64,000 nucleotides of DNA from the NCBI GenBank assembly GCA_028293285.1, contig JAQGPC010000177.1, forward strand, positions 1-64,000, written 5' to 3'. How positions within the stretch are numbered: position 1 is the first letter of the stretch; every line of letters begins with the position of its first letter. The DNA comes from Pedosphaera sp. (GTDB taxonomy: Bacteria; Verrucomicrobiota; Verrucomicrobiia; Limisphaerales; Pedosphaeraceae). The notes under the pieces are model-generated. The model made no database searches, was not told the origin of the DNA, and saw only the letters and a program-made list of their open reading frames with translations. The position numbers and the translations under genes are program-made. Of this stretch, positions 1 to 64,000 are shown one piece after another.

Positions 1-1
1 C

Positions 2-1150
2 TGCGTCGGAACGGCGGGTCGCGCCTGGCAGGATGTGATGGGAGTGCAGAGCGAAAACATTGTCGCGCTGTGCGATATCGATTCCAACAATCTGAACAAG
101 GCGAAGGAAAAGTTTCCGCAGGCCAAGCTGTACAGCGATTGGCGGAAGATGCTGGAGCAAAAGGATATTGATGCGGTGGTGATTGGAACGCCCGACCACA
201 CGCATGCGGTGGCAACGGTGGCGGCGCTGAAGAGCGGACGTCATGTTTATTGTGAGAAGCCGCTGACACATACGATTTCCGAAGCGCGCATTGTGGCGGA
301 GACGGCGCACAAGACCGGACTGGTGACGCAGATGGGAAACCAGATTCACGCGAGCAATAATTATCGGCGCGTGGTGGAACTGGTTCGTAGCGGCGCGATT
401 GGGCCGGTGCGGGAAGTGCATTGCTTTGTTAATTCTCCATGGGAGACAAAGGAGCGTCCAGCAGGTGTGCCGGTGCCGGCGCACATCAATTATGATCTAT
501 GGTTGGGGCCCGTGGACTACGTGCCTTACAGCCCGGAATATGTTCCGTTCAACTGGCGGCGGTGGTGGCATTTCGGTGGCGGTTGCCTCTCCGATTTCTG
601 CTGTCACATGACGGACCTGGCATTTTGGTCGTTGGACCTCAAGGCTCCCACCACCGTCGAAGCGGAAGGTCCGCCAGTGCATCCTGATTGCGTGCCACCG
701 TGGTTGATTGTTCGCTACGAATATCCTGCGCGTGACAAAGCTCCGCCGGTGAAATTGATTTGGTATTCGGGTGACAAGCGTCCGCCATACCAACTCCCAC
801 AATGGGGCAACGGAGTTTTGTTTGTGGGTGACAAGGGAATGTTGCTTACCGACTACGACAAACATGTGTTGCTGCCGGAGAAGGATTTTGCGGGATTCAC
901 ACCGCCTGCGCCAACCATTCCTGATTCCATCGGTCACCATGCCGAATGGATCAATGCCATCAAAACCAACGGCCCTACCACATGTAATTTTGGATATGGC
1001 GGCATGATGACGGAAGCAGGCTTGCTCGGGAACGTGGCTTATCGCACAGGCAAGAAAATTGAATGGGACGCGAAGCACATGAAGGCGAAGAATTGCAAGG
1101 AAGCTGAACAATATATCCAGCATCATTATCGCAAAGGCTGGAAGATTTGA
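2..1150 (+). CDS. Gfo/Idh/MocA family oxidoreductase (5' truncated by window edge)
   Basis: The frame is open from base 2 and enters from outside the window, so the true start is not seen. The first visible residues carry the end of a Rossmann nucleotide-binding loop (VGTAGR), and the family's EKP motif with its usual catalytic lysine follows (HVYCEKPL). A later GGGCLSDFCCHMTDL stretch is typical of the substrate domain of large secreted or cytoplasmic Gfo/Idh proteins in Planctomycetes and Verrucomicrobia. The family performs NAD(P)-dependent oxidation or reduction of sugars and cyclitols; the substrate cannot be read from sequence. The neighbouring inositol oxygenase and sugar ABC genes make a polyol or sugar substrate plausible (inference). 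It ends in a terminator shared with the convergent gene. Confidence 0.85.
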   Translation, partial: CVGTAGRAWQDVMGVQSENIVALCDIDSNNLNKAKEKFPQAKLYSDWRKMLEQKDIDAVVIGTPDHTHAVATVAALKSGRHVYCEKPLTHTISEARIVAETAHKTGLVTQMGNQIHASNNYRRVVELVRSGAIGPVREVHCFVNSPWETKERPAGVPVPAHINYDLWLGPVDYVPYSPEYVPFNWRRWWHFGGGCLSDFCCHMTDLAFWSLDLKAPTTVEAEGPPVHPDCVPPWLIVRYEYPARDKAPPVKLIWYSGDKRPPYQLPQWGNGVLFVGDKGMLLTDYDKHVLLPEKDFAGFTPPAPTIPDSIGHHAEWINAIKTNGPTTCNFGYGGMMTEAGLLGNVAYRTGKKIEWDAKHMKAKNCKEAEQYIQHHYRKGWKI

Positions 1151-1175
1151 TCGGGCTTTAGCCTAAGTTTTCAAC

Positions 1176-1211
1176 CTCTCCCTTTTGTGAAGAAGGGAGA
1201 GTTTTTCTTTT
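1176..1211. terminator. Rho-independent terminator between convergent genes
   Basis: A perfect 9-bp stem (CTCTCCCTT at 1176-1184 pairing with 1193-1201) with an 8-nt loop is followed by TTTTTCTTTT. It lies 25 bases after the oxidoreductase stop and just before the stop of the opposing inositol oxygenase gene. The T-run serves the + strand gene; the opposite side has only a short A/T tract, so it is mainly a + strand terminator. Confidence 0.8.
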
Positions 1212-1226
1212 GGGGACTGGAAGATT

Positions 1227-2114
1227 CTACCACTTCAAGACGGGCGGGAAGAACTCCTTGATGAGGTCATCGTAAAAGGGACGGAGTTCTTTCAAGTTGG
1301 GACGCTCGGCACTCTTGGTGTAGAGATCGTAAGGATTGAATTTCTGCACCCATTCAAACATGGCGCGGTCTTGATCGTTCATGAGGTAGTCATATTCCCC
1401 GTCCCGGTGCGCGGGATAAAAGGAATGGTAACGGATCATGTAGAGGGCTTCCTTGGGCAGATAATCCTTCGTGACATGATACAGATACTCGTCGTGACCC
1501 CAGGACATGTTGACCTTGTCCAGGCCGCAGTTTTCTTCGTAGATGCCGAGGCGCTTTTGATATTGGGGGTTTTGGCTGTCGGGATTGTCGGCGAAGAAAG
1601 AGCGGAAAACAATTTTATCGGAATAGGCTGCGCCGACAGGGAACGTATCGCCCACGACTGCCCATTGGGGCTCGCCGTAGAGGCAGAGAATTTTGCCGAG
1701 ATCATGAATCAAGCCGGTAAGAATGAACCAGCGGGGACGGCCGTCTTTGCGGATTTGCTCGGCGGTTTGCAACAGATGTTCCAATTGCGAAAGGTCAGTG
1801 TCGGGATCACTGTCGTCCACGAGCGTATTCAAATATTCCAAGGCTTCCCAGATGCTCATTTGACGGCGATTTAAACCGAGAAACTCGCGCCGTTTGTTTT
1901 GGACGAAATCGAAAGTCTGGTGACGATGATTGAGCCGGTAAAATTCGCGCACGGTGGGGCGCGCGGTATTTTCGTAATCGCGGAACTGCTCCTGCTTTTT
2001 ATCGGGATTGGTCCCAACGAGGTTTTCCGGATAACGTTCCTTCACGAAATCATCCCACTCTTCAAGGTTGGCGAGGGGAGCGGTTTGGGAAATCTGATTC
2101 TCGGGCGTTGACAT
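1227..2114 (-). CDS. myo-inositol oxygenase (MIOX family)
   Basis: 295 residues, close to the roughly 285 of animal MIOX. The enzyme (EC 1.13.99.1) cleaves myo-inositol with O2 to D-glucuronate using a mixed-valent di-iron centre. All six metal ligands of the mouse enzyme can be placed: H113, H137-D138 (in GLIHDLGK), H207 (SWGHDEY), H230 (RYHSFYPAH) and D263 (NPYDLYTK). The spacing matches that known from the mouse protein with small shifts. MIOX is mainly known from eukaryotes and appears sporadically in bacteria, including this phylum. The gene precedes an ABC permease/binding-protein pair on the same strand and faces a Gfo/Idh dehydrogenase, which suggests an inositol or related cyclitol pathway (inference). 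Confidence 0.93.
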
Positions 2115-2203
2115 AACTCTATAGATTCAGGGTTCTCTACGTTACGGATGACTAAACTACTTTCCTGCGATTTACCCGGAGTCGCAAGCGCAAAATGAAA
2201 GGA

Positions 2204-3214
2204 TTAAGCCCGTCTTTGTCTGAGCTTATCCAGCCCTACTGCAAGGATGATGATAAATCCAATGACAATTTCCTGCATGTAAGTGGGGATGTCCATTTGG
2301 TTGGAGCCGCTACGCAACACGGCCATGATTAAGGCCCCAATCATCGAGCCGAGAATACCGCCACTTCCACCGCTGAGGCTTGCGCCGCCAATGACCACGG
2401 CGGCGATGATGTCCAATTCGAGGCCGACGGCAACGGTGGGATCGCCTTGAGTGAGTCGCGATAGTTGCATCAGGCCGGCCAAGCCGCAGAACAAACCTCC
2501 AAGAGTGTAGATAATAATTTTTTGCAGGGGGACGCGAATGCCGCAGAGGCGGGCGGCGGCTTCATTCGAGCCGATGGCAAAAATATAACGGCCAAAAACG
2601 GTGCGGCGCATCACGACGGACATGACGCAGGCCAGTCCGATGGTAATCCAAACGCCGGGCGGTAACGGAAAAAATTGAGTGGGTTCATTGGCAGCCATGA
2701 AAGTGCTGACGGAGGTTTCAGGAGGATTAACGATTTGACTGTTGGCCAGCCATTTGGCGGTGCCGCGGGCGATGCCCATCATTCCTAGAGTGACAATGAA
2801 AGGCATCATTTTGAAACCGGCGATAATGGTGCCGTTGAAAAATCCAATCAAGCCACCAGCCAATATGGTGAGAATGACCACGAAAAACGGAGAGACGTTA
2901 TGCACCAGCAGGGTGGCACCGACCACGCTGGTCAGGGCGATGCTGGAGCCGACGCTCAAGTCAATGCCGCCGCTGATGATGATCATGGTCATGCCCAGTG
3001 CGCCGATGGCCACGATGACAGTTTGAGTCAGGATGATTTTGAGGTTTCCGCCAGTGAGAAAGAACGGCCTCGTTTGCGGCAGGACGGAAAATAATCCGAC
3101 TACGATCAGCAAACCAAAGAAAGGGCCAAAGGCGGTCAATAGCAGGCGCAGGCTGACATTTTTCCGGATGGGAGCCGGACTTTCATTCTTTGCAATGGGT
3201 AATGCCGGAATCAC
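2204..3214 (-). CDS. ribose-type ABC transporter permease (RbsC family)
   Basis: 336 residues, very hydrophobic, with about 8-10 membrane segments and the signature stretches of the CUT2 (ribose/xylose/inositol) permease family: GGIDLSVGSSIALTSVVGA near the N-terminus and VVIGGASLSGGSGGILG near the C-terminus. It forms the inner-membrane channel of a sugar importer. The binding-protein gene lies directly upstream, with 6 bases between them, so they are co-transcribed. No ATPase (RbsA-type) gene is adjacent. The substrate is unknown; inositol is suggested only by the MIOX gene downstream. Confidence 0.92.
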   Translation of the reverse strand: MIPALPIAKNESPAPIRKNVSLRLLLTAFGPFFGLLIVVGLFSVLPQTRPFFLTGGNLKIILTQTVIVAIGALGMTMIIISGGIDLSVGSSIALTSVVGATLLVHNVSPFFVVILTILAGGLIGFFNGTIIAGFKMMPFIVTLGMMGIARGTAKWLANSQIVNPPETSVSTFMAANEPTQFFPLPPGVWITIGLACVMSVVMRRTVFGRYIFAIGSNEAAARLCGIRVPLQKIIIYTLGGLFCGLAGLMQLSRLTQGDPTVAVGLELDIIAAVVIGGASLSGGSGGILGSMIGALIMAVLRSGSNQMDIPTYMQEIVIGFIIILAVGLDKLRQRRA

Positions 3215-3220
3215 GGCATC

Positions 3221-4213
3221 TTACTTCAGGTATTTATCGAGCGGAGGATAAAGGAGGTCTTTGATATCCGGTTCGGTCATGTTTTCGGGAGTGGCAATGT
3301 GGACGCCGGTATCAATGCGGGTTTCAACTTTTTCACCACGCAGATATTTTACCAAAGTTAAAACTCCCAAGTAACCCATGCGGACCGGGTCTTGCAGAAC
3401 CAAGCCTTGGACATCGCCATTTTTCATATCAATCACGGATTGCGAGCCGGCATCGAAGCCGACCATTTTGACTTTGCCCCCGGCTTTGCCGATATCTTTC
3501 AAAGCTTTGGTCATGGCAACCGTGGGTGGTTCACACGGACAGAAGATGCCATTCACTTCCTTACCGAAACGATTGAGAAGATTTTGCGAAGCTTGATAAG
3601 CAGTTTCCCGAGTGGCCCCTGCGTGTTGATCGGAGGAGATGACTTTGATATCAGGAAATTTCTTTTTGAGGGTATCCATGAAGCCGGATTCGCGTTCCTC
3701 GGTGCTGGCGGAACCGACGGCGTAGCGGAGCATAATAACATTGCCTTTGCCATCGAGCAACTGGCCCATCCGCTCGGCTGCGAGTTGGCCACCTTTATAA
3801 TTATCCGTGGCGACAAAGCTCACATATTTATCGGTCTTCAACCCAGAATCAAAAATTACGACCGGGATTTTCGCCTTTTGTGCATTGGCGACAGGCTTCA
3901 CCAATGCCTGCGAATCCAACGGGGCGAGGACGATGCCGCTGACACGGCGGGTGGTGAAATTTTCCACGACTTGAATTTGTTGGTCGCGGTCATCTTCGCG
4001 CAAGGGGCCTTTCCAGATCAGGTCGAGCTTGAGTCCTTTTTCCTGTAATTCACGTTGGGCTTTGACTGCGCCAGCGTGAATGGATTGCCAGTAATCGTGC
4101 GTGGTTCCCTTGGGTATGACGGCGATGGTGTAGGAAGTTTCCGCTGCCTCTGAGCCAATGGCGGTTCCAAGGAGAAAGAGCGCTGAGAGAAAGTATCGCT
4201 TAAACGGGTTCAT
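3221..4213 (-). CDS. sugar ABC transporter substrate-binding protein (RbsB/periplasmic-binding type 1)
   Basis: 330 residues beginning with a signal peptide (hydrophobic FLSALFLLGTAIGS, likely cleavage after SEA). The mature part starts with the family's first strand (TIAVIPKGTTHDYW) and keeps the DNYKGGQLAAERM helix typical of ribose/galactose/inositol-binding proteins. It would capture a sugar or polyol in the periplasm and deliver it to the permease encoded downstream. First gene of the two-gene operon. Its upstream neighbour on the same strand is unrelated, with about 90 bases between them, so a promoter probably lies in 4214-4305. The missing ATPase must be encoded elsewhere or shared. 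Confidence 0.92.
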   Translation of the reverse strand: MNPFKRYFLSALFLLGTAIGSEAAETSYTIAVIPKGTTHDYWQSIHAGAVKAQRELQEKGLKLDLIWKGPLREDDRDQQIQVVENFTTRRVSGIVLAPLDSQALVKPVANAQKAKIPVVIFDSGLKTDKYVSFVATDNYKGGQLAAERMGQLLDGKGNVIMLRYAVGSASTEERESGFMDTLKKKFPDIKVISSDQHAGATRETAYQASQNLLNRFGKEVNGIFCPCEPPTVAMTKALKDIGKAGGKVKMVGFDAGSQSVIDMKNGDVQGLVLQDPVRMGYLGVLTLVKYLRGEKVETRIDTGVHIATPENMTEPDIKDLLYPPLDKYLK

Positions 4214-4305
4214 GAATTCACCCTATGAAGGGACGGGGCTGTTTTCAATCCTTTTGATTGAGAAACCAGCTTGGTTTTCTGTCCGCGTAGCCGAATTGTT
4301 GCTGG

Positions 4306-5745
4306 TTACTGCAATTTGAACGGCATCCCAATGATGCGCGAATAAAAAGCGGACAGAGTTTGCGCGGTATGTTGGTCGCGAATATCCGGACCGAACTGGA
4401 AGGTGGCCGCAGCATCGAAGTTGTGGATCATCATGCAATAAGTGCCATTCGCCATGATGCCCAGCAACTCGCCGGTTTTGCTGAAAACCAGATCGCCGCT
4501 TGAGGGATTGAATTTGCCGAATAAACCCTTCAGAGAATTGCGATCCATTTTGACATAGCGTGGCGTGGATGTATCGATCTGAAACTTGCATTCGCCGTAA
4601 TAACCTTCGCGCGCGCCAACGAGCACGGCGTCTTGAAATTTGAACGGAGCGACAGAAGTGCGATAAACCTTGCCGCCGAGTTCTCGGGCTTGGGCTTCGG
4701 TGACGGGCATCAACACTACGCGCGGGTCCAGCAAGTGAAAAGAAAGCGAGCGAATGGGGACAGACGCGGTGCCACGGCTGAGCGTGCCGGTAAGGCTCTC
4801 CCAATCCGTGCCCGGACTCCAGAAAATCAAAGGGGTATCTTGCACATGACCCAACGCATAGGTATTGGCACCATCGGAGACCAGGACGGTTCCAGTTTCT
4901 TTTCGTTTGTTGGACTCAATGCCGAAAATGCCGGCATGGGTGGCAGCGAAGCTGGCTTGGACCCGGTTGGTCATGAAATCATTGAAAATCGTATTAGGTG
5001 CCAAGGGGCGGTTCTCGCGAATTTCCTGGGCGAGTTGTCCTGATTTGCTGGCGAGGGCTTTGACGCCTTCAGCCAGGGTGGCTTTTTCCGCACGCTCGGC
5101 TGTGACTTGCTCCTGCATGCGGGCGGCGAGTTCGGTGGCGGAGCGTTTCTCGACTTCCGCCAGTTGGAGTTGGCTGGCCAAGCGTTGTTTTTCAGCCTGA
5201 GATGCCTGGCTGTTTTTCTCCAGTTCCGCCAGTTGTGCTTTCAGCAAGGCGGCTTGTTCCGCCTGTTTGCGGGCTTCCGCTTCCAGTGCGGCGAGTTTCT
5301 CCTTCGAGATCAAGCTTTCCGTGGAAGTGCTTTGGAGTTGTTGGTTCAACGTTTGGAGATTGGTTTGGGCAGTGGCGAATTGTTGCTGAAGATTGGCTTG
5401 CTGCTGTTGAAGCTGCTTCGTTTGTTGCTCGCGAGATTGCAGTTGCTGTTGGAAAGTCTGGATTTGCTTGTCGCGCTCGCTTAACAGCGCTTCCTGTCGA
5501 TTGGCGGCATCGCGGGTCTTGGCAAGTTCGCCGAGCAATTGTTCCTGATTTTTGCGTTCCTCGTTTAACGCGAGCCGCATGACGTCACCGAGGTCCCGAC
5601 GGCTGTCAATTTGATTGGTCGCCATGTCCATCTTGACCTCGCGCGCGGCTCCATTGTCGGCGACCTTGTTGATGTCCACCGTGGAAAAAGCCAGCAGGCT
5701 GACCAGCAGGAAATCGCAAATGACGATGAGGATGCTTCGGTTCAT
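4306..5745 (-). CDS. Asp-containing membrane helix + coiled coil + trypsin-like domain protein
   Basis: 479 residues. A short N-terminal tail leads into one membrane helix at about residues 4-23 with an acidic residue inside it (D11, in VICDFLLVSLLAF). The pattern resembles the MotB helix (ADFMTAMMAFF), in which the Asp carries ions. Residues about 60-245 are Gln/Glu/Lys/Ala-rich heptads, a long coiled coil. Residues about 265-440 look like a degenerate trypsin fold: GTVLVSDG then GH(300)V, LLD(340)PRVVLMPV, and NPSSGDLVFSKTGELLGI where S415/S416 fall at the catalytic serine position. The start overlaps the stop of the upstream membrane gene by 4 bases (ATGA), so the two are translationally coupled. 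Function unknown; a stator-like pair is an inference. Confidence 0.8.
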   Translation of the reverse strand: MNRSILIVICDFLLVSLLAFSTVDINKVADNGAAREVKMDMATNQIDSRRDLGDVMRLALNEERKNQEQLLGELAKTRDAANRQEALLSERDKQIQTFQQQLQSREQQTKQLQQQQANLQQQFATAQTNLQTLNQQLQSTSTESLISKEKLAALEAEARKQAEQAALLKAQLAELEKNSQASQAEKQRLASQLQLAEVEKRSATELAARMQEQVTAERAEKATLAEGVKALASKSGQLAQEIRENRPLAPNTIFNDFMTNRVQASFAATHAGIFGIESNKRKETGTVLVSDGANTYALGHVQDTPLIFWSPGTDWESLTGTLSRGTASVPIRSLSFHLLDPRVVLMPVTEAQARELGGKVYRTSVAPFKFQDAVLVGAREGYYGECKFQIDTSTPRYVKMDRNSLKGLFGKFNPSSGDLVFSKTGELLGIMANGTYCMMIHNFDAAATFQFGPDIRDQHTAQTLSAFYSRIIGMPFKLQ

Positions 5746-7466
5746 GGCGTGGTGGCGAATGAGCGCGCGGGAGTGGAAGCGACGGTTTCAGCCTGGGCAT
5801 CTGCTTCGGCGGCGAGGAGCATTTTCCGGCGCGCGGGGCGCAGGTGGAAAATTTTGAATACCGAAACAAAGACAATGCCGAAGGCCGTAGAGGAATAGGC
5901 GACCATCAGGCCCGGCTTGAATACAACCAGCGAAGCGAGGATGAACGAAACAATCGTGCCCGCAAAGCCGAGGTAGAGGCCGGCGTCGAACAAATGCTCT
6001 TCGTTTTCCAGCAGCCGCAATTTGAGGCGCGGCGGCACGTTTTGGCGGCGGATTTCGGCGAGCTTGACAAGGCAAGCGATGTAGATGAGCCCCTGGATCA
6101 CGAAGAACAACAGGAGGGGGATTATTAGACTTGGATTCATAAGCGAGGGATGAGCTTGGGTGATTCCAGCAGGGGCCACACTGCCGGCCATGGGCAGATG
6201 CAGTCGAAAGGGAAGTTCCACTTTCTGGCTGTCCTGAGCGAGAAACGGCTCACTCAGGACAAGGACCACGAGCAGGAAACCGAGCGCAAATAAAATTTTG
6301 CGGGCAACATGAAAGCCGCGCACTTGCAATGGCTGTTCCAAAGCTGAGACGGCGGGGCGCATTGAATAGACGGCGGCCGAGACCAGGAATCCGCCCGCGA
6401 GATAGAAAAACCATTTTATTGCCATTGCCAGCCAGGGCATCCGCCAGCAATAGGTTGTAGTGAAATCAAAGAATGCGCCGAAGGGATTATACTGTGCGAG
6501 ATGCGAGCGAGCATCGGAATGATAGAGGCGTTGATTGCGTTGCAATAGTTCATTTACTCCACCTGCGTTGAAACGAAGGCTGGCACCGAGATCCTTCAAT
6601 CCGGTCTGGCTAAAGTTCATGAGATATTTAGACACGGCGGAGGGTTGGCGGGAAATTTCCACGGCGGAGAAAAGCATGGGCAGTTGGTCGCCGGCTTTGC
6701 GGACTTGATTGGCAAGGAGGCGGAGTGTGTTGGCGTCTTCTATATGGCTGACAAACGCGCCTAGTTGGCTCCAGTTAAATCTCTGGCCGAGTGACATGAG
6801 GTCGAGCAATGCTTCTTCGAGTCGTTGCGGGTTGCCGCCACGATTAGCTTCCGTAGCAAGGGTAAGCAATGTCTCACGCAAGCTGGTCGTCAGACGGCCT
6901 TCCTCAGATAAAAGTCCGGTCACTGAAATTGCTGCATCAAATGCCTGTCCGGAGGCGGATGAAGAGGGCGGGAAAAGAACGGTGTTGGTCAAGGCGCGGC
7001 AACGCAAGAGTTCCTGCACGAGAGGATTTGACGAGGAGCGCAAGAGTTCCAGCACTTTGTTCCGATTTTCCAGTCGCACCACAAATTCCGTAAAAGGCTC
7101 GGAACCGGTGTTTGGTAATTTAAGATTAGGCAGGCTTTCCAAATGCGGTGAGGGAGCGCCTAAGGCGATGGCAATGGGAGATTGTTTCGCGGAACTATTT
7201 ATAGCCGATTGAAGTTTCTCACGATTGGGAAGCGACTCGGCTTGCGCCGCTTGGGAGAGCAATTGGGCGGCCCCGAGTTGTTGATTGCTCGCCAGTTCGA
7301 GCCCGCGCTCAACCAGACTAGGCGTGGTACTCCCAGCTCTGGCGATGACGCTGGCGTCTGTCGCGCGGAGATGAATTGGCATCAACCAGCCGCAGACCAA
7401 CATCACCGCACCAAGCAGGGCGCATATAAAAAACCATACCCAACGGTTCATCATGAAGTCATTCAA
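5742..7466 (-). CDS. polytopic membrane protein with MotA/ExbB-like C-terminal helices
   Basis: 574 residues. One membrane helix near residues 8-30, a large soluble segment (about 31-340, probably periplasmic), then helices near 345-366, 390-408, 447-466, 496-515 and 520-540. The last pair carries GFAGTIVSFIL and AYSSTAFGIVF. These resemble the pore helices of MotA/TolQ/ExbB proteins, where a GT motif in one helix and Thr/Ser residues in the next line the ion path. The first Met is followed by two more at residues 5-6, so the start could be 12-15 bases later. It is first in a two-gene operon with the coiled-coil/trypsin-like protein. The MotA/ExbB relation is motif-level only and needs structural comparison. 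Confidence 0.72.
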   Translation of the reverse strand: MNDFMMNRWVWFFICALLGAVMLVCGWLMPIHLRATDASVIARAGSTTPSLVERGLELASNQQLGAAQLLSQAAQAESLPNREKLQSAINSSAKQSPIAIALGAPSPHLESLPNLKLPNTGSEPFTEFVVRLENRNKVLELLRSSSNPLVQELLRCRALTNTVLFPPSSSASGQAFDAAISVTGLLSEEGRLTTSLRETLLTLATEANRGGNPQRLEEALLDLMSLGQRFNWSQLGAFVSHIEDANTLRLLANQVRKAGDQLPMLFSAVEISRQPSAVSKYLMNFSQTGLKDLGASLRFNAGGVNELLQRNQRLYHSDARSHLAQYNPFGAFFDFTTTYCWRMPWLAMAIKWFFYLAGGFLVSAAVYSMRPAVSALEQPLQVRGFHVARKILFALGFLLVVLVLSEPFLAQDSQKVELPFRLHLPMAGSVAPAGITQAHPSLMNPSLIIPLLLFFVIQGLIYIACLVKLAEIRRQNVPPRLKLRLLENEEHLFDAGLYLGFAGTIVSFILASLVVFKPGLMVAYSSTAFGIVFVSVFKIFHLRPARRKMLLAAEADAQAETVASTPARSFATTP

Positions 7467-7636
7467 TTTAGCGCAGTTCCGCGGTTTTCGCCTGTTAAAA
7501 TTAGGGCGCTGCGAATGTCGCTCAATGCGACAGGAACCTAAACTGCATGGACATTGGACGAAGCAGGCGAGTTCTTGTTCAAGGGAAGTGAGAGGTCTGT
7601 AACATTTGGGCGGGTGGTTACGTTAAATAAGTTACA

Positions 7637-8116
7637 ATGAAAACATCAAAATGGATGGCAGTGACAATGGCCGCCGCGATTGCAGTCGGCGGAGTAACGG
7701 TGGCTTTGAAGGCACGCGCGGAAAATGGTCCGGCACGGCGCGCTTCCGGCGGACAATTTTTGGCGAAGGCCAAGGAAAAACTGGGGCTGACAGATGAACA
7801 AATCAGCAAAGTGAAAGCCGAGTTCCTCGCGGAAAAAGATACGCTTAAGCCGCTGATTACGTCCCTGCATGACACGAAAGTAAATCTGCGCGAGATGATC
7901 CAAAAGAAGGGCGCCACGGAAAGCGATATTCGCGCCGCCTCGGCCAAGGTTGCCACGGTGGAGGCTGACTTGGCGGTTGAACGCGCCAAGCTTTATGGCA
8001 AGATCAGCTCCATTCTGACCGCCGACCAACTAAGCAAAATTGATGAGTTTCAGCAAAAGATGGACGACTTCGCGGATGGAGCCATCCAGATGTTTTTCGC
8101 GCGCCTGGCGCAATAG
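7637..8116 (+). CDS. Spy/CpxP-like periplasmic protein
   Basis: 159 residues with an N-terminal signal peptide (MKTSKWMAVTMAAAIAVGG...). The mature part is all-helical and contains the LTxxQ-type motifs of the Spy/CpxP/CnrX family: LGLTDEQISKV and, near the C-terminus, SILTADQLSKI. Known members are ATP-independent chaperones or metal/stress sensors in the periplasm. It is divergent from the membrane-complex operon and lies 29 bases upstream of an ECF sigma gene, with a second Spy-like gene after the sigma/anti-sigma pair. A role as a sensor or target of that regulon is an inference. Confidence 0.82.
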   Translation: MKTSKWMAVTMAAAIAVGGVTVALKARAENGPARRASGGQFLAKAKEKLGLTDEQISKVKAEFLAEKDTLKPLITSLHDTKVNLREMIQKKGATESDIRAASAKVATVEADLAVERAKLYGKISSILTADQLSKIDEFQQKMDDFADGAIQMFFARLAQ

Positions 8117-8145
8117 TTGACGGGCGGAAGGTCGGCGCGGACGCA

Positions 8146-8709
8146 ATGGTGAATGAGGATGCTGAACTGCTGGGCCGAATTCGCAATGGAGCGCCGGACG
8201 ATTTCGCCGAGATCGTCCGGCGACACCAGACGCAGGTGTTTGCGATCCTGTATCGTTATGAGCGCGACGTGCAAAGAGTCGAAGATCTCGCGCAGGAAAC
8301 CTTCGTCAAAGCATGGCGATTTCTGGACAAGTATGATGGCCGGGCACCGTTTCATCATTGGCTTTCGAAGATTGCGCTGCACGTGGCGTTAGACCACTTA
8401 CGACGGCAGAAGCGGACGCGGTTGGAAACGCCACTGGAAGACCTGGGGGAAGAGGCATTGGAATGGCTGCATTCTCCGGATGAAGAGCCACGGCTGGAAG
8501 CGAAACAGGCCGGAGAAATTCTGGCGATGGCGATGCGGGAACTTTCGCCAGAGGATCGGCAGGTGATTACGTTGCTGGAATTGGAAGGGCGTAGCGTGAA
8601 AGAGATATGCCAATTGATGGGGACAACCAGCGTAGCGGTGCGGGTGCGGGCATTTCGGGCCCGTGCAAAGTTGCGCAAAGTGCTGACACGATTGCAAAAT
8701 ACGACATGA
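8146..8709 (+). CDS. ECF-type RNA polymerase sigma factor
   Basis: 187 residues with only regions 2 and 4. Region 2 is seen in AILYRYERDVQRVEDLAQETFVKAWRFL (split here as the VEDLAQETFVKAW core), followed by the linker and region 4 with a helix-turn-helix (LEGRSVKEICQLMGTTSVAVRVR). It directs RNA polymerase to a stress regulon, typically envelope stress in the RpoE group. Its stop overlaps the next start by 4 bases (ATGA), an arrangement usual for a sigma and its anti-sigma. The flanking Spy/CpxP-like genes support an envelope role. Confidence 0.95.
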   Translation: MVNEDAELLGRIRNGAPDDFAEIVRRHQTQVFAILYRYERDVQRVEDLAQETFVKAWRFLDKYDGRAPFHHWLSKIALHVALDHLRRQKRTRLETPLEDLGEEALEWLHSPDEEPRLEAKQAGEILAMAMRELSPEDRQVITLLELEGRSVKEICQLMGTTSVAVRVRAFRARAKLRKVLTRLQNTT

Positions 8710-9008
8710 AAGAACAAAAATTACAAAAGCTATTTGATGCAGCCCGAAAGGAAGCGGCCCCGATTCCGCCGGAAGATTTTGATTCGCGGGTGGCGGTGGC
8801 TTTGCGACGGGAGCAGCAAGAGGTCGGGCCAAATTCTCTTTGGGACCAGATCGGCCAACTCTTTCCACGACTGGCTTTTGCGGTTGCACTGGTTATTGGA
8901 ATTTGCCTAGTGGTGGAATTTTATAATTCAACGACTTATTCAGCGAGCCTGTCGGCTGAGGTAAACCAACTTTCGGAACAATGGCTGTTTGCGGCGAATG
9001 CGAATTGA
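8706..9008 (+). CDS. probable anti-sigma factor, single membrane helix
   Basis: 100 residues from the ATG at 8706, chosen because it overlaps the sigma stop as ATGA; a longer in-frame opening to 8607 would run inside the sigma gene. A soluble N-terminal part of about 55 residues is followed by one membrane helix (LAFAVALVIGICLVVEF) and a short outer tail. It lacks the HxxxCxxC zinc motif of ZAS anti-sigmas, so the family is not certain. The anti-sigma role rests on position, size and topology. Confidence 0.7.
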   Translation: MKEQKLQKLFDAARKEAAPIPPEDFDSRVAVALRREQQEVGPNSLWDQIGQLFPRLAFAVALVIGICLVVEFYNSTTYSASLSAEVNQLSEQWLFAANAN

Positions 9009-9384
9009 GATGAAGACGTTGAAACCGTTGATCGTGTTGCTCTTGGTATTTGTGGCTGGCATGGCGGTGGGAACCATTGGGACACGGCTGGTGACGCGCC
9101 GCATCATACGTGAGGCGTTGGTTCATCCGGAAAAAGTGCGGGAGAAAATTCAGAGGGACTTGGTGAGACGATTGAAGCTCAACGCGGAGCAGCGGAAGAA
9201 GGTGGATGCGATCATGTTGCAAACACAGGACAAGCTGAAAGACCTGCGACAAAAAAACCAGCCGGAGTTCTTCCAGATCATGAGTAATGCACAAGCGGAA
9301 ATCTCTGCCACGCTGACGCCGGAACAGCGCGAACTTTTTCAGCAATATCGGCAGGAAAATCGGCGCTTTTTGCAGCCGCGCTAA
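8998..9384 (+). CDS. Spy/CpxP-like protein with N-terminal membrane anchor
   Basis: 128 residues from ATG 8998 (overlapping the anti-sigma stop) or 124 from ATG 9010; neither has a clear ribosome site. A hydrophobic N-terminal segment (LIVLLLVFVAGMAVG) is followed by a charged helical domain with LKLNAEQRKKV and a perfect LTPEQRELF, the LTxxQ motif pair of the Spy/CpxP family. Last gene of the sigma operon. Two LTxxQ proteins bracketing an ECF sigma/anti-sigma pair recalls CnrYXH-type systems, in which a CnrX-like sensor works with the anti-sigma; that parallel is an inference. Confidence 0.8.
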   Translation: MRIEMKTLKPLIVLLLVFVAGMAVGTIGTRLVTRRIIREALVHPEKVREKIQRDLVRRLKLNAEQRKKVDAIMLQTQDKLKDLRQKNQPEFFQIMSNAQAEISATLTPEQRELFQQYRQENRRFLQPR

Positions 9385-9515
9385 TATAAGTTCAAACCGG
9401 CAAGGTGGAGTGGTTTTTATCGTAATTGTTTGGCCTTCAATTACTTGCTTCAACCGCGGGATGCAAAAAGGTGGCAAGCTGTTTAGGAGAAAATAAATTG
9501 AACAATAAGCGTAGT

Positions 9516-9525
9516 TGACTAGTCA
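9516..9525. promoter_or_regulatory. palindromic operator-like site, copy 1
   Basis: TGACTAGTCA, a perfect palindrome preceded by T and followed by GTATA, so the wider match with copy 2 is TTGACYRGTCAGTA. Such short palindromes are typical of TetR-family repressor sites, but no TetR gene is present in the window. Confidence 0.5.
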
Positions 9526-9623
9526 GTATATCGATGCCGAGATGGCAGGAGATAAAGAATTGAAGGGATTCTAAAAAAGTTCATTTACATTGGTTGAAAG
9601 CTGGAATAAATGATTAAAAATAG

Positions 9624-9651
9624 TTGACCGGTCAGTAAACTATGCTATCTT
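9624..9651 (+). promoter_or_regulatory. operator-like palindrome copy 2 overlapping a candidate promoter
   Basis: TGACCGGTCA (9625-9634) is a perfect palindrome. TTGACC at 9624-9629 and TATCTT at 9646-9651, 16 bases apart, form a reasonable sigma-70-type promoter. A protein bound to the palindrome would cover the -35 box. Confidence 0.45.
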
Positions 9652-9790
9652 CTTTTAACGAAAGTAATGAAATGTTGGCTTGGGAATTGAGAGTTATATG
9701 AGTGTGACCAATCTAATCTTAAGAGAGTGTCGTGAAACAGGGATGGTCAGAATTCCAACCAATAGGGTAACGCGGTCGTGGATTGATAAT

Positions 9791-9800
9791 TGACCGGTCA
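9791..9800. promoter_or_regulatory. palindromic operator-like site, copy 3
   Basis: TGACCGGTCA again, perfectly palindromic, 22 bases upstream of the start codon of the small unknown gene. Its closeness to the ribosome site suggests a role as a roadblock or autoregulatory operator. Confidence 0.45.
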
Positions 9801-9822
9801 TTTTCGATACGAAAGGCAACCT

Positions 9823-10125
9823 ATGAAAAAAGCAACTAAACCGAATTCATTGGGACGGGTGTTTGAATGTGGTGGTTCATTGGACAAGTCACTTGGGGCG
9901 TGTCGCAAACTGGCCGCGAAATTTTTCCAGATGAAAGGTCGCTTCATTGAGCGGCTTCGCGAAGAAGTTAAGGGGCATGTTCCGGATGCATACTTTCGCA
10001 AGGCGATTCTGGAAGCAGAGGCTTTGGCGTCGTCAACGGGTTATCCATGGTTGCTCCTGCCGGTGCTGGCTGAGGAAAAGGTTGGCAACGCCCAACAGTG
10101 GGTGAGGCGGCAGCGCAACATATAA
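9823..10125 (+). CDS. small protein of unknown function
   Basis: 100 residues from ATG 9823, which has an AAAGG ribosome site 6-7 bases upstream; an upstream in-frame TTG at 9790 would sit in the operator palindrome and is unlikely. The protein is basic, without membrane segments or signal peptide, and ends WVRRQRNI. I do not recognise a family. The middle (KLAAKFFQMKGRFIERLREEV) is probably helical. It lies 86 bases before the primary-type sigma gene and downstream of three TGACYRGTCA palindromes, so it is probably under their control. Confidence 0.65.
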   Translation: MKKATKPNSLGRVFECGGSLDKSLGACRKLAAKFFQMKGRFIERLREEVKGHVPDAYFRKAILEAEALASSTGYPWLLLPVLAEEKVGNAQQWVRRQRNI

Positions 10126-10141
10126 AGCAGCTAATAGATTG

Positions 10142-10165
10142 GGCCGGTGTTTTATAACACAGGCC
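10142..10165. other. imperfect hairpin between small gene and sigma gene
   Basis: GGCC (10142-10145) pairs with GGCC (10162-10165), and GTGTT pairs with AACAC inside, with a TTAT loop and one mismatch. No T-run follows, so it is a weak terminator at best or an mRNA structure upstream of the sigma gene. Confidence 0.3.
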
Positions 10166-10211
10166 TGTAAAACGAATTTTTGAAATTGGTAGTAAACAGA
10201 TTGAAGGACTT

Positions 10212-11243
10212 ATGAAGAAAACATCATTATCTCAACTGGGAAACAGGGCGAGTAGCAAGATTTCCGCGAAGAAAGTCGCGCCTAAATTAGGGCGTCGGCC
10301 AAGGATTGTAGATTTAGAGGAACCGGCACCGGAGCCAGCGGCTGAATCGCAGACTCAAGTGCCGCGCGATCATCAGGAACCGCCCGTAGAAACGCAACGG
10401 GATCGGCAACCTTATGACGGCAATACGGCTTTTAATCTTTATCTTCGGGAAGTGGGCCAAACGAAGTTGTTGACCCCGAAGGAAGAGAACGAACTGGCCG
10501 CGAAAATTAAAAAGGGCGACAAGAAAGCCCGCGAACAGATGATCAAAGCCAACTTGCGTCTGGTCGTGAAGATCGCGCGCGAGTATGAGGATTATGGGAT
10601 GCCGTTGCTGGACTTGATCAACGAGGGGAACATGGGCTTGATGAAGGCAGTGGAACGGTTTGATCCCGCGAAGGGCGCCAAGCTGTCCACTTACAGTGCC
10701 TGGTGGATCAAGCAATCGATCAAGCGCGCCTTAGCGAACCAGTCCAAGACCATTCGTCTGCCGGTACATGTCGTGGACAAGTTGTTCCATATGCGGCAGG
10801 CGTCGGTGAAATTGCAGGAAGTATTGGGTCGCGAACCGACGGATGAAGAATTGGGTGATGAACTTGGATTCAGCGCGCAGAAAGTGGCGCAGTTACGCAC
10901 GGCCGCCATTCGTCCCGCGTCGTTGGAAGCTCCCTTGGGAGACGACGAAACCAGCCGGATTGCCGATGTGGTGCGCGATGAAACCGCCGACACGCCTTAC
11001 GAACAACTTGAAGATAAAACCAACACTTCAATGTTGAGGGAATTGGTGGCCACGCTGGACCCTCGTGAAGCGGAAATCCTGCGCTATCGGTTTGGCCTTG
11101 ATGGTGATCCGGAACGCACGTTGGAAGAAGTGGGACAGAAATTCGGTGTGACTCGCGAACGCATTCGCCAGATCCAGAACGTGGCGCTGAGTAAACTTCG
11201 CAAGCAGATCGAAAAGCTGGAAACAGTGAAAATAGCTGCCTAA
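10212..11243 (+). CDS. RNA polymerase sigma factor, RpoD/RpoS-like (group 1/2)
   Basis: 343 residues. After a basic, Pro-rich N-terminal tail of about 65 residues come region 1.2 (NLYLREVGQTKLLTPKEENE), region 2 with the core-binding and -10 recognition helix (GNMGLMKAVERFDPAKG... STYSAWWIKQSIKRAL), region 3, and region 4 with its -35 helix-turn-helix (TLEEVGQKFGVTRERIRQIQ). It lacks the long region 1.1 and non-conserved insert of E. coli RpoD, so it may be an alternative group 2 sigma or the compact primary sigma common in this phylum. The start at 10212 follows a GAAGGACTT ribosome site. Confidence 0.93.
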   Translation: MKKTSLSQLGNRASSKISAKKVAPKLGRRPRIVDLEEPAPEPAAESQTQVPRDHQEPPVETQRDRQPYDGNTAFNLYLREVGQTKLLTPKEENELAAKIKKGDKKAREQMIKANLRLVVKIAREYEDYGMPLLDLINEGNMGLMKAVERFDPAKGAKLSTYSAWWIKQSIKRALANQSKTIRLPVHVVDKLFHMRQASVKLQEVLGREPTDEELGDELGFSAQKVAQLRTAAIRPASLEAPLGDDETSRIADVVRDETADTPYEQLEDKTNTSMLRELVATLDPREAEILRYRFGLDGDPERTLEEVGQKFGVTRERIRQIQNVALSKLRKQIEKLETVKIAA

Positions 11244-11289
11244 CAACGCGGCGCGCGGTCAAGACTTGACGGCGCTTGCTTTGAGTAAG

Positions 11290-11362
11290 AGGGTGCTTGG
11301 GAACACTGAGTGGAACGGCCCGCTGAGGACAGCGAGCCCTACCTTACAGTGCCAAGCACCCT
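11290..11362. repeat. long hairpin element after the sigma gene
   Basis: AGGGTGCTTGG (11290-11300) is perfectly complementary to 11352-11362. CACTG (11304-11308) and CAGTG (11347-11351) extend the stem with a 3-base bulge. The loop region carries a copy of the GGAACGGCCCGCTGAGGACAG repeat family seen again at 12246 and 13345. It could end sigma transcription, but no strong T-run follows. Confidence 0.6.
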
Positions 11363-11420
11363 ATTCTTTGATGGGGTTGATAAACAGGATTTTGGGTAAT
11401 TGATTTAAACGGGAAGGGTT

Positions 11421-12215
11421 ATGGATTTAAAATTACAGGGTAAACGGGCGTTGGTCAGTGGTTCGACCATGGGGATTGGGTTTGCGATTGCGGAATCACT
11501 GGCGAGGGAAGGCACTTCAGTGATCATCTCCGGTCGAGGCAGGGAACGGGTTGATGCGGCGGTGAAGAAACTTCGCGATGCCGGCGCAAAAGGAGAAATC
11601 ACAGGCGTGGCGGCGGATTTGGGAACGCGAGCCGGGGTGGATTCGTTGACCAGGCAGATTCCTGCCGTGGACATCCTGGTCAATAATCTTGGCATCTATG
11701 AGCCGAAACCTTTCGAGCAAATCACCGACGAGGACTGGCTTAAATTTTATGAAGTGAACGTGCTGAGCGGAATCCGTCTCAGCCGTTTTTATTTACCCGG
11801 AATGAAGCAGCGCAATTGGGGGCGGATTGTTTTCATTTCAAGCGAGTCCGCCGTGAACATTCCCATGGAAATGATGCATTACGGGATGACCAAGACGGCG
11901 CAACTGGCGATTGCGCGCGGGTTGGCGGAAACGACGGCAGGGACGGGTGTGACCGTTAACTCGGTGCTGCCGGGGCCGACGCGCTCCGAAGGAGTAGAAC
12001 AATTTGTGCAGGCGATGGCATCGGCGGCAAAGACCGATGTGGCAGGCGTCGAAAAGGAATTTTTCAAGACGGTCCGGCCCAGTTCGCTGATCAAGCGTTT
12101 TGCCACACCCGAGGAGGTGGCGGCCATGGTTACTTTCGTTTGCAGTCCGCTTTCTTCTGCCACCAATGGCGCGGCGTTGCGAGTGGACGGAGGAGTCGTG
12201 AGGTCCATCATTTAA
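11421..12215 (+). CDS. SDR-family oxidoreductase
   Basis: 264 residues, a classical short-chain dehydrogenase. The cofactor loop is VSGSTMGIG (residues 12-20), NNLG follows at 88-91, and the catalytic set is Ser at 140-143, Y154 and K158 (HYGMTK). The C-terminus ends with the usual [10 protein letters not shown]. The best-known relatives reduce 3-oxoacyl-ACP or sugar and steroid ketones; the substrate here is not predictable. It is followed by two aldo/keto reductases, a quinone reductase and an exporter on the same strand, suggesting a group of reductases for carbonyl or quinone compounds. Confidence 0.92.
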
Positions 12216-12245
12216 ATTCGTTAATTATCTTACTATTAAAAACGC

Positions 12246-12270
12246 AGCGCGGTGGGAACGCCACGCCCTA
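12246..12270 (+). repeat. short hairpin repeat (GCGCGGTGGGAACGCCACGCCC type)
   Basis: Contains the inverted pair GTGG/CCAC. It belongs to the same family as the units at 11310 and 13345-13413, sharing the GCG-GTG-RGGAC-CAC-GCCC layout. Confidence 0.55.
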
Positions 12271-12312
12271 AAATGGTGTGGACGAGATACCGCGCCTTAC
12301 CCAAGGAATATT

Positions 12313-13302
<990 letters not shown>

Positions 13303-13344
13303 GAATGGAGAGTTGGGTCTGCAAATGCGAAATAAATTGCGTTG

Positions 13345-13413
13345 GTAGGGGTCGCTGCCCTCAGCGAGCCGTTCCAAGATAGGAAACGGCGCGGTGAGGA
13401 CACCACGCCCCAC
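13345..13413. repeat. inverted pair of hairpin-repeat units
   Basis: Two related units of about 32 bases face each other across a 7-base spacer: the left one (13345-13376) is close to the reverse complement of the right one (13382-13413, with GGCGCGGTGAGGACACCACG). The right unit matches the one inside 11290-11362 in the same orientation. The whole can fold into a long stem with secondary stems in each arm. Confidence 0.6.
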
Positions 13414-13480
13414 CTCGAAAAAATAAAATGGCGCAGTGAAGAAGTGTAATTTTTCGAAAGCGGTATTTGCTAATTAAATC

Positions 13481-14443
13481 ATGAAGGCAATTCGAGTTCA
13501 TCAATTTGGCGGTCCTGAAGTCATGAAGTTGGAAGAGGTGCCCACGCCACAAGTTGGGCCGGGACAAGTTTTGGTGCGAATTCATGCGGCGGGAATTAAT
13601 CCGGTGGATACTTATATCCGAGCTGGAGCGTACGCTACGAAGCCGATATTGCCTTACACTCCCGGCAAGGATGGGGCGGGTGTGGTGGAGGCAGTTGGTT
13701 CCGGCGTGCAGAACGTGAAAGTGGGTGAACGGGTTTATGTGGGAGATTGCATCACTGGAACGTACGCGGAGTATGCGCTCTGCGAGGCGGCGCAGGTGCA
13801 TCGGTTGCCGGAGAAGATCAGTTTTGCGCAAGGAGCTGCGGTCTATGTGCCGTATGCCACGGCGTATCGGGCATTGTTTCAGCGAGCCAAAGGAGTTGCC
13901 GGGGAAACTATTTTGATCCATGGCGCGACGGGCGGAGTAGGCATTGCGGCGACGCAATGGGCGCGGGCGGCGGGTTTCATCATTATCGGCACAGGTGGAA
14001 CTGGTGAAGGACGGAAGCTGGTAAAAGAACAGGGAGCGCATCATGTGCTGGATCATCGCGCGCCGGATTATTTAAAGCAGATCATGGAACTTACAGGCGG
14101 GCGCGGGGTGGACATCATTCTTGAAATGGCGGCACATACCAATTTGGGGAAGGACCTGACCGTGCTGGCAAAAGACGGGCGCGTGGCGGTGATTGGGAGT
14201 CGCGGGCCGGTGGAAGTTAATCCGCGTGATGCAATGGGCCGCGATGCTGCCATTTTAGGGATGCAGCTTAACAATGCTTCGCCCAAGGATATGGCGGGCA
14301 TTTATGCGGCGATTGAGGCTGGCTTGGAAAACGGGACTTTGCGGCCAATCGTTGGCAAGGAGTTGCCTCTGGCCGAAGCGGTGGAAGGACACAAAAAAGT
14401 GATGGAACCAGGCGCTTACGGTAAAATTGTTTTAATGCCTTGA
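13481..14443 (+). CDS. NADPH:quinone reductase-like zinc-independent MDR protein
   Basis: 320 residues of the medium-chain dehydrogenase/reductase superfamily. The N-terminal GroES-like part (KAIRVHQFGGPEVMKLEEV) is that of quinone oxidoreductases, and the NADPH loop is GATGGVGIAATQWARAAG. The catalytic and structural zinc cysteines of alcohol dehydrogenases are absent, as expected for QOR/zeta-crystallin proteins. It should catalyse NADPH-dependent reduction of quinones or enones. It sits 28 bases before an aldo/keto reductase and is probably co-transcribed with it. Confidence 0.92.
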   Translation: MKAIRVHQFGGPEVMKLEEVPTPQVGPGQVLVRIHAAGINPVDTYIRAGAYATKPILPYTPGKDGAGVVEAVGSGVQNVKVGERVYVGDCITGTYAEYALCEAAQVHRLPEKISFAQGAAVYVPYATAYRALFQRAKGVAGETILIHGATGGVGIAATQWARAAGFIIIGTGGTGEGRKLVKEQGAHHVLDHRAPDYLKQIMELTGGRGVDIILEMAAHTNLGKDLTVLAKDGRVAVIGSRGPVEVNPRDAMGRDAAILGMQLNNASPKDMAGIYAAIEAGLENGTLRPIVGKELPLAEAVEGHKKVMEPGAYGKIVLMP

Positions 14444-14471
14444 ACCAGAATTTGAGCAAGAGGAGAAACAG

Positions 14472-15515
14472 ATGAAATATAAATTACTTGGCAGAAGCGG
14501 TCTGCGCGTTTCTGAAATTTGTCTGGGAACAATGACATTTGGCGAAAGCTGGGGGTGGGGCTCGTCGAAAGATGAGAGCCGCGCCATTTTTGACCTATAC
14601 GTTCAATCAGGAGGAAATTTTATAGACACCGCCAACGGTTACACCAATGGCGAAAGTGAAAAAATGGTGGGTGAATTCGTTGCTCCGCAGCGGGAGCGAT
14701 TCGTGGTGGCCACCAAATACTCATTTAACAGCCGTCCTGGTGATCCGAATGCCGGCGGAAACCATCGCAAAAACATGGTGCAAGCGTTGGAGGCGAGTCT
14801 CAAACGGCTCGGCACGGACTACGTTGATTTATATTGGTTGCATGCGTGGGATTCGCTGACGCCAGTCGAGGAAGTGATGCGGGCCCTGGATGATTTGGTG
14901 CGGGCGGGAAAGATTCTGTATGTTGGCAATTCAGACACACCCGCCTGGATTGTTTCGCAGGCGAATACCCTGGCTGCGCTCCGAGGCTGGACGCCTTATG
15001 TGGGATTGCAGATTGAATACAGTCTGATCGAAAGAACACCGGAGCGTGATCTGCTGCCGATGGCCAAGGCGTTGGACATTGGAGTGACAGCGTGGTCGCC
15101 GCTGGCCAGCGGTTTGCTCTCTGGAAAATATACCAAGGAGACAAGTGCGGGCGGCAAGGTGGAAGAAAAACGTTTGGACAAAGCTAATTTCACCAAGCTC
15201 GATGAACGCAATCTTTCCATTGCCAAAGCGGTGCAAAAAATTGCCGATGAGATTGGACGGTCACCCGCGCAGGTTGCCATCAATTGGGTGCGGCAGCGGA
15301 ACAACATCATTCCCATCATCGGTGCCAGGAAATTATCGCAGGCGAAGGACAATCTCGCGTGTTTGGATTTTACATTGCCGGATGATGTGATGCGAAAGTT
15401 GGATGAAGTCAGTAAAATAGAATTGGGCTTTCCTCACGATTTTCTGCTACGCCCATCAGTAAGTGATTTTCTTCATGGTGGCACATTGACCTCGACGCAT
15501 AATCACCGGGCCTGA
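14472..15515 (+). CDS. aldo/keto reductase
   Basis: 347 residues. The AKR tetrad is D52 and Y57 (IDTANGYTNGES), K82 (VATKYSF) and H124 (YWLHAWD). The C-terminal cofactor loop reads IIGARKLSQAKDNL, the pattern of the YajO/Tas-like group. An AAGAGGAGAAACAG ribosome site precedes the ATG. Downstream of the quinone reductase in the same transcription unit. The substrate is not predictable. Confidence 0.93.
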   Translation: MKYKLLGRSGLRVSEICLGTMTFGESWGWGSSKDESRAIFDLYVQSGGNFIDTANGYTNGESEKMVGEFVAPQRERFVVATKYSFNSRPGDPNAGGNHRKNMVQALEASLKRLGTDYVDLYWLHAWDSLTPVEEVMRALDDLVRAGKILYVGNSDTPAWIVSQANTLAALRGWTPYVGLQIEYSLIERTPERDLLPMAKALDIGVTAWSPLASGLLSGKYTKETSAGGKVEEKRLDKANFTKLDERNLSIAKAVQKIADEIGRSPAQVAINWVRQRNNIIPIIGARKLSQAKDNLACLDFTLPDDVMRKLDEVSKIELGFPHDFLLRPSVSDFLHGGTLTSTHNHRA

Positions 15516-15608
15516 TTAATTGGTGCTTCCTGTTTCTGCTTAAGATTGTTTCGAAGAAGCTTGCAGGGCATTTTTTCTGACATAAATTGCCAGTCGAGTA
15601 ATGCTGTA

Positions 15609-16877
15609 ATGACCACGAATAAAGATAATCAACCGGGCGGCAAACATTGGACGCCAGTGCGAGAAAAATTGCTGCTGTTAACGCTGGCGACGATTCAGTT
15701 CACGACCATCCTGGATTTCCTGATTATCCTGCCGCTGGGGCCGCAGTACAAGCGCGTTTTCCACATCACCGACAGCCAATTTGGATTCATTGTTTCTTCC
15801 TATGGGATCAGCGCGGGAATTGCGGGTCTGGCGGCGGGATTTTTTCTGGATCGGTTTGATCGGAAGAAGGCGCTTTTGTGGCTCTATTCCGGCTTCACCG
15901 TGGGGACATTGTTTTGCGCCATGTCGCCGACTTATCAACTGTTGGTAGCGTCGCGATTTTTTGCGGGGGCTTTTGGGGGCGTGGCGGGCGCGGTGATTTT
16001 GTCGATTATCGGAGATGTGATTCCGATGGAGCGGCGTGGGGCAGCCATGGGGATGGTGATGTCCGCATTTTCAGTTTCTTCCATCGTGGGTGTGCCGGTG
16101 GGACTGGTCATTGCAACCTGGTATAATTGGCACGTGCCGTTTTATGCCATCGCCGTGCTCAGTGCGATTATTCTGGCGATAGCGGCCTACATTACCCCTT
16201 CGTTGCGCGGCCATATGGAACATGCCGATGAGCAGCATCCGGTTGCCCGAGCGTGGGCGATAATGACGCATCCGAATCATCAAAAGGCTTACCTGTTCAT
16301 GGCGGCGCTGACATTTGCTGGGTTTTGCATTTTTCCTTATATCCCGGCCTACATGGTGGCGAACGTGGGGCTCACTGAAAAACAGTTGCCGTGGATTTAT
16401 TTCTGCGGCGGGGTGTGTACTTTTTTCAGCATGAACTGGGTGGGGCGCTGGTCGGATCGCAGCGGCAAATTAAAGGTGTTTACTTTGACATCGCTATCCA
16501 CGGCGGTGCCGGTTCTGTTACTGACTAATCTTCCACAGGTGCCGCTGGTGGTCGCGATTGCGACGTCAACATTATTAATGATCTGCATGTCGGGCCGGAT
16601 GGTGCCGGCAATGGCGATGATGACGGCGGCGGTGGAGGCGCGGGACCGTGGCGGTTTCATGAGCATCAATTCTGCGGTGCAACAGTTTTCGATGGGGCTG
16701 ACGTCGTTGCTGGGTGGAATGATCCTCGGGCATTCGGCCACCGGCAAGATGACGCATTTCCCGATTAACGGACTGCTCTCTTTAGTTTGTGCTTATGGTT
16801 GCATTTACCTGGCGAAGTTTTTGAAGGCACCGGCGAAAGGAGAGGTAGTTCGTGGGCCGGTGGTGATGGAAGGGTAG
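15609..16877 (+). CDS. MFS transporter
   Basis: 422 residues from ATG 15609; an upstream in-frame extension to 15546 is unlike the family and is not used. About 12 membrane segments are visible, with the motif-A loop GFFLDRFDRKKALLW between helices 2 and 3. It resembles the DHA1-type drug or sugar efflux proteins (AraJ/YdhP group). Being last in the reductase gene group, it may export a product or toxicant handled by those enzymes (inference). Confidence 0.9.
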   Translation: MTTNKDNQPGGKHWTPVREKLLLLTLATIQFTTILDFLIILPLGPQYKRVFHITDSQFGFIVSSYGISAGIAGLAAGFFLDRFDRKKALLWLYSGFTVGTLFCAMSPTYQLLVASRFFAGAFGGVAGAVILSIIGDVIPMERRGAAMGMVMSAFSVSSIVGVPVGLVIATWYNWHVPFYAIAVLSAIILAIAAYITPSLRGHMEHADEQHPVARAWAIMTHPNHQKAYLFMAALTFAGFCIFPYIPAYMVANVGLTEKQLPWIYFCGGVCTFFSMNWVGRWSDRSGKLKVFTLTSLSTAVPVLLLTNLPQVPLVVAIATSTLLMICMSGRMVPAMAMMTAAVEARDRGGFMSINSAVQQFSMGLTSLLGGMILGHSATGKMTHFPINGLLSLVCAYGCIYLAKFLKAPAKGEVVRGPVVMEG

Positions 16878-16914
16878 CGAAAATTTTTGATTTTTGATTG
16901 GGGGGAAATCGAAT

Positions 16915-17181
16915 CTAGGCCTTGGGGTGGCGTTTCTTTTCAACCAGATAGTGGGCGAATGACCACAAACCGGAGAAGCGATAGTTGGGATCGACGTAGT
17001 GCTCGATGACGTAAAAGGCGAAGTAATAAAAGCGGCAAAAGCACCAGATGGCAATGGCCAGCAAGACTCCGATCTTGAGGGTGGGGCATTCAAGAACCAG
17101 CAGAGCCGAGGAGAGCAGCCCGACGATGAGAAATAGAATGCCTTTGAACTTTATCCAACCGGGGTTGGTAAGATCTTTCAT
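16915..17181 (-). CDS. small membrane protein of unknown function
   Basis: 88 residues from ATG 17181, which has an AAAGG site 7 bases upstream (the in-frame TTG at 17187 is less likely). Two membrane segments are visible: FKGILFLIVGLLSSALLVL and a Phe/Tyr-rich one (IGVLLAIAIWCFCRFYYFAF). The C-terminus is basic. It lies 33 bases downstream of the BI-1 family gene and is probably in its operon. No family recognised. Confidence 0.65.
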   Translation of the reverse strand: MKDLTNPGWIKFKGILFLIVGLLSSALLVLECPTLKIGVLLAIAIWCFCRFYYFAFYVIEHYVDPNYRFSGLWSFAHYLVEKKRHPKA

Positions 17182-17214
17182 GAACAACCTTTTGTTGGAA
17201 CGGATTGTCGTGAA

Positions 17215-17868
17215 TCAGTCCCGGCTGCTTAGCATATTTAGAAGCCAGCGGAAGAAGCCGATGAGGTCGAGGAGCAGTTCGAAGGCGGCAACTCCCGGAG
17301 TGTAATCGGCATCGCGGCGTTCGAGGAGATTGCTGGTGTCGTAGAGAATCCAGCCGGCAAAAACAAGGGTGCCAAATGCGGAGATGAGCAGGTTCATGCC
17401 GCGAATGTGGAAAAAGGGAAGGATAAAACAACCACCCAGCAGAATGAAAAACGAAATGCACAAAAAGCCGCGCAGGAACGAGAAACTTTGTTTGGTGATA
17501 TGGACGTAGGCGGAAAGGCCAATGAACCCAACCACCGTCAGCATGGAAGCCAGGGCGAAAACATTCGCATAATACATGTGCGCAAGTTGGCCGAGGAATA
17601 GCCCGGTAATGACAGAAAACAGACCGAGCGTCACCATGGCCGGACGACGCCAACCGAACCAGCCGCAGAGCACCCAGATGATGCCATCGGCTATTCCCAA
17701 TGGGCCAAAGCTGGTGCTGGGGAGCGCATAGTAGGAAACGTAGCCCAAGCTGACGATGGCAAGTAGGCTGACCAGGAGAACAGAGTAGGTGCGACGAATG
17801 AAGGGATCGACACCTTCAAAGACGGGCGTTGGTGTGGGTGCGAATTGGCCTTGTATGGGATAGCTCAT
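17215..17868 (-). CDS. Bax inhibitor-1 (BI-1/YccA) family membrane protein
   Basis: 217 residues from ATG 17868, chosen for its GAAAGGAAA ribosome site; the open frame extends 19 codons further up. Seven hydrophobic segments are visible. The C-terminal part (AGWILYDTSNLLERRDADYT... ELLLDLIGFFRWLLNML) is the hallmark of the BI-1/TMBIM family, whose bacterial members are Ca2+ leak channels or modulators of membrane proteolysis. The conserved Asp in LYDT and the later LLLDLIGFF Asp are present. It is divergent from an HtrA-like protease gene. Confidence 0.85.
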   Translation of the reverse strand: MSYPIQGQFAPTPTPVFEGVDPFIRRTYSVLLVSLLAIVSLGYVSYYALPSTSFGPLGIADGIIWVLCGWFGWRRPAMVTLGLFSVITGLFLGQLAHMYYANVFALASMLTVVGFIGLSAYVHITKQSFSFLRGFLCISFFILLGGCFILPFFHIRGMNLLISAFGTLVFAGWILYDTSNLLERRDADYTPGVAAFELLLDLIGFFRWLLNMLSSRD

Positions 17869-18103
17869 AATTAGGTTTCCTTTCTCGAATGTTGAAAATG
17901 TGCCGAAAACTCCTTTTCGCGGCAAGGGAAGATTTGAGGATGATTACCATTTAACTGCGTCAGGGCGCAATTGCAGGAGACAGCTGAAGCTATTGCAATT
18001 ATGCAACTTAGGCTTCATTTGACGCAATGCAGAATGGCATTACCTTGCAAAAAGCAAAGCCCGGAAAAGCTTCTAAATTTGTATTCCGGGAGAAAGCGTA
18101 AAG

Positions 18104-19168
18104 ATGAACGCGAATATTTTTGATGATTTGGAGCAAGGGCAGGGGAAGGTCCAACCGGTGTCGAGCGAGGCGGAAATTTCCGCTGCGTCTCCGGCTGCAC
18201 AGACTGCGCCGTTGAACGATGGCGAGTTGATGGATGCTTATTCGAAGGCGGTGGTCCATGCCGCCGAGCAGGTCAGTCATTCGGTGGTGAATATTGAAGT
18301 GCGCAAGAAAGTGACTGGTCGTGGAGAAGTCCAGGCGGGGAGCGGGTCGGGATTTATCATCAGCCCGGATGGACTGGTGTTGACGAATAGTCATGTGGTT
18401 CATGGCGCTGATAAGATTGAGGTGACGCTGGATGACGGGCGTCGGCCGGACGCGCATTTGATCGGAGAAGATCCGGAGACGGATTTGGCGGTGTTACGCA
18501 TTTATGCGCCGAATTTGAAAGCGGTGAAGCTGGGTGAATCGAAGGATTTGCGGGTGGGACAACTGGCCATCGCGATCGGAAATCCATACGGGTTTCAATA
18601 CACGGTGACGGCGGGAGTGGTGAGTGCGCTGGGCCGGTCGTTGCGCGCGAGTTCGGGACGGTTGATGGACGATATCCTCCAGACCGATGCGGCGTTGAAT
18701 CCGGGAAATTCGGGCGGGCCATTGGTGAATTCGCGAGGCGAAGTGATTGGCGTGAATAGCGCGGTGATTTTGCCGGCGCAAGGAATCTGCTTCGCGATTG
18801 CGATTGATACGGCGAAGTATGTGGCTGGTTGGCTGATCAAGGACGGAAAAATTCGGCGGAGCTACATCGGTGTCGGCGGACAGAATGTGAAGATTCATCG
18901 GCGAGTGGTGCGGTTTCATGGGCTGCCGGTGGAGACGGGTTTGCTGGTGGTATCGGTTGAACCGAAGAGTCCGGCGGAAGCGGCGGGATTGCAGGTGGGC
19001 GATGTTATTTATGAATTCGATGGACAACCGGTGACGGGCATTGATGCGTTGCACAAGCTGCTGACGGAATCGCGGATTGAAGCGCGGACGTTTGTGAGAG
19101 TCATCCGGCACACGGAGAAGATTACGATGGCAATTGTGCCGCGGGAATCGCAGTGGAAGGCGGAGTAA
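18104..19168 (+). CDS. HtrA/DegP-type serine protease with one PDZ domain
   Basis: 354 residues. The catalytic triad is H97 (LTNSHVVHG), D127 (DPETDLAVLRI) and S203 (NPGNSGGPLV). A single PDZ domain covers roughly residues 255-345 (VEPKSPAEAAGLQVGDVIYEF). HtrA proteases degrade or refold damaged proteins. The N-terminus has no signal peptide or membrane helix, so unlike classical DegP this copy appears cytoplasmic, unless the start lies elsewhere. The ATG follows a GGGAGAAAGCG stretch. Codon use matches its neighbours. Confidence 0.93.
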   Translation: MNANIFDDLEQGQGKVQPVSSEAEISAASPAAQTAPLNDGELMDAYSKAVVHAAEQVSHSVVNIEVRKKVTGRGEVQAGSGSGFIISPDGLVLTNSHVVHGADKIEVTLDDGRRPDAHLIGEDPETDLAVLRIYAPNLKAVKLGESKDLRVGQLAIAIGNPYGFQYTVTAGVVSALGRSLRASSGRLMDDILQTDAALNPGNSGGPLVNSRGEVIGVNSAVILPAQGICFAIAIDTAKYVAGWLIKDGKIRRSYIGVGGQNVKIHRRVVRFHGLPVETGLLVVSVEPKSPAEAAGLQVGDVIYEFDGQPVTGIDALHKLLTESRIEARTFVRVIRHTEKITMAIVPRESQWKAE

Positions 19169-19237
19169 AGCGAGTGGCGGGTGACGGGTGACGAGTGACG
19201 CGGTCAGGAAATGCCAAGCTTGCTTGAAGGTTTAACC

Positions 19238-19265
19238 TTGCTGCAGCCGGGACGGCTGCTCTCCG
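19238..19265 (+). repeat. dispersed 28-bp repeat, copy 1
   Basis: A TTGCTGCAGCCGGGACG core followed by SCTGCTCTCCG. An almost identical copy lies at 42722-42749. Both are intergenic. Confidence 0.55.
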
Positions 19266-19299
19266 ACATGGTGCTTGCGGTGGAAGGAATTTTTGAGCG

Positions 19300-19345
19300 G
19301 TAGTTGGTTTTTGGCTGCGGGCAAGCTGAAGCTTGAACTCCAAAC
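19300..19345 (+). repeat. dispersed 46-bp repeat, copy 1
   Basis: Core GCGGGCAAGCTGAAGCTTG then AACTCCAAAC, repeated at 19931-19979 on the far side of the pyrophosphatase gene. The core contains the palindrome AAGCTGAAGCTT-like arms. The two copies flank the ppa gene in direct orientation. Confidence 0.6.
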
Positions 19346-19381
19346 GGGGGCGGGTGTGCTATATTAGCGAAAAGGAAGAAC

Positions 19382-19903
19382 ATGAATTCGCCATATGCTG
19401 ATTTGCCGGCGTTTGATCCCGAGACGGGCAAACTTAATGCCATCATCGAGACGCCCAAGGGCGCTCACAACAAATACAAATTCGATTCCAAAAAGGGTTT
19501 GTTTGAATTGGACAAGACGCTGCCTTTGGGAATGGTGTTTCCGTTTGATTTTGGGTTTGTGCCGGCGACAAAGGGTGAGGATGGCGATCCGCTGGATGTT
19601 TTGGTGTTGCTGGAGGAATCGGTGTTTTGCGGATGCGTGGTTCCGGTGCGACTCATTGGAGTTATCGAAGCGCGCCAGACTCAGGACGGAGAAAGTTTTC
19701 GGAATGATCGGTTCATCGGAGCATTCGAGAAGCAAGAGTTATATGCCGGAGTCAAGGAGTTGAAAGATTTGGGCGAGGAATCTTTGGAGAAGCTGGAACA
19801 GTTCTTCGTTTTATACAATGAGGCGCAGGGGAGAAAATTTAAACCGCTTCGGCGATCAGGGGCGAAGGTGGCGAGGAAATTGGTTGAGGCGCAGGTTTGT
19901 TGA
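19382..19903 (+). CDS. ppa: inorganic pyrophosphatase (family I)
   Basis: 173 residues, the usual bacterial length. The family I signature is GEDGDPLDVLVL with its metal-binding aspartates; further up KYKFDSKKGLFELD matches the substrate-binding Lys/Glu strand. The enzyme hydrolyses PPi to two phosphates in the cytoplasm. An AAGGAAGAAC ribosome site precedes the ATG. The gene is flanked by two direct copies of a 46-bp intergenic repeat. Confidence 0.95.
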   Translation: MNSPYADLPAFDPETGKLNAIIETPKGAHNKYKFDSKKGLFELDKTLPLGMVFPFDFGFVPATKGEDGDPLDVLVLLEESVFCGCVVPVRLIGVIEARQTQDGESFRNDRFIGAFEKQELYAGVKELKDLGEESLEKLEQFFVLYNEAQGRKFKPLRRSGAKVARKLVEAQVC

Positions 19904-19930
19904 TAAGGGCTGAATTTGCGCGCTTTTAAC

Positions 19931-19979
19931 GGGGCGTTGGTTTTCTGACGGCGGGCAAGCTGAAGCTTGGACTCCAAAC
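19931..19979 (+). repeat. dispersed 46-bp repeat, copy 2
   Basis: Second copy of the GCGGGCAAGCTGAAGCTTG repeat, with the same GTTGGTTTT lead-in as copy 1. It sits in the leader of the dtd gene. Confidence 0.6.
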
Positions 19980-20027
19980 TAAACGCGAGCTTTTCAAAAC
20001 TTCCGCAATACGCCAACCTCCCTTTTT

Positions 20028-20480
20028 ATGCGTGCGGTTATACAGAGAGTGATGAATGCCAATGTGGTGATTGGTGGAAATGTGAAGGGAGCTATTGGCA
20101 AGGGATTGCTGGTGTTGCTGGCGGTGGAGGAAGCGGATACGGCGGAGGACATCGAGTGGCTGTGCGGGAAGATGGTGCGGTTGCGAATTTTTGATGATGA
20201 GAGCGGGGTGATGAATCTTTCGGTGCAGGAAGTGCAAGGGGCGATTTTGCTGATCAGCCAGTTCACGTTGTTCGCCAGCACGAAGAAGGGGAACCGACCT
20301 TCATACAGTCGCTCCGCACGGCCCGAAGTTGCGATACCGATTTATGAACAGTTTATTTCACGGCTGACAGCGGATTTGGCGAAGGCAATTCAGACGGGAG
20401 AGTTTGGGGCGGATATGAAGGTGACACTCACGAATGATGGGCCGGTGACGATTATTATTGATTCGAAGATGAGGGAATGA
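20028..20480 (+). CDS. dtd: D-aminoacyl-tRNA deacylase
   Basis: 150 residues, full length. The SQFTLFA motif (active-site Thr) and the Gly-cisPro motif in NDGPVTIII, which contacts the D-amino acid across the dimer, are both present. The enzyme removes D-amino acids or glycine from mischarged tRNA. It follows ppa by about 125 bases and has its own leader carrying a 46-bp repeat. Confidence 0.95.
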   Translation: MRAVIQRVMNANVVIGGNVKGAIGKGLLVLLAVEEADTAEDIEWLCGKMVRLRIFDDESGVMNLSVQEVQGAILLISQFTLFASTKKGNRPSYSRSARPEVAIPIYEQFISRLTADLAKAIQTGEFGADMKVTLTNDGPVTIIIDSKMRE

Positions 20481-20592
20481 TGCGGGAACGTTAAAATGTT
20501 ACAGGGTTACACGGTGAGCTGCTTAGAGATTAGGATTAGGAGTAAGATTACGAAAAGATAGGGATGAGAATGGTGGGACAAATATTATTACT

Positions 20593-20994
20593 GTGAAGCA
20601 AACGATACAGGTGGCTTCACGTCCGGCAAAACCGTTGATGATTTATGACGGGGATTGCAACTTCTGCAAGTTCTGGATTGCCCGCTGGCAAAGAGCCACG
20701 GGAACGAAGGTGGATTATATCGCATCGCAAAATCCGCGGGTGGCGGAGCAATTGCCGGAAGTGCCACAAGAATGTTTTGATACTTCGGTGCAGTTAGTTG
20801 AAACCGATGGCAAAGTTTACAATGGGGCGGAGGCGGTTTTTCGGTCGCTGACTTACAGCCGGTTTTGGCGATGGGCTTTTTGGTTTTATCGGCATGCTCC
20901 AGGTTTTGCGCCGATCGCGGAATGGGCTTATGGCTTTGTGGCGCGACGGAGGCAGTTCTTTTCTTTCTTGACGCGGCTTTTTTTGGGAAATTAA
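20593..20994 (+). CDS. DCC family (DUF393) thiol-disulfide-like protein
   Basis: 133 residues from a GTG start. The defining MIYDGDCNFCKFW motif (DxxCxxC) lies near residue 16-28, with the family's VYNGAEAVFRSL later. DUF393 proteins are predicted thioredoxin-fold proteins; their reaction is not established. It ends about 80 bases before the radical SAM gene on the same strand. Confidence 0.85.
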   Translation: MKQTIQVASRPAKPLMIYDGDCNFCKFWIARWQRATGTKVDYIASQNPRVAEQLPEVPQECFDTSVQLVETDGKVYNGAEAVFRSLTYSRFWRWAFWFYRHAPGFAPIAEWAYGFVARRRQFFSFLTRLFLGN

Positions 20995-21074
20995 GTGTCA
21001 TACACGCCTTTAAAAGGCTTGGCTTCCTCTCTTTGGTTTGCTACTTTCCTATACTTGAGAACCAGTTTAAAATA

Positions 21075-22226
21075 ATGAAAAAGCGAAGATGGAATTGGGT
21101 TCTTAGCGATTACATTCGCAAAGCCTTGCAGATATATTATGAAATGACGGCCCGGCTTCGAGGGCAGGCATTTTATTGCGAAGTGCTGCATGGGCATGGG
21201 GAGTACAATCTGACGATTAACAGCGATTCAACGGTTTCCTGCAATTGCCAGGATTATGATGGGTCCGGTCACATCGGTGATTTGAATAAGAACTCGTTTG
21301 AAGAAGTTTTTTTTGGGCCAGTATCCCAAAATTTTCGCGAAGATTTGGCAAAAGGAAAGCTGCCCATACCAGCCTGCACCCGTTGTAGTGGGTTAAAGCG
21401 AATCGCCAAATCGAAGATCCCGAAGGAGATGTTCAACAAGACGAAAGGGAATGGCACGGAACCGTTCACTTTCCCCAAGCGGGATAACCTGCCGCCAGTC
21501 CCACACACAGATAGTTCCGAATGGCCGCCACTCCGGCTTCCGTATCGCGGCATGCTGTTGGAGAACACGGTCAACTGCAACATTGATTGCATCGGTTGTG
21601 ACCGGGGAAGCGCTGCGGCGATCCGCAAGCAACGGGTGATGCCACTGGAGCAAATCACCAAAATGGCAGACCTGATTCAGGATCTTGGGCTGCAACAATT
21701 GTATTATCTGAATCTTGGCGAACCATTTCTCTCTCCCAACGTGGGGCAGGAGCTGGCCGTCATTCGGAAAAAGAATCCGCACTGCCGGATCGTGATTTCA
21801 AGCAATGCCATCATTCTTAATACCGATGCGAAGCGGGAGGCGGCTTTGTACGCGAGCCATATCTTTTTTTCCATCGCCGGCATAGACGACGAAATGCTGG
21901 AGAAATATGAGAAGCGCGGAAGCTTTGAAAAAGCTTACGTAAACATGAAAGCGCTCGTGGATTACCGAAACGCAAAAGGATTGTCCCAGCCGATAATCGA
22001 GTGGAAATATCTGCTGTTTAACTGGAATGATCGGCATCGCACCATCGAGCGCGCAATTGAGATGGCCAAGGAGGCGGGAGTTGACGCGATTTCATTCTGG
22101 CCGACGAATAATCCCTTGTATGGATTTTCGTGGCGCTATCGGATGGGCATGCTCAATGACATCGGTGTCGGTTCCTGGAAAGGGCGCGAGGTTGATTTGC
22201 GGCGCCCCACCCTGGCAGCAGCATAA
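21075..22226 (+). CDS. radical SAM protein with an N-terminal SPASM-like domain
   Basis: 384 residues from ATG 21075; the open frame continues upstream to 20865 but that part overlaps the DCC gene in another frame. The radical SAM cluster motif is C168-x3-C172-x2-C175 (NCNIDCIGC). Before it, residues about 42-106 have the layout of a SPASM auxiliary-cluster domain: LTINSDSTVSCNCQD (C56, C58), GHIGDLNKNSFEEVFFG, then PACTRC (C101, C104). SPASM domains normally lie after the radical SAM domain, so the order is reversed here. Such enzymes modify peptides or other substrates; the substrate is unknown and no precursor peptide was seen nearby. Convergent with the thioredoxin gene. Confidence 0.85.
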   Translation: MKKRRWNWVLSDYIRKALQIYYEMTARLRGQAFYCEVLHGHGEYNLTINSDSTVSCNCQDYDGSGHIGDLNKNSFEEVFFGPVSQNFREDLAKGKLPIPACTRCSGLKRIAKSKIPKEMFNKTKGNGTEPFTFPKRDNLPPVPHTDSSEWPPLRLPYRGMLLENTVNCNIDCIGCDRGSAAAIRKQRVMPLEQITKMADLIQDLGLQQLYYLNLGEPFLSPNVGQELAVIRKKNPHCRIVISSNAIILNTDAKREAALYASHIFFSIAGIDDEMLEKYEKRGSFEKAYVNMKALVDYRNAKGLSQPIIEWKYLLFNWNDRHRTIERAIEMAKEAGVDAISFWPTNNPLYGFSWRYRMGMLNDIGVGSWKGREVDLRRPTLAAA

Positions 22227-22281
22227 GGTTTTTTGTAATTAGAACTGTACCGCCTTCTTAACCAATTCGTCGCGGGGCAGT

Positions 22282-22749
22282 TCAAACCCCGGCGTGGCTG
22301 AGGGAATTGCTGACGAAATCCTTGATACCAGCGGCAGGCCGTGCGCCAGAGGTGCGAGCGACTTCATTGCCGCCCTGGAAAAGAATCAAAGTGGGAATGG
22401 CGCTGATGTTAAAGCGACCGGCAATGGCAGTTTGAGCATCAGTATTCACCTTGGCGACGATGAGTTCGCCCACGGTGGAAGCGGCCACCTTTTCAAATTC
22501 CGGCGCGACCATCTTGCAGGGGCCACACCAGGGAGCCCAGTAATCCACGAGGACAGGCAGGGGAGATAAGCCGATCAATAAATTGAAATGTTCTTCAGAG
22601 TCAACTTCGATGGGAACATTTACGCCGGGGATGGTGGTCTTGCATTTGCCGCAACGAGCGGCCTGATTCAGATGCTCATAGCGAATGCGATTTCGCTGTC
22701 CGCAGTTGGGACAAGCCAGCACGACTCCATTTTCATCCAGTTTAGCCAT
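22282..22749 (-). CDS. trxC: thioredoxin 2-type protein with N-terminal zinc ribbon
   Basis: 155 residues from ATG 22749, which has a GAGGAAA ribosome site; nine further upstream codons are open but less likely. Two CxxC pairs (CPNC at 13-16 and CGKC at 33-36) form the zinc-binding N-terminal extension that distinguishes TrxC. The thioredoxin domain has the WCGPC active site and the cis-Pro in ISAIPTLILF. It reduces protein disulfides and is often induced by oxidative stress; the zinc ribbon makes it redox-tunable in E. coli. Confidence 0.9.
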   Translation of the reverse strand: MAKLDENGVVLACPNCGQRNRIRYEHLNQAARCGKCKTTIPGVNVPIEVDSEEHFNLLIGLSPLPVLVDYWAPWCGPCKMVAPEFEKVAASTVGELIVAKVNTDAQTAIAGRFNISAIPTLILFQGGNEVARTSGARPAAGIKDFVSNSLSHAGV

Positions 22750-23259
22750 AGATTTCGTTTCCTCTCGCAAACTCACTATTACTCCAGTTTCGAGTTACTG
22801 CAAGTGTCTGAAAGTTGAGAGGTGGCACAGCTTGAAATTTGCGCGGATGAAGTTGGACCGTTTAGGCGCGGACAAGAATTCTGTATCAAGCATGACAGCT
22901 AGTTACGTTCCCAGACAGGCAAGATGCCTGTCCTACTTTCAGGTCGCTATTTTTTGAAATTGTCCCGGTGGTCGCAGCCGCTGCGCGGCTTTATCACCGG
23001 CTAATTTCCGGAGCTCCTCCGAAGCAGGTAAGAAGGGAATTTGGGGAAAAGTTGTCCGGGCGGATAGATGACTGGGCAAAATATTTTATGGTTAGTTGAT
23101 TTTGCATTGAAGCGGCGTGAACGCCGCGCTCCCTTGGACGCTGCAATGACGCACCCGCATTTCGCAATTGTTTTACCATGGTTGTAGAGGAGGCCATTTC
23201 AGCCGCGTTGTTACCAACACAGCTACGAATAGAGATGGCGCGCGCGGGTGGGATTAATA
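22750..23259. other. intergenic region built from dispersed repeats
   Basis: About 510 bases without a gene. Three repeat modules also present at 29.6-29.9 kb are found here: module 1 at about 22938-23024 (TTTCAGGTCGCT ... CGGTGGTCGCAGC ... CACCGGCTAATTTCC), module 2, a palindrome, at 23101-23135, and module 3 at about 23196-23230 (ATTTCAGCYGCGTTGT). Confidence 0.6.
23101..23135. repeat. palindromic intergenic repeat (AAGCGGCGTGAACGCCGCGCTCC), copy a
   Basis: AGCGGCGT and ACGCCGCGCT form a stem around GA, with the conserved flanks GCATTGA on the left and CGCTCC on the right. Related copies lie at 29892, 31154 and 52495. Confidence 0.65.
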
Positions 23260-24270
23260 TCAATGAGCTTGATTGAGCCAGCGGGTGACGGGGCCGGCGA
23301 GGTCGTTGAAAAAGTAGGTGACGGCTTCGTGGGTGGCGCGGGGGACGACGATTAATTTGCTATCGGGGGTTGCCAGTTGGTACAACTTTTTCATGTCGGA
23401 TAGTGATGTGACTTTATCTTCTGCTCCGGCGATGAACAAGGCGCTCACCGGGCTCCGGGCCAGAATGGTGGCAGTGTCGAGTTCGGCGGGGTCGACGTTG
23501 AGAACGGAAGGGAGGTTGTTCAATCCAGACTTGAGAATCGATTTGGGTGTCCAACTGACATAATCTTTCGCGATGTTGAGGACGGCATTGGATAAGATGG
23601 CATAAGGCGCAATGGCGACAACGGGGCCGACGCGCGGTTCCACAGTCTTCCAGCGCAGGGCGAGCGCGGCACCGTAGGATTCACCAAGGACGGCGACGGG
23701 CCCGACGAGTTGGCCATCGCGCGACATCTTGTCCAGGAGTTGAGTGAGGTCGTAGATTTCCTCAAGGCCGAAATAGATGCGGCGACCGGTGGATTTGCCG
23801 TGTCCACGCAGGTCCACAAGGACGCAACGCCAGCCTTCCTGCGCGAGGCGCAAGGCCCATGGTGCCATGGCAAATTGGCTCACGCCGTAACCGTGCAAGA
23901 TGATTGCGGTGCCGCGCGGCGAGACAGTCCAATGGTTGGTTGGGCCGGGCACGTCGGCGCGGAAATTGAATTCGAATTGGGTTTGGCCCTGCTCGAACCA
24001 GTTGGTGGAGGTGTATTGTAAATTGTAATCCGCAGGTTCGACGAGGCGATAACGGAGCCGGGCGCGCGGTGAGCTGACTTCAATATTGAAAGCGGGAAAG
24101 TTGGTGAGAAATTTCGGGTGGAATCCGAGCTGCACGCGGGGCTTGGGGGCGAACCAGGTGGGATAGGTATTCGGCGCCTGTGCCATGCGGTTGGCCATGA
24201 ACGTGCCACAACCGGAGTTACTCAACAGCAGACCGGCCAACATTAAAATCAAATACAACTTGGAACGCAT
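23260..24270 (-). CDS. alpha/beta hydrolase, probable lipoprotein
   Basis: 336 residues from ATG 24270. The N-terminus is a lipoprotein-type signal (hydrophobic LYLILMLAGLLLSNSGC with the Cys at about residue 21); a 44-codon upstream extension would hide this signal and overlap the divergent gene, so it is rejected. The nucleophile elbow is GESYG, preceded by the oxyanion-type loop and LVDLRGHGKSTGR. The last helix carries a His in PRATHEAVTYF, suited to complete a Ser-His-Asp triad. Monoacylglycerol-lipase or BAAT-like hydrolases share this layout; the substrate is unknown. Confidence 0.82.
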   Translation of the reverse strand: MRSKLYLILMLAGLLLSNSGCGTFMANRMAQAPNTYPTWFAPKPRVQLGFHPKFLTNFPAFNIEVSSPRARLRYRLVEPADYNLQYTSTNWFEQGQTQFEFNFRADVPGPTNHWTVSPRGTAIILHGYGVSQFAMAPWALRLAQEGWRCVLVDLRGHGKSTGRRIYFGLEEIYDLTQLLDKMSRDGQLVGPVAVLGESYGAALALRWKTVEPRVGPVVAIAPYAILSNAVLNIAKDYVSWTPKSILKSGLNNLPSVLNVDPAELDTATILARSPVSALFIAGAEDKVTSLSDMKKLYQLATPDSKLIVVPRATHEAVTYFFNDLAGPVTRWLNQAH

Positions 24271-24380
24271 CAGGATGGTTGCATAACCCGATTTGTCCAG
24301 TTTGCCAAGGGCAGGGCGCAAAAAAATGAGCTGCGGAAGATTTGCGGATACTTGAGGTTTTACGCTATGGTTGCGCTCAT

Positions 24381-24758
24381 ATGAAAGATGAATCAGGTCC
24401 ACTCACGGCGGAGCGAAGTTTCTTTGAAGCGCTCCTTGCGGGCAATGTGGAAAAATTAAAAGAAATTCTGGCGGATGATTTTATCCTGATCGATGTGATG
24501 AGCGGTTCGGAAATTACGAAGGTGGCGATGCTGGAGGTGATGGGTTCGGGGCAGCTTAAGTTCGATGCGATTGAACGGGGTGAGCCGCGGGTGCGGAGTT
24601 ATGGGGCGACGGCGGTGATTACCGGTCGCACGCAAATGAAGATGCGGTTTGGAGAAGCGGCGATCACGACGAAGAGCCGCTATACGCATGTTTATGTGGA
24701 ACAGGCAGGGCAATGGCGGTTGGTGACGGCGCAGGGGACGCAGATTGCGGGAGAGTGA
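24381..24758 (+). CDS. NTF2-like (DUF4440-type) protein
   Basis: 125 residues from ATG 24381. The fold is that of the SnoaL/DUF4440 group of nuclear transport factor 2-like proteins: an N-terminal helix pair (AERSFFEALLAGNVEKLKEI), ADDFILIDVMSG, and C-terminal strands ending TKSRYTHVYVEQAGQWRLV. Members are small cone-shaped ligand-binding or enzyme proteins of mostly unknown role. Divergent from the hydrolase gene, sharing a promoter region of 110 bases. Confidence 0.8.
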   Translation: MKDESGPLTAERSFFEALLAGNVEKLKEILADDFILIDVMSGSEITKVAMLEVMGSGQLKFDAIERGEPRVRSYGATAVITGRTQMKMRFGEAAITTKSRYTHVYVEQAGQWRLVTAQGTQIAGE

Positions 24759-25132
24759 TGCGGCTACCCAGTTGAACAGCCTATATTCATTGAAAGCCGA
24801 CAAGTCTCCGCAATAATTCAAATAATTATGAAGGTCGTGAGAATTGCCCTTCAAGCAGTACGAATCGGTAATGATACATTTTTTGCTTCTGAAAGCAGGT
24901 TTGTTTTCAAATATTCAGAAGGCGAGTTGGTTGCGATGGTAACCCATGGAGTCGCTCCCGCATGCGGGACTGTATTATGGCGCACTTTCAGTGCTTTCGG
25001 AATAATTTGCGAGACGGTCTTTCGAGGTTGGTATTCCCCCCCCATACAACTCCTTTAAGGTTAATAAGGGAGAGGATCAACTAGAGGCAACACCCCTTTT
25101 GAAAGCAACTTGAGGCAGTGATATTTTAGAGG
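24759..25132. other. intergenic region with a palindromic repeat remnant
   Basis: 374 bases. A 76-codon open frame at 24828-25058 has no recognisable domain and runs through a TCCCGCATGCGGGA palindrome (24956-24969) and a run of eight C, so I read it as non-coding. Confidence 0.5.
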
Positions 25133-26962
25133 ATGGCTATCCGACGGCAGGCAGTTGAGCATTATAAACCGATTGAAAGTTACGGGATAATTGGTGATCT
25201 CCATACGGTGGCGTTAGTGGGGATGGATGGCTCGATTGATTTCATGTGCCTGCCGGAGTTCGATTCGCCTTCAGTTTTTGCCGCGCTATTGGATTACCGG
25301 AAGGGAGGAAGTTTCAAACTGGCACCCATCATGCACGAGGCGGAGCACAAGCAGCTGTACATGCCGGATTCCAATATTTTGCTGACCCGGTTCCTGGCGG
25401 AATGCGGAATGTCGGAGATTTCTGATTTCATGCCGATCGCGGAATTGGGCCGTTCGCATAACCTGGTGCGGCGCGCGAAAACGGTCCGAGGTGAAATTTC
25501 TTACCGGATGATTTGTGATCCACGTTTTGATTATGGACGGGCGGGGCATAAGGTGGAGAAGAAAAAGGATGAGGTGCTGTTCATCAGCGAGGGGCCGGAC
25601 AAGATGGTGTTGCGATTGCACACCAAGGTCCCGGTGAAAATTGTGAATGGCGCGGCGATGGCGGAGTTCAAGCTGCGTTCCGGCCAGAGTGCGGCGTTTG
25701 TGTTGGAGGAAGTTCGCGGGCGTGGCGCCTCGCCATCGGCCAGGCCGGATTATGTATCGGAATCGTTCAAGCAGACGATGAACTTTTGGCAGCACTGGAT
25801 TCTCAAGTCAAAATATCGCGGTCGCTGGCGGGAGATGGTGAATCGTTCGGCGCTGACGCTCAAGTTGCTGACGTCTTTGCGATATGGATCGGTAATCGCC
25901 GCGCCGACGTTTGGGTTGCCGGAGGAAATTGGCGGGGGGCGGAATTGGGATTACCGGTACACGTGGATTCGGGATGCGTCGTTCTCGCTGTATGCGTTGA
26001 TGCGACTGGGTTACACAGACGAGGCGACGGCGTTCATGCGGTGGATCGAGGCGCGTTGCGCGCACCTGGAACCGGGCACGCCGTTGCAGGTGATGTATGG
26101 CATCAATGGGCGCAGGAACCTGGATGAAACGCAGTTGCGACATTTTGAAGGTTATAAAAAGTCGAGGCCGGTGCGCATCGGGAACGACGCGTATAAACAA
26201 CTTCAATTGGATATCTACGGGGAGTTGATGGATTCGATTTACATCTACAGCAAATTTGGCGAGCTGATCTCGTATGATTTGTGGCAGCACCTGACGCAGT
26301 TGATTGATTGGGTTTGCGAGAATTGGCGTCGCCCGGATGAAGGCATATGGGAGGTGCGGGGCGGAATGCACGAGTTCCTTTATTCGCGGGTGATGTGCTG
26401 GGTGGCGATTGACCGGGGCATTCGACTGGCGCGGAGGTGTTCGTTGCCGGCGCCGATGGTGAAGTGGCTGCAGATTCGGGACGAGATTTACCAGGAGGTG
26501 TATGAAGAGTTTTGGGACCGGGAATTGAGAACCTTTGTGCAATACAAAGGAGCCAAAACGGTGGACGCGGCGGCATTGCTGATGCCGCTGGTGAGGTTCA
26601 TCGGGCCGACTGATCCGCGGTGGCTTTCCACTTTGAAGGTAATCCAAAAGGAGTTGGTGGATGATTCACTGGTGTATCGTTACAACGTGTTGAAGGGAGC
26701 GGACACGGGGTTGCCGGGCCGGGAAGGGACGTTTTCGATGTGCTCGTTTTGGAACGTGGAATGCATTGCGCGCACGGGTGATTTGAAACTGGCGCGGTTT
26801 TATTTTGAGAAGACGCTGGGCTATGCGAGTCACCTGGGATTGTATTCGGAGGAACTGGGTTTGAGCGGGGAGCAGTTGGGAAATTTCCCGCAGGCGTTTA
26901 CGCATTTGGGGTTGATCAGCGCGGCGTATTACCTAGATAGGAAATTGGATGAGGAGGGGTGA
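25133..26962 (+). CDS. glycoside hydrolase family 15 protein (glucoamylase/trehalase type)
   Basis: 609 residues, the length of bacterial GH15 enzymes. The N-terminal beta-sandwich opens with YKPIESYGIIGDLHTVALVG (shown up to 20 residues), typical of this group. The catalytic (alpha/alpha)6 barrel has the NWDYRYTWIRDASFSLYAL signature and a second conserved patch near GREGTFSMCSFWNVECIA. GH15 enzymes release glucose from alpha-glucans or trehalose by inversion. No signal peptide is visible, so the enzyme is probably cytoplasmic and may act on trehalose or stored glycogen (inference). Confidence 0.92.
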   Translation: MAIRRQAVEHYKPIESYGIIGDLHTVALVGMDGSIDFMCLPEFDSPSVFAALLDYRKGGSFKLAPIMHEAEHKQLYMPDSNILLTRFLAECGMSEISDFMPIAELGRSHNLVRRAKTVRGEISYRMICDPRFDYGRAGHKVEKKKDEVLFISEGPDKMVLRLHTKVPVKIVNGAAMAEFKLRSGQSAAFVLEEVRGRGASPSARPDYVSESFKQTMNFWQHWILKSKYRGRWREMVNRSALTLKLLTSLRYGSVIAAPTFGLPEEIGGGRNWDYRYTWIRDASFSLYALMRLGYTDEATAFMRWIEARCAHLEPGTPLQVMYGINGRRNLDETQLRHFEGYKKSRPVRIGNDAYKQLQLDIYGELMDSIYIYSKFGELISYDLWQHLTQLIDWVCENWRRPDEGIWEVRGGMHEFLYSRVMCWVAIDRGIRLARRCSLPAPMVKWLQIRDEIYQEVYEEFWDRELRTFVQYKGAKTVDAAALLMPLVRFIGPTDPRWLSTLKVIQKELVDDSLVYRYNVLKGADTGLPGREGTFSMCSFWNVECIARTGDLKLARFYFEKTLGYASHLGLYSEELGLSGEQLGNFPQAFTHLGLISAAYYLDRKLDEEG

Positions 26963-26996
26963 GGACGAGTGAGTGGGTGAGTGGGTAGCTGAGCTT
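26962..26996. repeat. GTGAGTGGG simple-sequence tract 1
   Basis: Degenerate repeats of GAGTGGGT directly after the GH15 stop codon. Similar tracts lie at 29392 and 32618. Confidence 0.5.
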
Positions 26997-27124
26997 TAAA
27001 CTACAGGGTCAATGACGGGCAAGCAGGTAAGGTTGGACAATTCTCGCGCAAATTTCCGGGCTTCGGTACACCTGTTCCCCACATCTGTTTCGCCCGCGCG
27101 GATGCGGTGCCAGACCGATAATTG

Positions 27125-29278
27125 TTAATTTCCTTTGACGCGTACGAATTGCTGGCTGGATGAGGTGGTATCGATTGATATCGTTTTCACGGAGCCATCG
27201 CCATCGAAGGTGTTGAGGGCGCTCCAGTCGGGATTGCTGAGCTGGCCTTTGCCTTCGACAGTGTAATGGACACCGATGATGGTAGGTATCGCGAGTTGCA
27301 TGAGGAGGGCGGTTGGCTCGATGATTACGACGGGAAGCGGGACATTCCGGGCGGCTTCCAGCGGTTGAGGATCAAACCCGAACACGGAGAGGTCAAATGG
27401 TCCGGAGTGAGAATTGACGACGAAGCCCTGGAGTTTGACGTTGGAATAATCGCCATCGAGCACGGCCAGACCTGAAACGCTTTTGCCCAGCGAACCGCCG
27501 TGGGAGAGAATTACATCTTCGAGTGTGAGCGAGACCTTGGGATTGGCGACAGTGAGGCCAAACGTGCATGGATTGCAGACGTCACCGCCGCTGCCGGACA
27601 GAGGAAGGCTGGTGGCGGCATCATAAAGATAGAGTTTCATGGAGGCACCATTGCTGGAAATCGTGCCGGGCAGGCCGCCAACGTAGGTGGCGTAGAGCGT
27701 GGTGTCGAAGGTGAACTGGGTGGTATTGACGGTGCCGCTTTTTTCCAACACATGGGGAAGGACAAAGGCCTTGGTGGCAGGTGGGGAAGTATCAGGCGCG
27801 GAGGAGATACGTGCGGCGGTGATTTCCTGGGGTTCGAAGCCGAATACGGAGAGATCGAATGCGCTGGTGTGGGAATTGACGACGAAGCCCTGGAGATTGA
27901 CGCCGTCTGGATCGCCGCCACTGACAACAACGATGCCGAAGCCGAGCTTGACTGCAGTATCGAAGCCGCCGCCGTGGCTGGTGATGAGGTCATCGATGCG
28001 GATGGATTGTTTGCGTTGTTGGGCGTTTACATCGAAGCTGCAAGGGCCGCAAACAGCTGTTCCGTTGAGACCTCTTAGAGGCTGGCCGGAGTCATCGTAA
28101 AGATACAGGTCCATGGTGGCACCCGGACCGGAAGGTGTGCCGCCGAGTCCAGCGGTGTAGGTGGCGAACAGGGTGGTATCCAAAGTGAAGGTATCGGTCG
28201 CGGTGAGGCCGCTTTTTTCGAGAATGTGAGGGAGGACGAACGTTTTTCTGGTCGTTGCGCCGGAGTTGGTTTTGACGGGTTGCGGGCTGACTGAAAACAC
28301 GGAGAGATCGAATGGGCTGCTGTGGGCATTGACGACGAAGCCCTGGATGGCGACACGATCGGGATCAGCGCCGCCAACGACGATGATGCCGAAGCCGAGT
28401 TTGACGGCGGCATCGAATCCGCCAGCGGCATTGATGAGGTCATCGATGACGATGGTGCGTTTGCGGGCGGTTGCACTGGTGCCGCCGGTGCCGAGGTTGA
28501 AGGAGCAGGGAGCGCAGACTGCTGTGCCGCCGTTACCGATCATGGGCTGGCCGGAATCGTCGTAGAGGTAGAGATCCACGGTGGCGTTGGTGCCAGGGGG
28601 TGTGCCGGGCAGGCCGCCAGTGTAGGTGGCGAAGATCGTGGTATCGAAGGTGAACTGGGTGTTGTTGATGGTGCCGCTTTTTTCGAGGACGTGCGGCAGG
28701 ACGAAGACGCGACGTGGTTCTGGTGTGCCGGGAGGCGCGGTGCGGGCGGCGGCGCTGATGGGCACTGGATCGAAGCCGAACACGGAGAGGTCGTTGGTAT
28801 TGGTATGGGCATTTACGGTGAGCAACTGGCAATTCACGGCATTGGAGGCGGAGCCGGAGGTGAGGAGCACGGCGAAACTGGTTTTGAGGTCCGTGTCGAA
28901 ACCGCCGCCACGGCTGGTAATCAAATCATCAATCCGGATTGAGAGTTTCCGTTGTTGTGAACTCAGGTCATAGGCGCAGGGCGCACAGATGGGGATTCCG
29001 TTGGAGCCGACCAGGGGCTGGCTGGTTTGATCGTCATATAGATAAAGATCGACGTGAGCATTGCCTTTATCTTTCCCGTTGAGGCTGCCGTTGTAAGTGA
29101 GGACGAGGGTGGAGTCGAAGGTGAATTGGGTGTTGTTGATGGTGCCGCTTTTTTCCAATACGTGCGGAAAGCAGAATGTTTTGGCACTCGCCGTGCGGGC
29201 AAAAAGGGTTAGAAGCAGCGCGGAAACGACTAGCGCGGATGAAAGATAGTTTATTCTGCGTGCGTGGATGGTAATCAT
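27125..29278 (-). CDS. secreted protein with four tandem repeat domains
   Basis: 717 residues from ATG 29278, chosen because it places a signal peptide (SALVVSALLLTLFARTASA) at the N-terminus. Four copies of a domain of about 155-159 residues follow, each starting with a version of FVLPHVLEKSGTINNTQFTF and containing LYLYDD, then CxPCxF (two cysteines likely disulfide-bonded) and RIDDLI, and ending near VNSHSSPFDLSVFGF. The last about 70 residues form a short tail common to exported proteins of this group (VHYTVEGKGQLSNPDWSAL). At DNA level the copies recur every 463-477 bases and remain clearly similar. No known family is recognised; extracellular binding or surface function is a guess. Confidence 0.82.
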   Translation of the reverse strand: MITIHARRINYLSSALVVSALLLTLFARTASAKTFCFPHVLEKSGTINNTQFTFDSTLVLTYNGSLNGKDKGNAHVDLYLYDDQTSQPLVGSNGIPICAPCAYDLSSQQRKLSIRIDDLITSRGGGFDTDLKTSFAVLLTSGSASNAVNCQLLTVNAHTNTNDLSVFGFDPVPISAAARTAPPGTPEPRRVFVLPHVLEKSGTINNTQFTFDTTIFATYTGGLPGTPPGTNATVDLYLYDDSGQPMIGNGGTAVCAPCSFNLGTGGTSATARKRTIVIDDLINAAGGFDAAVKLGFGIIVVGGADPDRVAIQGFVVNAHSSPFDLSVFSVSPQPVKTNSGATTRKTFVLPHILEKSGLTATDTFTLDTTLFATYTAGLGGTPSGPGATMDLYLYDDSGQPLRGLNGTAVCGPCSFDVNAQQRKQSIRIDDLITSHGGGFDTAVKLGFGIVVVSGGDPDGVNLQGFVVNSHTSAFDLSVFGFEPQEITAARISSAPDTSPPATKAFVLPHVLEKSGTVNTTQFTFDTTLYATYVGGLPGTISSNGASMKLYLYDAATSLPLSGSGGDVCNPCTFGLTVANPKVSLTLEDVILSHGGSLGKSVSGLAVLDGDYSNVKLQGFVVNSHSGPFDLSVFGFDPQPLEAARNVPLPVVIIEPTALLMQLAIPTIIGVHYTVEGKGQLSNPDWSALNTFDGDGSVKTISIDTTSSSQQFVRVKGN

Positions 29279-29391
29279 ACCGTTTAGTTTGTTTGGGGAT
29301 TGGAGGGACTCGGGGAGAATACTACCCAAAGAAGGGTTGAAAAGTCAATGAAGAACGAGAGCGGTTAACGAGCGGCGGAGGAGGGGGTGAA

Positions 29392-29436
29392 AAAGTAAGT
29401 GGGTGAGTGAGGAGGTGGGTGGGTGAGTGGACGGTG
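29392..29436. repeat. GTGAGTGGG simple-sequence tract 2
   Basis: Degenerate repeats of GTGGGTGAGTG between the repeat-domain protein and the intergenic modules. Confidence 0.5.
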
Positions 29437-29696
29437 AAGAATTGGCGGGGAGGGATGCTCGCGGGCGCGCGCCGACGGAGTCGGCAGAATGTTTGTTTTA
29501 ATTAATTCCACCCCCAGGGTAGCGCCCAAACGGCGGGCGCAACCGCTGGGCTGAGTGATTCAATCCCGTTGGGATTGTGGAGGCCGAGAAAGGTATTTCA
29601 GCTGCGTTGTCACTCAGCAAGCTACGGATGTTGAGAAATCAAATAGATGCCGATTGCATATACAAGGGAATAAGATTGATGGGATTGGTCCCGCGA

Positions 29697-29792
29697 CCTT
29701 TCAGGTCGCTGTGAGTTTTTGGTGTTGATCCGGTGGTCGCAGCTGCTACGCAGCTTTACCACCGGCTAATTTCCAAGGCTCCTCCGGAGCCG
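29697..29792 (+). repeat. dispersed intergenic module 1, copy 2
   Basis: Shares TTTCAGGTCGCT, CGGTGGTCGCAGC, a CAGCTTTACCACCGGCTAAT-type core and GGCTCCTCCGGAGC with the segment at 22938-23024. The mismatches between copies fall at paired positions of the GCAGCYGCT/hairpin, which keep the stem. Confidence 0.6.
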
Positions 29793-29891
29793 AGTAAACA
29801 GGGGAAGAATACAAAAGCGAGGAACGAGGGAATACAGAGTGGAGGTGGCAGGCTTAATTGCAGGGTGCGAATTTCCCAAATTTAGTGATGA

Positions 29892-29932
29892 TTTTACATT
29901 GATGCGGTCCCGCAAGCGGGACCGCGCTCCTT
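29892..29932. repeat. palindromic intergenic repeat, copy c
   Basis: GCGGTCCCGC-AA-GCGGGACCGC, a perfect 10-bp stem with a 2-base loop, flanked by TTTACATTGAT and GCTCC as in the copies at 23101 and 52495. Confidence 0.65.
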
Positions 29933-30033
29933 CAGACGTGGAATTTTTCAGGTTCGAAAAATTATTTCGGCTGTGGTGCCATTTTTCTATTTACGGGAGT
30001 AGGGGAACCGCGTAAACGCGGAACTCTGAACGG

Positions 30034-30867
30034 TTAATGGGAGGCTAGGTAGTCGGTGTCGGAGATGGTAAGGAAGCGTTGAAGGCGTTGGTTGGTTTGG
30101 TCGGGTTGTTGGATGGGGAAGCCGTGGGCGGTGGCGGGAATTTGTTCGAAGCGGGCGCCGGGAATTAAGCCAGCGAGGCGGTGTCCGTAGTGGGGCGGGG
30201 CGATGGGATCGTGCTCGGCGCTGAGGACGAGGGTGGGAATGCCGACGAGGCGTTGTAATTGTCGCGAGGAATCGTGCCGACCCAGGGCGCGGAGTTGTTG
30301 CATGAGGATGGGGGGTGAGTCGGCGAGGTCGCGACCGATGAGTTTGGCCATTTGGGCGGCGAGGGTGTCAAGGTCAACGGTTTTCAGATGGTCTTTGGGC
30401 ATGAGCATGTCGAGGAAGGCGTGGCGTCGCATGGAGCGGGAACCGATGCGAACGCGCAAACTTAACCACAATACGCGCAGGGTAAGTCGGGCGGCGTCTT
30501 TGCCGCGAGGAAAGGTGCAAAGGAGCCCGAGGCTACGGACTCGTTTGGGGCAATCCAGAGCGAGTTGCTGGGCGATGACGCCGCCCATGGAATGGCCGAT
30601 GATGTGGGCGGAGTCCCATCCGGCGGCGTCGAGGAGTGCGCGGGCGTCTTGGACCATGGCTTCGATGGTGATGGGGCCGGAGCAGGGAAGACTTTGGCCG
30701 AGGCCGCGATTGTCGTAGAGGAGGGTTTGGAAATTGTTTTGCAGCGCGGTGACTTGGGGTCGCCAGGCTTCGCCAGCAGCGCCGACGCCCTGGATGAACA
30801 ATACGGGCGGGCCTTTGCCGGCGAGTTCGTAGTAAAGATTGGCGTCAGGTGTTTTTACAAACGACAT
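30034..30867 (-). CDS. alpha/beta fold hydrolase
   Basis: 277 residues from ATG 30867. Motifs are the oxyanion-hole region LFIQGVGAAGEAW, the DNRGLGQS loop, the nucleophile elbow GHSMGGVIA, a late acid in LSAEHDPIAP and the catalytic His in PATAHGFP. This is the layout of 3-oxoadipate enol-lactonase-like hydrolases, but the substrate is not predictable. The open frame extends 14 codons up, through an AATTTCAAATGG repeat that recurs in nearby intergenic DNA, so the shorter start is preferred. Confidence 0.85.
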   Translation of the reverse strand: MSFVKTPDANLYYELAGKGPPVLFIQGVGAAGEAWRPQVTALQNNFQTLLYDNRGLGQSLPCSGPITIEAMVQDARALLDAAGWDSAHIIGHSMGGVIAQQLALDCPKRVRSLGLLCTFPRGKDAARLTLRVLWLSLRVRIGSRSMRRHAFLDMLMPKDHLKTVDLDTLAAQMAKLIGRDLADSPPILMQQLRALGRHDSSRQLQRLVGIPTLVLSAEHDPIAPPHYGHRLAGLIPGARFEQIPATAHGFPIQQPDQTNQRLQRFLTISDTDYLASH

Positions 30868-31153
30868 GGAGGAATTATTAAATTTCAAATGGCGAATGTC
30901 GAATTTCAAATGGGAATAGGTGGATTCCGGCCAAGGGGACTAAACGCGGAGAGTAAGATTATGATTAGGATTAAGAAAGGAAATTATCTCAATGGATGAA
31001 ATTGAGCCAATGCAGCCAACCCAGCCAATGGAGCATTTGGTCGAAGGCGGGGGATGTGTTACAAAGGTTAAATGGTTATTGATAATGACAAATGTCGAAT
31101 TTCGAATGACGAACCGAAATGGCCGGGGTTAATCGCCAGACGGACGCGAGGAT

Positions 31154-31190
31154 TACCATGCAGCGGTCTCGCATGCGGGATCGCGCTCCA
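31154..31190. repeat. palindromic intergenic repeat, copy d
   Basis: GCGGTCTCGC-AT-GCGGGATCGC: the stem is kept by two G-T pairs despite base changes relative to copy c. Flanks TTACCATGCA and GCTCC match the family. Confidence 0.55.
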
Positions 31191-31200
31191 AAAGCGATCT

Positions 31201-31240
31201 GGTGCGACCAGGTACGACCAGGTACGACCAGGTACGAGTT
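31201..31240 (+). repeat. 10-bp direct tandem repeat, four units
   Basis: Four consecutive units: GGTGCGACCA, GGTACGACCA, GGTACGACCA and GGTACGAGTT. The two middle units are identical, and the outer ones differ by one and two to three bases. The period equals about one helix turn. Confidence 0.8.
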
Positions 31241-31507
31241 GAAAAAAATGAAGGCAACCACGAATCCCGCATGCGGGACTAATAAACACGAATGGGAAAA
31301 GGATGCCAAATAGCCGCGAAAGGACGCAGAGAACGCAAAGGTGAGATTATGAACAACGAAGATACTAACAACGTAGAGGATGGAAGATTGAGGATAGAGG
31401 ATGGCAAGGCGCGAACATCGAAATGAAGAATGGGCGTGTCGAGCCGACAAGCTGTCGGCGCTCCATTTTGGAATGGATGGAAATTAATACGTGTATGGTA
31501 CTATCTG

Positions 31508-31557
31508 ACGTTAACACGCGTTAACTGACGCTAATGGACGTTAACTCACGTTAAAAA
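31508..31557 (+). repeat. 10-bp direct tandem repeat, five units
   Basis: Five units with consensus ACGTTAACNN: ACGTTAACAC, GCGTTAACTG, ACGCTAATGG, ACGTTAACTC and ACGTTAAAAA. The invariant part is CGYTAA. The unit is unrelated to the tandem at 31201. Confidence 0.8.
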
Positions 31558-31804
31558 ATTTATGGAGGAAGTGGGATTATTGATTTTCGCATCCTGCCGG
31601 GATGCCGAATGTAGCCATGAGCTAGTGTCCGAGGTTCCTCGGGAGCAAGGCGCTAAATGCGGTAAATGGGTGTGGGACCATGAAGGGAGGGAGATTAGGA
31701 TTATGAGTGAGATTAAGAAGGGACAAGGAATGCGGGTTTTGCTTGCCGGGGTGAGGAAGGAGGGCATATTATGTTTTCTTAAGGTTTCCGGGTTTGGGAA
31801 CGTT

Positions 31805-31881
31805 GCGCGTGTAGCTCAATTGGATAGAGTGGCGCCCTCCGAAGGCGAAGGTTGTGGGTTCAACTCCCGCCACGCGCACCA
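31805..31881 (+). tRNA. tRNA-Arg (anticodon CCG)
   Basis: Acceptor arms GCGCGTG (31805-31811) and CACGCGC (31871-31877) pair fully, then discriminator A and an encoded CCA (31879-31881). The D arm begins AGCTCAATTGGATAGAG. The anticodon loop is CTCCGAA with anticodon CCG, on a stem ending CGCC/GGCG with one terminal mismatch. The T arm is GTGGGTTCAACTCCCGC. It reads the Arg codon CGG. Confidence 0.95.
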
Positions 31882-31981
31882 TTTTCACACTGGAAGCCGG
31901 GTTACTTCCCAAGACGTTTCACAGATAGTAAACTGCCGCGCATGTTAAGAATCGTGCGATAGGCTTGCTGGTCTAAACGAT

Positions 31982-32617
31982 ATGAAATCCATTATACCCT
32001 GGGTGTTGGTGGTCGCATTGTTGGGAGGAGTTTATTTTTTGTATTCGGGCAGCAGTGCCAAGGATGGCGAGTTGGCCCAGTTGAGGCAGGACGGCGAGGA
32101 GTTGAAGAAGTTGCGCGCGGAGAATGAAGAATTGAAGAAGGTGTCGGCTGACAATGAGGATGTGAAGCGGTTGCGGAAAGATAATGAGGAGTTGCCACGG
32201 TTGCGGGGCGAGGTGCGCCAGTTGCGGGAGCAGGGGAAACAATTGACGAACCAGATGCAGGTTCTCCAGTCGCAACGGGTCCAAACGGCGCAGCAACAGC
32301 AGCAATTTCAACAGTTGGTTTCCGAGAACCAGACTTTGAAAAACCAAAGCCAGGAGTTGCAGCAGGCGAGCAATCAGGCGGCGACGGTGGCGCAACTCAA
32401 CGCTTGCGTGAATAATTTGCGGCAGATTGAAGGGGCGAAACAGCAATGGGCATTGGAGAATAAGAAATCGGCCGGATCGATACCTACGACGGCAGACTTA
32501 GCGCCTTATTTTCCCCAGAATGTTTTTCCCACATGTCCGGCAAGTGGGGCATATACGTTGAACACGGTTAGTGCTCATGCAGTATGTAGTATTCGGGGGC
32601 ATTCGATACCGCAATGA
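31982..32617 (+). CDS. membrane-anchored coiled-coil protein with prepilin-type C-terminal domain
   Basis: 211 residues. One N-terminal membrane helix (IIPWVLVVALLGGVYFLY), then about 100 residues of heptads rich in Leu, Glu, Lys and Gln (LRAENEELKKVSADNEDV and similar). From about residue 135 the sequence switches to NACVNNLRQIEGAKQQWALE ... FPTCPASGAYTLNTVS ... CSIRGHSIP. This tail is the one found at the C-terminus of type II/IV pseudopilin-like proteins in Verrucomicrobia and Planctomycetes, usually behind an N-methylation prepilin leader; that leader is absent here. It follows the tRNA gene by 100 bases. Function unknown. Confidence 0.75.
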   Translation: MKSIIPWVLVVALLGGVYFLYSGSSAKDGELAQLRQDGEELKKLRAENEELKKVSADNEDVKRLRKDNEELPRLRGEVRQLREQGKQLTNQMQVLQSQRVQTAQQQQQFQQLVSENQTLKNQSQELQQASNQAATVAQLNACVNNLRQIEGAKQQWALENKKSAGSIPTTADLAPYFPQNVFPTCPASGAYTLNTVSAHAVCSIRGHSIPQ

Positions 32618-32661
32618 AAAGAGTGGGTGGGTAAGTGGGGGAGTGAGTAAGTGAGTGGGTT
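32618..32661. repeat. GTGAGTGGG simple-sequence tract 3
   Basis: Degenerate repeats of GAGTGGGTGGGTAAGTGGGG directly after the stop codon of the coiled-coil gene, as with tract 1 after the GH15 gene. Confidence 0.5.
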
Positions 32662-32869
32662 GCATTACATTTTCATATGGGATTAGCATGCGGTGAAACT
32701 GTTAAAACAGTTGAATGGTTTTGTGGATTTGCGCTGCACCGGGCTAAAGCCGCGGTGTTAATGGGAGAAGCAAAAGAAGTAACAAAGAAAGACAACCAGT
32801 TTGCCCGTGAAAGGAGGGTTTTTTCACCCTTTCCTTTTAGTTGGCATGCAATACAGTTTCGGGGAACAA

Positions 32870-34708
32870 ATGAATACGATTATTGAGGAAAATTTGAAGG
32901 GTATCGCAAATCAACTGCGAATTGACTGCATTGAAGCGACTACGGCGGCGGGAAGTGGACATCCGAGTTCGTGCCTTTCGGCAGCGGACCTGGTAGCGGC
33001 GTTGTTTTTTGGGCACATGCGGTATGATCCCAAGAATCCCCACAATCCTAATAATGATCGATTTGTTCTCTCGAAGGGGCACGCGGCCCCGTTGCTTTAT
33101 GCAGCGTGGGCGGAAGCCGGATTGTTTCCGAGAGAGCGGCTGCTGACTTTGCGTGAGTTGAGCAGTGATTTGGAAGGGCATCCTACGCCGCGACTTCCGT
33201 TCGTGGATGTCGCCAGCGGATCGTTGGGACAGGGGCTGAGCGTTGGGGTAGGGATGGCGCTGTGCGCGCGGATCGATAAATTGGATTATCGCACTTATGT
33301 GCTGATGGGCGATGGAGAATGTGCCGAAGGGTCAGTGTGGGAAGCGGCTTCGTTGGCGGGAATCAATAAGTTAAACAACCTGGTGGCGATTGTAGATGTG
33401 AATCGCCTTGGGCAGAGCCAACCGACGGCGTTTGGTTATGACGTGGAAGTTTACCAGAAGCGCTTTGAAGCTTTTGGCTGGCGCACGGAAGTGATTGACG
33501 GGCATGACATGGAAGAAATTCTGGAAGTGCTTGGGGCGGCTGGATTGGGCGAGCAACCGCTGGCGATCATTGCCAAGACTCAAAAGGGTCACGGAGTTTC
33601 CTTCATCGCAGATAAAGAGGGCTGGCATGGAAAAGCTTTTTCGAAGGAAGAGGCCCAGAAGGCCATTGCGGAATTGCAACCCACGGCAAAGAGCGGTTTG
33701 GCTGAGCCGATTCCAGCACCGAGCGATTTGCCTGCACCGAAGAATGAAGTTCCGACGAGTTATCCGCCGATCAGTTACAAGTTGGGCGATATGATTGCAA
33801 CGCGCGAAGCCTACGGTAATGCCCTGGTGCGTATCGGCGAAGCGGACGAACGCATCGTGGCATTGGATGGTGACACGAAGAATTCGACTTACGCAGACAA
33901 GTTTTTCAAGAAATTCCCGGAGCGTTCGATTGAATGTTTTATTGCGGAACAGAACATGGTGGGAGCGGCCACAGGTATTGGCACGCGCGGCAAGGTGCCG
34001 TTTGCGTCCACGTTCGCCGCGTTCTTTACCCGCGCGTTTGACCAGATTCGCATGGCGGCCATTTCGATGGCGAACGTGAAGTTGGTGGGATCGCATGTCG
34101 GCGTGAGCATCGGTGAAGATGGATCGTCGCAGATGGCGCTGGAAGATTTGGCGATGATGCGCGCGGTGGAGGGCAGTGTGGTGCTGTATCCTTCCGATGC
34201 CGTATGCGCGGAGAAATTGGTGGAGCAGATGGCGTTGCATAAGGGAGTGGCTTTCCTCCGCACTTCACGCCCGAAGACGCCGGTGATTTATAATAATGAC
34301 GAACAATTCCCGGTTGGCGGCGCGAAGATTCGCAAGCAGGCAGCCGGTGATAAAGTGACGGTAGTCGGTGCGGGAATCACGCTGTTCGAAGCATTGAAGG
34401 CGGCGGATGTGTTAGCGAAGGAAGGGATTGGAATCACGGTCATTGATGCTTACAGTATCAAACCATTGGCTGCGGATGTGATTCGTGGCGCGGCTCAAAA
34501 GACCAACAACCTTATTCTTACCGTGGAAGATCATTATCCAGAAGGTGGATTGGGTGATGCGGTGGCAGGCGAGTTGAGTGTTGATGGTATCAAAGTCCAT
34601 AAATTGGCCATCAGGGAATTGCCACATTCAGGGAAACCGGAAGAGTTGGTGGCTAAATATGGGATAGATGCGGCTGCCATTGTTAAGAAGGTGAAATCGA
34701 TTGTTTAA
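32870..34708 (+). CDS. tkt: transketolase
   Basis: 612 residues from ATG 32870, which has GGGGAAC as ribosome site; upstream in-frame codons are not family-like. The N-terminal thiamine-diphosphate domain has GSGHPSSCLSAADLVAALFF and the metal-binding GDGECAEGSVWEA ... NNLVAIVDVN. The Pyr domain follows with FIAEQNMVGAATG, and the C-terminal domain ends at about residue 610. It moves two-carbon units in the non-oxidative pentose phosphate and sugar rearrangement pathways. The length matches the shorter, animal/archaeal-like transketolases rather than the 660-residue E. coli type. It ends in a strong terminator. Confidence 0.95.
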   Translation: MNTIIEENLKGIANQLRIDCIEATTAAGSGHPSSCLSAADLVAALFFGHMRYDPKNPHNPNNDRFVLSKGHAAPLLYAAWAEAGLFPRERLLTLRELSSDLEGHPTPRLPFVDVASGSLGQGLSVGVGMALCARIDKLDYRTYVLMGDGECAEGSVWEAASLAGINKLNNLVAIVDVNRLGQSQPTAFGYDVEVYQKRFEAFGWRTEVIDGHDMEEILEVLGAAGLGEQPLAIIAKTQKGHGVSFIADKEGWHGKAFSKEEAQKAIAELQPTAKSGLAEPIPAPSDLPAPKNEVPTSYPPISYKLGDMIATREAYGNALVRIGEADERIVALDGDTKNSTYADKFFKKFPERSIECFIAEQNMVGAATGIGTRGKVPFASTFAAFFTRAFDQIRMAAISMANVKLVGSHVGVSIGEDGSSQMALEDLAMMRAVEGSVVLYPSDAVCAEKLVEQMALHKGVAFLRTSRPKTPVIYNNDEQFPVGGAKIRKQAAGDKVTVVGAGITLFEALKAADVLAKEGIGITVIDAYSIKPLAADVIRGAAQKTNNLILTVEDHYPEGGLGDAVAGELSVDGIKVHKLAIRELPHSGKPEELVAKYGIDAAAIVKKVKSIV

Positions 34709-34753
34709 ACCTGTCTATTAGCTTAAGTTGCTGATTATAAGGTCCTTGTAATA

Positions 34754-34790
34754 AAGCGCCCTGCGAAAATTCGCCGGGCGCTTTTTTGTT
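34754..34790 (+). terminator. Rho-independent terminator of the transketolase gene
   Basis: AAGCGCCC (34754-34761) pairs with GGGCGCTT (34776-34783), with an additional inner GCGAA/TTCGC stem, followed by TTTT and TGTTTTT. Confidence 0.88.
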
Positions 34791-34836
34791 TTTCCAGTTG
34801 GTATCTCCTTTGCTGCTAACCGGCAGAGTGATTTAT

Positions 34837-36015
34837 ATGACAACGAACTTATTGGAGATCAACAAAATTGGAACCGCACAGTTGAGAGCCAGGCTGTGGC
34901 TGGGGATGGTATTAGTATGCTTTTTACTGGGCGGCTTTTGCACCGTTCGTGCCGAAGTAATGAAGTGCGTTGTTTGCGATAAAATCATTCTCGAAAATTA
35001 TTATATTTTTAAGGACAAGTCGCTTGGGGGAGAGAAGAAGGTTTGCAAAGAGTGTGAAAAGCTGGAAGCCAAATGTTTTTTGTGCAGCCTGCCGGTGCGA
35101 GGCAGCCATGAGACTTTGAAGGATGGTCGAGTCATCTGCGCCCGAGACTATCGTGAAGGAGTCCATGAAGACACCGAGGCAAAAAAGATTTGCGAAGAGG
35201 TGCGGGATGAATTGAACCGGGCCTTTTCACGGTTCATGACTTATCCCGGTCAGAATGTGGTGCTTGCCACCGTCGATAAATATCACCTGGAAAGTTTGTT
35301 TAAGACAACCGGTTATGACCATTGTGTTTCCATATTTGGAGCCACGCAGAGTAATCCGCTCGCCAATGATACGTACATGCATTCGATCAGTATCCTCAGT
35401 GATTTGAAGAAGCCGCGCCTGATGGCGGTTTGCGTCCACGAATATACGCATGCCTGGTTTTCGGAAAATGTAAGCAAGCAACGGAGAGCGGTCATTTCCC
35501 AAGAAACGGTGGAAGGACTTTGTGAATTGATGGCTTACAAGTTCATGGAGAATCATCGCGAGACTTATGAAATGGAAGTAATCAAATCGAGTGATTACAC
35601 GAAAGGGCAGATTACCGCTTTGTTGGAAGCTGAAAATCGTTACGGATTAAATATGGTACTGGAATGGATGAAGTCCGGGGAGGATGCCAAACTTGACGTG
35701 AATAATTTGGATCGCGTGCGATTTGTGGCAGGCGGCCAATCGAGGCCTGTTCAAGCTATGGCGGCAATTCCAGTTGCGCAACAAGTCGCGGTTGTTGCTG
35801 CTCCCACAGCCTTGATGCTTAAAGGGATTTCAGGGTCGAGTCAGCGACGGTTTGCCTTGATCAACGACAGCACTTTTGAAGCGATGGAGAAGGGGAAAGT
35901 CCGCCTCGGTCAGACGAATGTGTCGCTTCGCTGCCTCGAAATCCGGCCGGGTTCGGTAGTGGTGCAATTGGATGGTGCGAGTGAGAAGAAAGAGCTTTTC
36001 CTGCGCGTTCAGTAG
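34837..36015 (+). CDS. secreted LIM-domain DA1-like metallopeptidase
   Basis: 392 residues from ATG 34837, with a signal peptide ending near VRAEV. A LIM-type zinc finger follows: C44-x2-C47-x22-C70-x2-C73, then C80-x2-C83-x17-C101-x2-D104, the eight-ligand pattern of LIM domains, with six residues instead of two between the halves. The catalytic part has H201-E-Y-T-H205-AW, then ETVEGLCELMAYKF, closely paralleling the HEMMHAW ... EEGICQ motifs of plant DA1 peptidases. The last about 60 residues (RRFALINDSTFEAMEKG... LRCLEIRPGSVVVQLDG) form a small beta domain seen in other exported proteins of this group. Expected to be a periplasmic or surface zinc peptidase; its substrate is unknown. Confidence 0.82.
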   Translation: MTTNLLEINKIGTAQLRARLWLGMVLVCFLLGGFCTVRAEVMKCVVCDKIILENYYIFKDKSLGGEKKVCKECEKLEAKCFLCSLPVRGSHETLKDGRVICARDYREGVHEDTEAKKICEEVRDELNRAFSRFMTYPGQNVVLATVDKYHLESLFKTTGYDHCVSIFGATQSNPLANDTYMHSISILSDLKKPRLMAVCVHEYTHAWFSENVSKQRRAVISQETVEGLCELMAYKFMENHRETYEMEVIKSSDYTKGQITALLEAENRYGLNMVLEWMKSGEDAKLDVNNLDRVRFVAGGQSRPVQAMAAIPVAQQVAVVAAPTALMLKGISGSSQRRFALINDSTFEAMEKGKVRLGQTNVSLRCLEIRPGSVVVQLDGASEKKELFLRVQ

Positions 36016-36131
36016 GAGTGTACGCCAAGAAATTCCGGATGGAAGATGGGATATAAATCTTCGGCAGGGTAGGGCTTTAATCCACGTTGCAAACCTGGCA
36101 GGTTTGATGCAAATTGCTTTGGGGAAAGAAC

Positions 36132-36692
36132 ATGATAGAAGTTCCCAAATATTTAAGAGGCCAGTTGTTGTTGGATAGCGGACAACTGAGTGGTTCATTT
36201 TTCCAAAGGACGGTCGTCTTGGTTTGCCAGCACGATGCGGAAGGCGCATTCGGGCTTGTCCTCAACCGGGATAGCGGAAACAAGCTCGGAGAGATGGTTA
36301 TGGCAGACTTGCCGGAACAGCTTAAAGACCAGGAGCTTTACCTTGGCGGACCGGTGCAATTGTCGGCCTTGAGTTATCTGCACTCGGACAATTTTCTTCC
36401 TGAAGCGAGTGTCATACCCAATTTGGACTTGGGCCATTCTTTGGAATCGCTGGTTGAAATTGGGGAATCATTTTCGCCGGGCAAGAAGGTGAAGCTTTTT
36501 GCCGGTTATGCGGGGTGGAGCCCGGGCCAGCTTGAGGAAGAGATGAAGCGGAAAGCCTGGCTAATACATCCGGCCACGGTGGATCTGGTTTTTGACACGG
36601 AGCCTGACCAACTTTGGCAGTATGTGCTTCGCCAAAAAGGGGGCATGTATCGTGTGCTCGCCCAGATGCCGGAAGATATTTCGCTAAACTAA
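36132..36692 (+). CDS. yqgE: YqgE/AlgH family protein
   Basis: 186 residues from ATG 36132 (GGGGAAAGAAC ribosome site). The family opening RGQLLLDSGQLSGSFFQRTV is present, followed by GLVLNRDSG, LYLGGPV and FAGYAGWSPGQLEEE. The UPF0301 fold is known from structures, but its reaction is not established; AlgH affects alginate regulation in Pseudomonas. Nine bases separate it from the next small gene. Confidence 0.92.
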   Translation: MIEVPKYLRGQLLLDSGQLSGSFFQRTVVLVCQHDAEGAFGLVLNRDSGNKLGEMVMADLPEQLKDQELYLGGPVQLSALSYLHSDNFLPEASVIPNLDLGHSLESLVEIGESFSPGKKVKLFAGYAGWSPGQLEEEMKRKAWLIHPATVDLVFDTEPDQLWQYVLRQKGGMYRVLAQMPEDISLN

Positions 36693-36701
36693 AACAACTG
36701 C

Positions 36702-36953
36702 ATGAACAACGGCATCGTGGCAGATGGTTGGTCCCGACTCTGGGACTTTAAATCAGGGCTGCGGGCCAAAATCAAAGAGAAATATGCGGTGGAACTCGCT
36801 TCAGCCAATGCAACTGAAGCCGCTTTGATTCGTAGTAAAATGGAGGCTGAACTTCAAAAGGAATGGGAAAAGGCTTCGCCTTCGCCATACGCGTTATTTA
36901 ACCAGTGCGCCCCTATTTTTAAGAATACTCAGCATCCTAAAGTTGGAGACTAG
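36702..36953 (+). CDS. small protein of unknown function
   Basis: 83 residues, starting 9 bases after yqgE and therefore probably in its operon. Mostly helical ([20 protein letters not shown]), acidic-basic, no membrane segment. Its stop codon overlaps the stop of the convergent uvrB gene by 3-4 bases. No family recognised. Confidence 0.65.
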
Positions 36954-38995
36954 CGCATTGCTTTGGCTTTTCGTCCACCACGCTTTCCTTTGCCGTAACT
37001 GACCGGGCGTGATTTATCTTCCGACTTGCCATCGCCAGTAGCCCGTTTCAACTCGCGAATCTGGTCCCGTAAAAGGGCCGCTTTTTCGAATTCAAGATTA
37101 TTTGCCGCTGCCAGCATTTCTTCTTCAAGTTCCTTAAGGGTTTCCGTGACATCAAAGTCCACACCTGATTCGTGGAGGAAAGCATTGGCTTTGTCGGCAA
37201 TTTCCTTGTGAGAAGATAAGCTCTCTTCCACGGCGCGACTGACGCTGCGGGGCGTGATGTTGTGTTCCAGGTTGTATGCGATTTGTCGTTTGCGACGGTA
37301 TTCGGATACGGCCAGAAATTTCTGAATGCTTTGCGTCATTACGTCGGCATAAAGAATTACTTCGCCATTGAGATGTCGCGCGGCGCGTCCAGCGGTTTGG
37401 ATAAGGCTGGTGGTGCTGCGGAGATAACCTTCCTTGTCAGCATCAAGGATGGCGACCAGGGAAACTTCCGGCAGGTCCAAACCTTCGCGCAGGAGGTTGA
37501 TGCCGACCAAAACGTCGAATTCGCCTTTGCGCAGGCCGCGAAGAATTTCCACGCGTTCAATTGCGTCAATCTCACTGTGGAGGTAGCGCACGTTGATGCC
37601 GATATTACGCAGATAGTCGGTCAATTCTTCCGCCGTCCGCTTGGTGAGAGTCGTGACCAATACGCGTTCCTTGAGTTCAACGCGCTTACGGGCTTCTTCA
37701 ATCAAATCATCAATCTGGCCGGCAAGGGGCTTGATACTTATTTTCGGATCAATCAATCCCGTGGGGCGGACGATTTGTTCGACGACGTGGTCTTTCGACC
37801 ATTCTATCTCGCGTCCGGTAGGCGTGGCGCTGACATATATGGTATGGTTTTGCCACCATTGGAATTCTTCGAAGTTCAACGGCCGATTATCGAGCGCGCT
37901 CGGAAGGCGAAAACCATATTCGACGAGGACGGTTTTGCGGGAGCGGTCACCGGCATACATGCCGCCGATTTGTGGGACCGTGGCGTGGGATTCGTCTATC
38001 ACGAGCAAATAATCCTTGGGGAAAAAATCAAATAAGGTGGTAGGCCGCGAGCCAGGTGCGCGCCCGCTGATGTGGCGCGTGTAATTTTCGATGCCGGAAC
38101 AAAAGCCCATCTCTTCCATCATTTCAAGATCGTATTCGGTCCGCTGTTTGATGCGCTGGGCTTCGATCAGTTTGCCATGCTTTTCAAACCAGGCGATGCG
38201 GTCGCCAAGTTCTTCGCGGATGGAAAGAATGGCCGGTTTCATCTTATCGGCAGGGGTGACGAATTGTTTGCCGGGATAAATGGTAACCGCCGTCAATGCT
38301 TCGGTCTTGTGTCCAGTAAGCGGTTCGAAGCGAGTGATGCGTTCAATTTCCTCACCGAAGAATTCGAGGCGTAAGGCGTCTTCGCGACCGGCGGGACAGA
38401 GTTCGACGGTATCGCCGCGGACGCGGAATTGGCCGCGCGTGAATTCGATGTCGTTGCGGGTGTATTGCAAATCAACGAGGCGATGGAGGAATTGTTCACG
38501 GGTGATTTCCTGGCCGACCCGGATGGGAATGACCATGGCTTCGTAATCTTCCTTGCTGCCGATGCCGTAAATGCACGAGACGCTGGCGACCACGATGACA
38601 TCGCGGCGGGCGAAGAGCGAACTCATGGTGGAGAGTCGCAGACGCTCGATTTCCTCGTTTATGCTCGAATCTTTTTCCACAAACGTGTCGGTGCGGGGAA
38701 TGTAGGCTTCGGGTTGGTAGTAATCGAAATAACTGACGAAATACTCGACGGCGTTATTGGGAAAGAAGCTTTTGAACTCGGCGTAGAGCTGCGCGGCGAG
38801 AGTCTTGTTATGGGAAATTACGAGAGTTGGGCGGCTGACGTTTTTGATGACGTTGGCCACGGTAAATGTTTTGCCAGAACCGGTGACGCCGAGCAGAGTC
38901 TGATGTTTCGCGCCAGACAATAATCCTTCCGTCAGCTTGGCGATCGCCTGGGGCTGATCTCCGGCAGGTTGATAGGGCGAAACAAGGTCGAACAT
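36950..38995 (-). CDS. uvrB: excinuclease ABC subunit B
   Basis: 681 residues from ATG 38995, the family's usual [15 protein letters not shown] start; 12 codons upstream are open but not conserved. The Walker A motif is GVTGSGKT (37-44), the damage-verifying beta-hairpin follows at [16 protein letters not shown]-like motif II reads VIDESH, and helicase motifs V-VI are in [19 protein letters not shown] and QTAGRAARH. The C-terminal UvrC-binding UVR helix pair is present ([20 protein letters not shown]). It locates DNA lesions together with UvrA. Ends in a Lys/Arg/Gly-rich tail. Confidence 0.97.
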
Positions 38996-39065
38996 AAGGG
39001 GAAATTTAAGGGTGATACGAGGGGGTGTCAACGGGAGCAGAGAGGCACTGCAAACGGCTCACAAG

Positions 39066-40202
39066 TTAAGCCGTAGCCTGGCTAATTACCTTGAGGTCAG
39101 TTAATTGGTTTTCACGCGTGAATTTCAGTAGGCAGAAATCCGCAGGCTGTCCGATTTCCAGAGTCTGGGAAAGGCCCATCATGCTTGCGGGTATTTCTGA
39201 GAACCGTTTCCACACTTCCTGCCAGGGGCGATTCAACATTTGGGCAGCGCGAAAGACGCCATCAATAGGGCGCAGGGCAGAACCGGCGAAATTGGTTTTG
39301 CCGGGCTGACGGACGACTTGGTCTATGCCAACTTCCAATTCCAACCCGGCCAGTTTGTATTTTCCGGGCGGTGCGCCGGCGGCGGACATGGCATCGGTGG
39401 TATAGTAAATGGAGTTTGGCCCGAGCGTGCGATGGATGAGTCGGAACAGGGTGGGGGAAACGTGGATTTGGTCGGGGATTAAACCGACAGTCAAACCACG
39501 GGTTTCGAATACGCGCCAGAGGATGTTGTCGTGGCGATCGAGTTCGCGGGGACAGCCATTGGCGAGATGGGTGAAAGCGGTGGCTCCGGCTTTGACGGCT
39601 TTTTGAAGAATCTCGGCGGAGGCATTGGTGTGGCCGAGGCTGATTTTTATGCCCAAGGAGGTTGCCAAAGCGATGGCCTCCAATACGCCGGGACGTTCGG
39701 GGGCGACGGTCAAAAGGAACGGGTCGTTGCCAGTGATGGTGCGGAGGGCTTGAATATCAGCAGCCGAGGGATCAAGCATGAGCGCGGGATTATGCGCGCC
39801 GCAGAAACCGGGTTCGGCAGAAAGGAAAGGACCTTCGATGTGCCACCCGATAATGGCCGATTGGAGTTCGGCGGATTGGGAACGCAATGTCCGCAGATGG
39901 CGCAGACGGGCGGTGAGTTTGGGCCATTCATCGGTAATAAGGGTCAGGAGAAATCGGGTACAACCGGCGGTGCGAAGCTGGCGGGTGGCGGAAAGCAGAT
40001 CGTCCGCAGTGAGATTGTCCTGCTGGAAATCGATGCCGCCGTAGCCATTGACTTGGGGGTCGAAAAGGCCGGGGGCGAGCCACTGGTTCTCAGGAGCGGT
40101 GGCGACGGCTTCGAGTTCAGTAATAAGCCCGCCAGACCATTTCAACCGGACGGGTTGGTGGGTGGCATAGTGCCAGGCCTGGATTTCGCCAGAATTCATC
40201 AA
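39066..40202 (-). CDS. nagA: N-acetylglucosamine-6-phosphate deacetylase
   Basis: 378 residues. The amidohydrolase barrel has the metal Glu in GWHIEGPFLSAE, metal His residues in SLGHTNASAE and TAFTHLANG, and the catalytic Asp in YYTTDAMSAAGAP. NagA removes acetate from GlcNAc-6-P, feeding amino-sugar and cell-wall recycling. The start at 40202 has a nearby second Met at 40199. Divergent from the glycyl-tRNA synthetase gene, separated by about 108 bases. The family often reads THLFNAM where this protein reads THLANGC, so it is a somewhat divergent member. Confidence 0.9.
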   Translation of the reverse strand: MMNSGEIQAWHYATHQPVRLKWSGGLITELEAVATAPENQWLAPGLFDPQVNGYGGIDFQQDNLTADDLLSATRQLRTAGCTRFLLTLITDEWPKLTARLRHLRTLRSQSAELQSAIIGWHIEGPFLSAEPGFCGAHNPALMLDPSAADIQALRTITGNDPFLLTVAPERPGVLEAIALATSLGIKISLGHTNASAEILQKAVKAGATAFTHLANGCPRELDRHDNILWRVFETRGLTVGLIPDQIHVSPTLFRLIHRTLGPNSIYYTTDAMSAAGAPPGKYKLAGLELEVGIDQVVRQPGKTNFAGSALRPIDGVFRAAQMLNRPWQEVWKRFSEIPASMMGLSQTLEIGQPADFCLLKFTRENQLTDLKVISQATA

Positions 40203-40255
40203 GAAAGGAGTTTTCTTCAGAATTCAGCGAATTCCTAGGACTTTTTTACAATGCC

Positions 40256-40271
40256 GGAAGCCTCCGCTTCC
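40256..40271. other. hairpin in the nagA-glyS divergent region
   Basis: GGAAGC-CTCC-GCTTCC, a perfect 6-bp stem with a 4-base loop, immediately before a TTGACA hexamer (40272-40277). No well-placed -10 box was found, so a promoter is not called. Confidence 0.35.
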
Positions 40272-40310
40272 TTGACATCAGGCGACTGTTAAAGAAAACT
40301 CCCTCTCCCT

Positions 40311-42101
40311 ATGGCCGAACCAAAGACCAATGAATTGATGGAAAAGATAGTTTCGCTGTGCAAGCGAAAGGGCTTCGTTTTTCAATCGTCGGAAATTTAC
40401 GGCGGCATCAACGGTTTTTGGGATTACGGTCCGCTGGGCGCGGAGTTGAAGCGCAATGTGAAAGAGCTTTGGTGGACAACGATGACGCGGATGCGCGAGG
40501 ACGTGGTCGGGTTGGAAGCCACCATTATCATGTCGCCGGACATCTGGCGGGCATCGGGTCATGTGGATACGTTTGCCGACATGATGCGCGAATGTCCCAT
40601 GACGAGAAAGCGGGTCAGGGCCGACCAAGTAGATCCAGTTTCCGGCATGGTTTATCGCTACACGTCAGCCAAAGCGAAGCTGACCGGCTTTACCGTTGAG
40701 AAGCCATTCGTGTTTTTGTTGAAAAAGGGTGAGCATCCCGAAAGTGCTCGCAAGAAGGCGAAGGAATTTTACGCTCAAGGTTCGGCAGACGCTTCAATGA
40801 AGGACTTTGGAAATGTCGAGTTAATGGGCGAAGAAACATCGGCGGTGGAAAACTCTGTTGATTTTCATCCTGAGAGCAACGTGATGCTCAGTGAGGCCCG
40901 TCCATTTAATTTGATGTTCAAGACGTACGTCGGGCCGGTGGAGAGCGAAGATAATGTCGCTTACCTTCGTCCGGAAACGGCGCAGGCGATTTTTGCACAG
41001 TTCAAGAATGTGCTCGAAACATCGCGTCAGAAAGTGCCATTTGGTATTGCACAGGTGGGCAAGGCTTTTCGTAATGAAGTGACGCCGCGCAATTTCACTT
41101 TTCGCTCGCGTGAATTTGAGCAAATGGAGTTGGAGTTCTTCATCAAGCCCGATGAGGCAATTGAAGCCATCAGTGGTAACGTGGCGCAACCGGCGGCGAA
41201 GGGACATCCGGGAGAACCGCAGGCCAATTGGGGTTGGCAGACCTGGCACCAGTATTGGGTGGAAGAGCGGATTAAATTTTACGACAGCATTGGGCTGCCA
41301 CGGACGACCTTGGAAGAGTATTGGCAAAAGCCGGAGGAACTGGCGCATTATGCGCGAGCCACGGTGGATTTGTTGTTTAAGTTTCCGTTCGGCACACAGG
41401 AGTTGGAAGGCATTGCGGCGCGCAGTGATTTTGACTTGAGCCAGCACGAGCGTTTCTCACGCAAACCCATGGGGGTTTTTGACGATGATTTGCGGGCGGC
41501 GTGGGGCAAGCTGGATGAAAGCAAGAAACAAGAGTTGACCCAACGCTATTACGAAGCGCGTCTAAAGTATCTGACTAAAACCGGCATCGAATCCGAGAAG
41601 GCGGCTAAAAAGGCCAAGGAAGATTCCGAGGGGTTGGCGAAAGGCCAGTATATCCCGCATGTCATCGAGCCTTCAGCAGGGGTGGATCGCCTGATCCTGG
41701 CGCTGATATCCCATGCTTACGCGGAAGAGGAAGTTGCCGACGAAAAAGGCAAGGCAGAGACACGGGTCGTAATGCGGTTTCATCCACGAGTTGCGCCGAT
41801 TAAAGTGGCGGTGTTGCCATTGTTGAAAAACAAATCCGAATTGGTGGCGAAGTCGCGGGAAATTTTTGAATCGCTGCGTCGTGAAATGAACGCATTTTAT
41901 GATGATGGCGGGGCGATTGGACGCCGCTATCGCCGGCAGGATGAGGCAGGCACCCCATTTTGTGTGACGATTGATTTCGATACGTTGGGTGAGAAGCCGG
42001 AGTTGCTGAACACAGTAACTTTGCGGGACCGTGATACGATGCAACAGGTGCGGGTGAAGATTGATGAATTAGTGCCGATGTTATTGCAAAGAATCCGTTA
42101 A
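40311..42101 (+). CDS. glyQS: glycyl-tRNA synthetase, dimeric (eukaryotic/archaeal-like) type
   Basis: 596 residues in a single chain, the alpha2 type rather than the tetrameric GlyQ/GlyS pair. N-terminal class II features include FVFQSSEIYGGINGFWDYGP and motif 2 around GKAFRNEVTPRNFTFRSREF. Motif 3 lies in EPSAGVDRLILALI, and the C-terminal anticodon-binding domain begins about residue 490 (PIKVAVLPLL). Charges tRNA-Gly. The next gene starts directly after its stop codon. Confidence 0.96.
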   Translation: MAEPKTNELMEKIVSLCKRKGFVFQSSEIYGGINGFWDYGPLGAELKRNVKELWWTTMTRMREDVVGLEATIIMSPDIWRASGHVDTFADMMRECPMTRKRVRADQVDPVSGMVYRYTSAKAKLTGFTVEKPFVFLLKKGEHPESARKKAKEFYAQGSADASMKDFGNVELMGEETSAVENSVDFHPESNVMLSEARPFNLMFKTYVGPVESEDNVAYLRPETAQAIFAQFKNVLETSRQKVPFGIAQVGKAFRNEVTPRNFTFRSREFEQMELEFFIKPDEAIEAISGNVAQPAAKGHPGEPQANWGWQTWHQYWVEERIKFYDSIGLPRTTLEEYWQKPEELAHYARATVDLLFKFPFGTQELEGIAARSDFDLSQHERFSRKPMGVFDDDLRAAWGKLDESKKQELTQRYYEARLKYLTKTGIESEKAAKKAKEDSEGLAKGQYIPHVIEPSAGVDRLILALISHAYAEEEVADEKGKAETRVVMRFHPRVAPIKVAVLPLLKNKSELVAKSREIFESLRREMNAFYDDGGAIGRRYRRQDEAGTPFCVTIDFDTLGEKPELLNTVTLRDRDTMQQVRVKIDELVPMLLQRIR

Positions 42102-42626
42102 ATGTCCGAAGCTCCAAAAGCAGATGCGGGGATGGCAAAGCAGACACCACCTCCCGAGGAGGTGGTAAAGCGTGCGCCGGCACTTTATGCCATCATCACT
42201 TTCAAATTGCTCAAGGGACTTACATTTCTCGCGTTGGCAATCATGGCTTACACGCTTTCCGACAATGATCTGCCGACGGAATATCGTCACTTGCTACACT
42301 GGTTGCGGTTTAATCCTGAGAAAAAATTTTGGAGTGAACTGGCTGTGCAAGTTGGTAAAATCACCGAAACCAATGTTTTATGGGTTGCAATCGGGACTTT
42401 GGTTTACAGCCTGTTTTCTTTGGTGGAAGGTGTAGGATTGATGTTTCGCGCGAGTTGGGCCGGGTGGCTGGCCCTGGGTGAGTCGGCATTTTTTATTCCC
42501 ATCGAGATTTTTGAATTGGTGCATCGTCCATCCGGACCGGTTCTGATTATTCTTGTCTTGAACATTCTCATCGTCTGGTATCTTTTTGCAAACCGGCATC
42601 GGCTGTACCGGCATCATCACCATTAA
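42102..42626 (+). CDS. DUF2127-like membrane protein
   Basis: 174 residues. The ATG abuts the TAA of the glycyl-tRNA synthetase gene, so it is translated from the same mRNA. About four membrane segments are visible (ALYAIITFKLLKGLTFLALA, VLWVAIGTLVYSLFSLVEG, WLALGESAFFIPIEIFEL, PVLIILVLNILIVWYLF), as in DUF2127 proteins. It ends in five histidines (YRHHHH preceded by RHRL). Function unknown. Confidence 0.75.
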   Translation: MSEAPKADAGMAKQTPPPEEVVKRAPALYAIITFKLLKGLTFLALAIMAYTLSDNDLPTEYRHLLHWLRFNPEKKFWSELAVQVGKITETNVLWVAIGTLVYSLFSLVEGVGLMFRASWAGWLALGESAFFIPIEIFELVHRPSGPVLIILVLNILIVWYLFANRHRLYRHHHH

Positions 42627-42721
42627 GATAAAGGCGGCTGAAATTCAGGGTAAGCTGCCTGACTTAAATTTGCTGGTTTATCGTCAGTTCAAGGGCATCA
42701 GAAAATTCAGGCGGTTTATCA

Positions 42722-42749
42722 TTGCTGCAGCCGGGACGCCTGCTCTCCG
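42722..42749 (+). repeat. dispersed 28-bp repeat, copy 2
   Basis: TTGCTGCAGCCGGGACG core as at 19238, here in the leader between the DUF2127 gene and larB. Its presence argues against the long open frame that begins in it. Confidence 0.55.
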
Positions 42750-42823
42750 CGTTTCCAGTTACATTCGAATGCAAGACCACATTCTTTCGTGACCCTTCGC
42801 AGGTTTCGTGGCATCGTGCGTAT

Positions 42824-43624
42824 GTGACGACGACGGAAGCCATTAAATTGCTGGAAAAATTTCGTGCAGGCGGAGTAAGCCGGGAAAAAGTGTTGCACGC
42901 ATTTCAAGCCGCGCCAGTAGCGGATTTGGGATTTGCGCAGGTGGACACCCACCGCGCGTTGCGCAAAGGTTTCCCGGAAGTAATTTTCGGCGCCGGAAAA
43001 ACTCCCGAACAAGTTGTAAAGATTGCCGGTAAACTTTTGGAGCGAGAAAAAGGAATTCTCATAACCCGTATCAATGGCGAACATGTGCGGGCGTTGCGGA
43101 AAAAATTTAAGCAGGCCAAACACCACCCGGAAGCCCGTTGCGTGACTATCGAAAAAGAACCACTGGCAAAACGGCCGGGGATTATTGCCGTGGTTTGTGC
43201 GGGAACCAGCGATTTGCCGGTGGCGGAGGAGGCGGCGGTAACGGCGGAGGTGATGGGGAATCGGGTGGAACGAATTCGGGATGTAGGAGTGGCGGGATTG
43301 CATCGGCTGTTTGCGCAACTGGAAACCATCCAAAGCGCGAATGTAATTATTGTCGTGGCGGGCATGGAGGGGGCATTGCCGAGCGTGGTGGCGGGATTGG
43401 TTTCCAAGCCGGTGATTGCAGTGCCGACGAGTGTTGGTTATGGAGCGAGTTTTGGAGGGCTTGCGGCATTGCTGGGCATGCTTAACAGTTGTGGGAGCGG
43501 CGTTACAGTCGTAAATATTGATAACGGATTCGGCGCAGGATATGCAGCGAGCCAGATTAATGCGCTGGTTGAGCAGGGTGCGGAAGCCAAAGTTTCAAGT
43601 TCAAGGCCCACACGTAAAATATGA
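42824..43624 (+). CDS. larB: LarB, nickel-pincer nucleotide cofactor synthase (first step)
   Basis: 266 residues from GTG 42824 (VTTTEAIKLL); the open frame goes up to 42722 but through a dispersed repeat. The C-terminal half is AIR-carboxylase (PurE)-like: VVCAGTSDLPVAEEAAVTAE, VAGMEGALPSVVAGL and PTSVGYGASFGG. LarB carboxylates nicotinic acid adenine dinucleotide and hydrolyses it, starting the NPN cofactor used by lactate racemase-type enzymes. Its stop overlaps the larC start (ATGA). LarE and a LarA-type enzyme are not in the window. Confidence 0.92.
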   Translation: MTTTEAIKLLEKFRAGGVSREKVLHAFQAAPVADLGFAQVDTHRALRKGFPEVIFGAGKTPEQVVKIAGKLLEREKGILITRINGEHVRALRKKFKQAKHHPEARCVTIEKEPLAKRPGIIAVVCAGTSDLPVAEEAAVTAEVMGNRVERIRDVGVAGLHRLFAQLETIQSANVIIVVAGMEGALPSVVAGLVSKPVIAVPTSVGYGASFGGLAALLGMLNSCGSGVTVVNIDNGFGAGYAASQINALVEQGAEAKVSSSRPTRKI

Positions 43625-45015
43625 AAACACTTTATTTGGATATTTTCAGCGGCATTAGCGGCGACATGTTCATTGGGGCGTTGATTGATCTGGGCGTGGA
43701 TGCGCATCAGTTGGAGCATGAATTGGAGAAGTTGGGGTTGGATGGTTATCATTTGCATGTCGCGCGTGGGCAGAAGGCGAATATTGACGGGGTGAAGTTC
43801 AATGTTCATTTGAACCATGACCGTGGGCATGGCCACGAGCATGGGCACGAACATGAACATACCCATGCGGAAGGCGTGACGCATACGCATTCTCATGCTC
43901 ACAGCCACGCGCATGAGCATGAGCACAAACACGGCGATCACGATCATCCGCATGCGCACACTCATGAACATGAGCATCATGATCATGACCACAGTCACGA
44001 ACATGAACACGGGCATGCACATGATCACGAACACAATCGTAATTTTAAACAGATCAAGGAATTGATTCTCGGCAGCAAGTTGTCGGACTGGGTGAAACAG
44101 AAAGCGATCAATGTGTTTCAGCGCATTGCGGTGGCAGAGGGGAAAATCCATGGTTTGCCAGCGGAAGAAGTGCATTTTCACGAGGTTGGTGCGGTGGATT
44201 CCATTGTGGATATTGTGGGCGGGTGCATTGCACTGGAGATGTTGGACAAGCCGCGTGTGCTGGTGGGGCCGGTGGTGGAAGGATTTGGTTGGATCGACTG
44301 TGCGCATGGAAGATTTCCGATACCCGCGCCAGCTACGTTGCAGATTTTGGGGGCGCGCGGCATTGAGGTGACACAGTGTGATGAGCCGCAGGAATTGGTG
44401 ACGCCCACGGGCGCGGCGATGCTGGCGGAGTTTGGCGAGAGTTTTGCGCCGATGAAAAATTTGGTGGCGGAGAAGGTCGGTTTTGGATTAGGCACGCGCG
44501 ACAATAAAACGCGTCCCAATGTGTTGCGAGCCATCCTGGGAGAATCCTCGTCCATAGTGCAGGAGTCGAATGATTGGGAGATGGATACTATCGCGGTGCT
44601 CGAAACCAATCTCGATGACATCAATGCGGAGATTCTGGGGCACTTTGTCGAGAAGGCGCTAGCGGTGGGCGCATTGGATGTATTCCATACGCCAATCCAG
44701 ATGAAGAAGAACCGGCCGGGCGTGTTACTGACGGTTTTGTGTGCGACAGCAGATGCGGATAAATTTACAGAGATGATGCTGCGGGAAACCAGTGCATTCG
44801 GCGTGCGGCGGTCCACAGCGGAGCGACGCAAATTGCAGCGTGAATTCGCGACGGTTAAAACTCCTCATGGTGAGGTGACCGTAAAATTGGGCAAGCTGAA
44901 TGGCAAGGTGGTGCAGGCGACGCCGGAATTTGAGTCGTGCAAGAAAGCGGCGGAGTCGGCAGGTGTGCCCATAAAACAGGTTTACGAAGCTGCCGTAAAG
45001 GGGTTCAAAGGTTGA
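43621..45015 (+). CDS. larC: LarC, nickel insertion protein with giant His-rich segment
   Basis: 464 residues in one uninterrupted frame; in Lactiplantibacillus the protein is made by a ribosomal frameshift between larC1 and larC2, which is not needed here. The N-terminus LYLDIFSGISGDMFIGALID and FHEVGAVDSIVDIVG are characteristic. Residues 66-138 contain 34 histidines in 73 residues, mostly alternating with Glu, Asp, Gly, Ala or Ser, a nickel-storing or delivering segment inserted between these motifs. LarC transfers nickel into the pincer nucleotide in a CTP-dependent reaction. Overlaps larB by 4 bases. Confidence 0.94.
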   Translation: MKTLYLDIFSGISGDMFIGALIDLGVDAHQLEHELEKLGLDGYHLHVARGQKANIDGVKFNVHLNHDRGHGHEHGHEHEHTHAEGVTHTHSHAHSHAHEHEHKHGDHDHPHAHTHEHEHHDHDHSHEHEHGHAHDHEHNRNFKQIKELILGSKLSDWVKQKAINVFQRIAVAEGKIHGLPAEEVHFHEVGAVDSIVDIVGGCIALEMLDKPRVLVGPVVEGFGWIDCAHGRFPIPAPATLQILGARGIEVTQCDEPQELVTPTGAAMLAEFGESFAPMKNLVAEKVGFGLGTRDNKTRPNVLRAILGESSSIVQESNDWEMDTIAVLETNLDDINAEILGHFVEKALAVGALDVFHTPIQMKKNRPGVLLTVLCATADADKFTEMMLRETSAFGVRRSTAERRKLQREFATVKTPHGEVTVKLGKLNGKVVQATPEFESCKKAAESAGVPIKQVYEAAVKGFKG

Positions 45016-45022
45016 GAGTTTT

Positions 45023-45655
45023 ATGAAGCTAATTCAGTCGCCAATCGATTTTGATAGAGCGCTGCAAGCGGACAGGGCAATTCTTTTGATTTGTTTCGAG
45101 TGGTCGCAAAATGCCGGAACGGTTCGCGAGACGTTCGAAAGATGGGAGCGGGAAGGCAATGAAGAGATTGGTGATTTGAGGTTTGAGACCTATCAACTAG
45201 TTCCTGACCAGCATCCTTACACTTGGAAATGGGTTGGTAAGTACGCGACTGGCAATGAGGAGGTGGAGCATTTCACTGGGGCCATCCTTTGGCTTCGCAA
45301 GGGTTCAATAGTAGGTCGTATGCCGAATGCGGTTGCTCCGAGTTCGCGGGATTTGACACGAATGACGAGGCAGTGTTTTGGTGCGAATGAAACGACTTCG
45401 GCAGGTGGTTTGGTGGATAATGAACTCCTCGAAATTTTATGTTGTCCGGAAACGCACCAGGAAGTCAGGCTGGCTGAACCGGCGCTGGTGGAAAATTTGA
45501 ATCAACAAATTGCGACGGGCAGGGTTCAGAACCGTAGTGGACGTCCGGTGCAGGAGAAAATTGATGGGGGATTAGTTCGGAGCGATGGCAAATGTCTTTA
45601 TCCCATCCGACAGAACATTCCGATCATGTTGGTGGATGAGGCGATTGCGATCTGA
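45023..45655 (+). CDS. protein with C-terminal Trm112-like domain and unknown N-terminal domain
   Basis: 210 residues. The C-terminal 80 resemble the Trm112/YcaR zinc-ribbon family: LLEILCCPETHQEVRL, then GGLVRSDGKCLYPIRQNIP and IMLVDEAI. The N-terminal 125 residues (LQADRAILLICFEWSQNAG, PYTWKWVGKYATG) may have a thioredoxin-like fold, but this is unsure. Free-standing bacterial Trm112 proteins have about 60 residues, so this is a fusion. It starts 8 bases after larC and is probably co-transcribed; a link to nickel cofactor synthesis is possible but unproved. Confidence 0.7.
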   Translation: MKLIQSPIDFDRALQADRAILLICFEWSQNAGTVRETFERWEREGNEEIGDLRFETYQLVPDQHPYTWKWVGKYATGNEEVEHFTGAILWLRKGSIVGRMPNAVAPSSRDLTRMTRQCFGANETTSAGGLVDNELLEILCCPETHQEVRLAEPALVENLNQQIATGRVQNRSGRPVQEKIDGGLVRSDGKCLYPIRQNIPIMLVDEAIAI

Positions 45656-45824
45656 GTTGTCTGGGCGCAGCCTTCGTGATTTCAAGGGAATAGAAATGTC
45701 GATAGTCAGGCGGATAGTGAGTTCGATTTCAACCTCGGGTTAAACCAGTCCGTCGAAGCCAGATTTCAACCAGAGAATACCTGAAGGCAATTGCTTCAGC
45801 ACCATTGGCACGGGCTTTGCTGTT

Positions 45825-46454
45825 TTGACTCTTATTGTGGCGAAGGTGCTGTCTATACGAATTATTCTCTGCATGCTCTGGCTGTTCGCAGTCGGCGTTG
45901 GATTCATCGTAATTTTGAATTACCAGAATGCGGGCGGGCGTGTTGGCGTTATGCCGCAGCATTGGCCGAAGGGAACTTTTGCCCGGCTGGACCACAACCG
46001 GGATACGCTAATCATGTTCGCGCATCCCCAATGTCCATGCACACGGGCGAGCCTTGAAGAACTGAACCGGCTGCTGGCCCAAGGCCACGGAAAAGTTGCC
46101 GCCCATGTAATATTCTTCAAACCCGGAAAATCTCCCAGCGGTTGGACACAAACCGGTTTGTGGCGAAGTGCGGCGGCCATTCCGGGCGTTACAGTGCATG
46201 AGGATTTGGATGGCGCACAGGCGCGCCTGTTTGGAGCAGAAACTTCCGGCCATGTCCTCCTTTATGACACACACGGGAAATTGCTGTTCCAAGGCGGTAT
46301 TACCGGCGGTCGCGGTCATGCCGGTGATAATGCGGGTGAAAACACAATAATTTCTTTGTTGGGGGGACAAGACCCGCATTTGAAACAAACGCAGGTCTAC
46401 GGATGCTCCCTATTGGAAAAATGTGAAGCTTTACCAGCAATGGTTGCAAAATGA
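45825..46454 (+). CDS. membrane-anchored thioredoxin-like protein (RedB-like)
   Basis: 209 residues from TTG 45825; GTG 45837 and ATG 45873 are alternative starts and none has a good ribosome site. One N-terminal membrane helix (IILCMLWLFAVGVGFIVIL), then a periplasmic domain with MFAHPQCPCTRASLEELNRL, where CPC stands at the usual CxxC position (C-P-C with one residue between). The remaining strand pattern (VHVLLYDTHGKLLFQGGIT-like) fits a thioredoxin fold. It overlaps the histidine kinase start by 4 bases, suggesting it senses or sets redox state for that kinase. Confidence 0.65.
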   Translation: MTLIVAKVLSIRIILCMLWLFAVGVGFIVILNYQNAGGRVGVMPQHWPKGTFARLDHNRDTLIMFAHPQCPCTRASLEELNRLLAQGHGKVAAHVIFFKPGKSPSGWTQTGLWRSAAAIPGVTVHEDLDGAQARLFGAETSGHVLLYDTHGKLLFQGGITGGRGHAGDNAGENTIISLLGGQDPHLKQTQVYGCSLLEKCEALPAMVAK

Positions 46455-48769
46455 ATGCCTCAGCATCAAAAATAACCGCACTCGCCGATACGATTTCCAC
46501 CCGCACGGTCGAACTGTTCAAGGAACAACAGCAAAGCATAGTCAAGCATGCGGACCTGATCTTTGCCCGGTTGATGGTCTGCCAATGGGTATTCAGCATA
46601 GGATTGGCTCTTTGGGTTTCGCCGCGCACCTGGACCGGCACCCAGAGCCAATTACACATCCACGTATGGGCAGCAGTGCTGCTGGGCGGGGCGATAACGA
46701 GTGTGCCAGTATTGCTTGGACTCATGCAGCCGGGAAAGGTGCTTACGCGCCATGCCATTGCCGTTGGTCAAATGCTTATGTCAGCGTTGTTGATTCACCT
46801 GACGGGTGGAAGAATCGAAACGCATTTTCATGTGTTCGGCTCCCTGGCGATCCTGGCATTCTACCGGGATTGGAGAGTATTGATTTCTGCTTCAGCGGTC
46901 GTATATGTAGATCATATTTTCCGGGGGATATTCTGGCCGCAATCGGTGTACGGTGTGCTCACCGCCCCGATATGGCGATCATTGGAGCATGCCGGGTGGG
47001 TCATATTTGAGGTTGCATTCCTGATTATTTCCATCCGTAAAAGCATGAGTGAAATGCAGTTGGTAGCCGAGCGACAGGCCGGATTGGAGTCGTTGAAGGC
47101 GGGAATTGAGCAGACGGTGGCGGAGCGCACGGCGGATTTGACGCAGGAAAATCTCGAGCGTCGGCAAGCGGAGGAGCAACTTCGCAAAAGCCAGGCGCAA
47201 CTGGCCCAGGCACAACAAATCGCCCGCATGGGAAGTTGGGAATGGGACTTGTTGGATAATAAAGTCACATGGTCCGAAGAAACCAAGCGACTATACGGGC
47301 GCAAACCGGAAGATGTCGGATCGCCAATGGAAACCTGCTTGGAACGGGTGCATCCCGATGACCTGGTGCGGGTCAATAAAATGATGGCTGAAGCGTTACG
47401 AACCCGCGAATCGTTTGTATGTGATCATCGGGTGGTATTGCCTGATGGCCAAGAAAGAGTCATACAGGGACGTGGGGAAATCCTCGTGAATAATGTAGGC
47501 GAGCCGGTCAAGATGTTCGGAATTGTGCAGGACATCACGGAAGCGAAACGCGCAGCGGAGGCGCTTCGCCGCAGTGAGGAACAATTACGGCAGTCGCAAA
47601 AAATGGAAGCGGTAGGCCGTCTGGCGGGAGGTGTCGCGCACGATTTTAACAATTTGTTGACGGTGATCGGCGGATATTGCTCGTTATCGCTGCGCCAAAT
47701 TGAGGAAACGCACCCACTGCAAAAAAGCATGATGGAAATTCAAAGGGCATCGGAGCGCGCCGCCGCATTGACGAGCCAGTTGCTGGCCTTCAGCCGAAAG
47801 CAGGTGCTTCAGCCGCGAGTGCTGCAGCTCAATGAAGTCGTCGGCGGCATGGAAAAAATGTTGCGGCGATTGATTGGAGAGGACGTCGAGTTCTCCGCCA
47901 CATTCGACCCCGCGTTGGGAAATGTGAAAGCCGACCCCGGCCAACTGGAGCAAGTGATCATGAATTTGGCGGTGAACGCGCGCGATGCGATGCCGCGCGG
48001 AGGCAAGCTCACGATCAGTACGACGAATGTCACCATTGATCAAAAGACGCACTTTCGCAATCGCACCCTGGATGTTGGCGATTATGTGCTGCTGGCCCTG
48101 ACGGATAACGGCGTGGGCATGAGCGCGGAGGTGCAGTCACATTTATTTGAACCATTTTTTACCACTAAAGGGCTGGGCAAGGGCACCGGTCTTGGCCTGG
48201 CTACCTGTTACGGCATCATTTGCCAAAGCGGCGGAGACATCCGCGTGTACAGCGAACCGAGTTCCGGCACCACTTTCAAAATATACCTGCCGCGTACTGA
48301 TGCGAAATTGGACTCGACTGCCAACCTGGAGCCAAAGCAGTTGCCTGCCGGCACGGAATCAATACTTGTCGTTGAGGATGATGCGGCAGTGCGAAGATTG
48401 GCTGTGATCATCTTGCGAGAGCGCGGTTATCGGGTCCAGGAATCGAACAATGCCTTCGAGGCGCTGGCGCTGATTCGAAAGAATGCGCGATTTGACCTGG
48501 TGGTCACTGACGTAATCATGCCGCAAATGAGCGGCAAAGATCTTTATGACCAACTCAAAAGTCAGATGCCGCAGACCAAGGTGTTGTTGATGTCAGGTTA
48601 CACGGATGATGCGCTGGCGCACCACGGCGTGCTGGATGAAGGCTTATGCTTTCTGGAAAAACCATTTTCGCCGGCACGACTTGCGCGAAAAGTCCGCGAA
48701 GTTCTCGATGCTCCAACACCGCAGCCGCCCCGTCCAAATAATAACGAGGCTGAACTGGTGAACGTTTGA
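46451..48769 (+). CDS. hybrid sensor histidine kinase (membrane - PAS - HisKA - HATPase - receiver)
   Basis: 772 residues. About six membrane helices occupy residues 40-200 and contain the unusual ETHFHVFGSLAILAFYRDW. A coiled linker, a PAS domain (GSWEWDLLDNKVTWSEETK), HisKA (GGVAHDFNNLLTV with the phospho-His), HATPase (TDNGVGMSAEV ... GTGLGLATCYG) and a C-terminal receiver (VVEDDAAVRRL, phospho-Asp in VTDVIMPQMSG, Lys in FLEKPFSPARL) follow. The input may be periplasmic or membrane redox state, given the overlapping thioredoxin-like gene upstream. No DNA-binding output partner is adjacent. Confidence 0.92.
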   Translation: MNASASKITALADTISTRTVELFKEQQQSIVKHADLIFARLMVCQWVFSIGLALWVSPRTWTGTQSQLHIHVWAAVLLGGAITSVPVLLGLMQPGKVLTRHAIAVGQMLMSALLIHLTGGRIETHFHVFGSLAILAFYRDWRVLISASAVVYVDHIFRGIFWPQSVYGVLTAPIWRSLEHAGWVIFEVAFLIISIRKSMSEMQLVAERQAGLESLKAGIEQTVAERTADLTQENLERRQAEEQLRKSQAQLAQAQQIARMGSWEWDLLDNKVTWSEETKRLYGRKPEDVGSPMETCLERVHPDDLVRVNKMMAEALRTRESFVCDHRVVLPDGQERVIQGRGEILVNNVGEPVKMFGIVQDITEAKRAAEALRRSEEQLRQSQKMEAVGRLAGGVAHDFNNLLTVIGGYCSLSLRQIEETHPLQKSMMEIQRASERAAALTSQLLAFSRKQVLQPRVLQLNEVVGGMEKMLRRLIGEDVEFSATFDPALGNVKADPGQLEQVIMNLAVNARDAMPRGGKLTISTTNVTIDQKTHFRNRTLDVGDYVLLALTDNGVGMSAEVQSHLFEPFFTTKGLGKGTGLGLATCYGIICQSGGDIRVYSEPSSGTTFKIYLPRTDAKLDSTANLEPKQLPAGTESILVVEDDAAVRRLAVIILRERGYRVQESNNAFEALALIRKNARFDLVVTDVIMPQMSGKDLYDQLKSQMPQTKVLLMSGYTDDALAHHGVLDEGLCFLEKPFSPARLARKVREVLDAPTPQPPRPNNNEAELVNV

Positions 48770-48837
48770 GATTTGGTCTCGGGAATCAATAAGAAACCCA
48801 CTCTTTACTTCACCAAAACCAAACGGCAATTCCAAGA

Positions 48838-50232
48838 TCAGGCTCTCGCTTCTTTGTTAATCGGCAGACGCACGGTAAATTCCGTATGACCGGGTTTGGA
48901 ATCAAACTCAATTTCTCCGGAATGGCGTTCCGCGATAATCCGGTTACTAATCATCAACCCAAGTCCGGTTCCCGAACCGACTCCCTTGGTAGTAAAGAAC
49001 GGCTCGAAAATGCGCGGCTGCAACTCAGGAGGAATACCTTTGCCATTGTCGCTGATGGTTACCATTATATGGCCATCATCGCGGGAAGTTTTCACACACA
49101 CCGTGCCGTCCGGCTTGGCTGCATCGGCAGCGTTATCCAACAGGTTGGTCCAGACCTGGTTTAGCTCATTGCCATAAGCCATGATGCGCGGCAGGTTTTG
49201 ATCATAATCCCGAATAACATTCAGACCTTTCAACTTGTGTCCCAACATGATGAGGGTGCTCTCCAATCCCTCATGAACATCAATCTGCTGCAACGGAGTT
49301 TGATCCATGTAGGAATAGGATTTTACCGCCTTCACGAGTTCTGAAATGCGTTTCGTGCTTTGCTCGATCTCATTCAGCAAGTTCTTGAGTGAGATACGCG
49401 CCTCCAACCATCCCACCGCATCGTTCGCAGCCTGCGGCGGCAGTTTTGCCAATAAATCGCCCAGCCATTCGGGATCTAATCCGGCATTCGCAAAAGAGGC
49501 TGCCCGCTGCCAGGCCTCCGGTATGGCCCGTTCATCCAGCCAGGTTGAAATAGCTTCTTCCTTATCGCTTTGTTCCAAGGCATCCATTTTTGATGTCTCC
49601 GACCTACGCGCAGCCTCGTCAGAAGCGTCCACCAGGCTTTCCCATTGGGACGCTTTCAACACCTGGTTCAGATGACAAGCAAAAGACTGCACATCGCTGG
49701 TGATGGCTTGCAGGTGAACCGCTGCCCGGGCGGCGGCGGCGGCGGGATTGTTTAATTCATGTGCCAGGCCTGCCGCCATGGTGCCCAGGGAAACCAGCTT
49801 CTCACGCTGGTGCGAAAACCCTTCGACGTTGCGGATGCGCATTGCCATCGTGCGCAAAATCACACCTGCTACCGAAGGGCAAACACGAAGAATTTTCCAA
49901 AAGCTTTCCTTGGAGAATAAAGCCATCCGACTGGGCTTCACGGCTTTTGCACTCGCCAATGCAGGAAGCTCCAACAGCAAGGAAATTTCTCCGGAAAACA
50001 TTCCCGGTTGGTGCGTTGCCATGGCGATTTCCTGTTTGCCGTAATTGCGGGTAATCTTCAGTTCCCCTTCCAACAAAACCGAAAAGTATTCAGTGTTATC
50101 GCCTTCCTTTACGAAGACTTCACCGGCTGCCAAGCTTCGCTCCCGGCCATCTTCCAGGCAGGCAAGTTCCTCCTCCTTTAAACTTTCGAATAAAGGCATC
50201 CGGCGAAGCTCATCAATCAGGGTTTCACTCAT
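48838..50232 (-). CDS. cyclic-nucleotide-binding-domain histidine kinase
   Basis: 464 residues, soluble. Residues 1-130 form a CRP-like cNMP-binding domain (PLFESLKEEELACLEDGRER, VKEGDNTEYFSVLLEGELKI, GEISLLL). A HisKA with H158 (GLAHELNNPA), a long helical segment and HATPase (ISDNGKGIPPELQPRIFEPF, GTGLGLMIS) follow. The cyclic-nucleotide phosphate pocket FSGEISLLLELPALASAKA departs from the CRP consensus FGExxL...RxAxVxA, so ligand binding is uncertain. Its start overlaps the response-regulator/reductase stop by 4 bases, so it is the cognate kinase of that protein. Confidence 0.92.
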   Translation of the reverse strand: MSETLIDELRRMPLFESLKEEELACLEDGRERSLAAGEVFVKEGDNTEYFSVLLEGELKITRNYGKQEIAMATHQPGMFSGEISLLLELPALASAKAVKPSRMALFSKESFWKILRVCPSVAGVILRTMAMRIRNVEGFSHQREKLVSLGTMAAGLAHELNNPAAAAARAAVHLQAITSDVQSFACHLNQVLKASQWESLVDASDEAARRSETSKMDALEQSDKEEAISTWLDERAIPEAWQRAASFANAGLDPEWLGDLLAKLPPQAANDAVGWLEARISLKNLLNEIEQSTKRISELVKAVKSYSYMDQTPLQQIDVHEGLESTLIMLGHKLKGLNVIRDYDQNLPRIMAYGNELNQVWTNLLDNAADAAKPDGTVCVKTSRDDGHIMVTISDNGKGIPPELQPRIFEPFFTTKGVGSGTGLGLMISNRIIAERHSGEIEFDSKPGHTEFTVRLPINKEARA

Positions 50233-51896
50233 ACTTTGACGTTGCTCAGGTAACGATGAATCAATTCAATGGCAATGGAGCCTTCTCCTACAGCTGAGGC
50301 CACACGTTTGATAGAGCCATGCCGCACATCGCCCGCCACAAAAATTCCGGGCACGCTGGTTTCCAATAGATAAGGAGCGCGATCCAGAGTCCATCCTTTG
50401 GGGCGCCGTCCGTCCCGGGTCAGGTCTTCGCCGGAAAGAATGAATCCATGATCATCCACTTCCAAAAGTTTGGATATACATTCAGTCCGTGGCAATGCTC
50501 CAATAAAAATGAACAGTGCCGCTGCTTCAACCTTCCTGGTTTCACCGGTTTGGTCGTTAACGATGGTGACCGCTTCCAGATTTTTCTCTCCATGCGCCTC
50601 TGCCACTCTGCAACACGTTTGCACGTCAATGTTTGGCGTCTTGGCGATTTGTTCGATCAGATAAGTGGACATGGTCAGCGCCAGGCCACTACCACGCACC
50701 AACATGGTGACTTTGCGGGCGAAGCGTGAGAGATACATTGCTCCCTGGCCGGCCGAATTCGCTCCGCCCACGACAAAGACATCCTGTGACTTGCAGGATA
50801 AGGCTTCGGTATTGGCCGCACCGTAGTAAACCCCGGCACCCGTCAACTTCTCAACTCCCGGAACCTCCAGCGTTCGATATTGAACACCGGTGGCTATCAA
50901 TAACGCATGACAACTGATCTCAGCGCCGTCCGACAGTGTTACGATGCGGTAATTGTCCTTGATCTTGACGCTATGGACTTCCTGAGGTGTTAGCATCTCC
51001 ACGCCGAAACGTCGCGCCTGCGCCACTGCGCGTCGGGCAAGATCGCCACCACTCAATCCAGATGGAAAGCCAAGATAGTTTTCTATACGCGAACTCATGC
51101 CCGCCTGTCCGCCGGGAGCTTTACGCTCAATCATCACGGTGCGCAAACCTTCCGAAGCGCCGTAAACTGCGGCCGCCAAACCAGCGGGACCACCGCCCAA
51201 AATCACCAAGTCATAAAAGGGCATTTCTGCGTGGGTGCGCAGCCCTGCCTTTTTGGCGACTTCACCGATATTTGGATCATTCAATCGCGTGCCATCCGGA
51301 AACACCACCAGTGGGAGTTTAACTTCTTCTCCCAGCGCGGACTCCATTAAGCGTTTGGCTTCCGTGTCCACTTCCACGTCCAGCCACAGATAAGGCACTT
51401 GATTGCGCGCGAGAAAGTCCTTGATGAGATAGGAGGCAGGAGACCAACGGTTTCCAACCACGCGAATGCCTTCAAACCCAGGTCGATACGCAGCCAGCCA
51501 GTCGTCCAGAATATCATCGATCACCGGATAAAGTCGTTCCTCGGGCGGATCCCAGGGCTTCATCAGGTAATGGCTGATTTGGACGTCGTTGATGGCCTTG
51601 ATCGCCGCATCCGTATCGGCGTAAGCGGTTAATAAAACGCGCTTGGTTTCGGGAAAAAATTCGAGAGCCGCTTCGAGAAACTCCACGCCACTCATGCGTG
51701 GCATGCGCTGGTCTACAAGGAACAAAGCGATCGGCTCGTTGCGAAGTTTCAGTTGCTTAACCCCTTCCAACGCTTTAGCGCCGGAATCAGCGGCCAGAAC
51801 ACGATAGCGATCTCCGTACTGACGCCGCAAGTCCCGCTCCACAGCCCGTAAAACATCCGGGTCATCGTCCACCGTCCAAATAACTGGTTTGGCCAT
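50229..51896 (-). CDS. fused response regulator / glutaredoxin-like / thioredoxin-reductase-like protein
   Basis: 555 residues. Receiver domain 1-125 with D62 as phospho-acceptor and K113. A glutaredoxin-fold domain (about 143-218) has SPAS at 152-155 where a CxxC would stand. The FAD/NAD(P) domain carries GGGPAG (234-239) and GGANSA (377-382). Where thioredoxin reductase has its CxxC, this protein has YYGAANTEA (357-365), so it lacks the redox-active disulfide; the remaining cysteines (329, 368) are elsewhere. It may use FAD and NAD(P)H as a redox sensor or reduce another acceptor. Paired with the cNMP-binding histidine kinase; 135 bases downstream of the Rieske gene. Confidence 0.92.
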   Translation of the reverse strand: MAKPVIWTVDDDPDVLRAVERDLRRQYGDRYRVLAADSGAKALEGVKQLKLRNEPIALFLVDQRMPRMSGVEFLEAALEFFPETKRVLLTAYADTDAAIKAINDVQISHYLMKPWDPPEERLYPVIDDILDDWLAAYRPGFEGIRVVGNRWSPASYLIKDFLARNQVPYLWLDVEVDTEAKRLMESALGEEVKLPLVVFPDGTRLNDPNIGEVAKKAGLRTHAEMPFYDLVILGGGPAGLAAAVYGASEGLRTVMIERKAPGGQAGMSSRIENYLGFPSGLSGGDLARRAVAQARRFGVEMLTPQEVHSVKIKDNYRIVTLSDGAEISCHALLIATGVQYRTLEVPGVEKLTGAGVYYGAANTEALSCKSQDVFVVGGANSAGQGAMYLSRFARKVTMLVRGSGLALTMSTYLIEQIAKTPNIDVQTCCRVAEAHGEKNLEAVTIVNDQTGETRKVEAAALFIFIGALPRTECISKLLEVDDHGFILSGEDLTRDGRRPKGWTLDRAPYLLETSVPGIFVAGDVRHGSIKRVASAVGEGSIAIELIHRYLSNVKV

Positions 51897-52031
51897 AAAT
51901 GTTACCCCTCTCCCAAAAGACCAATCTAGACTTACATTTTAGTTCTGCAAGCAATGACCGATTACAAAATAACTAAGGAACTGAGGCACACCTCGCGAGC
52001 GGCTACGGCGAGATTAGGGCAGGACGATTAA

Positions 52032-52367
52032 TCACTCGAGCAGCCAAACTTCGTCTTCAGTGATTTCAATTTTAAGGGGCTTCAAACTTTCGCCTTCGCA
52101 CGGGCCGCGGAGGCAGAGGCCGGTGAGAGGTTCGTAAATAGCGTTGTGAGTCTGGCAGACGAAAGTTTTTCCATCGCGCGAAAAGAAACGGCCATCGTCG
52201 TAATCCAGGGAGAGGGGCAGATGGCGGCAGCGGTTTTCGTAAGCAACAAGTTTTCCTTTGAAGCAGGCGACGAAGCCTTCAGTGGGTTTTCCTTTGTGCG
52301 TGAACTGGAACTTGACCGTTTTTCCTTCGGTCAGGTCGCTGAGGGATGCGATTTTTTGCCGGCTCAC
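52032..52367 (-). CDS. Rieske-type 2Fe-2S protein
   Basis: 111 residues, soluble. Cluster ligands C47-x-H49 (RCRHLPLSL) and C71-x2-H74 (VCQTHNAIY) fit the Rieske pattern of ferredoxin-type domains from dioxygenases and nitrite reductase small subunits. The GLCLRGPCEGESLKPL segment is the usual Pro loop region. It would carry electrons to an unidentified partner. Confidence 0.9.
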   Translation of the reverse strand: MSRQKIASLSDLTEGKTVKFQFTHKGKPTEGFVACFKGKLVAYENRCRHLPLSLDYDDGRFFSRDGKTFVCQTHNAIYEPLTGLCLRGPCEGESLKPLKIEITEDEVWLLE

Positions 52368-52494
52368 GGGATTAGATTATAGGACGGGTAGGGTTGGGCG
52401 AGTGGAAAATGGATAGGCGTGGAGGAGCGAAGGAGTCGGAAGCGGACCGCGAAGTTTGGGCGATGATTTTGATTTTTTCATCCGTTGGAGGGTT

Positions 52495-52526
52495 GATCTT
52501 GAAGCGGCGTGAACGCCGCGCTCCTT
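52495..52526. repeat. palindromic intergenic repeat, copy b
   Basis: TTGAAGCGGCGTGAACGCCG followed by CGCTCCTTT, nearly identical to copy a at 23101, here in the leader of ribBA. No FMN riboswitch was recognised in 52368-52647. Confidence 0.65.
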
Positions 52527-52647
52527 TGCGCGCTTGGATGGCGCGCCCTAGCTTTGCGAAATGTTTCGGCGATCATAGACTGCCGCTACAAGAGAGCATT
52601 TTGTTGCTGGTAATTGTGCGCGAGCCGATTAGCTTTGTGCTTGGAAT

Positions 52648-53847
52648 ATGAAGAACTGGCTTAATTCGATTGAATCCGTCATTGCTGATTTGCAAAAAGG
52701 CAAAATGGCGATCGTGGTGGATGATGAAGACCGCGAGAACGAAGGGGATTTAATCATGGCCGGTGAATTTGCGACCCCGGAGGCCATCAATTTCATGGCC
52801 AGATTTGGACGGGGATTGATCTGTGTGCCGACCACTTCGGAGCGGCTCAAGCAATTGGGCATCGAGCAGATGGTGGTGAAGAACCGCGAGAGTTTCAAAA
52901 CGGATTTTCAAGTCAGCGTGGATGCAGCGGAAGGTGTCACCACCGGTATCAGCGCCGCCGACCGCGCGCGGACGATCAAGATCATGGCAGACCCGACGGC
53001 GGTGCCGAATGATTTGGTGCAGCCGGGGCATGTGTTTCCGTTGCGTGCGAAGCCGGGTGGAGTGCTGCAACGCTCGGGGCACACGGAGGCGGTGGTGGAT
53101 TTGGCGCAGTTGGCAGGTTGCCTGCCGATTGGAGTGCTGTGCGAGATCATGAATGATGACGGCACGATGGCGCGGTTGCCGCAATTGATCAAATTCGCCA
53201 AGAAGCACAAACTGAAGATTTGCACGATTGAGGAGTTGATCAAGTATCGGCGGACTCGCGAGAAATTGGTGGAGCGGGTTGAAGTGGTGAAGATGCCGAC
53301 CGATTACGGTGAATTTGATCTGTATTTGTATCAGTCCAAAATTGATGGGCAGCATCATCTGGCCTTGGTGCGCGGGGATGTAGCCGGACAAAAAAAAGTT
53401 TTGGTGCGGGTTCATAGCGAATGCTTGACGGGGGATGTATTTGGTTCGCGCCGATGTGATTGCGGACCGCAATTGCACCAGGCGATGAAGATGGTGGCGG
53501 AATCGGGCCGGGGCGTGGTAGTTTATATGCGACAGGAAGGGCGGGGGATCGGATTGGCTCCGAAGATTAAAGCTTATAAGTTACAGGAGCAGGGGTTTGA
53601 TACCGTTGAAGCAAACAAGCAACTCGGATATGGAATGGATTTACGGGAGTATGGTTTGGGCGCGCAAATTCTCGCTGATCTGGGAATAAAGAATATTCGT
53701 TTGTTGACCAATAACCCGAAGAAGGTGGTGGGATTGGAAGGGTATGGAATGGAAATTGTCGAGCAGGTGCCGATCAAGATCCGGCCCAATCCGCATAATG
53801 CGAAATATTTAAAAACAAAGCGCGAAAAGTTGGGACATCTGCTTTAA
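52648..53847 (+). CDS. ribBA: bifunctional 3,4-dihydroxy-2-butanone-4-phosphate synthase / GTP cyclohydrolase II
   Basis: 399 residues. Residues 1-205 are the RibB part ([39 protein letters not shown], the latter being its usual substrate patch). Residues about 206-399 are RibA ([18 protein letters not shown] with its zinc cysteines, [16 protein letters not shown]). Together they supply the two precursors of riboflavin, from ribulose-5-phosphate and GTP. The ribH gene starts 8 bases after its stop, forming an operon. Confidence 0.96.
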
Positions 53848-53855
53848 AGGCGAAC

Positions 53856-54332
53856 ATGCTAAAGGCTCTCAAAGGAAAAAAGGTAAAAGCTAAGGGTGGT
53901 CGTTTTGCGATTGTCGCTTCGAAATACAACAATCGTTATGTGGATGGAATGCTGCGCGCGGCACAGGCGGAATTGAAGCGAGCCAAGGCTGAACTGATAG
54001 AAGTGGTGCGGGTTCCCGGTGCTTATGAAATTCCAGTGGTGGCCACGAAATTAGCGGGCACATCGTCGCCACGATTTTCAGCCATTATTTGTCTGGGCGT
54101 TATATTGCGGGGCGCAACCGCGCATGCCGACCATATTGGCCGGGCGGTCAGTGATGCGTTGATGCGTATCCAACTGCAGCATGAGATACCGGTGATTCAT
54201 GAGGTGCTGTTGCTGGAGAATGAAGAACAGGCGCGCGTACGTTGTTTAGGAAGAGAACACAATCGCGGCGCTGAGGCGGCACAGACCGCATTGGAAATGG
54301 CGAAAGTGCTTTCCGAAGAACCTTTTGCCTAA
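53856..54332 (+). CDS. ribH: 6,7-dimethyl-8-ribityllumazine synthase
   Basis: 158 residues. Motifs [27 protein letters not shown] and a substrate-binding [20 protein letters not shown] are present; a typical GVxIrGxTxHfd patch is recognisable although A/D replace some positions. It joins the RibA product with the RibB product to make lumazine, the last-but-one step of riboflavin synthesis. Lies 8 bases after ribBA. The C-terminal helix ([16 protein letters not shown]) is complete. Confidence 0.95.
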
Positions 54333-54525
54333 TATTTCGAGCGTTAGTTGCTTTTAGATTAGTTAAACTTGTAAGTTTATCAGTTGGCTTACATTTTGTT
54401 GACGGTCAGAGTCTTTTGCTGTTACTTCTCAATTGTTCCCAGTTACACGTTTCACCAATCCTATTAAATCAGGCATTGGCACTAGCTGTTCCACATTACT
54501 CGCAATCCAAGCGAAAGGCAGACCA

Positions 54526-55506
54526 GTGAAAGACAACAAAAAGAAATCAGAATCCAAGCCCCTAACCCACCGCATGGATCAATGGATCCAAAGTGCCGGC
54601 GTTCATATTGCCAGCAAAACACCACGCCGCACTTTCATTGGGCGTATAACCACGGGAATCATTGCGATTGGGAGCACCAGCCTGATTCTCAAGCCAAGTG
54701 ATGCCCAAGCCAGCCTTTGCGGCATTACGGAATGTCGCGGCACCAACGAAATCTCGGTCTGCTATGCGCCATGGGTGGTGACTGCAGCGGGGGGAGTAGG
54801 GGTTTACAAAGGACCTTCTTTTAGCGCTGCACGGGTGACGGATACAAGCGGTGTTCCGATTACCATACCCAATGGCAAGCATTTCGGGCGGTGCAGCAAT
54901 CGAGGCGGCAGTGCAGGCTGTCCTGACCCCGGCCCGCGTCCGAGCTATAATGGTTTCCTCTGGGGCTATTGGGATACGGGCACGCCGCGCCAAGGATGGA
55001 TTCCTTACGGCGCCGGGTATGCCTCCGCCGATACGAGTTGGACGGGCAAGTTGTGTGGGCCAGCTGACTATGATTTTGATTGTCGTTTTGCCAGCCCAGG
55101 TCCAAACAATGATTATCCCTGGAGGAAAAGCTTGTGTGGTCTTGGACATAGCTCCACTGGTTATGTCTGTGGTGGCAGTGCAGCTCCCTCGGGCACCTGC
55201 AGCACAGCCCATTGGAAGATTGGCACGAGCGGCAGCGATCTGAGTCACGAGAGATACTATATCCGCTATGGAGAAAACAGCACCACGTTTGGCTGGTTGG
55301 TTCCTGGCGACGTAGTTTATCGCTACGGATATGCCCATGGCGCATGTTGCACGGCATGCCCGGGTGGCGTCTGGAGTTGTGTGCAGGCAGTTTGTTGTGC
55401 CTATGTGCCCAATGGCTGTCGCGGTTGGACGTGCTCAGACATCCTTGGTTCGACAACTACGAGCACCGGAGCTTGTTTCCCGCCAGTGCCTTCGTGCCCG
55501 AATTAA
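54526..55506 (+). CDS. Tat-exported protein with 20 cysteines (MauE/MauD-associated), unknown function
   Basis: 326 residues from GTG 54526, which has AAAGG 8 bases upstream. A twin-arginine signal (SKTPRRTFIGR, Arg at about 34-35, then a hydrophobic stretch ending DAQA) leads into a mature part with 20 cysteines, clustered towards the C-terminus (ACCTACPGG, AVCCAY, CSDIL). Residues after the signal also contain an SH3-like stretch (VGVYKGPSFSAARVTD). The signal layout resembles that of the methylamine dehydrogenase light chain, but the tryptophan-tryptophylquinone sequence context is not recognised. Two genes for MauE-like and MauD-like proteins follow, which in methylamine dehydrogenase systems form the light-chain disulfides. 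I do not recognise the family. Confidence 0.7.
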   Translation: MKDNKKKSESKPLTHRMDQWIQSAGVHIASKTPRRTFIGRITTGIIAIGSTSLILKPSDAQASLCGITECRGTNEISVCYAPWVVTAAGGVGVYKGPSFSAARVTDTSGVPITIPNGKHFGRCSNRGGSAGCPDPGPRPSYNGFLWGYWDTGTPRQGWIPYGAGYASADTSWTGKLCGPADYDFDCRFASPGPNNDYPWRKSLCGLGHSSTGYVCGGSAAPSGTCSTAHWKIGTSGSDLSHERYYIRYGENSTTFGWLVPGDVVYRYGYAHGACCTACPGGVWSCVQAVCCAYVPNGCRGWTCSDILGSTTTSTGACFPPVPSCPN

Positions 55507-55523
55507 TTGAGATGTTCCAAAAT

Positions 55524-55549
55524 CTCCCTTCACGAAAGCGTGAAGGGAG
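55524..55549 (+). terminator. strong hairpin between the cysteine-rich gene and the mauE-like gene
   Basis: A perfect 11-bp stem (CTCCCTTCACG 55524-55534 and CGTGAAGGGAG 55539-55549) with a 4-base AAAG loop. The following TTCTCTC is only weakly T-rich, so it would reduce rather than stop transcription, or protect the upstream mRNA end. It fits a design with abundant structural protein and less maturation protein. Confidence 0.65.
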
Positions 55550-55566
55550 TTCTCTCACCAAACAAA

Positions 55567-56076
55567 ATGTCTGGCGTAATTATTCTGTTACTGGCCGCAG
55601 TTTTTTTAACTGCGGCCATTTCCAAACTGCGAGCGCAAGACGCGTTTCGTGCGGTGCTGCGGAATTTGATTCATGAGCGGTTGGTTAATCCGACAGCGTT
55701 GATTGTTCCTCTAGTTGAACTGTTGCTTGCGGGGTTTTTGCTGAGTGGAGTCGCGCCGCAAAAAGTGATCATCGCTGCGATTGCCCTGCTGGCCATCTTC
55801 ACAGTTGTTCTGGCGGAGATGTGGCGGCGGGGGCTTAAAGGCTGTGCCTGCTTTGGAGAATCTGTCAACACTGCGACCACCGGCAGCGGGGTGGTTAGAA
55901 ACATTATTCTTATCGCTGCTGCCGTATCCATGCTTGTCTGGCCGGAACCGGTTTCCTTTTTTGGACCGGACATTTCCACATTTTTAGGAAGGTTGACGGT
56001 GGTTGTGGGCGCGCTTTGCTTTTGGCCTTGCGTGGTGGCCGTGGTGAATCGCAGGAAAATGATATTTAATTTTTAA
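55567..56076 (+). CDS. MauE-like membrane protein
   Basis: 169 residues from ATG 55567 (in-frame codons upstream lie within the hairpin). About four membrane segments; the loop GCACFGE matches the conserved CxCFG of MauE/DoxX-like proteins, where two cysteines shuttle electrons like those of DsbB/VKOR-type enzymes. MauE is needed with MauD to form the six disulfides of the methylamine dehydrogenase light chain. Here the likely client is the cysteine-rich Tat protein upstream. The start of the mauD-like gene follows after 5 bases. Confidence 0.8.
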   Translation: MSGVIILLLAAVFLTAAISKLRAQDAFRAVLRNLIHERLVNPTALIVPLVELLLAGFLLSGVAPQKVIIAAIALLAIFTVVLAEMWRRGLKGCACFGESVNTATTGSGVVRNIILIAAAVSMLVWPEPVSFFGPDISTFLGRLTVVVGALCFWPCVVAVVNRRKMIFNF

Positions 56077-56081
56077 CGATC

Positions 56082-56759
56082 ATGAATGCAATCTGGATAA
56101 CTTCAATGGTTCTGCAATGGGCAATGATTTTAGTGCTCAGCCTGTTGGTGTTTTCTCTGATGCGCCAGTTGGGCGAACTTACGTTGCGCCTGAATGGCGA
56201 AGCGAAGGAGCCAGCCGAGACTTACGCGCCATTCAGCAAGGTGCCCGAAAGCATGGTGCCACTCGTCAATGGCGGTACCTATCAATTTGGAGGCGCACAG
56301 CCTACGCCCAGCATGGTTGTATTTTTCTCCCCTGAGTGCAGCGCGTGCGCTCTTTTGCCGGAAGCACTCCGGGATTTCACGAGCAAAGTTTCCCGGACAG
56401 AAGTGAATTTGCTCGTCGTAATAAGAGTCGGACGTCCCGCCGCTCAGAAATATATTGAAGGACAAGGATTGGCAGGGGTTGCCATTGCGGTTGAAGAGGA
56501 TATTCCGGAGCAATTGAAGCCTGGTCGTGCTCCCTTCGGCGTGTCATTTACGAACAGCGGACTAGTGGCTGCCCGGGGCAAACCCAAAGCTCTTGCCCAC
56601 CTTCTCCAAATGGCACAGGCGGCACAGACCATGGACGAGGCCGCGCCATCCCATTCGATTCGCACACATGAATGGGGCGAATCAGCTCCTTATTGGGAAC
56701 TGAATGAGAATGCAAACACGGGAAGAAACGAAAAAGAGGCAGTGCTAACTGCTTCCTAG
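56082..56759 (+). CDS. MauD-like membrane-anchored thioredoxin-fold protein
   Basis: 225 residues. One N-terminal membrane helix (WITSMVLQWAMILVLSLLVF) then a short linker and a thioredoxin-like domain with FFSPECSACALLP, in which C-S-A-C is the redox CxxC. Position and layout match MauD, the partner of MauE in disulfide formation of periplasmic proteins. The C-terminal about 45 residues are a polar extension absent from typical MauD. Third gene of the cysteine-rich protein locus. Confidence 0.8.
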   Translation: MNAIWITSMVLQWAMILVLSLLVFSLMRQLGELTLRLNGEAKEPAETYAPFSKVPESMVPLVNGGTYQFGGAQPTPSMVVFFSPECSACALLPEALRDFTSKVSRTEVNLLVVIRVGRPAAQKYIEGQGLAGVAIAVEEDIPEQLKPGRAPFGVSFTNSGLVAARGKPKALAHLLQMAQAAQTMDEAAPSHSIRTHEWGESAPYWELNENANTGRNEKEAVLTAS

Positions 56760-56770
56760 TGGAAGAACCT

Positions 56771-56787
56771 GTAAGCAAGCTGCTTAC
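56771..56787. other. inverted repeat after the mauD-like gene
   Basis: GTAAGCA-AGC-TGCTTAC, a perfect 7-bp stem with a 3-base loop, 11 bases after the stop. It has no T-run, so it is a weak terminator or a binding site ahead of the oxidase locus. Confidence 0.35.
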
Positions 56788-56940
56788 ATATACATTTCTG
56801 CCTTGCTTCACCCTTCTGAATAGCGGTATTTCCTTAGCGTCGAATTAATGGAGAGTGAGATTGTGAAATGTTTCACAAATCACTTGCGGCGTGAATTAGC
56901 GAATGTTATTTTCGCACCACTGTTAATTGTTAAATTATCT

Positions 56941-57651
56941 ATGAAAATGAACCCACGTTTTTTGGTTATTCCCGCACTGATTGCCGGACTGCAAGCCGCC
57001 TCCGCAGCCGACATTACTGGAACTGTCACGCTGAAAGGGACACCACCGCCCGAAAAGAGCATTGATGCAATCACGAGCGATCCGAATTGCGGCAAGTTGC
57101 ACAGTGGTCCAGTGAAGACACAATTTTATGTGGTTGGTTCCAAAGGTGAATTAAAGGACGTAGTGGTCGTGGTGCGTGGGATCAGCGGCAAATCCGCGGG
57201 TGAATCAGCGGCACCGTTGGTTATGGACCAAAAGGGATGTGAATACGTGCCGTACGTAACAGCAGTTCAGAGCAATCAAAAGATTGTCGTGAAGAATTCG
57301 GACCCCGTCCTGCACAATATTCATCCGACGCCAACCGGCAATGGCAACAAGGAAGTGAACAAGGCCCAGATGGCTGGTGGACCGGACATCACTTTTACCT
57401 TTGCCACCCCGGAAGATTTCCTGCGCTTTAAGTGCGATGTGCATCCCTGGATGTTTGGTTATGTGACCGTGGTGGATCATCCTTATTTCGCCGTGACCGA
57501 CAAGGATGGCAATTTCAAGATCGCCAATGTGCCGCCGGGCAAATACACGGTTGAAGCCATGCACCGCAAAGCGGGCAAGGATTCAAAACCGGTTGAGGTC
57601 AAGAGCGACAATGTGAAGCAAGACTTCACGCTCTCCGTGCCGGCTCAATAG
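56941..57651 (+). CDS. exported cupredoxin with C-terminal carboxypeptidase-regulatory-like domain
   Basis: 236 residues from ATG 56941; a longer frame to 56848 has no signal peptide at its start. A signal peptide (ends AASA) precedes a cupredoxin domain with type 1 copper ligands: His in LHNIHPT, and C-x2-H-x3-M in KCDVHPWMFGYV. The last 60 residues (YFAVTDKDGNFKIANVPPGK) form a regulatory-like beta sandwich. It is the first gene of the oxidase locus and may donate electrons or deliver copper to the oxidase (inference). A terminator separates it from ctaA. Confidence 0.85.
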   Translation: MKMNPRFLVIPALIAGLQAASAADITGTVTLKGTPPPEKSIDAITSDPNCGKLHSGPVKTQFYVVGSKGELKDVVVVVRGISGKSAGESAAPLVMDQKGCEYVPYVTAVQSNQKIVVKNSDPVLHNIHPTPTGNGNKEVNKAQMAGGPDITFTFATPEDFLRFKCDVHPWMFGYVTVVDHPYFAVTDKDGNFKIANVPPGKYTVEAMHRKAGKDSKPVEVKSDNVKQDFTLSVPAQ

Positions 57652-57668
57652 AGTCGCTTGCAATCTCG

Positions 57669-57714
57669 AAACCGCTGCGGCAGGTTAGATGTCGCAGCGG
57701 TTTATTTTTTCTTG
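57669..57714 (+). terminator. Rho-independent terminator after the cupredoxin gene
   Basis: AAACCGCTGCG (57669-57679) pairs perfectly with CGCAGCGGTTT (57693-57703), then ATTTTTTCTT. It separates the cupredoxin transcript from ctaA, allowing different expression levels. Confidence 0.9.
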
Positions 57715-57732
57715 GTATCGCAGTTTTGAACC

Positions 57733-58803
57733 ATGTCTCGTTCGGCAACTAATCCCTGGTTAAATCGTTTCGCCATCCTGACGGCTCTGGCGACGCTGGC
57801 CTTGATTGGAATTGGCGGTCTGGTGACGAGTCACGGAGTCGGCATGGCAGTGCCGGATTGGCCGACGACGTATGGTTACAACATGTTCGCTTTTCCCATT
57901 TCGAAATGGGTGGGGGGAGTTTTTTATGAGCACAGCCATCGCCTCGTGGCTTCGGCGGTTGGTTTTCTGACGGTTATCTTAATGGTCTGGTTATGGATTA
58001 AAGATTCGCGCCGCTGGTTGCGTTGGTTGGGAGTAGCCGCGTTTTTTGCCGTGGTGTTGCAGGGGGTGTTAGGCGGATTAAGAGTGGTTTTATACAAGGA
58101 TGAGATCGGCATTTTCCACGCAGCCCTGGCGCAGGCGTTTTTGGTCCTGACTTGTGCCATAGCATTGTTTACGAGTGCGTGGTGGAACAAGTTATCTGAA
58201 AGAATTGCGCCGATAATTGATAATGCCGGGTTGCGACGGCTGTTCGCTATTGTAACGGTGCTGATTTTTGTGCAATTGGTGGTGGGGGCGACGATGCGGC
58301 ATCAGCATGCGGGGTTGGCGATTCCAGATTTTCCATTGGCATATCACAAGATTTGGCCGCCTATGGATGCAGCCTCCGTTGCGACGTATAACCAGACGCG
58401 AGATGCCGCGGAAGGGACGAATCCCATCACAGCATTTCAAATTGGCCTGCAAATGCTGCATCGCATCATGGCATTGTTGATAGGAATTGCGGTGGTGTAC
58501 TCCGCATGGTTGACGCGCCGGCAACTTGGTGTGCGCAATCCGCTGGCAAAACTTTCCCTGGTTTGGGTGGGACTCATTTTGTTGCAAGTCACGCTGGGGG
58601 CTTACACCATTTGGTCCAACAAGGCAGCGGATATTGCCACGGTACACGTAATGGTGGGGGCGCTATCACTCGTGACGGCTACGTTGTTGACCATTGTGTC
58701 ATTCCGGCTTTTAATTCCCGTTCGCGCGGCGAATTTGGCAGCGGCAAAATCGGAAACAACTGAATTTCTGCCTGACAAGCGGGCCGCAACCAGTGTCAAA
58801 TGA
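57733..58803 (+). CDS. ctaA: heme A synthase
   Basis: 356 residues with eight membrane segments. The conserved GMAVPDWPTTYGYNMFAFP and four haem/substrate histidines (EHSHRLVAS, FHAALAQAF, MRHQHAGLAIPDFP, MLHRIMALLIG, VHVMVGALS) fit the CtaA/COX15 family. It oxidises the C8 methyl group of haem O to formyl, giving haem A for the oxidase encoded downstream. It ends within the start region of ctaB. Confidence 0.94.
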   Translation: MSRSATNPWLNRFAILTALATLALIGIGGLVTSHGVGMAVPDWPTTYGYNMFAFPISKWVGGVFYEHSHRLVASAVGFLTVILMVWLWIKDSRRWLRWLGVAAFFAVVLQGVLGGLRVVLYKDEIGIFHAALAQAFLVLTCAIALFTSAWWNKLSERIAPIIDNAGLRRLFAIVTVLIFVQLVVGATMRHQHAGLAIPDFPLAYHKIWPPMDAASVATYNQTRDAAEGTNPITAFQIGLQMLHRIMALLIGIAVVYSAWLTRRQLGVRNPLAKLSLVWVGLILLQVTLGAYTIWSNKAADIATVHVMVGALSLVTATLLTIVSFRLLIPVRAANLAAAKSETTEFLPDKRAATSVK

Positions 58804-58819
58804 TCGACGCAGTAATGAG

Positions 58820-59722
58820 ATGAAAGCGACAGTTCAGCCCTTGGCCGAAGCAACCGTTGTTGAAAAAACGCGGTTCGCAGTCATTTCTGATCTCTTCAAG
58901 GCACGGCTGACCTTCCTGGTTTTACTCACGACTTTGGTTGGTTTTTACGTGGGTTTTCGCGGCCCACTCAATTTGTTATTGCTGCTTCATACGATGCTTG
59001 GAACTGCGTTGGTAGCGAGCGGTGCAGCCGCGTTGAATCAACTGCTGGAACGAGAGCATGACGCGAAGATGCGTCGCACCGAAGACCGGCCATTGCCTTC
59101 CGGCCGGTTGCAGCCGCGCACCGTGCTGATCCTTGGGGTGGCATGTGGTGGGGTTGGACTGATTTATCTCGCATCGGCGGTGAATCTGCTGACCAGTCTG
59201 CTGGGAGCAATCACGCTGGTCAGTTATTTATTTGTTTACACACCGCTCAAGCGCATTACCACACTGAACACGGTGATTGGAGCTATACCAGGCGCATTGC
59301 CACCGTTGATGGGTTGGGCGGCGGCGCAGGGTGAAATTACACCGGGCGGCTGGTCGCTGTTTGCGATTCTTTTCTTTTGGCAACTGCCGCATTTTTTTGC
59401 GATTGCGTGGATTTACCGCGAACAATATGCCCAGGCGGGTTTTATGATGTTGCCCGTGGTGGATCCAAATGGAGAGCGTACCGGGCGTCAAGCGGTAAGT
59501 CATACATTGGGATTGCTGCCAATTAGTTTGTGCCCGTACCTGTTCAAGCTGGCCGGGCCGGTTTATCTTTTTGGCGCACTGGCGCTGGGATTGGCTTATT
59601 TGTGGTTTGCGATTCAGTTTTCGCGGCATCTGACGGTCCCGCGTGCGCGGCAATTATTTTTTGTATCCATCCTGTATCTGCCTTTACTGCTAGGACTAAT
59701 GGTATTTGATAAAATTAAATGA
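58820..59722 (+). CDS. ctaB: protoheme IX farnesyltransferase (heme O synthase)
   Basis: 300 residues from ATG 58820; GTG 58793 would overlap ctaA and add 9 codons. A UbiA-type prenyltransferase with nine hydrophobic segments and the substrate motifs NQLLEREHDAKMRRTEDRPL and, in the second loop, YTPLKRITTLNTVIGA. It attaches farnesyl to haem B, making haem O for CtaA. Operon with ctaA. Confidence 0.95.
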   Translation: MKATVQPLAEATVVEKTRFAVISDLFKARLTFLVLLTTLVGFYVGFRGPLNLLLLLHTMLGTALVASGAAALNQLLEREHDAKMRRTEDRPLPSGRLQPRTVLILGVACGGVGLIYLASAVNLLTSLLGAITLVSYLFVYTPLKRITTLNTVIGAIPGALPPLMGWAAAQGEITPGGWSLFAILFFWQLPHFFAIAWIYREQYAQAGFMMLPVVDPNGERTGRQAVSHTLGLLPISLCPYLFKLAGPVYLFGALALGLAYLWFAIQFSRHLTVPRARQLFFVSILYLPLLLGLMVFDKIK

Positions 59723-59842
59723 CCTAATATTTGGATTCTGCCGTTGACACTGGCAAACAGGAAAAGCTAATTTGTTCGTCTTAAATTTTTGGTGAGTTAG
59801 AAATCTTAATACTTGGCAAGTTTTGAACAAGTAATCGAAATC

Positions 59843-61645
59843 ATGAGTAATGCAACCAGTCACGCAGTTCCGCACGCCGGAGTTCACGCTGATCATCACG
59901 AGGAGCTCGGGTTTTTTCGGAAATACGTTTTCTCCACCGACCATAAAGTCATCGGCATTCAATACGGCATCACTTCGCTGATTTTCCTCTTTATAGGATT
60001 TTCGCTGATGATGATGATGCGGTGGTCGATTGCCTATCCAGGCAAGGCGGTTCCGCTGGTTGGTCCATTACTCGAAAAGGTGCTGGGTGACGTGGCGGCC
60101 AAAGGGGTCATTTCAGGTGACCTTTATAATTCGTTCGGGGCGATGCATGGAACAATCATGATCTTTTTGGGTATTGTTCCACTGGCTTTCGCTGCGTTTG
60201 GCAATTTTGTGGTTCCCTTGCAGATTGGCGCGCCGGATATGGCTTTTCCGCGCATCAACATGGCCAGTTACCAGGCTTATTTTGTCGGTGGCATTGTGAT
60301 GTTGGTGAGCTTTTTCGTTCCTGGCGGCGCAGCGCAAGCGGGCTGGACTTCCTACTCGCCGCTGGCAACATCAATTCCGACCCAAGGCCAGACTTACTGG
60401 CTGATTGGAATGGTGCTGTTGATCACTTCATCCTTGCTGGGCGCGGTTAACTTCCTTGCTACCATCATTCAATTACGGGCGCCGGGCATGACCTGGATGC
60501 GGTTGCCATTTTTCGTTTGGGCGCAATTCGTGACGGGCTTCCTGTTGTTGCTGGCATTTCCTCCGCTCGAAGCGGCGGGTATCATGCAATTGATGGACAA
60601 GGTGGCGCATACGAGTTTCTTCCTGCCGACCGGCCTGCAACTCACCAGTCTCGGCCATATCAGCGGCGGGGGCAGTCCGTTGTTGTGGCAGCATCTTTTT
60701 TGGTTCCTGGGACATCCTGAGGTGTATGTGTTGATTTTGCCGGCGATGGGTATCGTTTGCGAAATCATCGCGAACAACACTCGCAAGCCGATTTGGGGTT
60801 ATAAATCGCTGGTTTACTCCTCGTTGGTGATCGGGTTCGTCTCGTTCATCGTGTGGGCGCACCATATGTATATGACCGGCATGGGGATGAAGATCAGTAC
60901 GTTCTTCCAGACCACCACGATGATCATTTCGATTCCATCTGTGATTATTCTGACGTGTCTCTTTCTATCATTGTGGGGTGGGTCAATTCGCTTTAATACG
61001 CCGATGCTATTTGCGCTGGCGTTTCTGCCGATGTTCGGTATCGGTGGTCTGACCGGTCTGCCGCTGGGTTTCAACTACAGCGATATCCATTTGCATGACA
61101 CTTATTATGTCATTGCCCACTTCCATTATGTCGTGGCACCGGGAACGATTTTCGGTCTCTTTGCAGGAATTTATTATTGGTATCCGAAGATGACGGGCCG
61201 ATTTATGAGTGAATTCTGGGGCAAGGTGCACTTTGCGACTTCGTTTGTATTCATGAACCTCGTGTTTCAGCCGATGTTCGCGCAGGGCATGGCGGGCATG
61301 TTGCGACGCATGGTAGACGGTGGCGCCAATTATGCCACGGCGAACACGCCGGGGACGACGGGCGGCTTGTCTGACACGATGATCCATACGAACCAGACAA
61401 TTTCGATGGCGGCATGGTGCCTGGCACTGGCCCAAGTCCCATTCATCATCAATTTCTTCTTGAGCATCAAGCGCGGCAAGAAAGTGGAATCGGACAATCC
61501 GTGGCAGGCCACGACTTTGGAATGGCAGACACCCACGCCTCCGCCGCACGGTAATTTTGTGAAGACGCCCATCGTGCATCGTGGCCCCTACGAATACAGC
61601 GTGCCGGGTCGCAGCAAAGATTTCACGCCACAGACGGAAGCTTAA
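59843..61645 (+). CDS. ctaD: cytochrome c oxidase subunit I (A-type haem-copper oxidase)
   Basis: 600 residues from ATG 59843. Twelve membrane segments. Active-site motifs: the low-spin haem His in GAMHGTIMIF, CuB His and cross-linked Tyr in GHPEVYVLILPAMG, HH in WAHHMYMTGM and haem a3/a His in AHFHYVV. The Glu of the D-channel in GHPE-type loops is replaced by family-specific residues, and YSSLVIGFVSFIVW precedes the CuB pair. Reduces O2 to water at the membrane. Followed closely by subunit III and IV genes. Confidence 0.96.
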   Translation: MSNATSHAVPHAGVHADHHEELGFFRKYVFSTDHKVIGIQYGITSLIFLFIGFSLMMMMRWSIAYPGKAVPLVGPLLEKVLGDVAAKGVISGDLYNSFGAMHGTIMIFLGIVPLAFAAFGNFVVPLQIGAPDMAFPRINMASYQAYFVGGIVMLVSFFVPGGAAQAGWTSYSPLATSIPTQGQTYWLIGMVLLITSSLLGAVNFLATIIQLRAPGMTWMRLPFFVWAQFVTGFLLLLAFPPLEAAGIMQLMDKVAHTSFFLPTGLQLTSLGHISGGGSPLLWQHLFWFLGHPEVYVLILPAMGIVCEIIANNTRKPIWGYKSLVYSSLVIGFVSFIVWAHHMYMTGMGMKISTFFQTTTMIISIPSVIILTCLFLSLWGGSIRFNTPMLFALAFLPMFGIGGLTGLPLGFNYSDIHLHDTYYVIAHFHYVVAPGTIFGLFAGIYYWYPKMTGRFMSEFWGKVHFATSFVFMNLVFQPMFAQGMAGMLRRMVDGGANYATANTPGTTGGLSDTMIHTNQTISMAAWCLALAQVPFIINFFLSIKRGKKVESDNPWQATTLEWQTPTPPPHGNFVKTPIVHRGPYEYSVPGRSKDFTPQTEA

Positions 61646-61662
61646 CCAAGTTTATTTGATTC

Positions 61663-62451
61663 ATGGAAATTCCATACACAGCAGAATCTCGTCCGGATAC
61701 CGGTTTATATAACGCCAAGGTTGGTATCTGGCTCTTTTTGGCATCCGAAGTCATGTTGTTCGGCGCACTGTTCTCGACCTACATCCTGTTGCGCGTCGGG
61801 GCTGATCCGGGAAAATGGCCGCACGGGCTATTGAACGTCAACCTGGGCATGATCAATACCATCGTGTTGATCTGCTCCAGTATTACGGTGGTCATGGCTT
61901 GGGCATCGCTGAAGCTGAATAATTTTGGAAAGTTCAAAATGTTCCAGGCGATTACGCTTCTGTGCGCGGTCATTTTCGTGGGCATCAAGTCATATGAATA
62001 CCACGACAAGTTTACCCATTACGAAATCCAGTTGAAAGATGGCCGGGTGGTGGATGGGCACATGAAGGAACAGACCAAGGACCAAGTGACGGTGTCCGGG
62101 CATTATCTTCACACCGAAGAAGCCGGAGCAGAAGCCAAAGAGGGACATAGTCATCAGACGGCCGAGGTCAAGCATGAGGAGATCACGGTAAAGCGGGATG
62201 ACATCAAGTACATGGAAAATTATGGTCCATGGCACAACACTTACATGGCGATCTATTTCACGTTGACCGGTCTGCATGCATTGCATGTGATCGGCGGCGC
62301 GCTGGTGATTGGATTCCTTTGGGGTCCCGGATCAAAGATGTGGCGGACTGAGCCGGAGCGTTTCACCAACCGGATTGAAGTTTCCGGTTTGTTCTGGCAC
62401 TTTGTTGATTTGGTTTGGATTTTCCTGTTCCCGGTTTTGTATCTCCTGTAA
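61663..62451 (+). CDS. ctaE: cytochrome c oxidase subunit III with extra hydrophilic insert
   Basis: 262 residues. Five membrane helices as in short, caa3-type subunit III proteins, with the usual WLFLASEVMLFGALFSTY opening and WHFVDLVWIFLFPVLYL ending. Between helices 3 and 4, residues about 118-188 form a Glu/Lys/His-rich loop of about 70 residues (KDGRVVDGHMKEQTKDQ; HSHQTAEVKHEE) that I do not expect in typical subunit III. It lies in one frame and in keeping with neighbours, so it is a real insert rather than a frameshift. Confidence 0.92.
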   Translation: MEIPYTAESRPDTGLYNAKVGIWLFLASEVMLFGALFSTYILLRVGADPGKWPHGLLNVNLGMINTIVLICSSITVVMAWASLKLNNFGKFKMFQAITLLCAVIFVGIKSYEYHDKFTHYEIQLKDGRVVDGHMKEQTKDQVTVSGHYLHTEEAGAEAKEGHSHQTAEVKHEEITVKRDDIKYMENYGPWHNTYMAIYFTLTGLHALHVIGGALVIGFLWGPGSKMWRTEPERFTNRIEVSGLFWHFVDLVWIFLFPVLYLL

Positions 62452-62464
62452 CTGAGCAAACAAT

Positions 62465-62782
62465 ATGAGCGATAACCATAATGCCCATGATATTCAGAAG
62501 CACGTTAAGAAGTATCTCTTCGTGTTTTACGCATTGATCGTCGGTACGGTCGTAACGGTAGCTGTGTCCAAGGTTCATTTTGGCAGTGTGACGATGAACA
62601 TTGCGATTGCATTATTTATCGCCTGCATCAAGGGCTTTTTGGTAGCCGGCTATTTCATGCATCTGATTTCGGAGAAGAAAATGATTTACGGCATCCTGAT
62701 TGCGACCGTTTTCTTTTTCGCGAGCCTGATGTATCTGACGTTGTGGTCTTTGGAGCCGACGAGCCTGATTCACATGAAGTAA
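62465..62782 (+). CDS. ctaF: cytochrome c oxidase subunit IV (CyoD/CtaF-like)
   Basis: 105 residues with three membrane segments (LFVFYALIVGTVVTVAV, MNIAIALFIACIKGFLVAGYFMHL, MIYGILIATVFFFASLMYL). The KGFLVAGYFMHL stretch is the family signature. It assists assembly or proton coupling of the oxidase. Follows ctaE by 13 bases. Confidence 0.9.
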   Translation: MSDNHNAHDIQKHVKKYLFVFYALIVGTVVTVAVSKVHFGSVTMNIAIALFIACIKGFLVAGYFMHLISEKKMIYGILIATVFFFASLMYLTLWSLEPTSLIHMK

Positions 62783-62783
62783 A

Positions 62784-62993
62784 ATGTCACTAAAGGCCTT
62801 CCATCTTATATTCATCATAGCGGCCATTCTGCTGGCATTTGGTTGTGCCGTGTGGTCGTGGATGAGTTATTTCTCGCCGGAGCGAGGGGCGTGGGATTTG
62901 GCTTGGGCCGTGATATCAACGTTAATTGGCGTGGGCCTGATTGCCTACGAAGTTTATTTCATGAAGAAACTTAAGAACATAAGTTATTTATGA
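62784..62993 (+). CDS. small two-helix membrane protein of the oxidase cluster
   Basis: 69 residues starting one base after the ctaF stop. Two membrane helices (LIFIIAAILLAFGCAVWSW and LAWAVISTLIGVGLIAYEVY). The C-terminal tail is basic (FMKKLKNISYL). No family recognised; position suggests an oxidase assembly or accessory subunit. It overlaps the next gene by 4 bases. Confidence 0.7.
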   Translation: MSLKAFHLIFIIAAILLAFGCAVWSWMSYFSPERGAWDLAWAVISTLIGVGLIAYEVYFMKKLKNISYL

Positions 62994-63271
62994 GAAATGT
63001 TTGTAAGATGAAAACAGTTTTGGCCGGGCTTGTTTTGGGCCTGATTTGTCATTCGCAATCCATCTTTGCCTGTGCTGCGTGTTACGGTGGGAAGACTGAT
63101 TCTCCGCTGGCGCAGGGGATGAATGCGGGAATTTTTAGTTTGCTGGCAATTGTAGGTTGCGTCCTATGTGGGGTGGCAGCCTTTGGTATTTATCTGGCAA
63201 GAAGATCGATGATGATGTCCGCCGCTGTAGAAGCGGAGCAATCCCTTAAAGTAACTCAAGAGCTTTCATGA
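62990..63271 (+). CDS. small exported membrane protein of the oxidase cluster
   Basis: 93 residues, overlapping both neighbours by 4 bases (ATGA at each end). A signal-like N-terminus is followed by CAACYGGKTDSPLAQGMNAG, a CxxC pair that could bind copper or form a disulfide, and one membrane helix (FSLLAIVGCVLCGVAAFGIYL). No known family. The tight overlaps argue for stoichiometric expression with subunit II. Confidence 0.7.
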   Translation: MRNVCKMKTVLAGLVLGLICHSQSIFACAACYGGKTDSPLAQGMNAGIFSLLAIVGCVLCGVAAFGIYLARRSMMMSAAVEAEQSLKVTQELS

Positions 63272-64000
63272 ACGAGAAAATGTCGCAATTGTTGAACCTG
63301 CCTGTCCTCGCATCCAAGCATGGCGCGGATGTGGACAAGCTGATCATCTATGTTCATTACCTGATGATTGTCCTGTTCATTGGCTGGATACTTTATTTCC
63401 TTTATGCGCTGCTGCGATTCCGGAAAGCGGCGAACCCGAAGGCGGATTATGTCGGCATTCGCGGACATCTTTCCAATTACATTGAATTGGCGGTCGCGTT
63501 GGTGGAAGGGGTTTTGCTGGTGGGATTTGCCGTTCCGCTGTGGGGCAAGGCGGTTGATCAATTTCCGAAAGCGGATGAGCATCCGACGGAGATTCGCATC
63601 ATTGCCCAGCAGTTCGGCTGGAATGTTTTTTATCCGGGAGCAGATGGTAAATTCGGCGCCCGGGATCTCCATTTGGTCAGCAATGAAAACAAATGGGGTT
63701 TGGTGAAGGATGATGCCGCTGGCAAGGATGATCTGCCGGCTTTATACAATGAAATTCATGTGCCGGTGGACAAGCCGGTCATTGTTACGCTGACCTCGAT
63801 GGATGTAATCCATTCTTTTAAGATCATTGCGATGCGGGTGACGCAGGATGCGATTCCAGGTTTGGCGATTCCGCTGCATTTCACGCCAACTAAGACTGGC
63901 ATTTACCAGATTAACTGCGCCCAGCTTTGTGGGAATGGCCATTCAACGATGGCTTCAGGACGTTTGTACGTTGATTCGCAGGAAAACTACGACAAGTGGC
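63268..64000 (+). CDS. ctaC: cytochrome c oxidase subunit II (3' truncated by window edge)
   Basis: 244 residues visible, the end lies outside. Two membrane helices near the N-terminus (IVLFIGWILYFLYALLRF; IELAVALVEGVLLVGFAV), then the periplasmic cupredoxin domain with the CuA ligands: His in VIHSFKI, and C-x3-C-x3-H-x2-M in NCAQLCGNGHSTM. Receives electrons from cytochrome c. Whether a cytochrome c domain follows (caa3 type) cannot be seen. No signal peptidase II cysteine is visible at the N-terminus. Subunit II normally comes first in such operons; here it is last. Confidence 0.95.
   Translation, partial: MNEKMSQLLNLPVLASKHGADVDKLIIYVHYLMIVLFIGWILYFLYALLRFRKAANPKADYVGIRGHLSNYIELAVALVEGVLLVGFAVPLWGKAVDQFPKADEHPTEIRIIAQQFGWNVFYPGADGKFGARDLHLVSNENKWGLVKDDAAGKDDLPALYNEIHVPVDKPVIVTLTSMDVIHSFKIIAMRVTQDAIPGLAIPLHFTPTKTGIYQINCAQLCGNGHSTMASGRLYVDSQENYDKW

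Follow-up and report, generated by a model that had tools for sequence, protein, structure and literature searches.

The gene pair and its reading frames

The window, by which we mean the whole 64,000-nucleotide stretch of DNA analysed, carries on its minus strand two overlapping genes, here called A and B. They raise the question of whether a multi-helix membrane protein and a single-helix partner with a coiled coil and a protease-like head work together as an ion-driven motor, and what such a motor would move. The known kinds of ion-driven A/B motor are few, and what they drive at a distance differs from one to the next: flagella, import of nutrients, integrity of the outer membrane, gliding or defence against phages. 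In MotA/B, ExbB/D, TolQ/R and ZorA/B, a multi-helix channel is paired with a protein carrying an Asp in its only helix. The positions of the two genes are as follows.

5742..7451, minus strand: gene A, 569 amino acids, channel-like subunit (open reading frame; relatives align from the ATG at 7451)
4306..5745, minus strand: gene B, 479 amino acids, single N-terminal helix, coiled coil and trypsin-fold head (open reading frame)
5742..5745, minus strand: overlap of the A stop and the B start, ATGA, 4 bases (sequence)

Both overlapping reading frames described in the initial annotation were confirmed in place, on the minus strand. Its gene A lies where it was put, and it is the length that we would revise: an alternative TTG start at 7466, 15 bases earlier, gives a product of 574 amino acids with five extra residues, but relatives start at the second ATG, so that gene A most likely spans 5742–7451. 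The same ATGA overlap was found in 82 of the A/B pairs first collected. Gene A gave no match above cut-off in Pfam or NCBIfam and nothing in PADLOC or PDB sequence searches; for gene B, searches of Pfam, NCBIfam, PADLOC and PDB sequences returned coiled-coil matches only, with no family above cut-off.

Distribution of the pair

A first scan of named bacterial genomes yielded 15 loci, all of them in Verrucomicrobiota-type metagenome bins, and wherever both genes were complete A and B overlapped in the same manner. Searches with an A profile found the gene in 54 of 146 genomes of the order, in 105 of 384 of the class and in 126 of the 388 genomes drawn across the phylum, and a search with the short form of A found it in 97 of 198 genomes of one distant class; there is about one copy of A per genome. 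Further away, the match is confined to the last ~120 residues of A; in these distant lineages the protein is mostly ~170–190 residues long, with four helices and a B protein directly after it. This shrinkage to a four-helix form of ~180 residues indicates that the channel part is the conserved core.

Co-occurrence of the two genes, a check proposed with the initial annotation, was borne out across the phylum: B is the next gene after A at 226 of the 231 distinct loci. Four of the remaining five have an unlinked A, and in one B is found further downstream. The unlinked cases, from two genera, are G366 (L172), G698 (L263), G372 (L183) and G720 (L266); G366 and G372 were both searched, and in each B sits elsewhere in the genome. 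A search of plasmids with the short A gave no match, and no A/B pair was found in viral contigs. It should also be mentioned that in genome G340 (C12:288478-289240) the A copy is broken by several stop codons, the gene being otherwise intact in that family.

Judged by sequence comparison, A/B is a phylum-wide, undescribed two-gene family. We found no account of such a system in the literature searched, a coverage that leaves out most subscription journals.

Membrane helix and coiled coil of B

5683..5736, minus strand: transmembrane helix of B, residues 4–21 (hydropathy 2.69 over residues 5–21)
5713..5715, minus strand: codon of D11, mid-helix aspartate (invariant)
5029..5601, minus strand: coiled coil of B, residues about 49–239, about 28 nm if straight (3.5-residue period; coiled-coil matches only in Pfam and NCBIfam)

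The sole hydrophobic helix of B, residues 5–21, contains D11, and hydropathy together with loop charges places the N end inside and the coil and head outside. All relatives of B start with a short basic stretch that leads into one helix, and residue 11, in this helix, is Asp. The aspartate was present in 223 of 223 pairs found automatically, in three more found by eye and in the window itself, as counted with a search pattern that permitted other residues at this position. The single MotB-like helix with D11 had been noted before, and the loss of D11 in orthologues, named at that time as evidence against the stator reading, was not seen. The invariance of D11 and the adjacency of the pair in nearly every genome that has it are well beyond chance.

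Behind the helix, we found a coil of ~190 residues with a heptad period, in agreement with the ~185 residues given earlier; the 3.5-residue period has a power of 10.0, compared with at most 3.8 at the other periods tested. In the examples measured, the coil of B comprises 170–330 residues, or 25–49 nm if straight. The B proteins of L090, L093 and L098 have coils of 290–330 residues, and their length of 43–49 nm, if straight, exceeds the usual periplasm.

Topology and conserved core of A

According to hydropathy and loop charges, A has six predicted helices with cytoplasmic N and C ends.

7389..7439, minus strand: helix TM0 of A, residues 5–21 (hydropathy; AF2 helix 3–23)
6432..7388, minus strand: periplasmic all-helical domain, residues 22–340 (AF2 pLDDT mostly 74–94)
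6246..6431, minus strand: extra helix pair, residues about 341–402 (hydropathy)
6066..6116, minus strand: core helix TM1, residues 446–462, with invariant Q453 (hydropathy and alignment)
5922..5987, minus strand: core helix TM2, residues 489–510, with D489, Y493, G495, G498 and T499 (conservation)
5955..5957, minus strand: codon of T499, in register with ExbB T148 (hhalign)
5847..5912, minus strand: core helix TM3, residues 514–535, with Y519, S521, T522, G525 and K533 (conservation)
5886..5888, minus strand: codon of T522, in register with ExbB T181 (hhalign)

The periplasmic domain (residues 22–340) is absent from the short A proteins of distant lineages. Over 150 sequences, Q453 in TM1 is conserved at 100%. 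In TM2, the same set gives 99% for D489, 100% for Y493 and G495, 97% for G498 and 100% for T or S at position 499; in TM3, it gives 100% for Y519 and G525, 98% for S521, T (79%) or N (21%) at position 522 and 100% for K or R at position 533. The pore-type motifs of the last two helices, GT (G498-T499) and SST (S520-S521-T522) in the numbering of the 569-residue protein, fall inside the stretch of residues 497–533 for which MotA/ExbB-like GT and T/S motifs had been claimed. The conserved residues of A lie inside helices, and little of the protein is cytoplasmic; the loop that joins TM1 and TM2 on the cytoplasmic side has ~30 residues, far below the size found in ExbB or MotA.

In the AF2 model of full-length A, the core helices have a pLDDT of 43–72. 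Foldseek found no PDB match to this model, and in a VIA search ExbB (6ye4) appeared at Z 6.6, a value within the helical noise for core helices modelled at low confidence.

Comparison with known ion-driven motors

A and its relatives gave no match to PF01618 above the curated cut-off, and a search of the whole genome with this profile found three other genes, A not being among them. In hhalign, a profile of 62 A cores scored 26.0 against one of 32 ExbB/TolQ proteins, more than any of 200 helix-preserving shuffles; a larger comparison, 150 A cores against 40 ExbB/TolQ proteins, scored 27.2, above 299 of 300 such shuffles. The probability of the match to ExbB is only 9–14%; TM2 and TM3 are aligned, with T499 on T148 and T522 on T181, and a second, weak match places TM1 of A on TM1 of ExbB. 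The A profile gave no signal with MotA (score 17.8, within the null). The profile check proposed with the initial annotation came out weak. We regard homology of A to ExbB/TolQ as suggestive only. It looks as if A works like the ExbB/MotA family, to which it may or may not belong.

For ExbBD, Asp25 of ExbD and Thr148 and Thr181 of ExbB have been called essential (PMC12905483); in ZorAB, the Asp of ZorB is packed against a ring of Ser/Thr residues in ZorA (PMC11890865). Like ExbBD and TolQR, the pair consists of adjacent genes, the multi-helix subunit has Gly-Thr and Thr-x-x-Gly in its last two helices, and the partner has one N-terminal helix with a mid-membrane Asp. Unlike them, A lacks PF01618 similarity and a large cytoplasmic helical domain and has an extra N-terminal helix, to which the window-type A adds the periplasmic domain and two more helices; B differs in its long coiled coil and trypsin-fold head, and no adjoining TonB or TolA gene was seen. 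With MotAB and PomAB, the pair shares the four-helix short A with N and C ends inside, the Asp-Phe of the B helix, as in MotB, and the gene overlap, whereas A lacks the torque-generating cytoplasmic domain and B the OmpA-like peptidoglycan-binding domain; the head of B gave no OmpA match. ZorAB resembles it in the A/B layout, the Asp in the B helix and the Ser/Thr in the A pore helices and differs in the long cytoplasmic tail of A and the peptidoglycan-binding domain of B, neither of which is present here, and the pair has no PADLOC match and no visible defence context. The best precedent for a stator reading of A/B is GldLM (PMC9389320), a 5:2 motor that shows no obvious sequence homology to MotAB and in which the B subunit forms a long shaft in the periplasm. 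The GldM shaft, however, is formed by four folded domains rather than a coiled coil, and it has no trypsin-fold head.

We also considered coevolution between the two proteins. An analysis of 148 pairs placed couplings between the two proteins at the top, and these were roughly consistent in depth (p about 0.03–0.07). With 224 pairs, the coupling of T499 with position 14 of B ranked first of all, but the depth test failed (p 0.1–0.5, main setting), and for this reason coevolution is not used here as support for the pair. Random pairing is an improper control for such an analysis, since it breaks phylogeny too.

Overall, the stator-like pair proposed initially is upheld by adjacency and co-inheritance, by the invariant mid-membrane Asp of B, by invariant Gly and near-invariant Thr/Ser in the last two helices of A, and by the register with T148 and T181 of ExbB. 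We propose that A and B form an ion-driven, stator-type inner-membrane complex, a family of its own that would work like MotAB, ExbBD, ZorAB and GldLM, and we assign this reading a probability of about 0.6.

Downstream kinase and the possibility of a static sensor

Among 86 short-A loci, 58 have a Ser/Thr protein kinase immediately after B, with gaps mostly of −22 to 60 bases. It has a kinase domain and a membrane helix, followed in some loci by an FGE-sulfatase-like domain. Two of the 58 loci serve as examples.

L080:2534-5149: kinase next to a short-A pair
L134:109-2727: kinase next to a short-A pair

Of the 41 long-A loci that could be assessed, 40 have no kinase after B. The one long-A exception, in a distant locus (L280:4489-6001, plus strand), is a gene after B with an FHA-like start and a kinase-type motif. 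The other neighbours of the pair vary among relatives and are housekeeping genes. The kinase neighbour suggests that the complex takes part in envelope signalling or is controlled through phosphorylation.

A rival reading is a static transmembrane sensor or receptor without ion-driven movement, in which the head and the periplasmic domain of A would sense the envelope, the coil would signal inward, D11 would be a polar packing residue keeping the helices together and the kinase would be the output in distant lineages. The frequency of the kinase as an operon partner, in some cases with the FGE-sulfatase-like domain, fits this account, a pseudo-enzyme head would suit ligand binding, and the sequence link of A to known motors is weak. 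However, an invariant mid-membrane Asp that occurs together with Gly-Thr and Thr-x-x-Gly motifs in register with those of ExbB marks an ion-driven pair rather than a receptor; moreover, the conserved residues of A are confined to its helices, with little protein on the cytoplasmic side, and the long-A loci do almost entirely without the kinase. We consider a static sensor unlikely and retain the ion-driven complex as the preferred reading.

Fold and catalytic positions of the B head

4306..5034, minus strand: head of B, residues 238–479, trypsin/HtrA-type double beta barrel (AF2, Foldseek, VIA)
4846..4848, minus strand: codon of H300, triad-His position (head alignment)
4726..4728, minus strand: codon of D340, triad-Asp position (D in 66/67 window-type heads; D or E in 43/55 short-A heads)
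4501..4503, minus strand: codon of S415, triad-Ser position, not conserved (head alignment)
4492..4497, minus strand: codons of G417-D418, best conserved point of the head (G 126/126, D 123/126)

The trypsin-like domain recognized earlier in B is confirmed at the level of fold. The AF2 model of the head has a pLDDT of 82 and a pTM of 0.82; Foldseek retrieved HtrA, DegP, DegS and Deg structures (E about 1e-5, probability 1.0), and VIA retrieved HtrA-type and other trypsin-fold domains at Z 10–12. Compared with HtrA, DegP, DegS and other trypsin-fold domains, the head shares the fold but differs in its non-conserved catalytic Ser and in having no PDZ domain. The profile of the head matched the HtrA of the window itself only locally, around FNPSSGDLV / LNPGNSGGPLV. 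That protein, a separate HtrA-type serine protease at 18104–19168 on the plus strand, has an intact GNSGGP motif and looks catalytic, unlike the B head.

As to the triad, H300, D340 and S415 do occupy triad-like positions, as had been suggested; S416, offered as an alternative for the serine, does not, and S415 is not conserved. His is found at position 300 in 62 of 67 window-type heads and in two of four distant long-A heads; it is not among the common residues at this position in 55 short-A heads, and distant lineages have mostly lost it. At position 415, 46 of the 67 window-type heads have Ser and the others mainly K (11), T (4) or R (2), with N, A and V also occurring, and the complete His-Asp-Ser triad is likewise present in 46 of 67. 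In 59 other heads, position 415 is mostly E, with Ser in at most one. The nucleophile position is preceded by Pro414, and the oxyanion position is without Gly.

These data bear on the version put forward in the initial annotation, an active serine protease that an ion-driven motor would deliver or gate, possibly for envelope proteolysis. The trypsin/HtrA fold speaks for it, and so do the triad-like residues H, D and S of the window and of the 46 window-type heads. Against it, ~30% of window-type heads have another residue (K, T, R, N, A or V) in place of S415, and in other lineages this serine is nearly always replaced while the rest of the head is kept; the Pro before the nucleophile position, the missing oxyanion Gly and the absence of a Pfam trypsin match also count against it. 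We rejected the active protease on triad conservation and consider it very improbable: with its catalytic Ser not conserved although the rest of the head is kept, the B head is not supported as a protease. The most fitting view of it is that of a pseudo-protease with a binding role.

Defence, the other role raised initially, is scarcely credible in the form of a Zorya-like system against phages: ZorAB is also an ion-driven A/B pair (PMC11890865), but PADLOC gave nothing for A and coiled-coil matches only for B, with no ZorA or ZorB profile match, and the pair, at about one copy per genome, is widely present in the phylum among varied housekeeping neighbours.

Proposed mechanism

In the ion-driven complex that we favour, several A subunits would surround the N-terminal helices of a B dimer through TM1–TM3, and an ion, most likely a proton, would pass between Asp11 of B and a Thr/Ser ring of A (T499, S521, T522). 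Binding and release of the ion would step A and B against each other, and the coiled coil of B would transmit this movement across some 25 nm or more of periplasm to the head. There, close to the cell wall or the outer membrane, the trypsin-fold head would serve for binding rather than for proteolysis. The A of the window's class also has a helical collar of ~320 residues in the periplasm; that of distant lineages is the channel core only, in an operon that often ends with a transmembrane Ser/Thr kinase, and the complex there would probably take part in envelope signalling or be regulated by phosphorylation.

Taken as a whole, this would be an undescribed, phylum-wide family of ion-driven motors encoded by a two-gene operon, turning or pulling a coiled-coil shaft with a pseudo-protease head across the periplasm and wired in some lineages to a transmembrane Ser/Thr kinase, that is, a powered envelope mechanosensor. 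We offer this fuller picture tentatively, at clearly less than even odds. If it is true, the motor principle has found a further use, with a new shaft and a head of pseudo-enzyme type, in a system that is unannotated and phylum-wide; an A of about 170–190 residues would be a natural minimal version of such a motor, and a motor of this kind would be linked to a protein kinase.

Genes downstream of the pair in the window

An inositol-type cluster downstream of B is not common to relatives of the pair. In the window, the region 1227–4213 on the minus strand, directly downstream of B, encodes a myo-inositol oxygenase (PF05153), a sugar-type ABC permease and a periplasmic sugar-binding protein and looks like a cluster for inositol uptake and use.

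Follow-up and report, generated by a model that had tools for sequence, protein, structure and literature searches.

A putatively exported LIM-like/DA1-like zinc metallopeptidase of Pedosphaera with a predicted GspC-HR/PilP-type tail

What would a relative of DA1, from a peptidase family familiar from organ-size control in plants, do in a bacterium, and apparently outside the cytoplasm? The question is raised by one gene of Pedosphaera sp. (assembly GCA_028293285.1), located in the first 64,000 nucleotides of contig JAQGPC010000177.1, the whole stretch that is called the window here. The original prediction described the product as a secreted LIM-domain protein with a DA1-like peptidase, and proposed a bacterial ancestor or a transferred homologue of the plant enzymes. 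Residues 323–392, which it overlooked, form a separate conserved beta domain (Table 1). With about even confidence, the protein is taken here for a Sec-exported DA1-like zinc protease that is tethered by an HR/PilP-type tail to a secretin, where it would process or clear proteins.

Table 1. Features of the protease gene and its upstream border, in window coordinates
Feature	Coordinates	Strand	Basis
CDS, 392 aa, LIM-like/DA1-like zinc metallopeptidase with C-terminal GspC-HR/PilP-type domain, putative export	34837..36015	+	ORF open throughout
Signal-peptide-like N-terminus, residues 1–39, ..TVRA-EV	34837..34953	+	Hydropathy heuristic, AlphaFold helix 9–35; cleavage site judged by eye
LIM-like eight-ligand zinc finger, residues 44–104, C-x2-C-x22-C-x2-C-x6-C-x2-C-x17-C-x2-D	34966..35148	+	Alignment
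DA1-like gluzincin-type peptidase domain, about residues 111–300	35167..35736	+	PF12315; M1 aminopeptidases at Z about 10
HExxH active site, H201–H205	35437..35451	+	Invariant in 16/16
Third zinc ligand E226, E-G-[LFIV]-C-E-L motif	35512..35514	+	Invariant in 16/16; ligand role inferred from clan
Unstructured linker, residues 301–322	35737..35802	+	pLDDT <50 for 300–319; high pN/pS
C-terminal GspC-HR/PilP-type beta domain, residues 323–392	35803..36012	+	Predicted fold, structural matches
Terminator-like hairpin and T-run between transketolase and protease genes	34753..34793	+	-22.3 kcal/mol, z -5.1

Zinc finger and peptidase of the head

An in-frame TTG at 34786 would give a longer reading frame; the ATG at 34837 yields a plausible export signal, modelled as a helix by AlphaFold (mean pLDDT of the full protein 85.8). 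Export and metal binding are both suggested by the sequence. The putative zinc ligands of the finger are C44, C47, C70, C73, C80, C83, C101, and D104. HEYTHAW corresponds to H201–W207, and the downstream motif ETVEGLCELMAY starts at E223 and contains the third metal ligand, E226. Both the finger and the HEYTHAW motif with its downstream partner had been predicted, and both are borne out by 16 aligned relatives, in which C44, C47, C70, C73, C80, C83, C101, H201, E202, H205, W207, E226, C229, and E230 are invariant and position 104 is D, H, or E. Finger and HExxH are kept in every one of these relatives, and such conservation of ligands and active site is far beyond chance. In four pairs with mostly saturated synonymous sites, pN/pS was 0.26–0.51 in the LIM-like, peptidase, and tail segments vs. 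0.57–0.86 in the linker.

We are not aware of measured activity for a LIM-like/DA1 peptidase from bacteria. The head could be catalytically dead or a regulatory metal sensor, with finger and HExxH as structural remnants; in the plant enzyme, the finger mutation C274Y alone kills DA1 activity, so that activity may depend on a partner (PMC5322733). A dead head is nevertheless highly improbable, as the catalytic and finger residues, save the variable eighth ligand, are invariant in 16/16 and the head is under purifying selection. We infer that the head is proteolytic.

The term LIM domain, used in the original prediction, has to be narrowed. Canonical LIM domains have two residues between their zinc modules and histidine as the third ligand. 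The canonical domain is ruled out here by the spacing of six residues, by C70 as the third ligand, and by the Pfam LIM (PF00412) score of 14.5 bits vs. a cut-off of 22.9, which covers the second half only (profile positions 28–55). The same profile matches 10/16 relatives at E ≤ 1 (best 2.5e-4). What stands is an eight-ligand finger that is, by its sequence, of the LIM-like kind found in DA1 proteins. Its half-to-half spacing is 5 or 6 in all 89 DA1-like rows compared, and x22-x6-x17 is found in most rows of the exported-looking group. At the eighth ligand, the 40 non-redundant rows of this group have D (36 rows), E (three), or H (one), and all 49 DA1-like rows from elsewhere have C.

Assignment of the peptidase to the DA1-like family is supported, with PF12315 itself at the border: the query protein scored 24.8 bits (E 1.6e-5) in one run and 25.2 bits in another at a cut-off of 25, a position at the threshold that counts against the assignment. 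A relative from the same genus (L007) scored 34.7 bits, and 15/16 relatives matched at E ≤ 1 (best 1.5e-8). The protein has the HExxH with the downstream E-G-x-C glutamate (H201, E202, H205, E226, and C229, all 16/16) and a LIM-like four-pair zinc finger ahead of the peptidase, as expected of DA1-like proteins. Profile-profile alignment of finger and peptidase gave E 3.3e-22 over 220 columns with a Ktedonobacterial group, E 2.4e-35 over 221 columns with another Chloroflexota group, and E 5.3e-38 over 195 columns with a group from another class of Verrucomicrobiota. LIM-like finger and peptidase are, on these alignments, homologous end to end across the four DA1-like groups. In an unrooted tree of the 89 rows, made by a quick method and including six Ktedonobacterial rows with CxxH where others have CxxC, each group is set apart by a branch (SH-aLRT 99, 94, 91, and 100); L094 (head cut short), L059 (unrelated-looking, with a sub-cut-off Pfam score), and identical cores do not figure in it.

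Structural comparison groups residues 111–300 with M1 aminopeptidases and other HExxH enzymes. Over this region the full model matched the M1 aminopeptidases 1z1w (Z 10.2, rmsd 3.5 Å, 149 residues aligned) and 6ea4 (Z 10.0), as well as 3o0y (Z 10.3, rmsd 4.3 Å, 195 aligned). The M1-like predicted fold is in keeping with the assignment of DA1 to clan MA, with the motif HEMMHx15EE, by Dong et al. (PMC5322733). M1 aminopeptidases (gluzincins) share the peptidase fold and, with some relatives such as L007, the HExxH-x18-E spacing, but Pfam M1 gave 16.4 bits vs. 27.7, and a protein of this size is without the M1 N-terminal domain. Foldseek with the whole model returned nothing at E ≤ 0.001, and an NCBIfam search of the protein had no match. 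Among solved structures, the single-protein search gave chance HLA matches only (E at least 0.014); in the profile search, the finger weakly matched RBM22 (best E 3.4e-4) as well as LIM chains, and no DA1 structure came up.

Plant DA1/DAR proteins (PF12315, Arabidopsis DA1) have the same order of parts, a LIM-like finger directly before an HExxH...E-G-x-C peptidase. The bacterial protein differs in looking exported, in its extra HR/PilP-type tail, and in having neither UIMs nor a canonical LIM: Pfam found no UIM and no full LIM in the query, and only the signal-peptide-like stretch lies ahead of C44. Its HExxH-to-E spacing is x20, longer than in the HEMMHx15EE quoted for plant DA1 (PMC5322733). 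No ubiquitin system is implied for the bacterial protein, and if exported it would have no evident access to ubiquitin for an activation by ubiquitylation as in the plant DA1/DAR subfamily. As a small, ubiquitin-free protein it may be useful for probing the effect of a LIM-like finger on a peptidase.

Distribution among bacteria

Bacterial kin are already known. Burroughs in 2011 reportedly described prokaryotic LIM domains as partners of membrane-associated peptidases. A LIM-like/DA1 peptidase of Roseiflexus is in print (Burroughs 2011, as cited in Dong 2017, PMC5322733), and thus the LIM-like/DA1 head as such is not new. A literature search, with most subscription journals outside its reach, found no paper on an exported, HR-tailed DA1-like form, and PMC3482391 mentions neither LIM nor DA1. 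The present protein extends the DA1 family to an exported-looking bacterial branch with its own tail.

Among 40 genomes from its genus, family, and order, 23 contain a match to the protein at E ≤ 0.001. Sixteen of the 46 matching rows, from 15/40 genomes, match over the head, and the other 30 over the tail alone. The protease is present in six of the eight genomes of the family. Named genomes yielded 36 loci in all: Verrucomicrobia account for 34, with Limisphaerales, Pedosphaera, or subdivision 3 as the label of many, and Ktedonobacteria for two. PF12315 matched 32/288 genomes across the phylum (30 over cut-off), 20/201 in the phylum of Ktedonobacteria (10 over cut-off), and none of 14 control genomes; of the places matched across the phylum, three without a locus (G207, G209, and the second of G239) were left out of the proteins read. 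No relative was confirmed in viral contigs (39 pattern stretches), and none was found in plasmids. A defence or phage gene was rejected, given no PADLOC match and weak PHROG matches only (E at least 0.02).

Export signal and tail are distributed differently. The original prediction of a signal peptide is supported by a strong N-terminal hydrophobic stretch, scored by a hydropathy heuristic rather than a signal-peptide program, in 36/40 rows of the Pedosphaera-type group; it was also found in 28/28 rows of the other-class Verrucomicrobiota and in 0/15 Chloroflexota and 0/6 Ktedonobacterial rows. The tail is present in 40/40 rows of the Pedosphaera-type group and in 0/28, 0/15, and 0/6 of the others, with a tail model whose construction from this group and tail homologues favours detection there; the other DA1-like proteins end 78–91 residues after HExxH, which leaves no room for a tail. 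The export signal would thus be common to both Verrucomicrobiota branches and the tail belong to one. The HR profile matched 11/145 genomes of the phylum at E ≤ 0.001, ten of them weakly, so that such tails belong largely to Limisphaerales.

The other-class proteins (L032–L058) resemble the Pedosphaera type in looking exported and in having finger and peptidase. They differ in the eighth ligand (C), in the lack of an HR tail, and, for most, in one to three extra CxxC..CSxxC finger-like units in front. The Chloroflexota LIM-like/DA1 peptidases (Roseiflexus; Ktedonobacteria L095 and L096), homologous in finger and peptidase end to end, look cytoplasmic, have C as the eighth ligand, and lack the C-terminal tail. 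Several tandem CxxC fingers precede the peptidase in Chloroflexota L130, L136, L137, and L139, and Ktedonobacterial proteins have extra LIM domains, canonical-looking as judged by eye. Because cytoplasmic-looking Chloroflexota forms score up to 66 bits with the DA1 model, the exported form looks, from its sequence, like a side branch rather than the likely donor type. Roseiflexus is the bacterial kin named in Dong 2017 (PMC5322733).

C-terminal tail and secretins

The tail modelled alone with 55 sequences reached pLDDT 95.3. With VIA-align, its best match was the GspC HR domain (3oss_C; Z 8.3, rmsd 2.2 Å, 59 of 65 residues aligned), together with PilP (3jc8, Z 7.3; 2ivw, 7.0, rmsd 2.5 Å, 64 aligned; 2lc4, 6.9; 4av2, 6.8; 2y4y, 6.6; 2y4x, 5.8), GspB (4wfw, Z 5.9), and PulC HR (6hcg, Z 5.4). 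Nine of the ten top matches are GspC/PulC HR, PilP, or GspB, at Z values in the middling range. Foldseek ranked the same family first, weakly (2y4y_B, E 0.13). Pfam PilP, T2SSC, and T2SSB matched neither the query nor two stand-alone tail homologues, T2SSB reached a sub-cut-off 13.3 bits on a thioredoxin-like tail homologue, and the sequence profile of the tail found no secretion protein in PDB.

GspC HR binds the secretin N0 domain via its first strands (PMC3169554), and the PilP C-domain binds PilQ N0 similarly (PMC3441751). The present tail shares with GspC HR, PilP, and GspB the predicted fold of its 70 C-terminal residues and homologues encoded beside secretins. There, the domain is part of an inner-membrane platform; here, it is the tail of a putative exported enzyme. 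At 16/29 tail-only places, a secretin match follows a stand-alone tail homologue in the same orientation at a distance of 0.9–1.7 kb, within the limit of 3 kb used in the 18 genomes searched for secretins (one tail place, G034, in a genome not among the 18, is left out of the count); a 17th lies at 5 kb. In the Pedosphaera genome, which has secretins at C117, C88, C22, and C135, a 159-residue tail-domain protein (G000:C88) is encoded immediately ahead of a secretin (122.1 bits), after PilM (92.5 bits) and two further genes. The gene order resembles a pilMNOPQ operon; the genes at the PilN and PilO places have no Pfam match over cut-off, and these two names therefore rest on position and size. 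The secretin-linked setting of the tail homologues supports the predicted HR/PilP fold.

At the other 12/29 places the tail ends a protein of another kind, thioredoxin-like in nine cases, redoxin-like in one, and with Sel1 repeats in two, as assigned by Pfam for four fused-tail proteins and by common sequence for the remaining thioredoxin-like ones. The tail profile finds three clear copies in the Pedosphaera genome (protease, thioredoxin-like, and PilP-like) and one weak one. Thioredoxin-like proteins with this tail look exported (L102:5192–5932, L109, L110, L113–L115, L117, and L029; in the Pedosphaera genome, G000:C110), and the Sel1-repeat and redoxin-like ones are L111:1679–2515, L112:1322–2128, and L116:1333–2556.

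Several results speak against docking, namely the absence of secretins beside the protease genes (0/12, for the 12 of 16 protease places in genomes searched), the position of the gene between transketolase and yqgE, the lack of a Pfam PilP/T2SSC match for the tail or its stand-alone homologues, the absence of secretion proteins from the PDB matches of the tail profile, the Foldseek E of 0.13, and the middling Z of 5–8. Instead, the tail could be an SH3-like beta module that binds peptidoglycan or another periplasmic protein, and the enzyme a periplasmic protease with general housekeeping duties and no link to secretins. This is rather unlikely. It would fit the common range of the Z values, with a Tudor domain (7sxi) in eighth place at Z 5.9, and a gene that is not near secretins and lies in a conserved tkt/yqgE/uvrB setting, but it leaves aside the sequence relationship of the tail to proteins encoded directly upstream of secretins (16/18 genomes searched) and the pil operon gene order around the stand-alone homologue.

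Docking at a secretin, which the predicted fold and the gene context of tail homologues point to, would work as follows. The DA1-like zinc metallopeptidase would be exported by Sec, its LIM-like finger may pack on the peptidase and position or gate the substrate, and the HExxH/E226 site would cut peptide bonds. The HR/PilP-type tail, via the flexible linker, would tether the enzyme to a secretin at its N0 ring; the PilQ/GspD-like secretin of the cell's pilMNOPQ-like machine is the most likely partner. Its substrates, by guess, would be proteins in transit or stalled at the channel, which it may process, trim, or clear, and same-tailed exported enzymes (thioredoxin-like) may fold or repair proteins at the same site. 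As the tail is related to docking parts of secretin and pilus channels, the protease probably trims proteins at a secretion or pilus channel rather than acting in the manner of plant DA1.

Head/tail mosaic and genomic setting

Between the Pedosphaera genome (G000) and a second species of the genus (G001), proteins of the same locus are 26% identical in the finger, 32% in the peptidase, and 79% in the tail, with 86–88% in the flanking tkt, uvrB, and yqgE. A second genus (G007 vs. G005) gave 40, 32, and 69% for finger, peptidase, and tail, and 87 and 92% for tkt and uvrB. The like-headed pairs run across the genera (G000–G007 and G001–G005), with heads 55–62% and tails 64–67% alike; the tail relations in the second genus are a near tie (69 vs. 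67%). Among 780 non-independent pairs of 40 proteins, G000–G001 stands out most (head 31%, tail 80%, z 5.4). Tail identity averages 68% in the eight pairs that combine one head type with the other, vs. 33% (sd 8, maximum 61) in 631 other pairs with heads at 25–42%. Slow change in the tail does not by itself explain this mosaic. Head exchange, or tail conversion between copies at one locus, would account for it on the sequence evidence, and a varied head with a constant tail fits a fixed dock with changing duties.

A head that varies freely on a kept tail would also suit an exoprotease cargo, with the HR-like tail serving as secretion signal or as a contact for the gate on the way through the secretin, and with the enzyme acting outside the cell on environmental protein. 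The exported-looking N-terminus and the secretin-partner fold of the tail agree with such a cargo. It is quite unlikely, however, as HR and PilP domains are known as fixed machine parts and not as cargo signals (PMC3169554 and PMC3441751), and a role in the periplasm fits the thioredoxin-like and Sel1 proteins that also carry this tail.

Extending the docked-protease reading, it is tentatively proposed that the PilP/HR domain is a mobile docking tail in Limisphaerales, which brings LIM-like/DA1 proteases, thioredoxin- or redoxin-like proteins, and Sel1 scaffolds to the secretin as a station for processing and quality control at the channel, and that protease heads of deeply diverged types replace one another at the locus on a tail that stays specific to the genus. 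If the tail docks, secretin machines would recruit accessory enzymes via a copied structural domain, and the mosaic would be a natural domain-swap experiment.

The protease gene is flanked by transketolase and AlgH/YqgE genes, with uvrB beyond. The order tkt, protease, yqgE, uvrB is kept in all five genomes of the same family whose locus was compared, and tkt and/or yqgE are also retained at several other Verrucomicrobia loci. An operon with transketolase was rejected in view of the strong terminator-like hairpin between the two genes; a separate terminator scan of 34600–36250 did not list this hairpin, and no sigma-70-type promoter was found in the same interval. Farther upstream are a tRNA-Arg (ccg) gene at 31805–31881 (+) and, at 31982–32617 (+), a gene for a 211-residue membrane-anchored, coiled-coil-like protein without a Pfam match over cut-off, which accompanies the tkt/protease locus in several relatives and whose C-terminus we take to resemble pseudopilin-type proteins of Verrucomicrobiota.

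Follow-up and report, generated by a model that had tools for sequence, protein, structure and literature searches.

A cysteine-rich Tat-type protein gene beside a MauE/MauD-type pair in Pedosphaera sp.: a likely substrate-plus-machinery module with no adjoining methylamine dehydrogenase genes

Methylamine dehydrogenase (MADH) is the enzyme whose disulfide bonds are known to need MauE and MauD, and the primary paper on the two proteins is reportedly that of van der Palen from 1997. To our knowledge, bond formation in Tat-exported proteins with many disulfides has been little studied beyond the general Dsb-type systems. Reuse of the pair for cysteine-rich precursors has already been proposed in Streptomyces: the sections of PMC7794033 drawn on here describe candidate RiPP families that are encoded with mauE, and in one family also with mauD, and with no other mau genes. 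Their precursors have at least eight cysteines, and MauE and MauD were suggested to modify them, although in those sections the disulfide role of MauE is termed speculated and the exact function of MauD unclear. In a comparable proposal, the two disulfides of humidimycin are ascribed, in the part of PMC7168211 consulted, to one protein of the DoxX family and another with a thioredoxin domain. Among open-licence papers, none was found on a Tat-exported or SH3 client of MauE and MauD. The locus described here shares with the Streptomyces clusters, as those sections present them, a MauE, a cysteine-rich product and the lack of other mau genes, but the products there are actinobacterial peptide precursors, whereas the one here is a 326-aa Tat-type protein; with this locus, the proposal reaches a different phylum and a large protein of the Tat type.

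The window, meaning the whole 64,000-nucleotide stretch of DNA that was analyzed, is C29:1-64000, part of a contig of a 5.87-Mb draft genome. On its plus strand, ribH (53856-54332) is followed by the gene for the cysteine-rich protein, the proposed substrate (54526-55506), by mauE (55567-56076), by a mauD-like gene that begins 5 bp further on (56082-56759), and then by an operon of copper-protein, ctaA, ctaB and cox genes. The ribH region was compared in eight relatives, and all three cassette genes were used in tblastn searches. In four of the eight, G007 (from the same genus), G005, G001 and G071, ribH directly adjoined the copper-protein and ctaA (cox) genes; in the other four, the DNA covered had no copper protein near ribH, and in two of them it extended only about 1.5 kb downstream. 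None of the three cassette genes was found by tblastn in the ribH region of any of the eight relatives. The cassette is a single insertion that cleanly separates ribH from the cox operon. Because the cox operon retains its own upstream palindrome, downstream of the insert, the cassette lies between two older transcription units and is part of neither. The G+C content and third-position G+C content of the cassette are close to those of the neighboring genes, and therefore composition neither dates the gain nor indicates a donor. The best explanation given below includes the proposal that the three genes were gained horizontally as one cassette, a substrate together with an oxidizing pair, which we consider an even call.

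The palindrome itself, TTGTGAAATGTTTCACAA (56861-56878, TTGTGAA-N4-TTCACAA), is perfect and lies upstream of the copper-protein/ctaA/ctaB/cox operon. A similar palindrome was present in three relatives, G007, G005 and G001. With up to one mismatch, the chance expectation is 0.04. Since the palindrome fits the Rex-type consensus, NADH/NAD might control the oxidase operon. The listed open reading frame of the copper protein (56848-57651) takes in the palindrome, and the ATG at 56941, where the relatives show ATGAAA, is the likelier start.

The earlier note on this DNA had named the two genes behind the cysteine-rich gene as MauE-like, with CxCFG, and MauD-like, with C-S-A-C, and both identifications held. 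The MauE-family membrane protein (169 aa, best read from the ATG at 55567) contains CACFG and belongs to PF07291, which it matched over residues 4-123 at E = 1.4e-20 (74.3 bits, cut-off 27). The MauD-like protein, predicted to be a membrane-anchored thioredoxin-type protein of 225 aa, contains CSAC and aligned with most of the TIGR02661 profile at E = 5.9e-10, with a score of 38.9 bits that is far under the curated cut-off of 188.6, so it does not qualify as an equivalog. It has an N-terminal anchor with RQ.G.L..R and a C..C in the thioredoxin-like region, and relative to the MauDs of MADH operons it kept W13, R28, Q29, G31, L33, R36, C86 and C89. Judged by its sequence, it is very divergent, and in the MauD tree it sat on a saturated branch whose length was at the limit. 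In the MauE tree, the MauE of the window joined the genome's own second MauE and that of an Acrocarpospora locus (L087) with 97/93 support and long branches, and this non-MADH trio lay apart from the MauEs of dehydrogenase operons.

Compared with the mau operon of, for example, Paracoccus, the cassette has a CxC-bearing MauE that belongs to the same Pfam family, a MauD-like protein with the anchor motif and a CxxC, and a cysteine-rich Tat-type substrate whose gene adjoins those of the pair. It differs in that the substrate gene precedes mauE, while in the mau operon it follows mauD; in having CSAC in the MauD-like protein, where the mau operon has CPxC; in the grouping of its MauE with non-MADH MauEs; and in the absence of adjoining MauB-type, MauA or MauG genes in the window, in agreement with the earlier statement that no heavy-chain or MauG gene is adjacent.

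Among 320 genomes of the order, the MauD-like protein was found only as the window's own copy (E ≤ 1e-8), and TIGR02661 matches occurred in 12 of 387 genomes of the phylum (E ≤ 1e-6), the window's own included. Five of these 12 were inspected, again including the window's own, and four (f65/g127) had mauB-E-D-A-type genes by size and sequence. We take the phylum to be Verrucomicrobiota, since the class of the window genome also includes Methylacidiphilum-like genomes that carry mauB-E-D-A-cytochrome genes (compare PMC2474590, as far as the part consulted goes). A MauD scan of genome_contigs returned 40 loci, 39 of which had MauB and MauA and so were methylamine or amine dehydrogenase operons, a proportion to be read with the seed of the scan in mind, a three-row alignment (A7) in which two rows were MADH MauDs and which was biased towards MADH loci. 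The exception was L087, an actinobacterial pair without MauB or MauA beside an ABC transporter gene. In that locus (positions 1722-5531, Acrocarpospora phusangensis), MauE and the MauD-like protein are encoded behind a SARP-like regulator and the ABC transporter gene, both recognized by eye, and there are no dehydrogenase genes; it is possibly a cluster for a disulfide-containing peptide. Another locus, L027 (G361:C1:161671-162168, minus strand), is a second, MauD-like stretch interrupted by three in-frame stops; its genome also carries an intact mau-type operon, and the stretch is probably a decayed copy. In the window's own genome, another MauE-family gene (L003, G000:C283, positions 1423-2516, minus strand) has a rhodanese-type neighbor by eye.

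The protein encoded in front of the pair had been described in the earlier note as a Tat-signal protein with 20 cysteines, which was confirmed. Its frame starts with GTG, has an AAAGG-type ribosome site upstream by eye, and encodes 326 aa. The Tat-type signal region (54565-54714, about residues 14-63) was recognized by eye from the twin-arginine motif TPRRTFIG, a hydrophobic stretch, and DAQA ahead of the likely cleavage site, and the protein is accordingly predicted to be exported via the Tat pathway. All 20 cysteines lie past the signal peptide, confined to residues 65-324, giving 20 cysteines in a mature protein of 264 residues. When 51 non-overlapping open reading frames of the window, each of 150 aa or more, were compared, the highest cysteine content (5.9%, against 3.7% for the runner-up) was that of this frame in its longer form, which starts with TTG. 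Single-sequence AlphaFold models of the protein had mean pLDDT values of 29.8 and 38.3 and were unusable.

Searches for relatives of the cysteine-rich protein returned no match in Pfam or NCBIfam (E ≤ 10), in PHROG (E ≤ 1) or among PDB sequences (E ≤ 10). In a search of eight genomes of the family, the only copy was that of its own genome. Among 320 genomes of the order there was no convincing homolog, with five other weak, chance-like matches at E ≤ 0.01, and likewise none among 387 genomes of the phylum, where one other match was broken by internal stops. The best match outside the own genome, in G034 (E = 4.7e-6), was rejected as a relative because it came from a reading frame that overlaps an antiporter gene. 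At the sensitivity of the scans, the protein was absent from genome_contigs, viral_contigs and the plasmid and phage collections. Distant relatives might be missed, since the homolog searches used a single sequence and the contig scans required exact eight-residue stretches. The combination of this protein with a MauE/MauD-type pair is represented by one example only.

The C-terminal part of the protein weakly resembles a bacterial SH3 domain. The SH3 fold is frequently used in cell-wall or ligand binding. There was no Pfam match to SH3_3 (PF08239), but when the C-terminal segment (55258-55458, about residues 245-311) was aligned by hhalign with an SH3_3 profile built from 27 of 30 loci of the own genome and its relatives (L097, L109 and L116 having been set aside in advance), it scored 20.3, a value reached by none of 100 and none of 60 shuffles. 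In an alignment displaying 8 of the 27 profile domains, Y-I-R-Y-G-E-N-S...G-D-V-V...W-S-C-V...G-W-T-C-S-D-I-L in the cysteine-rich protein matched the GEN-S...GD.V...W..V...GW...L pattern of SH3_3 domains, with a cysteine-rich insert in addition. Both halves of the mature protein showed bacterial SH3 spacing by eye, although the N-terminal half failed the shuffle test against the SH3_3 profile. SH3_3 domains (L093-L122) were present in all 20 genomes searched, the own genome and 19 relatives, and at these loci several open frames, some 340-490 aa in length, carry two of them. Disulfides, which are predicted for the cysteine-rich protein, are found in SH3-like domains of fungal muramidases, which bind the cell wall according to the part of PMC10394673 consulted. 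The protein differs from both the SH3_3 and the fungal SH3-like domains in having far more cysteines and no recognized catalytic domain, and in lying below Pfam detection.

Two hairpins bracket the mauE start codon. The first (55524-55549, plus strand), which the earlier note had placed between the cysteine-rich gene and mauE, is indeed a perfect 11-bp hairpin with arms CTCCCTTCACG and CGTGAAGGGAG and the loop AAAG; the second, also perfect and of 11 bp, lies within the mauE coding sequence (55592-55618). When arms had to be 10 bp or longer and loops 3-10 nt, the 64-kb window contained just three perfect hairpins, and five mononucleotide shuffles of it yielded none whose arms reached 11 bp. 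The third of the window, also of 11 bp, is at 8192-8222. A 127-nt region containing both hairpins at the mauE start had a fold z of -6.9 against shuffles. Terminator prediction called neither of them, and because the one at 55524-55549 has no T tract, it is not a simple terminator. The hairpins could plausibly raise the ratio of substrate to machinery through processing or protection of the message.

Because the pair lies directly behind the cysteine-rich Tat-type gene and all three genes are in one insertion, a dedicated module of a substrate with MauE/MauD-type machinery is likely. In the explanation to which about half of our confidence goes, the cassette encodes a disulfide-rich, SH3-like extracytoplasmic protein together with its own MauE/MauD-type pair for oxidative folding. 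From the signal and the cysteine pattern we infer that the 20-Cys protein would leave the cytoplasm via Tat and that its cysteines would pair outside the cytoplasmic membrane to form up to ten disulfides. If the mau operon is taken as the model, the membrane-anchored, thioredoxin-type MauD-like protein with its CSAC would exchange disulfides with it, and MauE, a CxC membrane protein, would hand electrons into the membrane. Both the dedication of the pair and the function of the cysteine-rich protein are likewise read from sequence. Since the folded protein would have at least one SH3-like domain, its most likely role is to bind peptides of the cell wall or some other ligand at the surface, and it would not be an enzyme with a built-in cofactor. 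Of the earlier proposal of a new periplasmic protein, possibly with an amino-acid-derived cofactor or metal, matured by Mau-type machinery, the pairing of a likely substrate with its machinery was supported by the position of the pair directly behind the cysteine-rich gene in one insertion, and the cofactor was not supported.

An alternative, which we consider unlikely, is that MauE and its MauD-like partner serve thiol oxidation in general, with the cysteine-rich gene a chance neighbor or one of several clients. MauE-family proteins occur in many settings, the own genome has two further PF07291 matches above the cut-off elsewhere, and the hairpins at the mauE start could separate expression of the genes. 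The co-orientation and close spacing of the three genes argue against a general pair, as does their location within one insertion that is missing from the relatives.

It is rather improbable that the cysteine-rich protein is a secreted antibacterial or signaling polypeptide, RiPP-like or toxin-like, or the precursor of one, with disulfides made by MauE and MauD. The strain-specific gain of the genes would fit such a product, as would the proposal of MauE and MauD acting on cysteine-rich precursors in Streptomyces (PMC7794033), the DoxX-family and thioredoxin-domain oxidoreductases of the humidimycin lasso cluster (PMC7168211), in both cases as far as the parts consulted go, and the ABC transporter gene that adjoins the MauE and MauD genes of the Acrocarpospora locus. 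However, a protein of 326 aa with a Tat signal is unlike a small precursor, and no immunity, protease or transporter gene was recognized beside the cysteine-rich gene in the window.

The cofactor reading would make the protein a quinoprotein-like subunit, a remote cousin of the light chain with an amino-acid-derived cofactor, matured by its own MauE and MauD. The adjacent MauE and MauD-like genes and two W-x-C motifs seen by eye close to the C-terminus would fit it, as would a Tat-type signal akin to those of MauA light chains: the signal region (residues 8-61) aligned with them at a pairwise hhalign E of 2.2e-5. With a profile of 18 signal peptides of MauA proteins (two from plasmids and 16 out of the 39 that the loci provided, the window protein excluded), the cysteine-rich protein ranked first in its whole genome (E = 0.052), but the same profile had a match at E ≤ 0.1 in 186 of 387 genomes of the phylum, and ordinary Tat signals scored equal or higher. 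In a small control set for the MauA-type signal, the protein's entry (P0001) scored 37, against 25 for the top of 12 other Tat-like open reading frames; the set had 55 candidates before repeats, MauA proteins and unscored rows were dropped, and 13 were left, one of which was P0001's own copy. The likeness of the signal to those of MauA is no greater than ordinary Tat signals can show and serves only as a lead. The similarity to quinoprotein light chains that the earlier note had suggested looking for was confined to this region. The mature protein scored 14.9 against a light-chain profile of 42 sequences (39 from loci and three references), less than the 27.9 reached by the best of its 40 shuffled copies, and the protein had no match to PF02975, the MADH light chain, at E ≤ 10, though that model found four of four MauA proteins at 6.6e-47 or better. 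PF02975 matched in none of 146 genomes (the window's own and 145 relatives), a search in which the built-in controls matched in none either, and no MauB-type gene adjoins the cassette. The PF02975 result and the profile score below shuffles argue against the mature protein being a MADH light chain, and the wider quinoprotein reading is very improbable.

A metal-binding or metal-storage role, for which the 20 cysteines among 264 mature residues might speak, has very little chance of being right, given partners whose CACFG and CSAC point to thiol oxidation, the scarcity of histidines (five) and acidic residues, and no recognized metal transporter gene adjacent.

The preferred explanation, a disulfide-rich protein with its own folding pair, suggests that the Mau folding machinery is reusable for unrelated proteins. 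A broader and doubtful proposal is that MauE and MauD are a portable oxidative-folding pair, not an accessory of MADH by origin, which would serve diverse disulfide-rich proteins exported by Tat; a signal region of the MauA type, unusually long, would be their shared address, and the cassette would be an example with an SH3-like client. Without a methylamine dehydrogenase, the cassette would offer a simple client, probably not an enzyme, on which to study MauE/MauD chemistry, and it would support the view that the pair has been reused across unrelated cysteine-rich products.
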